From a virus: 21,953 nt of DNA. Positions 1-21,953 of the stretch are shown one piece after another. Where the stretch lies: positions 1-21,953 of IMG/VR virus record IMGVR_UViG_3300018421_000252; one strand, given 5' to 3'. Within the stretch, counting starts at the first letter, position 1. Each line of letters opens with the position of its first letter. Under the pieces are notes generated by a model. The model had not been told where the DNA came from. It saw only the letters and a list, made by a program, of their open reading frames with translations, and did no database searches. The translations under genes and the position numbers were made by a program.

Positions 1-747
1 ACCGCCGCCTCCACCGCCACCTCGACCGTCACTTGGTGGTTGAGATCCTCTGTTTCCTCCGCGATAGCCGCCGCCACCGCCACCTGAACCTGATCTGTCG
101 CCTCCTGGACGACCACCATCCTGTCCATGAGGACCACTTCTTCCACCCTGTGTTCCACCTGGCGAGTTACCATTTTGACCATTACGGTCTCCACCGCCAC
201 CTGAGCCTGCTCCGCCACCTTCTTGGCCTGAACCGCCGCCGCCTCCGCCTGAAGCGTGTAGCATTGTGTTGTTATTTGGTGCTAGGAAGAATGTGCCAGC
301 ACCGCCGCCACCTCCTCCGCATGAACATCCGGAAGGACCAGCATTCATACCATTACCACCGCGACCTCTGCGTGGACCTCCTCCACCGCCTCCGCCACAG
401 CAGCCATTAATACAACCACCGTTGCCATTACCGCCACCGCCGCCGACGCTTACATAATATCTACCGTTTGAAACTGATATATTACCGTAGGCTGATTCCA
501 CGTATGATCCGCTGCCGCCTCTAGGACCACGACCGCCATTACCGCCGCCTGCTCCCCATGATAAAACTTCTACTGTTGCATCATCACCTGTATCACTAAT
601 GTCAAACTGTGTTCCTTGCTGTCCTGCGTATCTATGATATTTCCATGTTCTTCCACCGATAGTCTGTGTTCCAGTGGAACCACCATTGGCTACTAGTGGT
701 TTAAATCCGCCTCCACCTGCGCCTGCTAAAATATTATAGTGTGTCAT
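1..747 (-). CDS. Glycine-rich putative tail-fibre adhesin (C-terminus beyond window)
   Basis: The frame stays open from an ATG at 747 to the left edge, giving 249 residues without a stop; the C-terminus is missing. AGAGGA lies 8 nt before the ATG, and a late-type promoter (CATAAATAT) lies about 40 nt upstream. Residues 1-100 form an ordinary N-terminal part with a short motif WGAGGG at 64-69. From about 101 to 249 the protein is mostly glycine, in runs of 3-7 broken by N, S, R, P and D. Five cysteines sit in two clusters: C112, C116, C117 and C141, C143. Known family: polyglycine-rich distal adhesins of T4-like phages (the gp38 type of T2/T6/S16) fold glycine runs into packed polyglycine-II helices whose loops contact the receptor. 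The assignment to that class is inference from composition and from its place at the end of a fibre cassette. A glycine-rich virion protein with another role is possible. Confidence 0.8.
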   Translation of the reverse strand, partial: MTHYNILAGAGGGGFKPLVANGGSTGTQTIGGRTWKYHRYAGQQGTQFDISDTGDDATVEVLSWGAGGGNGGRGPRGGSGSYVESAYGNISVSNGRYYVSVGGGGGNGNGGCINGCCGGGGGGGPRRGRGGNGMNAGPSGCSCGGGGGGAGTFFLAPNNNTMLHASGGGGGGSGQEGGGAGSGGGGDRNGQNGNSPGGTQGGRSGPHGQDGGRPGGDRSGSGGGGGGYRGGNRGSQPPSDGRGGGGGGG

Positions 748-782
748 TTACAGTCCTCTTGCAATATATAATGTGCTACTAT

Positions 783-791
783 ATATTTATG
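783..791 (-). promoter_or_regulatory. T4-like late promoter, CATAAATAT
   Basis: The minus strand reads CATAAATAT, close to the T4 late element TATAAATA used by gp55-type sigma factors. It lies about 40 nt before the glycine-rich gene. The TAA stop codon of the 265-aa gene (789-787) is part of the element. The assignment rests on the match and on similar elements at four other gene-group boundaries here. Confidence 0.6.
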
Positions 792-1584
792 CTAGTCCAG
801 CACCGCTGGCAACAAAAGTGTTAGAACCAACACAAACAACAGTTACGAAACCTCTATTTTCAATAGATCTGTTAGCATTTCCGCCGTCACCAGCAAAATA
901 CATTGTAACACCAGAACCTCTGTTTAGTGAAATTGTTCCTGATCCATTGTTGTAAATTGATATACAATCTCCAACTGCAAACACGTTAGGTGGAACTGTT
1001 ACAGTGTTAGTCGTGCTAATGTGCTTGCCAGCATCACTTGCTACAAGAGTGTAGTTTCCGCCTTGTGAATTCTGCGGAACGTTTCTAATTTCACCCTTGG
1101 AATCGCTTAGGACTGTTCCTGTAAGTGTTCCCGTGCTAGGTTGGAATGTTAACTTGGTGCTAGATGTTCTAACATCAGTTAGGCTACCACTAGTTAGCGT
1201 GTTAAACAATACATAGTTTGTTGTAGCATCTGCTGTATTATCGGAAATTGCGGCACCCGGAGTGGCAAAAACTAAATTACCAGATCCGTCTGTTTGTAAA
1301 AACTGACTTGCAGATCCATCTACGGATGGCAACGTCCATACTAGATCGCTTGAAACTGTTGCTGGTGCTTGGAAACCAACATAGTTAGAATTATCAGCAT
1401 CTCCGAACCTAAGGTCGGACTGCGATGTCATTACGGTATTACCGCTTAAATTTAATATACCAGTTCCTGTCGGATCAATGGTAATGTTTTCGTTTTCCGC
1501 AGCAGTAAGCGTTGTAAGGTCTCCAACTTGAACACCTGATACGAACGGGCTACCTGCTAGTCCACCTCTTGTCGCTCTTCCCAT
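787..1584 (-). CDS. Tail-fibre-like virion structural protein, 265 aa
   Basis: This protein resembles the fibre or structural proteins that are numerous in marine T4-like phages. The N-terminus (MGRATRGG...) leads into a beta-rich repeat region with ILNLSGN at about 43-49, then a stretch with VGFQAPATVSSDLVWTLP followed by LQTDGSGNLVF at about 68-107, a recurring phage-fibre pattern. The C-terminal third (about 175-265) is a separate module beginning YTLVASDAGKHI and ending VASGAGLA, found from memory at the end of many marine phage structural proteins. No catalytic motif is visible. The start is supported by AAGGA about 10 nt upstream. The gene follows the 109-aa gene after 22 nt and probably shares its promoter at 1963. 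The structural role is well supported; its exact place in the particle is unknown. Confidence 0.85.
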   Translation of the reverse strand: MGRATRGGLAGSPFVSGVQVGDLTTLTAAENENITIDPTGTGILNLSGNTVMTSQSDLRFGDADNSNYVGFQAPATVSSDLVWTLPSVDGSASQFLQTDGSGNLVFATPGAAISDNTADATTNYVLFNTLTSGSLTDVRTSSTKLTFQPSTGTLTGTVLSDSKGEIRNVPQNSQGGNYTLVASDAGKHISTTNTVTVPPNVFAVGDCISIYNNGSGTISLNRGSGVTMYFAGDGGNANRSIENRGFVTVVCVGSNTFVASGAGLA

Positions 1585-1606
1585 TTTATCTACTTCCTTA
1601 TGTTAA

Positions 1607-1936
1607 TTAATTGGTAGCAGTTTCAATACCGTAAGCCACTGCTGAAACACCAGTTCCACTTACGTATACGGAAACAACTTTACCCGCGTCAACCACTATA
1701 CCAGTTCTTTCCAACACACCCTTTGCAGATATTTGAACATCAAATTCAATGAATTCGCTGTTTGCTGGGGTTGACGGTGGTGTAGCAGTAGTAATTGCCA
1801 CCCTTGCCGTTACTGTTGAGGAACCTCTGTTTAGTAGGTTTAAACTCAATACTGAGAACGTGTCAGCGGGACAAGTATACACATTTGTATATGTCGTTGC
1901 TGCCAAGTCCTGATTTCCAAGTCTTCCTGTTGCCAT
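1607..1936 (-). CDS. Small virion structural protein, 109 aa
   Basis: This is a short beta-rich protein beginning MATGRLGNQDLAA and ending YGIETATN. Proteins of this length and pattern (TVYTCPADTF near the start, KGVLERTG in the second half) are familiar among small structural or fibre-associated proteins of marine T4-like phages. The predicted fold would be a single beta-sandwich, similar in layout to the 110-aa and 122-aa proteins elsewhere in the window. No signal peptide or membrane segment is visible. GGAG lies 10 nt before the ATG. It is the first gene after the TATAAATA promoter at 1963 and is followed by the 265-aa fibre-like gene. It could be a fibre connector, a trimer-forming decoration protein or a small distal subunit. 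Confidence 0.85.
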   Translation of the reverse strand: MATGRLGNQDLAATTYTNVYTCPADTFSVLSLNLLNRGSSTVTARVAITTATPPSTPANSEFIEFDVQISAKGVLERTGIVVDAGKVVSVYVSGTGVSAVAYGIETATN

Positions 1937-1955
1937 TTTATTTGTTCTCCATAGT

Positions 1956-1963
1956 TATTTATA
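1956..1963 (-). promoter_or_regulatory. Canonical T4-like late promoter TATAAATA
   Basis: The minus strand reads GATATAAATAACT, with an exact TATAAATA. It lies 20 nt upstream of the 109-aa gene start, leaving a leader of roughly 10-15 nt. The TAA stop codon of the 2563-aa gene (1961-1959) lies inside the element. Confidence 0.75.
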
Positions 1964-4900
1964 TCAAAAAGTATTGGAATGCCAACGGAACGCCCGTTAC
2001 ACCCTTCTTGAACTCAACCGTTGCGTTAAATGTTATCGGTGATTGAGTAGTGGTTGTAATTACATTGTTAAAGATGTAAATCGAACCTGCCGTAACACTG
2101 TTCACGTTTAGAGCAGCACCACCGCCACCAATTTGTGAACTGATATATGCCTTAATTGCTCTCTGTGTTGGAACAACACTGTCACTGTTCTGTGTAAAGA
2201 ACGGATCTGTTGAGAATTCAGTAATACTTGCTGATCCTCCACCTAGTGTAACCTCACCCAGTGATAGTTCCTGTAGTCCTGAAATATTAAATGCATCAGC
2301 ATTCAATGTTGCAACACCAGTTGACTGTTCAATTGTAAACAAGTCACCAACTCTAAAGTTACCATCTTGGTCAGTTGACGTGTAGAACACTCTACCACCG
2401 TTACTGTCCTGTGTTTCCTTGGACTGATCTGGATCCTGCGTAGGAGTATTTGGATAGTTTGTTTCTGTGAAACTACCAGTTCCTATGTCTAAGAAGTCGT
2501 GTCCTGTCAATCTAACCTGAGAATATAGAATTCTTGTTGTTACAGTTGTTCCATCTGGTGGACTGTCAAACACTGTTATATCAGGTGCTACCTGGAAGAA
2601 TGCTGTGTATGAACCATCATATTGTCCAAGGAATGTTAATACCTGAACCAGTTTAAATACTCTGTCTGGTAAGTGGCTGAATACAACGTTTGAACCAACC
2701 GCTGGTCTTTCTGTTAATCTTCTTACAGCAACAAAACTACCGTCCTGGAAGAAGTCAGCATAACCGTCACCAGTATCAAGATCAGCACTTGCCGAAACAA
2801 ATCCTGTTCCTCTGTTAACGAATGATGGGTTAGCCAACACACCCTTACCAGTTCTTACTGTTGTAGGTGCTTCGTAAGTGTTGTTAGGATCAGTAATTGT
2901 GAGTGTTGGTGCACTTGTGTAACTTGATCCTGGTTCAATCATTCTAATTTGGAAGATCTTCTCGTCTGCAACAAATGCTCTTGCTCTCGCTGTAGCACCT
3001 GCCTTGGTTAAACTTGCAACGGTTCCTGATCCGGCTTCAACTGATACAAATTTACCATCCTGATCTGGATTACCAAATGCACTTGCTACGAAACCATTTG
3101 CACTTGTGCTTAGTGTTCTTGAAGTCCAAACAATACCGTCTTCTGATGTAGCACCAGTGTTATCAGTATCAGTTACTGCAAGGAAAACGCCCTGTCCGTA
3201 TTCAACATGCGTCCAATCCTTAGTTGCCGGAAGCGTAGTTTCTGTCCATGTAGCACCGTAGTCTATTGACACTGCTGCTAGTGTTCCAGTTGTGCTAGAA
3301 ACTGCAACGAATCTGTTGTTACCCCATACCACGCTATTCCAAGATGAGCTAGATAATCCTGTTCCAGCACTCCATGAAGCACCGTCATCATCCGAGTATG
3401 CAACGTCAGCATTGGTGTCCGAAATAACAACCCATCTGCCACCACCGTATGCAACGCTTGTCCATGTTCCAGTTGCTGGCAATGCGCCTGCAACAGCACT
3501 CCATGTAACGCCACCATCCAGCGTAATTGCTGCCTGTGTGGTTCCTGATTTGACTGCCATCCATTTACCGTCACCGTATGCAACGTCTGACCATGAACCT
3601 GTGCTTGGCAAGTTACCACCAGCACTCCAAGTAACACCGCCATCTATCGAATAAGCAGTGTCATCAACGCCAGTGCCGCCTGCTATTGCCACAACGTGTG
3701 CAGCATTAGGTGTTGCCTTACCAGCAATTGATGTAAATGATCCTACGCCTGTTGCGGTAAATGTATTTCCTAGTTGACCCACACCACCAATGGCATCCCA
3801 TGGTGTGTCACCCGTTTCAGTGATTGTGTATGATCTTCCTACCGTAAAGTTTCCTGCACTTTCTTCTGCTGTTAGTTTACCACCTGCAATTGCATTCCAA
3901 GTAGTTGAAACTGGTAGTGGAGTAGATGCTGACCAACTGTCTCCATCTGCGCTCAAGTTAATGGTATTACCACTTGCACTTGGCAGTGCAATAAAGTTAC
4001 CACCATCGCCATAACCACTAAAGTCAAATGCCTGAACAGCACCGTTAGCACTGTTTACAGATGTAATGGTAATTGTTAGATCGTTACTAGCCGTTCCATC
4101 TAGAGTAGATCCATTAATTGTAACGGTATCCAGTCTAGCATAGCCAGTTCCGCCTGTGTTAAGTGTTACAAGATATTTTGTTCCCTTCTTAACAATATCA
4201 AACGTAGCACCCGTTCCGCTTCCTGAAGTTGAACTCTGTGCTGTGTTAATATATGATGTATAGTGCGGAGCATATGTAACATCATCCCAAGTAGTCGATG
4301 TTGATAATGTTTTAGCATCCGAACTAAACGCAGGAGCAGTAAATGTTAATCTTGGTTCAATTGTGTAGGTTGATGAAGCATCCGGAGCAACAATTGTTGT
4401 TCCTGGAACTATATGATCCCATCCTGATGCACCCGTAGTTTCCTTGTTAACGGTTGCAATCTTGGTTCCTGAATTGTATGTTGCAATTATACCAAACTGT
4501 CCAACGCCTGTTCCGCCAGTAACGTAAATTTTCATGCCAACGTATGCTAGGCTTGATCTTGAATCAGTAGCAGCAATCGTAATTTGGCTTGTTGTTCCGC
4601 CCTGTGCAGTGTTTGATGCAGTAACATATCCAAAACCACCAAAGTTACCATCCGCTTCCGGAGCACCTGTTGAATCGTCTACGTTATCTGGTAATCTAAC
4701 GCTGTGAACAGCATCATCACGGAATTCGTCTGCTTCAATTACCTGTCCTGAACCAGCACCAAATATTCCCCATTCCGCTTCTGTGTATTCAATACCAGCA
4801 TTGTCAAATTCCAATTGTAATACTTCGTCAGCACCGTCAGTAAACACGCTACCAGCAACTGCCTCGTATTGGAATTTGTTATCAACTATTGAAGTTTGTG

Positions 4901-7900
4901 GAGTTTCATCAGGATCAAATCCTTCAGCAACCGAACCAAAGTCACCGTATGAGTTGTTACCATTAGTTCCTCTAATTCTACCACCTGCTTCTGCAAGATA
5001 ACCAATGTGTGAGTAGTATGTAAACACAGAAACAAGTTCTGCTCTACCCTTATTAGTAACCCAAGCACCAATACCGTCCGAAATTACCTGAGTAAAGTCG
5101 TTGGATACGATCGAATCATTACCGCCATTGTGCAGTGCGCCATCAATCTTCTGACCAACTGCTGCATTACCAAATGTAGTAACGCCCTGAACGTATGGTG
5201 AACGTGCAATAATCCATGTTCTAAAGTCTGCTGGTCCCCAACCTGGATCAAGTGAAACATAAGATCCAGCAGTTACTCTTGATGTTCCATAATCGTTTTC
5301 AGGTGTAAGATCACCGTTTAATCCGTCCAGTGTTTGGTTTCTAATACCAGTTCCGTTGCGAACATAATACATGTCCTCTTCGTGTGAACCAAGAGCAGCA
5401 TTTACATAGTATCTAGCAACATAGCGTGACTTGTAGTTTGAAGTCCATTGTAGATCCCATTTAAGTGCATCAATGTATGTGTCAACATCTCTTAGACATA
5501 ATGTTTCGTTGTAAACTAATTCAACGCCCATGCTTCCTGATGCCGTGGTTAGTGTGATAGCAGCAGTTGCATTTCTAACAACACCAATCTTGAATGTAGT
5601 TGAACTCACAACGTTCTGAACATAATATGTTGTGTCTGCATCTATTCCACCGAATGTAGTTCCAGTAAATTTAATTGCTGCATTTCTAACCAACCAACTA
5701 GTGTCTGATATTGTAATTAAATCAGTAGTTGCAGTTGTGTCTGTTGCAGTATCACTGTAAGTGTCATCGATGTATGCAGTAACTTCTGCCTTGATGAATG
5801 CTCTGTTTTGTTCTAGTTTTAATCTTGCGTAATCTCTAACACGCAGTTCAGTTTGACAAATCGCACCTTCGTCAGTTGCTGCAAAAATGATTGTGTCCAG
5901 AGTATCCATTAGTGTTGTTACTCTAGAATCAGCAGTTGCATCACTGTTTAGATATGTTGCAGTGTCTCCTGAAATTGTGTCTGCCAAATATTGATAAGCC
6001 GCTCTAGTCGCTGTTTTTTGGCTTAGTTCAAATACTTCTGTTGCACTGGATCTTAAGTAAGATTGTGCAGCAATAGTAGTAGCAAAATTACTGTTAAACA
6101 TAAAGTCAAACATTACTGCTTCAAGTATGATTCTAGTATCTCTTTCACACTTGGCAACATTGTATGTTAAACTAGGATACTGTGCAGCAATATAATTTGT
6201 TACCGCTGTAACAAGTGTTTCCTGCTGTGCATCCAGTGTTTCTGCTGCTGTAATTAATGCAGTTGTTGATGAAACACCATTTGTTGCTGCTGGCATTTGA
6301 ACCACGTGTGCTGGAACTGTTTGGCTCGCAGCATTTGTAATTGTCAGTGCCGATCCACCAAATGTTGTTGAAACAGTCAGTGTTGTGGAAGCAGGAGTAG
6401 ATACTACCCAGTATGTTAAATCTTTTGTTAGTTCATTTACAGTTTCTAACGGTATAAAAATATCACCTACACTTAATCCGTGTGCGGAAGAAGTTGTAAT
6501 TACGTTAGATGTAATGTCTGTAATTGTTACCGCAGGAAGATCTGCACCTGTAGAGTCACCAGCAATAGAATTATAAATTGTTTCTAGATTTGTCTGGACG
6601 GCACTAATGGCCCCTGCTGATGCAGCAGTGTCTCTATATTGTGGAACAGTGTCCTGGTTAGCAGTAACTAATCCGTTATTTAGAATTGTAGCAACAACAT
6701 TTTGCAATCTAAGGTGCATTGCAAGAGTTTCAGTCTTAATGCTATCAGGAATTAGTGAAGTTGAACTTTCGCCATCCCAGTATGCTCTTGCAGCAATCAC
6801 TGTTTGATAGTTGCCGCCATATGTTAAATCGTAAATTAATGCATCAACAATATGTCCAACATCTTCTTTTGTATCAGTCTTACCATATTTTAAGTTAGGA
6901 TAGTTAACAGTAAAGAATGCTACCATTTCTTCCTGTAGGAATCTTTTGTTTTCCTCAAGAAGTTTTCTAGCATCACCATAACCTACCAAGTAAGATGAAT
7001 TATAACCTGTTGGATCAGCCGATGAAACATTGTGTTTCGTTCCAAGTTTATAATCAGCACGCTGTTTCATTACACCAACTAGTTTTGACACTAGTGGGTT
7101 AGTTTCTGAATCATCTGCTGTTGGCCATGTTTGATCCTGTGTCTCAGTGTTTCCTGATGTAGGAGTAACTGAACCACCCGATACAACATTACCAATGAAT
7201 GACTCAATATGATTAAATGTGCCAATTGTGTAGAAAGAATCACTTACATCAAGATTTCTATCTGATGCAGCAGCAGCCTCAACTCTAGTTGATCTAATTT
7301 CATCACCTAGTATACAAGTCTCTGCAGGAACAATAATAGGTAATACTTCCTTGTATTGTCCAGCCTTAACATTAATTAAAACGTTAGGAACATTTCTTTC
7401 AGGTATTGCACTTGTGTCGCCTGCTGTAATAGTATCCGTAACTATTGCAAGCAACGATTGAATTGTTGTGTATACACCAGTTTCTGCTGTGTAGTCTGTG
7501 TTGATGTATTGTGCAGCAACAGCAGATGAGTCACTAGCATCCTGATAGATTGTATCAGGAGCGGTGTTGTTTAACACATTTCCAATAATAGTTTCTAAGT
7601 AAGCATAAGCAGCAGTTGACTGACTTGCTTCGTTGCTTAAACCAGCACCGTAAACAACATCCTCATCACCACTTGAAAATTCGCCGTCAGCACCAAGACC
7701 GCCCACAAAAGTAAGTGCAGCCGCTCTAGTTTTTAGGTTACCGCCGTGCGTGATATCCCAAATTAATCTGTCTATGATAAATCCAACGTCTCGTTCACAC
7801 TTGTATTCATCATAGTCAAATCCTGACCAAATGCCTGAACCGCCTGCGACCTGTGCTTCAATCCAACTTGAAGTTTCTCTTTGCAAGAAAACTCTGTTAA

Positions 7901-9650
7901 GTTCTAAAAGGTGTGCTGCCTGAGGATTTCTTGCACCATTTTCCACTTGCTCACAGGCATATCTAATAGTTGCCCATGGTTTATCAAGTGTGGTTCCTCT
8001 TGTAGGAGCAGGACTGTCAACACCATTTGTTGAAACATAATAAACTTGATCAACCTGTCCTAGCGTTGTCCATTCAGGAATAGTTCCGTTTGATACTAAA
8101 ACCTGACCTTCTTGGCCGATTGGTAATCTAGTTGGACCCGCACCCGAGTAGTAAACCATATCACCCTGTGTTGTAAGAACACTTGTTTCACTACCAATTG
8201 TTAGTGTGTTCCAATATGTTCCTGTAATATCCTGATCCGGACGAGAATTATCTGCACCACCGCCTTCTGCGCCAATTGTTGATCCGTCATCACCTTCTGA
8301 TCTGTGTGCTAACACACAAATGAATGCGTTTGAACCGTATCTTACTGTATCGCCTAGAATGTATTCTACGTCATCCTGCCATTCGCCTCTCCAATTGATA
8401 CCACTGTTTAATTTGTCCCAGTAAGATGTATTTGGAGGAGCAACTGCCGTAATTCCTGTCATCGAACCACTTGCTGTGGTTGGTGAAAATGCAGTTCCGC
8501 CTGGCTGTGTTGAAATAGTAAAGTTTGTTCCGTCTACAATGCTCTTGATGTAGTATGATGCACCCGCAAACACATTACCAAATGTAGTCCCACTAAAGAT
8601 AATCTGTGCGTTTGCTACAAGCGATGATGTGTCACTTGTTGTAAAGTTACCCGTTGCATTGTCAGTTGCTGTAATTGTAATGGATTCAGATGCGCTATCA
8701 AGTTTTGCTCTGTAGGTATATCCACCCATTCTAACAGCATCACCGATTTTGTAATCTGTTGAAATATCCCAATCCGATTGGAAATTAAAATTCTTAGAAA
8801 ATAGATCCCAATCCGATGCTGAAGTAGTAGGAACTGCACCAGTGCTTACTGTTTTTGCAACATATTGATTACCACCATATGATACAATATCACCTATCTG
8901 GTATGTAGTTCCTGATGCCCAATCACCTTCATTTTCAAAACCTTCAACAAATTTAGTCCACTCACCACCTGTGTAGTCAGTATTAAAATCTGCTGCCGCT
9001 GTGTGTGCTGTAGCAGCAATGTAAAGTGAAGCGCCTTCTTTTACAACATCATTAACTTTGTATCTAGTTGCAGTTACCCAAGCACCCTTGTAGTCTAATC
9101 CCTGTTGGAATTCATCCCAGTATGCTGTATCTGCTTCAAGACCTGCTGATGTTGTTGCTTGTGAAGTGTGTCCTGAAGTTGCAATGTATGAAATACCGCC
9201 ATACTTGACTACATCATTAGTTTTATATCTAGTTGTTGTAGCCCAATCGCCCTTGTATTCAATACCTTCTGCAAACAAATCCCATTTTGCGTAATCCGCT
9301 TCCAGTCCAGTGGTAGTTTCTGCACCCGGTGCGCCTGATTCGCTTGAAGCATTTGACGTATGGCCCAAATTGGCAATATATAACAAACCGCCATACTTAA
9401 CAATGTCTCCAATTTTATAAGAAGTTGATGTGTTCCAATCTCCAGTCCATACTTGGCCATCTGTCATTTGGCTCCATTTGCTTGGACTGTATTGTAAATC
9501 CGTGTTAAAATCTGCGTCTGAAGTGTGACCAACAGCACATATGTATGTTTTACCACCAAATCTAATAACGTCATCGACGTAGTAAACAGTGGAAGGAGTC
9601 CATTCTCCCTTCCATACAAATCTAATTCTACCTAGTTTAAATTCTGCCAT
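1959..9650 (-). CDS. Giant modular tail-fibre/host-recognition protein, 2563 aa
   Basis: This is the largest gene in the window and a paralogue of the 1860-aa gene just upstream. Domains in order, with approximate residues: seven repeats of the form W..sT.Y..gD.V.yGG..Y....HTS at 1-488, resembling carbohydrate-binding modules of chitinases (ChtBD3/CBM5-12 type); a beta-solenoid-like entry (AGQYKEVLPI, GDEIRSTRVE) at 755-790; four copies of a helical module starting near 577, 893, 1133 and 1273; a conserved core with RSPYVQGVTTFG, GQKIDGALHNGG and SNDFTQVISDG at 1430-1582; six Asp-box-like repeats (SIDGGVTWS type) at about 1878-2213; and a C-terminal region with TGHDFLDIGTG, FYTSTDQDGNFR and VVPTQRAIKAY at 2375-2515. 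No catalytic residues can be assigned. The start at 9650 has only a weak ribosome site (GGAT), and a short overlapping reading frame precedes it. The likely role is glycan binding at the tail or baseplate; this is inferred. Confidence 0.9.
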   Translation of the reverse strand: MAEFKLGRIRFVWKGEWTPSTVYYVDDVIRFGGKTYICAVGHTSDADFNTDLQYSPSKWSQMTDGQVWTGDWNTSTSYKIGDIVKYGGLLYIANLGHTSNASSESGAPGAETTTGLEADYAKWDLFAEGIEYKGDWATTTRYKTNDVVKYGGISYIATSGHTSQATTSAGLEADTAYWDEFQQGLDYKGAWVTATRYKVNDVVKEGASLYIAATAHTAAADFNTDYTGGEWTKFVEGFENEGDWASGTTYQIGDIVSYGGNQYVAKTVSTGAVPTTSASDWDLFSKNFNFQSDWDISTDYKIGDAVRMGGYTYRAKLDSASESITITATDNATGNFTTSDTSSLVANAQIIFSGTTFGNVFAGASYYIKSIVDGTNFTISTQPGGTAFSPTTASGSMTGITAVAPPNTSYWDKLNSGINWRGEWQDDVEYILGDTVRYGSNAFICVLAHRSEGDDGSTIGAEGGGADNSRPDQDITGTYWNTLTIGSETSVLTTQGDMVYYSGAGPTRLPIGQEGQVLVSNGTIPEWTTLGQVDQVYYVSTNGVDSPAPTRGTTLDKPWATIRYACEQVENGARNPQAAHLLELNRVFLQRETSSWIEAQVAGGSGIWSGFDYDEYKCERDVGFIIDRLIWDITHGGNLKTRAAALTFVGGLGADGEFSSGDEDVVYGAGLSNEASQSTAAYAYLETIIGNVLNNTAPDTIYQDASDSSAVAAQYINTDYTAETGVYTTIQSLLAIVTDTITAGDTSAIPERNVPNVLINVKAGQYKEVLPIIVPAETCILGDEIRSTRVEAAAASDRNLDVSDSFYTIGTFNHIESFIGNVVSGGSVTPTSGNTETQDQTWPTADDSETNPLVSKLVGVMKQRADYKLGTKHNVSSADPTGYNSSYLVGYGDARKLLEENKRFLQEEMVAFFTVNYPNLKYGKTDTKEDVGHIVDALIYDLTYGGNYQTVIAARAYWDGESSTSLIPDSIKTETLAMHLRLQNVVATILNNGLVTANQDTVPQYRDTAASAGAISAVQTNLETIYNSIAGDSTGADLPAVTITDITSNVITTSSAHGLSVGDIFIPLETVNELTKDLTYWVVSTPASTTLTVSTTFGGSALTITNAASQTVPAHVVQMPAATNGVSSTTALITAAETLDAQQETLVTAVTNYIAAQYPSLTYNVAKCERDTRIILEAVMFDFMFNSNFATTIAAQSYLRSSATEVFELSQKTATRAAYQYLADTISGDTATYLNSDATADSRVTTLMDTLDTIIFAATDEGAICQTELRVRDYARLKLEQNRAFIKAEVTAYIDDTYSDTATDTTATTDLITISDTSWLVRNAAIKFTGTTFGGIDADTTYYVQNVVSSTTFKIGVVRNATAAITLTTASGSMGVELVYNETLCLRDVDTYIDALKWDLQWTSNYKSRYVARYYVNAALGSHEEDMYYVRNGTGIRNQTLDGLNGDLTPENDYGTSRVTAGSYVSLDPGWGPADFRTWIIARSPYVQGVTTFGNAAVGQKIDGALHNGGNDSIVSNDFTQVISDGIGAWVTNKGRAELVSVFTYYSHIGYLAEAGGRIRGTNGNNSYGDFGSVAEGFDPDETPQTSIVDNKFQYEAVAGSVFTDGADEVLQLEFDNAGIEYTEAEWGIFGAGSGQVIEADEFRDDAVHSVRLPDNVDDSTGAPEADGNFGGFGYVTASNTAQGGTTSQITIAATDSRSSLAYVGMKIYVTGGTGVGQFGIIATYNSGTKIATVNKETTGASGWDHIVPGTTIVAPDASSTYTIEPRLTFTAPAFSSDAKTLSTSTTWDDVTYAPHYTSYINTAQSSTSGSGTGATFDIVKKGTKYLVTLNTGGTGYARLDTVTINGSTLDGTASNDLTITITSVNSANGAVQAFDFSGYGDGGNFIALPSASGNTINLSADGDSWSASTPLPVSTTWNAIAGGKLTAEESAGNFTVGRSYTITETGDTPWDAIGGVGQLGNTFTATGVGSFTSIAGKATPNAAHVVAIAGGTGVDDTAYSIDGGVTWSAGGNLPSTGSWSDVAYGDGKWMAVKSGTTQAAITLDGGVTWSAVAGALPATGTWTSVAYGGGRWVVISDTNADVAYSDDDGASWSAGTGLSSSSWNSVVWGNNRFVAVSSTTGTLAAVSIDYGATWTETTLPATKDWTHVEYGQGVFLAVTDTDNTGATSEDGIVWTSRTLSTSANGFVASAFGNPDQDGKFVSVEAGSGTVASLTKAGATARARAFVADEKIFQIRMIEPGSSYTSAPTLTITDPNNTYEAPTTVRTGKGVLANPSFVNRGTGFVSASADLDTGDGYADFFQDGSFVAVRRLTERPAVGSNVVFSHLPDRVFKLVQVLTFLGQYDGSYTAFFQVAPDITVFDSPPDGTTVTTRILYSQVRLTGHDFLDIGTGSFTETNYPNTPTQDPDQSKETQDSNGGRVFYTSTDQDGNFRVGDLFTIEQSTGVATLNADAFNISGLQELSLGEVTLGGGSASITEFSTDPFFTQNSDSVVPTQRAIKAYISSQIGGGGAALNVNSVTAGSIYIFNNVITTTTQSPITFNATVEFKKGVTGVPLAFQYFLI
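3010..4020 (-). repeat. Six Asp-box (sialidase-like propeller) repeats in the 2563-aa protein
   Basis: Six units of about 42 residues each carry an Asp-box-like S.DGG..W motif (SADGDSW, SIDGGVTW, TLDGGVTW, SDDDGASW, SIDYGATW, SEDGIVW). Each is followed by a strand of the form W..VaYG.g.fvaV. Six units fit a six-bladed propeller. The first unit is split from the second by an inserted module near residues 1930-1972. Confidence 0.7.
5400..5834 (-). repeat. Helical module copy D of the 2563-aa protein (interrupted)
   Basis: Fourth copy of the helical module, at residues about 1273-1417: LEQNRAFIKAEVTAYI, then CLRDVDTYIDALKWDL, then NYKSRYVARYY. It is split in the middle by a roughly 70-residue insert containing FTGTTFGGIDADTTYYV and LTTASGSM. 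Confidence 0.65.
6051..6254 (-). repeat. Helical module copy C of the 2563-aa protein
   Basis: Third copy, at residues about 1133-1200. It keeps the spacing of the other copies, with LDAQQETLVTAVTNYIAAQ, then CERDTRIILEAVMFD, then NFATTIAAQSYL. Confidence 0.65.
6777..6974 (-). repeat. Helical module copy B of the 2563-aa protein
   Basis: Second copy, at residues about 893-958: LLEENKRFLQEEMVAFF, then KEDVGHIVDALIYDL, then NYQTVIAARAYW. The cysteine seen in copies A, C and D (CxRD) is replaced here (KED). Confidence 0.65.
7701..7922 (-). repeat. Helical module copy A of the 2563-aa protein
   Basis: First copy, at residues about 577-650: LLELNRVFLQRETSSWIEAQ, then CERDVGFIIDRLIWDI, then NLKTRAAALTF. 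It is followed by a second helical stretch that also follows copies B and C. Confidence 0.65.
8200..9620 (-). repeat. Seven CBM-like repeats at the N-terminus of the 2563-aa protein
   Basis: Seven units of roughly 50-70 residues match W..sT.Y.igD.V.yGG..Yia...HTS; examples are GDWNTSTSYKIGDIVKYGG and GDWATTTRYKTNDVVKYGG. Several are nearly identical in their cores. The seventh is set off by an insert carrying FSGTTFGNVFAGASYY. Confidence 0.7.
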
Positions 9651-9693
9651 TTTGATATCCGTTTGTTATGTAGTATTTATCAATGTTAGTCAT
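9637..9693 (-). CDS. Possible 18-aa upstream ORF overlapping the 2563-aa start
   Basis: ATG at 9693 opens MTNIDKYYITNGYQNGRI and stops at 9637, 14 nt past the start of the 2563-aa gene, in another frame. It has the best ribosome site of this junction: AAGGAG with 8 nt spacing, right after the stop codon of the 1860-aa gene. The 2563-aa start itself has only GGAT. The late element GATAAATAC lies inside the frame. It may be a translated coupling peptide on read-through messages, a remnant of an older start, or chance. Transcripts from the internal promoter would lack its ATG. Confidence 0.3.
   Translation of the reverse strand: MTNIDKYYITNGYQNGRI
9673..9681 (-). promoter_or_regulatory. T4-like late promoter GATAAATAC
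   Basis: The minus strand reads GATAAATAC, identical over nine bases to the element at 21441-21433. It lies 22 nt upstream of the 2563-aa gene, between the two giant genes, and would give the longer gene a separate late message with a short leader. Confidence 0.6.
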
Positions 9694-9706
9694 TATAGTC
9701 ACTCCT

Positions 9707-12700
9707 TTACCCTTTCATTCCTTTATAGAACAGTGATTCAGCGATCCAATGACCACTTGCACCTGCTTGGTCTCCCACAAAGTCGACCCTAACAGGGAAA
9801 CTGATTTTAGTGCCAGCAACGTTGCTTATTTCCGAAGGTCCTACCTTAATTACACCAGCAACAAAGTTGGCCGTTAATAGATCCGCTCCACCAACGTTCA
9901 ATCTATTCTGTAAGTAAGATTTAATTGCTCGTTGTGTAGGAACAACATTGTTAGAATCCTGTGTAAACAGTGGATCTGTTGAGAATTCTCTAACAACTGC
10001 TCCACTACCACCAAGTCTAACTCCACCCAATGCTAATTCTGTTAGACCCTGTAGGTCAAAGAAGTCAGCACTGATTGTTACAATACCAGTGGCCTGTTCA
10101 ACAGCAAATAATTCACCGCAACGGAAGTTACCGTTTTGGTCTGTTGCTGTGTAGAACACTCTACCACCGTTTAATTCCACGATCTCATTTTCTGGTGCGC
10201 TGTTAAAGAAGTTACCAGATGAATATAAAGTTGGATAGTTTGTTTCCACAAAGTTACCCGTTCCTACATCTAGGAAATCGTGTCCTGTAATTCTAACCTG
10301 AGAATATCTTTCTCTAATTTCTACCTGTGAAGTATGCTCCAAGAAGTAGTTCAAATCAAACTCAGGTGTCATTCTAAATCTTCCTGTTAGAGTTCCATCT
10401 ATCTGTGTGCTTTCAAGCGTTCCGGCTTGAACAGTATAGAAGTCTTCCTCACCTCTAAATCTAAACTGTGATCCAGGACCAGGAATGGTTGCCAAACCGC
10501 TCACATACACAAACTTACCTTCTGGAATTTCATCAGCATAACCATCTCCAACAACTGTTACGGTAGTTGACGATGTTCTATATCCAGAACCTCTGTTTCT
10601 CCATCCCGGTTGGCCCAATACTCTGTCATCCATTCTCATTTCTATGTATGCGTCAGCAGTATTGTTAGGATCCGTAATTGTTATCGTTGGAATGCCTCCT
10701 GCATAACCGCTACCAACATCCCACAGTCTAATGTGTTTGATGCTTCCTGATTCTACCCATGCTCTACCTTTGGCACGGCATCCAGTTTCAATCTTGGCAC
10801 CGTTTTGGCTTGTGGCAACTGCCACCCAAATGCCTGTGCTGTTAGATTGTGTTGTTGAGTCTCCTATTGATATATCTGGATTACCAAATCCTACAGCAGT
10901 CCAATTTAATGCTTCAGGCATTGCTCGTTCAGTCCAAAGGACTCCGTCCTCGGTTGAAGTGGCAAACGTTGAAGGACCTCCTGTTGCGTCAGCAAATATA
11001 TCTCTTCCGCCCGTATCACCAATGGCAATGAACACGCCCTGTCCATATCTAATCTGTTTCCAATAGTGGGCAGTTGAACCATCCTGTGTAGGAAGTGCCG
11101 TTCCTGTTATCCAACTATCTCCTCTGTCTAGGGAGATTGAAACATCACCCTGTGTGGATACTGCGATGAATCTGTTGTTTCCGTAGGCAATCGATGACCA
11201 ATCTCTCTGCGAACTGTCAGCAATCACATCCATGAGCTGGCCCTGCCATGACCATGTATTCGTAACGCTGTTATATTCACCGTGTGCCGTATTGTTACCA
11301 GAGTTTGCCAATGCAATGAATCTTCCCTGACCGTATGCAACATCAACCCAGTTGTTAACCGTTGAATCGCCTATATCAGGCAGTGTGGTTGCAGACCAAG
11401 TTGCTCCACCGTCCGTGCTGTATGCACCCTCATCGCCAGTGCTTGAAACTGCAAGGAATACGCCCGCACCAGTTGTTGATTTACCATAGGTTACGCTTTC
11501 CCAACTTGAATTTCCAGGCATCGCAACATCAATCCAATTTAATCCATCTCTTGAATATGCTGCTCTGTCGCTGTCCTTTCTTATGGCAACAAAATAGGTT
11601 CCGCCTGCTGCTAGGCTGACCCAATTTCCTGCATCAGGAAGTGTAGTCGATAGCCAATTGTTGGCATCTTCCGAATATGCTACATGACTACTATCACTTG
11701 TAACTGCAACATATCTACCACTTGTGGCAATACCACTTGCTCTGATTGCCGTAATTTGATTGGTGCTGTCCTCTGATGTTTCAAGAACGTTAACCGTTAT
11801 ATCGTTTTCTCCATCAACACCGCCCATGCTTGAACCTGTGAGTGTCAATATCTGTCCTGCTTCGTATCCCGCACCACCGTTTTGAATTGTTACTGTGTAT
11901 TCTCTGCCAACCTTTTCAACGGTAAATTCAGCAGCGGCTGGTGTTACGTCTTCTGCAACATCGCCCGTTCCAGCCTGGCCCTGGATACTGTTGTAAATTT
12001 CTCTAGTTTCTCCATAAACAACGGCACTGTAATTTGCATTTGTTTGTAAATTTAGAATTCCTGATGTGTATCCTGGATGGCTAAATGTTACTCTTGGTTC
12101 AAATCTATATGTGTTGTCAGTTAATAGAATTTCTTTAATAGGTGTTCCAGGAATGATATGATCCCAACCAGGAGTATCATCTGATTCCTTGCTAACATTT
12201 AATACTTTGGTTGCTGGATTGTATGCCGTTACATAACCATACTGTCCTGCTCCCTGTCCACTGGTTAAAATAATTCTTAAACCCAATAAATCTTCTTCGT
12301 CATTATCATCAGCAGTTGCCAGTGTTGCGGTAGTGGTTGTTCCACTCTGTAGATTATTACCGTCCAAGAAGTAACCCAAGCCGCCTTCGGTAGCACCAGT
12401 ATCTCCCGGAGGATTTTTTATGAGTGCTTCGGAAAGTGCATCGTCTCTTGTTTCTTCATGCATCGCAGATGCATCTACACCAGCACCTGTAAACGTATAA
12501 TCAGCATATGAATAATTTCCGCCTGCATTTCTATATTCCAGTATTAGAATTTCATCGCTGACTTCTCCGGAAAATGCTGCTTCGACTGTTGCCTGTCCAA
12601 CTCTGTTATTGACCTCTGCATATGCAGGAGTTTCCGTAGGATCATTACCATCAGCAAGAGTTCCAAAGTCACCATATGATGAGTTACCGTTCGTAGCACG

Positions 12701-15289
12701 AATGATTCCGCCTCTTTCTGCAAACATACCTATCTGTGCATAATAGGTAAACACTGATACAAGTTCTGCTCTACCGTTGTTCAATACCCATGCACCGATA
12801 CCATCGGATATGACCTGTGTAAAGTCATTTGAAACTATTGATTTGTTACCACCGTTATGCAGTGCACCGTCAATTTTTTGTCCTACACAGTTATCACCAA
12901 ACGTGGTAACGTTCTGAATGTATGGAGAACGTGTGGTAATCCATACTTCTTCGTGATCTGGACCCCAACCTGGATCAAGAGATACAAATGCTCCTCCCGT
13001 TGGTCTTCTGTATAATTCGTATGCTTCTGGTGGATTTAGCGTTCCGCTCAATCCTTTTGTTGACATGTCTCTTACGCCAGTTGCATCTCTACAATAGAAC
13101 ATGTCGTCTAACTTGGAACCATTAACTTCATTTTTATAGTATCTTGCTTCTAGAAGTGTTCTGTAGTTACTTGTGTATCTTGTGTCATAGATGAATGCGT
13201 TAACATAACCTCTAATTCTTCTTTTTAGATCGACAGTGTTACCAGTATAATCCTCATATTGCTCAACTAGATAGCGTGCAATTTCTTCAGCAATAAATTC
13301 TCTGTTTGCTTCCAGGATTGTCTTGATGTTCATGTATTCCTGTGCATCAACATTTAGATCCGCATTGTAGTTGTCAACGTTTGTTCCCGTAACTGTAGGA
13401 TCAGTTCCATCACTTGCTAGATAAAAGTCAATGTATTGTTTTGCATCGTCAATTAGGTCCGCAATGTATGAAATCTTATCGCTTGCTACTGGAGTTCCCA
13501 ATCCGCCCAATGCATCTCCTTCGAATGTTGTAACCTGTGTTTGTTCATTTCCTGCAGAAGGAGTTATATTTGTTAAATTTAGAATGGGGTCAATGATTGT
13601 TGCAAGATGATTCAGTGCTTCCGTATTATAAGTTCTGTCACCGCTTAGGCTTGCATCCGCTTCATTTGGTTTAACAGTAGTTGATCTTAGTTCGTCACCA
13701 GTAATGGCAACGCCTGCTGGAATCACTATTGGAAGTATTTCCTTGTATTCACCAGTTGCTACCTTAATTCTATATAGATTAGGTTCAGCCTGATCTCTCA
13801 CATATTCAGTTGCATACTTAATTGTCTTGAAGGGTTTAAATTCGTCAATACCTCTTCTAGGATCGTTATCGTCAATACCATTGGTAGCAACAAAAATAAA
13901 TTTAGGTGTTCCACCAAATGTTTCGTAACCGATCTGTTCGTCTGCCTGTATCTTAAGCAGTTCGTCCTGATTACCAATTGGTATGCTAGTTTCACCAAGA
14001 GTAGATCCGTCTCCTGCGAGCGTTCTTGAAAGATTGTATGTTAATAGGTCGCCTGGTGAACTTAAACCCACACCGTCGCCTGCTTGAATTACAACTTCCC
14101 AATATTCGTATCCGCTTCCGTTATCACCCGGAAAGTTTTGATCGCTTGCAATGTGCTGTGTTGTGCATCTCCACAAGCCGCCCTTGAACAATACTAGATC
14201 ACCCAATGCATACATGACACCTTGTGTCCATGATCCAGCATAATCATCGCCTGGTAGGAAAATTTCCCAGTTACTCGTATCTAGATAATCAAGTGTGCTA
14301 CCATCAGATGCCGTAATTGTATCAACCTTCGCTACGTATAGATATCCGCCTCTGTATACAACATCACCAGTCTTGTAAGTTGTGTCAGGTGCCCATTCTC
14401 CTGCAAGATTAATTCCATTTACAATCAGGCTCCATTCAGTTCTTGGAGATGGTTGATCGTATAATGATGTTGCAGGATTTACATTTGTATTATTTGTATT
14501 TGCTCTATAAATCTTACCACCGTGTCTAACGACATCACCTACAGCATAGTATGATGTTGACATCCACATGCCTGCAAATCTATTTCCTGGAAATTCTACG
14601 TTACAAAAAGCAGAGTCAATTGAAACACCAGCCGTGTGTCCTGTGAATACTCTTAGAATACTACCGCCATACTTGACCAAATCATTTAGTCTATAGCGTG
14701 TTCCCTGTGCCCATTCGCCTGTATATCTAATACCTTCGTTGAATACTTCCCATAACTCACCACTACTATCTTCTAGTGAGTCATTGTTACCAATCTCAAT
14801 ACCCTGTTCAGTAGTTCCTGAAGTATGTTCAGCAATTGCGATGTAGATGTTACCACCATATCTTACCAAATCTCCCACACCGTATCTTGTTGTAGGCTGC
14901 CAATCGCTGGTCCAATCATACAAGGAAACATAAACAGCAAATTTATTTGCATTTTCAAGGAACGTTGTTCCACTCTGGTGGTTTTCAATACAAATATAAA
15001 CAACACCACCATATAATATTAATTCACCAGCACCAATTGGAGTGTCTGATGTCCACTCTCCAGTCCATTTTCGACCATCGGTCATTTTTAACCAAGCAGG
15101 TGTTGGTGCAGAATCTCCTGGATTTGCTAGATAGGTTTGGTCGTTTGCAAATGCGCCGGATGTGTGCTGTCTTACGCAGATGTAACTGTTACCTGCATAT
15201 TCTACTACGTCATCCTTGTTATAATCACGTGAAGTTTGCCATCCTTGTCGCCAAGTGTATCTAAGTCTGCTTATCTTAAACTCTGCCAT
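9707..15289 (-). CDS. Giant modular tail-fibre/host-recognition protein, 1860 aa
   Basis: This is a divergent paralogue of the 2563-aa protein encoded next. Domains in order, with approximate residues: seven CBM-like repeats at 1-400 (GEWAQGTRYRLNDLVKYGG is typical); a solenoid-like entry (TGEYKEILPI, GDELRSTTV) at 505-541; one helical module at 655-720 (LEANREFIAEEIARYL, NYRTLLEARYY); the conserved core at 733-886 (RSPYIQNVTTFG, GQKIDGALHNGG, SNDFTQVISDG); a GG.GY beta module at 1120-1167; six Asp-box-like repeats at about 1185-1503; and the C-terminal region with TGHDFLDVGTG, FYTATDQNGNFR and VVPTQRAIKSY at 1661-1801. It lacks three of the four helical modules and the FGTTFG inserts of its partner. 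It starts 8 nt after the 121-aa gene, with AGGA upstream. Its role as a receptor-binding or baseplate-attached fibre is inferred; no enzyme active site is visible. Confidence 0.9.
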   Translation of the reverse strand: MAEFKISRLRYTWRQGWQTSRDYNKDDVVEYAGNSYICVRQHTSGAFANDQTYLANPGDSAPTPAWLKMTDGRKWTGEWTSDTPIGAGELILYGGVVYICIENHQSGTTFLENANKFAVYVSLYDWTSDWQPTTRYGVGDLVRYGGNIYIAIAEHTSGTTEQGIEIGNNDSLEDSSGELWEVFNEGIRYTGEWAQGTRYRLNDLVKYGGSILRVFTGHTAGVSIDSAFCNVEFPGNRFAGMWMSTSYYAVGDVVRHGGKIYRANTNNTNVNPATSLYDQPSPRTEWSLIVNGINLAGEWAPDTTYKTGDVVYRGGYLYVAKVDTITASDGSTLDYLDTSNWEIFLPGDDYAGSWTQGVMYALGDLVLFKGGLWRCTTQHIASDQNFPGDNGSGYEYWEVVIQAGDGVGLSSPGDLLTYNLSRTLAGDGSTLGETSIPIGNQDELLKIQADEQIGYETFGGTPKFIFVATNGIDDNDPRRGIDEFKPFKTIKYATEYVRDQAEPNLYRIKVATGEYKEILPIVIPAGVAITGDELRSTTVKPNEADASLSGDRTYNTEALNHLATIIDPILNLTNITPSAGNEQTQVTTFEGDALGGLGTPVASDKISYIADLIDDAKQYIDFYLASDGTDPTVTGTNVDNYNADLNVDAQEYMNIKTILEANREFIAEEIARYLVEQYEDYTGNTVDLKRRIRGYVNAFIYDTRYTSNYRTLLEARYYKNEVNGSKLDDMFYCRDATGVRDMSTKGLSGTLNPPEAYELYRRPTGGAFVSLDPGWGPDHEEVWITTRSPYIQNVTTFGDNCVGQKIDGALHNGGNKSIVSNDFTQVISDGIGAWVLNNGRAELVSVFTYYAQIGMFAERGGIIRATNGNSSYGDFGTLADGNDPTETPAYAEVNNRVGQATVEAAFSGEVSDEILILEYRNAGGNYSYADYTFTGAGVDASAMHEETRDDALSEALIKNPPGDTGATEGGLGYFLDGNNLQSGTTTTATLATADDNDEEDLLGLRIILTSGQGAGQYGYVTAYNPATKVLNVSKESDDTPGWDHIIPGTPIKEILLTDNTYRFEPRVTFSHPGYTSGILNLQTNANYSAVVYGETREIYNSIQGQAGTGDVAEDVTPAAAEFTVEKVGREYTVTIQNGGAGYEAGQILTLTGSSMGGVDGENDITVNVLETSEDSTNQITAIRASGIATSGRYVAVTSDSSHVAYSEDANNWLSTTLPDAGNWVSLAAGGTYFVAIRKDSDRAAYSRDGLNWIDVAMPGNSSWESVTYGKSTTGAGVFLAVSSTGDEGAYSTDGGATWSATTLPDIGDSTVNNWVDVAYGQGRFIALANSGNNTAHGEYNSVTNTWSWQGQLMDVIADSSQRDWSSIAYGNNRFIAVSTQGDVSISLDRGDSWITGTALPTQDGSTAHYWKQIRYGQGVFIAIGDTGGRDIFADATGGPSTFATSTEDGVLWTERAMPEALNWTAVGFGNPDISIGDSTTQSNSTGIWVAVATSQNGAKIETGCRAKGRAWVESGSIKHIRLWDVGSGYAGGIPTITITDPNNTADAYIEMRMDDRVLGQPGWRNRGSGYRTSSTTVTVVGDGYADEIPEGKFVYVSGLATIPGPGSQFRFRGEEDFYTVQAGTLESTQIDGTLTGRFRMTPEFDLNYFLEHTSQVEIRERYSQVRITGHDFLDVGTGNFVETNYPTLYSSGNFFNSAPENEIVELNGGRVFYTATDQNGNFRCGELFAVEQATGIVTISADFFDLQGLTELALGGVRLGGSGAVVREFSTDPLFTQDSNNVVPTQRAIKSYLQNRLNVGGADLLTANFVAGVIKVGPSEISNVAGTKISFPVRVDFVGDQAGASGHWIAESLFYKGMKG
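10780..11740 (-). repeat. Six Asp-box repeats in the 1860-aa protein
   Basis: Six units carry YSEDANNW, YSRDGLNW, YSTDGGATW, SVTNTWSW, SLDRGDSW and STEDGVLW, each followed by a W..vaYG.g.FiAv strand. Unit 4 is degenerate. The count equals that in the 2563-aa protein. Confidence 0.65.
13130..13327 (-). repeat. Single helical module of the 1860-aa protein
   Basis: One copy of the module found four times in the paralogue: LEANREFIAEEIARYLVEQ, then LKRRIRGYVNAFIYD, then NYRTLLEARYY, at residues about 655-720. It sits directly before the conserved core, the position of copy D in the longer protein. Confidence 0.65.
14075..15260 (-). repeat. Seven CBM-like repeats at the N-terminus of the 1860-aa protein
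   Basis: Seven units with the W...T.Y..gD.V.yGG..Y pattern, for example SDWQPTTRYGVGDLVRYGG and GEWAPDTTYKTGDVVYRGG. They are more divergent from each other than the units in the 2563-aa protein. The repeat number is the same. Confidence 0.7.
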
Positions 15290-15297
15290 AATTTATC

Positions 15298-15663
15298 CTA
15301 ACTTGAAGTCCCTGTTGGGTATTCGTAACCTTGATTAATTCTTTCCACTAACATTCCTTGGCTATCAACATAGTAGAGCATGCTTCTGCCATCCCATCTA
15401 TATTGGGTGTAATACATGTTTTCGTATTCTTTTTCATGATCCGCTCTTACACCATCAAAGTAGTCAATACCTGATTCAAAATCTTCAAATGTTTCATTTG
15501 GTGGACCAGGTAGGTTAATGTCAATGCTGTCCTTGTCAACGATGTTATCAACACGTCTTAAAAATAATTCACCGTCGTCATTTCTTCTAACTAGATACAG
15601 ATAGCGAGGACTATCGCCTAGTGCGTTTTCTGCGTCTTGTCCAAAATAATATGTTGTTGCCAT
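15298..15663 (-). CDS. Conserved-type small virion protein, 121 aa
   Basis: This is a charged, tyrosine-rich protein starting MATTYYFGQDAENALGD. It contains RYLYLVRRNDDGELFLRRVD and an acidic stretch, FEDFESGIDYFDG. I do not recognise a named domain, but small proteins of this kind occur next to fibre genes in marine T4-like phages. There is no signal peptide or membrane segment, and the acidic composition suits a soluble virion or assembly protein. The start has AAGGAG with 6 nt spacing, placed just after the stop of the 110-aa gene. The next gene, the 1860-aa giant, begins 8 nt after its stop. It could be a chaperone or connector for the giant fibre protein; that is a guess from position. 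Confidence 0.8.
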   Translation of the reverse strand: MATTYYFGQDAENALGDSPRYLYLVRRNDDGELFLRRVDNIVDKDSIDINLPGPPNETFEDFESGIDYFDGVRADHEKEYENMYYTQYRWDGRSMLYYVDSQGMLVERINQGYEYPTGTSS

Positions 15664-15673
15664 CTATATCTCC

Positions 15674-16006
15674 TTATGATATCTCAACGTAACTTATTGT
15701 TGCATCAATACTATCATCAGTATCAGTGACCAATCTTAGGCCTGCGGTTGCCGGAAGAATCAGTCTTTCGCCATTGGTAATAACTTTTGCACTCGAGCCT
15801 GGCGGAATTGGAATTTGTCTTGCATAGTTACCCTGTGTTGAATTTTCATCAATCACATATAAGTTTGCAATTACCATGTCATAATCTGATGTATTTGAAA
15901 GATTACAACCTACCACTGTTGCTCTAACACCTTCACCAATCTGTAAAACATCAACTGGTGTTGTTCCTATGTTTGTTACTACTTCTTGTTTAAATACCGT
16001 TGGCAT
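15674..16006 (-). CDS. Small beta-rich virion protein, 110 aa
   Basis: The protein begins MPTVFKQEVVTNIGTTPVDV and ends ATISYVEIS. Its pattern of short beta strands with a central IPIPPGSSAKVI turn resembles that of the 109-aa and 122-aa proteins, so all three may share a small beta-sandwich fold. That likeness is by eye only. It starts 4 nt after the stop of the 355-aa gene. AGGA lies 9 nt before the ATG and overlaps the end of that gene, which suggests translational coupling. A structural role (fibre-associated or decoration) is inferred from context. Confidence 0.8.
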   Translation of the reverse strand: MPTVFKQEVVTNIGTTPVDVLQIGEGVRATVVGCNLSNTSDYDMVIANLYVIDENSTQGNYARQIPIPPGSSAKVITNGERLILPATAGLRLVTDTDDSIDATISYVEIS

Positions 16007-16010
16007 ATCT

Positions 16011-17078
16011 TTATCCTAACATTAATGCAAATGAAGCCGCAATATCATTTGCTACAAGTTCCGAAACAGCACCAGTAGCACCCGCAGGTGACGCCCAGGC
16101 TGATCCATCCCATACTTCTAATGCCTTAGAAGTTGTGTTATATCGTGTCATACCAAGCACCGCATACGCACTCGGTCTTTGTGCATCAGTTCCTCTTGGA
16201 GGAACAAATCCATTTGTTGTGTCAATCTTAAAATAACCGTTTCCTGTCTGAGTAATTTGTGTAATCGCTCCGCTTGAAACGTTTTCAATAACGTTGTCAG
16301 TTATTTTAAAATTACCTAATCTTACACCACCCGAACCGTTTCCATCAATGTATAAATCCTGTCCGGTTGTTGTTGTAATTTCGTTATCACGGAACATTAA
16401 ATCACCAACATCGAGTGTTGAAACATTTAGTATGTCCGTGTATAATTGATTTACATAAAGTGCCTGCCATCTAAAAGAAGAACTACCCAAATCAAATGTG
16501 TTATCCTGTTCCGGAATAAGATCACTCTTGATAGCAGCATTAATTACAATTTCATCTGTTAGTGCATCACCAATAGTAATGTTACCACCTATGGTTACAT
16601 CGCCATCTGCTACTACATTTCCAGTGACATATAAATCACCAGTTATGTCTGTGTTTGCAAATACTTCTAATTTTCCTGCGCCGTTTGGTCTAATTTCTAA
16701 ACTAGCATTTGAGTTTAGTGTTGAAATTGTGTTACCTTCAATTGACAAATCATCAACATAAAGTTTGCTGTGATAAACCACAGGATCAGCACCTGATGGA
16801 ACAAAAGAAATAGTGTTTAGATCGCTTGAAATTGTGTTGCCAGTAATGTGTAAATTACCAACATCTACTTGATTGTCTACTGTGAGCGTTGTTGCTCGGG
16901 CAGTTCCGTTTACTTCTAAATCCGTGCTAGGAGATGATGTGTTTACACCAATGCGAGCATTGTTTACATCAATATACAGAATATCTGGGTCACTTGCTCC
17001 ATTTCTAAAGGACAAATCAACATTATCTCGAACGAGATTTGCCTTTAAGAGCGGCCCACTTATACGACCAATTGCCAT
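16011..17078 (-). CDS. Tail-fibre-like virion protein, 355 aa
   Basis: The N-terminus (MAIGRISGPLLKANLVRDNVDLSF...) matches that of the 553-aa protein and is a pattern I associate with marine T4-like fibre proteins. It is followed by LYIDVNNARIGVNT..P at 34-50. A long beta-repeat region has recurring GNTIS and ITGDLYVTGNV units (about 80-190). LGSSSFRWQALYV at about 194-206 is a common fibre element. The C-terminal part has VPPRGTDAQRP near 291 and RYNTTSKALEVWDGSAW, and the protein ends ASFALMLG. It looks like a shaft of repeats with an N-terminal attachment region. It is the first gene of its group, with AAGGAG 6 nt before the ATG and a structured leader upstream. It is paralogous to the 553-aa gene, which is longer because of two inserted modules. 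Confidence 0.88.
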   Translation of the reverse strand: MAIGRISGPLLKANLVRDNVDLSFRNGASDPDILYIDVNNARIGVNTSSPSTDLEVNGTARATTLTVDNQVDVGNLHITGNTISSDLNTISFVPSGADPVVYHSKLYVDDLSIEGNTISTLNSNASLEIRPNGAGKLEVFANTDITGDLYVTGNVVADGDVTIGGNITIGDALTDEIVINAAIKSDLIPEQDNTFDLGSSSFRWQALYVNQLYTDILNVSTLDVGDLMFRDNEITTTTGQDLYIDGNGSGGVRLGNFKITDNVIENVSSGAITQITQTGNGYFKIDTTNGFVPPRGTDAQRPSAYAVLGMTRYNTTSKALEVWDGSAWASPAGATGAVSELVANDIAASFALMLG

Positions 17079-17096
17079 TTGCTCTCCTTATACACG

Positions 17097-17168
17097 GGGA
17101 TCCTGTCCCTCCAACTACCTTACATTGCGAGTTGACCACAGTAAAAGATTAACGTTGGTCCACGTTAA
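17097..17168 (-). promoter_or_regulatory. Structured leader of the 355-aa gene group
   Basis: The leader between the late promoter and the 355-aa start can form three hairpins. The first, at 17168-17149, pairs TTAACGT with ACGTTAA around a 6-base loop and lies at the expected 5' end of the message. The second pairs 17112-17116 with 17130-17134. The third, at 17097-17109, pairs GGGA with TCCC. These were found by eye; no energies were calculated. Confidence 0.45.
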
Positions 17169-17173
17169 CAATA

Positions 17174-17181
17174 GTATTTAG
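17174..17181 (-). promoter_or_regulatory. T4-like late promoter CTAAATAC
   Basis: The minus strand reads GCTAAATACTATTG. It is placed between the 553-aa and 355-aa genes, about 100 nt before the latter, and starts a message with an unusually long leader. Unlike three of the other elements it does not overlap a stop codon. Confidence 0.6.
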
Positions 17182-17194
17182 CAAAAAGAGTAAA

Positions 17195-18856
17195 TTAGCC
17201 AAGTATTAGGCTGTATGCGTCGCCTAAATCTTCCATTAATTCTATGTCTACTTCAGCACCGCCACCAGTTGCAATCAAGTATCCATCGTCAGTTTGGGCA
17301 CCAACCGTTACCGTAATATCATTGGCTGGACTTGCTCCGCCCGTAAAGTTTGTGCCTGATATTGTTATAGTATCTCCGGCAATGTATTCCTGGCCCTGAT
17401 TAGTTATGACAATGCTTGCTATGGCTCCGGATGTTATTGTTATTGTAAATGCTGCATTTTTTCCTTCGCCTTCGGTGACCGGTCCCGATAAGCCAGTTTG
17501 GCTTTGATCAACCAATCCGCTTACGTTTCCTAATGCTGTTACAATGTTAATTCTTCCAGCAAATGCTTCTAGATATTCTAAATCCGTGTTCCATCTAGTA
17601 TCACCCAATTCTGGTCTAGCGGGTCTTTCAGCATCCGTTCCTGCGGGAATAACGAAAGCGTTATCTCCCATGAATCTTAGATAGCCTATTCCTGTTGAAG
17701 TAAATGTTAGTGGTGTTTCTGGATCGAAGCGTTTTGCTCCTCCAATGTCCGTTAGATTTTCAATTACATCAACCGCACCTGTAATTGTAATCGTTCCTGT
17801 GGGAGATGGATTAGATCCTGCGCCATCATAGGTAAGATTTACCGTGTATGTTCCTGAACTATCACTTCCTGTTGACGTTCCCGTGATAATAGTTCCTGCT
17901 GTAATTCCAACACCAGTTAATTGCATACCAGGAATAAAACTTCCTGTAATTGTTCCACCAACTGTTAGTGTATTTCCTGTAATGCTTGCACTGGAACTTG
18001 ATGCAGTAATTTCTCTCCACCTAGTGCTTTCAATGTAGTTAATTCCCGTATCCGGTGCCAATATAACATCATCATTGGATTGCATTGCAAAGATTTCATT
18101 AGCAACACCATCCAACTGTAATTGATCACTAACGCGAACAGCATTTGGTAAAGGTCTATCAGTGTTTACTAGATTATCCGTTACGTATGCAGTTCCCCAT
18201 CTTCTCGAAGAACTATCAACTATGGTTGACGTTCCTAGATCATATGTATTATCGTCTCCTGGAATTATAGATTGAGAAAAGTCAGGAGCAATTTCTATAG
18301 TATCACCACTATTGGTATCAGGATTGTATAATTCGTCACCCAAATAAATTCTGTTGTATCCAGAAAGATTACCGTCAATGGTAATGTTTCCTGTTACATA
18401 TAAATTTCCATTTACTTCGGTATTAGCAACAACATCAACCCTACCAGTTCCACTAGGCATTAGTTCAATGCTTTGGTTTGAGTTTAGACCACTTATGGTA
18501 TTATCATTAAATTCTAAATCATCCGATCTCATTCTTTCGAGATTGATGTATGATCCTGCCGTCTGTGGCATGATATTGATTGGTCCAACTAGTGTAGTGA
18601 ATGTTCCGTTTGCCTGTGCAACAATATTATCTATTTTTGCTTGGCTTGTTGCCTGTGCAACATCAGTTCTAAAATCTGAATTTATGTCAAGATCAAAGAC
18701 TGGAGAATCAGTCTTGATACCAACTCTACCATTGTTAACATCTAAAAAGAGGATTGGAGTAGAATCAAATGTTGTATTCTTGAAAGAAAGATCAACACCA
18801 TTTCTATTTAAGTTGGCGTTTAAAAGATGTCCGCCTATTCGCCCCAATTGTGCCAC
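17195..18856 (-). CDS. Tail-fibre-like virion protein, 553 aa, GTG start
   Basis: This is a paralogue of the 355-aa protein: N-terminal GRIGGHLLNANLNRNGVDLSF, then FLDVNNGRVGIKT, a beta-repeat shaft with ELMPSGTGRVDVVAN and GNLYVTGNI, RRWGTAYV near 220, IPAGTDAERP and a C-terminal YSLILG. Two additional modules lie inside this frame. One at about 285-362 is a repeat typical of phage fibres, with GNTLTVGGTITGSFIPGM and GTYTVNLTYDG. The other, near the C-terminus, has YIAGDTITISGTNF and NDITVTVG. The start is GTG at 18856: AAGGAG lies 6 nt upstream and the preceding gene stops 10 nt before, while no nearby in-frame ATG would keep the shared N-terminus. It is the last gene of the five-gene group. 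A fibre role is well supported; the exact location is unknown. Confidence 0.88.
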   Translation of the reverse strand: MAQLGRIGGHLLNANLNRNGVDLSFKNTTFDSTPILFLDVNNGRVGIKTDSPVFDLDINSDFRTDVAQATSQAKIDNIVAQANGTFTTLVGPINIMPQTAGSYINLERMRSDDLEFNDNTISGLNSNQSIELMPSGTGRVDVVANTEVNGNLYVTGNITIDGNLSGYNRIYLGDELYNPDTNSGDTIEIAPDFSQSIIPGDDNTYDLGTSTIVDSSSRRWGTAYVTDNLVNTDRPLPNAVRVSDQLQLDGVANEIFAMQSNDDVILAPDTGINYIESTRWREITASSSSASITGNTLTVGGTITGSFIPGMQLTGVGITAGTIITGTSTGSDSSGTYTVNLTYDGAGSNPSPTGTITITGAVDVIENLTDIGGAKRFDPETPLTFTSTGIGYLRFMGDNAFVIPAGTDAERPARPELGDTRWNTDLEYLEAFAGRINIVTALGNVSGLVDQSQTGLSGPVTEGEGKNAAFTITITSGAIASIVITNQGQEYIAGDTITISGTNFTGGASPANDITVTVGAQTDDGYLIATGGGAEVDIELMEDLGDAYSLILG

Positions 18857-18866
18857 GGTCTACTCC

Positions 18867-19553
18867 TTAGTTTGCAAAACCGAAGAATACTGTAACATTC
18901 TTATCATAAGGAACAGCAGATGTAAAGGTCAAATACCATCCAGTTGGTCTTGCAAGTCCTGTTGCGTCAGGAGTTCCTGCTCCACTTGCCGTAAATGTAG
19001 TTCCTGGATTGTTATCTGCCGCGCCATGCTCACTCACAAAATCTGTTGATCCTGTTGCTGTTATAATATATTCAGTGCTAGTAACAAAACTTCCGGATGC
19101 AACTTCCTGTCCTGTTCCTGTTGAACTTGGGTTTTGATTTAGTGTAAAGTTTGTTGTGGGAATTTGCATAACGTTTTCAACAAGCACAATAACATTGTTT
19201 GCACTTGCAGGAACATTAGCAAGAGGACCAAAGATTGTGTCCACTGCATCACCTGGACCAAAAGTTTCAATCGATATGGTTGCGCTTCCTGGTGCTCTGA
19301 TAGTTTCCCATCTTGCCGTTACACCGTTATCAATGTATCCTTCAAATGATTTTGTTGTTGTATTAAATCTTATGTAACCATTTGCATCAGTTGGTTGTCT
19401 GTTGCCCGACAATTGCGGACGCTGTGCAGTTGTTCCTTTTGGTAACATGACCGCACCATTAAAATCCATTACTGCTCTGCCGTATGGATTTATTAGAAAT
19501 GAATTATCACTTGGACTGTAGCGCGATGTATTTTGTGATTTTAAAAATTTCAT
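18867..19553 (-). CDS. Virion structural protein with nested module, 228 aa
   Basis: The N-terminal part holds LPKGTTAQRP at 37-46 and a G-I-R-F-N-T-T-T stretch (59-67), a fibre element also present in the 355- and 553-aa proteins. The C-terminal half looks like a common phage beta domain, with VENVMQIPTTNFTLN at 125-139 and LTFTSAVPYDKNVTVFFGF at 208-226. Between these halves (about 151-201) lies a separate module with YIITATGSTDF and GTTFTASGAGT, which also occurs in the 2563-aa protein. The ATG has AAGGA about 6 nt upstream and follows the 122-aa gene by 9 nt. A structural role is inferred from the domains and neighbours; no enzyme motif is seen. Confidence 0.85.
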   Translation of the reverse strand: MKFLKSQNTSRYSPSDNSFLINPYGRAVMDFNGAVMLPKGTTAQRPQLSGNRQPTDANGYIRFNTTTKSFEGYIDNGVTARWETIRAPGSATISIETFGPGDAVDTIFGPLANVPASANNVIVLVENVMQIPTTNFTLNQNPSSTGTGQEVASGSFVTSTEYIITATGSTDFVSEHGAADNNPGTTFTASGAGTPDATGLARPTGWYLTFTSAVPYDKNVTVFFGFAN

Positions 19554-19562
19554 CTACTTTCC

Positions 19563-19931
19563 TTATACTGGTAACGAACTAACTGTAACTGTAATTAAAT
19601 TAGCATCGTCTGCCTTAACGTGGATTTCATCTCCGCTGTCAAGGATAATTTTTTCATCGCTGAAAAATACTGTTTCGCCTGCGGGTATTGTTAAATTAGA
19701 AACAATTTGATTTGCCGCGGATGGACTGATACCGTTTCTTACCAAGTAAATATCAACCGCCGTTCTATTAACAGATTCGTCAGTAATAGTTACAGTTCCA
19801 GTGTTACACAGAACAATTGTAGTAACAGCAGTTGTCTGACCAGTTACAGCACCACCAATCGGTGCTCCTGTAGTTGAAGCAGTAAATACTTGTGTTATCG
19901 CTGTAGTTGTTAATTGTTCACTCGTAATCAT
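19563..19931 (-). CDS. Small beta-rich virion protein, 122 aa
   Basis: The protein begins MITSEQLTTTAITQVFTAS and contains VDIYLVRNGI in the middle and IPAGETVFFSDEKIILDSGD in the last third. The sequence alternates short beta strands with polar turns and lacks membrane segments. The layout resembles the 109- and 110-aa proteins. The start has AAGGGA 5 nt upstream, and the gene follows the 327-aa gene by 9 nt, so it is probably co-transcribed from the promoter at 21441. I do not recognise a named family. A fibre-associated or decoration subunit is the likeliest role. Confidence 0.8.
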   Translation of the reverse strand: MITSEQLTTTAITQVFTASTTGAPIGGAVTGQTTAVTTIVLCNTGTVTITDESVNRTAVDIYLVRNGISPSAANQIVSNLTIPAGETVFFSDEKIILDSGDEIHVKADDANLITVTVSSLPV

Positions 19932-19940
19932 TGTTTTCCC

Positions 19941-20924
19941 TTAAAATATCATGCTATACAGCAGTGCTTTATTTTTACTTATCAATTCATCTGTTTCGTT
20001 ATCTGAATTTCTAAAATACAAACCAGTCTTACCAAGACCTGGTTCCTTAGCATAAGTTATTGTTGACCCTTCAACATATGCTGGATCAACAGCAATTTCT
20101 TCTAACTGTAGTGCATAGTTTGTTCTTAACTTACCAGTTCCATTTGTCTGTAAGTATATGCTATCGTTAGTATTGTTAACTGTAATTGCAGGTGCATTTG
20201 GTTCGTTTTGATTAAACTCCAATCCTTGTATTACCGCTCTATTGTAAAAGAATTGGCTGTTTAAATTTCCATCTATCAATACCGAAATAGCACTTTCACC
20301 AAATGTGCTGTAACCCGTGTTATCGATAAGATAGTCCAACGAACCCGAAACTTCCTTATCAGTAACAATTACTCTTGTATTGTCATCAACGATTTGGAAT
20401 GTTGGATTATCTCTAATTGAATCATCAACATATTTCTTGTTAGGAATGTCATCATCATCAGTAACTTGATTCTCATAGTTGTTGGTTCCAGTTACCGTAA
20501 TAACTCCTTCGCCATAACCGATTAATTCTAAATCAGGACTTGCTGTATCTGTTGTGATTTTCTTAAGTCGTAGAGTAGAATTTGCCCAGTTAAAGACTCC
20601 TTCCGGAGAACCCAGTGCTAGGTTAAATGAATCATCATTTTCGTCCCAAAAGAATGAAGCCGGGAGCTCTGATCCTCTTTGAATTTGCAAACCTGCATAT
20701 CTTAGAGAAACACCTGCTCCCGTTTCACCAAAGTTAAGTTGGATAATGTTATCCTTAACATTTAAGTTTTCAGCCTCTACAGTAAGTGTATCACCTTCAA
20801 CAATAAGATTTGAAGTTACGGTAACATAACCGCCAGCACTAGGAGGTCCTACATCGAGAGTAATTCTTCCTCCCGATTGCGTCTTTACCGTGTAATCACC
20901 GTTTGTCTGTAAAAACTCAGCCAT
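19941..20924 (-). CDS. Tail-fibre-like virion protein, 327 aa
   Basis: The protein starts MAEFLQTNGDYTVKTQSGG. It has a beta-repeat region with VTSNLIVEGDTLTVEAEN and VKDNIIQLNFGE at about 36-67, then LQIQRGSELPASFFWDEND at about 79-97, a pattern I know from T4-like marine phage fibre proteins. Around 165 it has IPNKKYVDDSI, a variant of the VPT-KAVKDY type motif seen in many tail fibres. The last part has YLQTNGTGKL and LGKTGLYFRNSDNETDELIS. The ribosome site is AAGG, 9 nt before the ATG, and the gap to the 131-aa gene is 14 nt. A trimeric fibre or baseplate-attached shaft is likely; no hydrolase or adhesin signature is visible. Confidence 0.85.
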   Translation of the reverse strand: MAEFLQTNGDYTVKTQSGGRITLDVGPPSAGGYVTVTSNLIVEGDTLTVEAENLNVKDNIIQLNFGETGAGVSLRYAGLQIQRGSELPASFFWDENDDSFNLALGSPEGVFNWANSTLRLKKITTDTASPDLELIGYGEGVITVTGTNNYENQVTDDDDIPNKKYVDDSIRDNPTFQIVDDNTRVIVTDKEVSGSLDYLIDNTGYSTFGESAISVLIDGNLNSQFFYNRAVIQGLEFNQNEPNAPAITVNNTNDSIYLQTNGTGKLRTNYALQLEEIAVDPAYVEGSTITYAKEPGLGKTGLYFRNSDNETDELISKNKALLYSMIF

Positions 20925-20938
20925 AGTCTAATACCTTA

Positions 20939-21334
20939 TTATGACAGTGGTGTTAGAACAATGTAGTCTGCTGATGAATCGTTTTCTAGATACCAAGTAT
21001 ATTTGTTTCCAGAAAAGTCAGTAGCAACACGCTTCGTAATTTTAGCGATTGCCACTAGATCCGCATCAAGATTACCTGTTGTGGAACCTTGTATTCTCAT
21101 TTCACCTTCTGCGTTTGGCTGAGTTGATTGTAGAGTGCAGATTCTGTATGTTGAAGTAGTTGATGCTTCTCCAACTCTAGTTACAGTAAAACTGTCTGAT
21201 CCTCTTTGCTTGATGATAATTCCATCTGTTTGTAGTGAGCCTCTGTAAAACTCACAAGTAATACCTGTAGCAGCACCGGTAGGTATACCGATTGCGTCTA
21301 CACCGTTTACATCTTTTCTAAGTGGTCTTCCCAT
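20939..21334 (-). CDS. Small virion protein, 131 aa
   Basis: This is the first gene of the five-gene group. It starts MGRPLRKDVNGVDAIGI and contains GIIIKQRGSDSFTVTR near 38-53 and KYTWYLENDSSADYIVL near the end. It is basic at the N-terminus and beta-rich afterwards. Proteins with this start are familiar beside capsid and fibre genes of marine T4-like phages, but I cannot name a family. AAAGGAG lies 8 nt before the ATG. The long structured leader and late promoter upstream suggest it is made in quantity late in infection. It could be a head or neck decoration protein or a fibre partner. Confidence 0.8.
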   Translation of the reverse strand: MGRPLRKDVNGVDAIGIPTGAATGITCEFYRGSLQTDGIIIKQRGSDSFTVTRVGEASTTSTYRICTLQSTQPNAEGEMRIQGSTTGNLDADLVAIAKITKRVATDFSGNKYTWYLENDSSADYIVLTPLS

Positions 21335-21349
21335 TTGTTTTCTCCTTTG

Positions 21350-21415
21350 TTAGAAGTCCGATGCGGGTTCTAGCCGCTACGGGGTTGGTTCCCCATAAGT
21401 CCACCACCTTGGTGG
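21350..21415 (-). promoter_or_regulatory. Structured leader of the 131-aa gene group
   Basis: About 90 nt separate the late promoter from the 131-aa start. Three hairpins follow in order: CCACC/GGTGG at 21404-21415; a 7-bp stem TATGGGG/CCCCGTA with loop AACCAA at 21378-21397; and GCGG/CCGC at 21363-21377. The last segment, 21350-21364, reads GCATCGGACTTCTAA, which resembles the 5' half of a tRNA-Arg(UCU) anticodon arm, but its 3' half is absent. Confidence 0.5.
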
Positions 21416-21432
21416 CACACTATCTGACATAA

Positions 21433-21441
21433 GTATTTATC
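21433..21441 (-). promoter_or_regulatory. T4-like late promoter GATAAATAC
   Basis: The minus strand reads GGATAAATACTTATG, the same nine-base core as at 9681-9673. It covers the TAA stop codon (21439-21437) of the small upstream gene and drives the five-gene virion group. Confidence 0.65.
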
Positions 21442-21724
21442 CTTTAGACAGTAAAGCCATAAGTTCTACCTTACTTATGGTGTTAAGCAGGCCGTTTATT
21501 TTGTCTAATTCTTCTTGTGCCCTATCAATGCAATGATTGCTTTTTGTTTGCTTGTATTTTATAAGATGGTCCATATAGTTTTTCATATGGACTTCAATTG
21601 CGTCTTGAATTCTTCTAACATCATGACTGAACATAGGAAACCGTTTTTTCCACTTATCCAATTGGTCTCTTATTTTATTGAAATCTTCATGACTTGTTAT
21701 TTCGTCCATACTAATATTTAACAC
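21437..21724 (-). CDS. Small helical protein of unknown function, 90-95 aa
   Basis: This is the only gene in the window that does not look like a virion structural protein. The sequence is charged and helical (DQLDKWKKRFPMFSHDVRRI, AQEELDKINGLL) and probably forms two or three helices, perhaps a coiled coil. No family is recognised. Two starts are possible: GTG at 21724 (95 aa) or ATG at 21709 (90 aa, MDEITSHEDF). AAAAAGAG abuts the GTG too closely for good spacing and lies about 14 nt before the ATG, so neither is ideal. A sigma70-like promoter ends here, and its expected start point falls close to the ATG. It lies between the terminator of the capsid-like gene and the late fibre cassette. 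A regulatory or assembly role is possible but unsupported. Confidence 0.65.
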   Translation of the reverse strand: MLNISMDEITSHEDFNKIRDQLDKWKKRFPMFSHDVRRIQDAIEVHMKNYMDHLIKYKQTKSNHCIDRAQEELDKINGLLNTISKVELMALLSKG

Positions 21725-21744
21725 TCTTTTTGGCAGATTGTCAA
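21716..21744 (-). promoter_or_regulatory. Possible sigma70-like promoter of the small helical gene
   Basis: A perfect TTGACA at 21744-21739 is followed by a 17-base spacer and TTAAAT at 21721-21716 (four of six matches to TATAAT). The same -10 segment, GTTAAATATT, also resembles a weak late element. Its position right after the terminator favours a real start of transcription. Confidence 0.45.
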
Positions 21745-21749
21745 GTCAT

Positions 21750-21780
21750 AAAAAAAGGGCGACATAAATGCCGCCCTTTT
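21750..21780 (-). terminator. Intrinsic terminator after the capsid-like gene
   Basis: The minus strand has GGGCGGCAT/ATGTCGCCC, a 9-bp stem with one G-U pair and a 2-base loop (or 8 bp with a 4-base loop), followed by seven T. It starts 24 nt after the stop codon. On the plus strand the hairpin is followed by four T, so it could work weakly in the other direction. Confidence 0.9.
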
Positions 21781-21803
21781 AATACACAATAAAGTGTTAA
21801 TGC

Positions 21804-21953
21804 TTACGCAAAACGTAGGTTCGCTGATGTAACAGCAACTTTACCCAAGTAGTCAGCCGCATTACCAAGAGATGATGCAGTGTTTGTTAACTCTACATAA
21901 CCATATCTTGTCATGAACGAAACTACTGGTTCAAAAGTTGCAGGATCAAGAAC
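21804..21953 (-). CDS. C-terminal end of a virion protein, possibly major capsid protein (gp23-like)
   Basis: Only the last 49 residues are in the window. They read VLDPATFEPVVSFMTRYGYV and continue to a TAA at 21804, ending SANLRFA. The PATF.P...F.TRYG pattern reminds me of the C-terminus of T4-like major capsid proteins, where a TRYG segment occurs near the end. A strong terminator directly after the gene fits a highly expressed capsid gene. With so little sequence the identification is tentative; another head or tail structural protein would look similar. Confidence 0.5.
   Translation of the reverse strand, partial: VLDPATFEPVVSFMTRYGYVELTNTASSLGNAADYLGKVAVTSANLRFA

Follow-up and report, generated by a model that had tools for sequence, protein, structure and literature searches.

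The glycine-rich protein encoded at the left end of the DNA stretch analysed here (the window, itself a linear virus record of 21,953 bases) is probably a distal, host-recognising tail-fibre tip of a marine T4-like phage, built as a TNF-like beta-sandwich with a glycine lattice, and its second loop may be stapled by disulphides; we put the probability of this reading at roughly 0.6. TNF-like/glycine-rich fibre tips are a known kind of protein, and what is unusual in this one is a pair of cysteine clusters specific to its lineage.

The gene is an open reading frame on the minus strand that runs from position 747 to position 1, starts with ATG seven bases behind a Shine-Dalgarno-like AAGAGG (755-760, minus strand), and is still open at the left end after 249 codons (MTHYNILAGAGGGG...GGGGGGG, with no stop). 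Glycine accounts for 99 of these 249 residues (40%) and for 46% of residues 64-249, and the longest run in the window is of seven glycines (residues 118-124), so that the polyglycine composition with runs of up to seven, described in an earlier note on this DNA, is exact. The leftward extension that the note had called for was supplied by the IMG/VR contig L002, which overlaps the left end of the window (316 of 320 bases identical) and contributes 46 further residues and a stop (L002:3-461), giving a full protein of about 295 residues. L002 completes a run of eight glycines and ends the protein in ...GQAGCLVIRYPID (also given as NGQAGCLVIRYPID), adding a sixth cysteine, C287. The joined sequence, whose two contigs may represent different strains, was used for counts and profile tests only.

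The tip gene has a fixed place, the slot, in the genomes of Kyanoviridae-like myoviruses, behind three conserved fibre-region genes that in the window all lie on the minus strand: those of a 2563-residue fibre protein (1959-9650), of a 109-residue MATGRLG protein (1607-1936; PHROG 11338, tail fiber), and of a 265-residue fibre-region protein (787-1584) that is the slot's constant left neighbour. Since direct searches with the tip protein returned L002 as the sole match, relatives were reached via these neighbours. A 51% identical relative of the 265-residue protein led to locus L003, in which a fibre protein, a 108-residue protein and a 297-residue protein are followed by the adjoining 321-residue protein that passes Pfam Gly_rich_2, and the end of the 2563-residue protein was used to collect 80 related loci, 71-83% identical. 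The 109-residue protein is present in 77 of the 80, and the gene order of fibre protein, 109-residue protein, protein of about 265-297 residues and glycine protein recurs in L003, L211, L214 and L333. Downstream of the tip gene, L002 encodes a 169-residue protein, a 66-residue cysteine protein and a baseplate wedge/fibre connector (PHROG 677), and further on a gp15 tail sheath stabiliser (PF16724) and a virion structural protein (PHROG 11591); the virus is therefore placed among the T4-like myoviruses. The best phage matches of the fibre neighbour are to Pelagibacter phage Mosig, uncultured marine viruses and cyanophages. The window encodes two giant fibre proteins (1959-9650 and 9707-15289) with N-terminal repeats of the form WxGDWxxxTxYxxGDIVxYGG and a stretch in which SxDGxxWT-type repeats recall Asp-box/BNR propellers. 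The 66-residue cysteine protein (L002:981-1181) matches PHROG 13558 and is weakly like DUF6171 (22.5 bits, below the cut-off).

Across the 80 loci the slot holds glycine-type proteins in 42, hyper-cysteine proteins in 16 and neither in 19 (four of which have less than 1.5 kb of sequence downstream), and three loci lack the marker gene; the two types occur together in none. Most of the glycine-rich slot proteins that were scanned pass Pfam Gly_rich_2. Some glycine-rich tips of 283-285 residues stand in tandem and bear histidine-rich loop motifs such as GGGCHHH (L226:9299-10150, L254:9300-10151, L268:6014-6865 and others), which, judged from sequence, are possible metal sites in some of them. 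Genes for 2OG-Fe(II) oxygenases, one of them annotated as a prolyl 4-hydroxylase, lie close to fibre-tip genes in L289 (7550-8182, SfFS3_101) and L290 (Mosig), and hydroxylation of the tips would be a testable idea.

Membership of the window protein in this slot family had to be sought below the level of ordinary detection. Neither the protein nor its pieces gave a usable match in Pfam or PHROG; tblastn against 50,697 phage genomes found no relative of the whole protein and only a chance match (E 6) for its first 111 residues; and a scan of bacterial genomes, like blastn of the L002 end, yielded no relative. With no match at the 24.3-bit cut-off of PF21722 the protein is not filed as a member of that family, a cut-off that the slot member in L333 also misses (12.1 bits). 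Because glycine alone makes naive scores meaningless (against a 10-sequence profile the reversed protein outscored the real one), we compared scores with those of shuffled sequences in which every glycine was kept in place and the other residues were permuted. A profile built from the strand block of 47 slot proteins gave residues 20-112 a score of 32.2 bits, compared with about 17 (sd 4.6) for glycine-fixed shuffles. In three rounds of shuffling that score was equalled or exceeded in 0 of 1000, 3 of 1000 and 2 of 5000 cases (5 of 7000 in total), a p of about 0.0007 that should be weighed with the knowledge that the block was tried once broader tests had given no signal. Only the strand block stands out in this way: residues 113-205 and 190-282 were ordinary against such shuffles, residues 144-190 were not significant, whole-length profile scores were no better than those of shuffles, and neither the 10-sequence profile nor whole-length global alignments nor the C-terminal half clearly beat them. 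The block (residues 57-101, VEVLSWGAGGG...GSYVESAYGNISVSNGRYYVSV; 445-579, minus strand) is the family-specific part of the TNF-like/glycine-rich fold, and its pattern, V-x-V-x3-GAGGG ... GGxGxY ... YxVxVGGGG, is matched by the tip protein. At the other end, GCLVIRYPID fits the C-terminal strand motif (G-x-[VILMCF]3-4 and a short end such as RYPxx), which is found in 74 of 88 complete glycine-type proteins and 5 of 351 background ORFs. Slot position, strand block and C-terminal motif together make it likely that the protein belongs to the TNF-like/glycine-rich (Gly_rich_2-like) slot family, though Pfam does not detect it. The PF21722 and PHROG 2295 proteins (in the slot in L003 and L211, and in the related locus L028) share with it the strand block, the glycine loops and the closing RY motif; the window protein differs from them in falling below detection, in the clustering of its cysteines and in the greater length of the loop that joins the second strand block to the third.

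For the fold, AlphaFold gave an unusable model of the window protein alone (pLDDT 38), and the slot relative in L211 was modelled from an 18-sequence alignment (pLDDT 66.5, pTM 0.70), with confident strands but not confident glycine loops (pLDDT below 50 at residues 160-183, 200-222 and 238-262). The model matches the fibre protein gp24 of cyanophage Pam3 (Z 14.2 over 178 residues, 2.9 Å; Foldseek against 7ypx, E 9e-5), the Bxb1 tail tip (Z 11.4) and the glycine-rich ligand-binding domains of ALK/LTK (Z 8-9.3), and unrelated chains score below 5. The slot proteins are accordingly assigned the architecture of a TNF-like beta-sandwich with a glycine lattice, as in Pam3 gp24 and ALK/LTK, and the window protein itself would share this fold. 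In Pam3 gp24, extended glycine loops of a TNF-like sandwich form a four-layer lattice with a spacing of about 5 Å and the variable distal loop ends are proposed as receptor binders; the same paper remarks that the structure resembles ALK and that gp38 has another core (PMC9608196). The L211 matches and that description therefore make Pam3 gp24 a better template than gp38. Strand pattern, glycine loops, hydrophobic C-terminal strand and role in the fibre are shared with Pam3 gp24 (PDB 7YFW/7YPX), which, however, makes up an entire fibre including a helical shaft and has its own chaperone, whereas the window tip protein has no shaft; the Pam3 paper mentions neither cysteine nor disulphide (PMC9608196).

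These comparisons bear directly on the type of adhesin that the earlier note had proposed, a gp38-type polyglycine protein, which would cap a gp37-like trimer as a monomer and have a beta-helix core and a polyglycine sandwich. Glycine runs, which in S16 gp38 reach eight residues (PMC6851490), and the location at the end of a T4-like fibre cassette speak for it, but the search for gp38 likeness gave no gp38 family match in Pfam or PHROGs and no gp38 chain among the matches listed for the L211 fold, which is of the Pam3/ALK type, and the C-terminal strand motif agrees with that of the TNF-like family; we regard a gp38-type adhesin as highly improbable. A glycine-lattice fibre-tip protein at the end of the fibre cassette is thus what survives of the proposal. 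The gp38 of S16/PP01 (PDB 6F45), with its own beta-helix core and an N-terminal helical cap that docks on gp37, also places a polyglycine lattice tip on T4-like tail fibres, and is best taken as an analogue that works alike, with no kinship implied.

The part of the protein in the window contains exactly five cysteines, placed as the note had them: C112, C116 and C117 form a first cluster (CINGCC; 397-414, minus strand) and C141 and C143 a second (CSC; 319-327, minus strand). This clustering is more than chance. When five cysteines were placed at random, all fell within 32 residues in 0.1% of trials and three fell within 6 residues in 1%; a mirror placement of the two clusters within the loop arises by chance in 14% of cases and is not significant. 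Three cysteines within six residues occur in none of 95 distinct glycine-type relatives, and three within forty residues in 3 of them. A collection scan for CxxGCC-GGGG found no glycine-rich homologue, and one for CSC-GGGGG found none among the matches listed. Among the matches listed there was only a 1506-residue protein of unrelated sequence (L058:3820-8337 and L080:4942-9459), whose linker DCCTCRCRRKPIVGVCRGGCCGGGGGGGG recalls the CxxGCC-polyglycine motif.

When conservation was checked among relatives, as the note had suggested, the clusters were seen not to be conserved in the slot. Its best positional counterpart, the L333 protein (341 residues, 37% glycine, ending in GIVVVRYLL), has no cysteine at all; it lies on a single contig between a fibre protein 81% identical to that of the window and a PHROG 677 protein 62% identical to that of L002. 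The clusters are thus lineage-specific, and the tip is quickly replaced or reshaped. The absence would also suit near-neutral drift, by which glycine codons (GGT/GGC) in a fast-changing loop become cysteine codons (TGT/TGC) by one base and the clusters have no specific role: each of the five cysteines is encoded by TGT or TGC, which a single base separates from the glycine codons used most often there, and scattered single cysteines are common, with at least one in 80 of the 95 glycine-type relatives. Drift alone would not readily explain a clustering seen in none of the 95, nor the 21 of 28 cysteine columns that are invariant in one hyper-cysteine subtype, and the cysteines of the tip protein are no random oddity because 16 of the 80 related loci carry far more cysteine in the slot; we consider drift unlikely, though a serious competitor.

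Both clusters would lie in one loop, between a strand ending near residue 101 (YYVSV) and a strand starting near residue 152 (TFFLAP, residues 152-157; 277-294, minus strand; placed by eye from the pattern), one cluster on the outgoing and the other on the returning limb. The spacings CxxxCC and CxC resemble those of metal ligands, and C112, C116, C117, C141 and C143 might coordinate iron, zinc or copper, either structurally or to engage metal-scavenging receptors. Dense cysteine loops such as CSCCCSCNQNCRHGC (L245) in hyper-cysteine relatives would suit metals, and iron has been proposed in marine phage tail fibres (PMC11705849). The tip protein has no nearby histidine or acidic ligand, however, and no match to a metal-binding family, and we think a metal-binding tip distinctly unlikely.

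Stapling by disulphides is the most likely role of the cysteines because neighbouring limbs in Pam3 lie about 5 Å apart, which is compatible with a disulphide. On this reading the TNF-like sandwich would carry long glycine-rich loops packed side by side into a lattice, like Pam3 gp24, with variable loop ends shown to the receptor that the tip would bind, and disulphides would staple the clustered-cysteine loop once the virion meets oxygen. A precedent for disulphides within a glycine-rich PPII bundle is offered by the antifreeze proteins of springtails (snow fleas), unrelated in organism and function (PMC7033094). Disulphide stapling fits the lattice spacing, but the odd number of cysteines in the loop (five), their absence from L333 and the ease of a glycine-to-cysteine change leave metal binding and drift as alternatives.

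The hyper-cysteine proteins that share the slot deserve more attention than the window protein itself. They comprise 34 distinct ORFs of about 220-550 residues with 13-47 cysteines (47 in L277), usually with two to four copies in tandem, at L209, L212, L213, L233, L236, L240, L245, L252, L257, L260, L263, L277, L278, L280, L282 and L287; one of the 34 (L236:8608-9093) shares bases with a second reading frame, and the two may be halves of a single frame-shifted gene. Their glycine content is usually only 14-24%, and they mostly match PHROG 4205 (function unknown), several of them passing Gly_rich_2 (PF21722). The cultured Synechococcus cyanophages S-SSM7 (L288:6201-8594; SSSM7_114-116) and Sf-FS3 (L289:4206-6619; proteins 97-99) each encode three in tandem, with 25-30 cysteines apiece and annotated as hypothetical, and S-SSM6a has three matching places; no report was found in the literature on cysteine-rich cyanophage fibre proteins. 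The 21 invariant columns belong to a 275-residue subtype, and joint gain and loss of cysteine columns in the family did not single out disulphide partners. The window protein occupies the same slot as these proteins (those of S-SSM7, Sf-FS3, L213, L233, L245, L280, L257 and L263 were compared), but has fewer cysteines (6 in about 295 residues), more glycine and no PHROG 4205 match. Visual comparison places the stretch where their cysteines are densest in the loop that holds its clusters, but a profile test for a specific relation to the family gave a weak fit.

The bacterial host of a phage is decided by its fibre tips. Those with a glycine lattice seem common among marine viruses, yet have received very little study. 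In one slot, related phages carry tips that are free of cysteine, clustered or packed with it, the extreme form residing in cultured cyanophages under the label 'hypothetical protein'. We suggest, tentatively and as a possibility well short of even odds, that cysteine loading in the slot varies continuously: L333 has none, the window protein with its two clusters is an intermediate, and one protein of L277 reaches 47. Cross-linking of the glycine lattice by disulphides or metals would then be a second variable way of hardening and diversifying host-recognition tips. With S-SSM7 and Sf-FS3 in culture, it becomes possible to ask by experiment whether disulphides or metals lock structural proteins that were synthesised in a reducing cytoplasm once these have been released.
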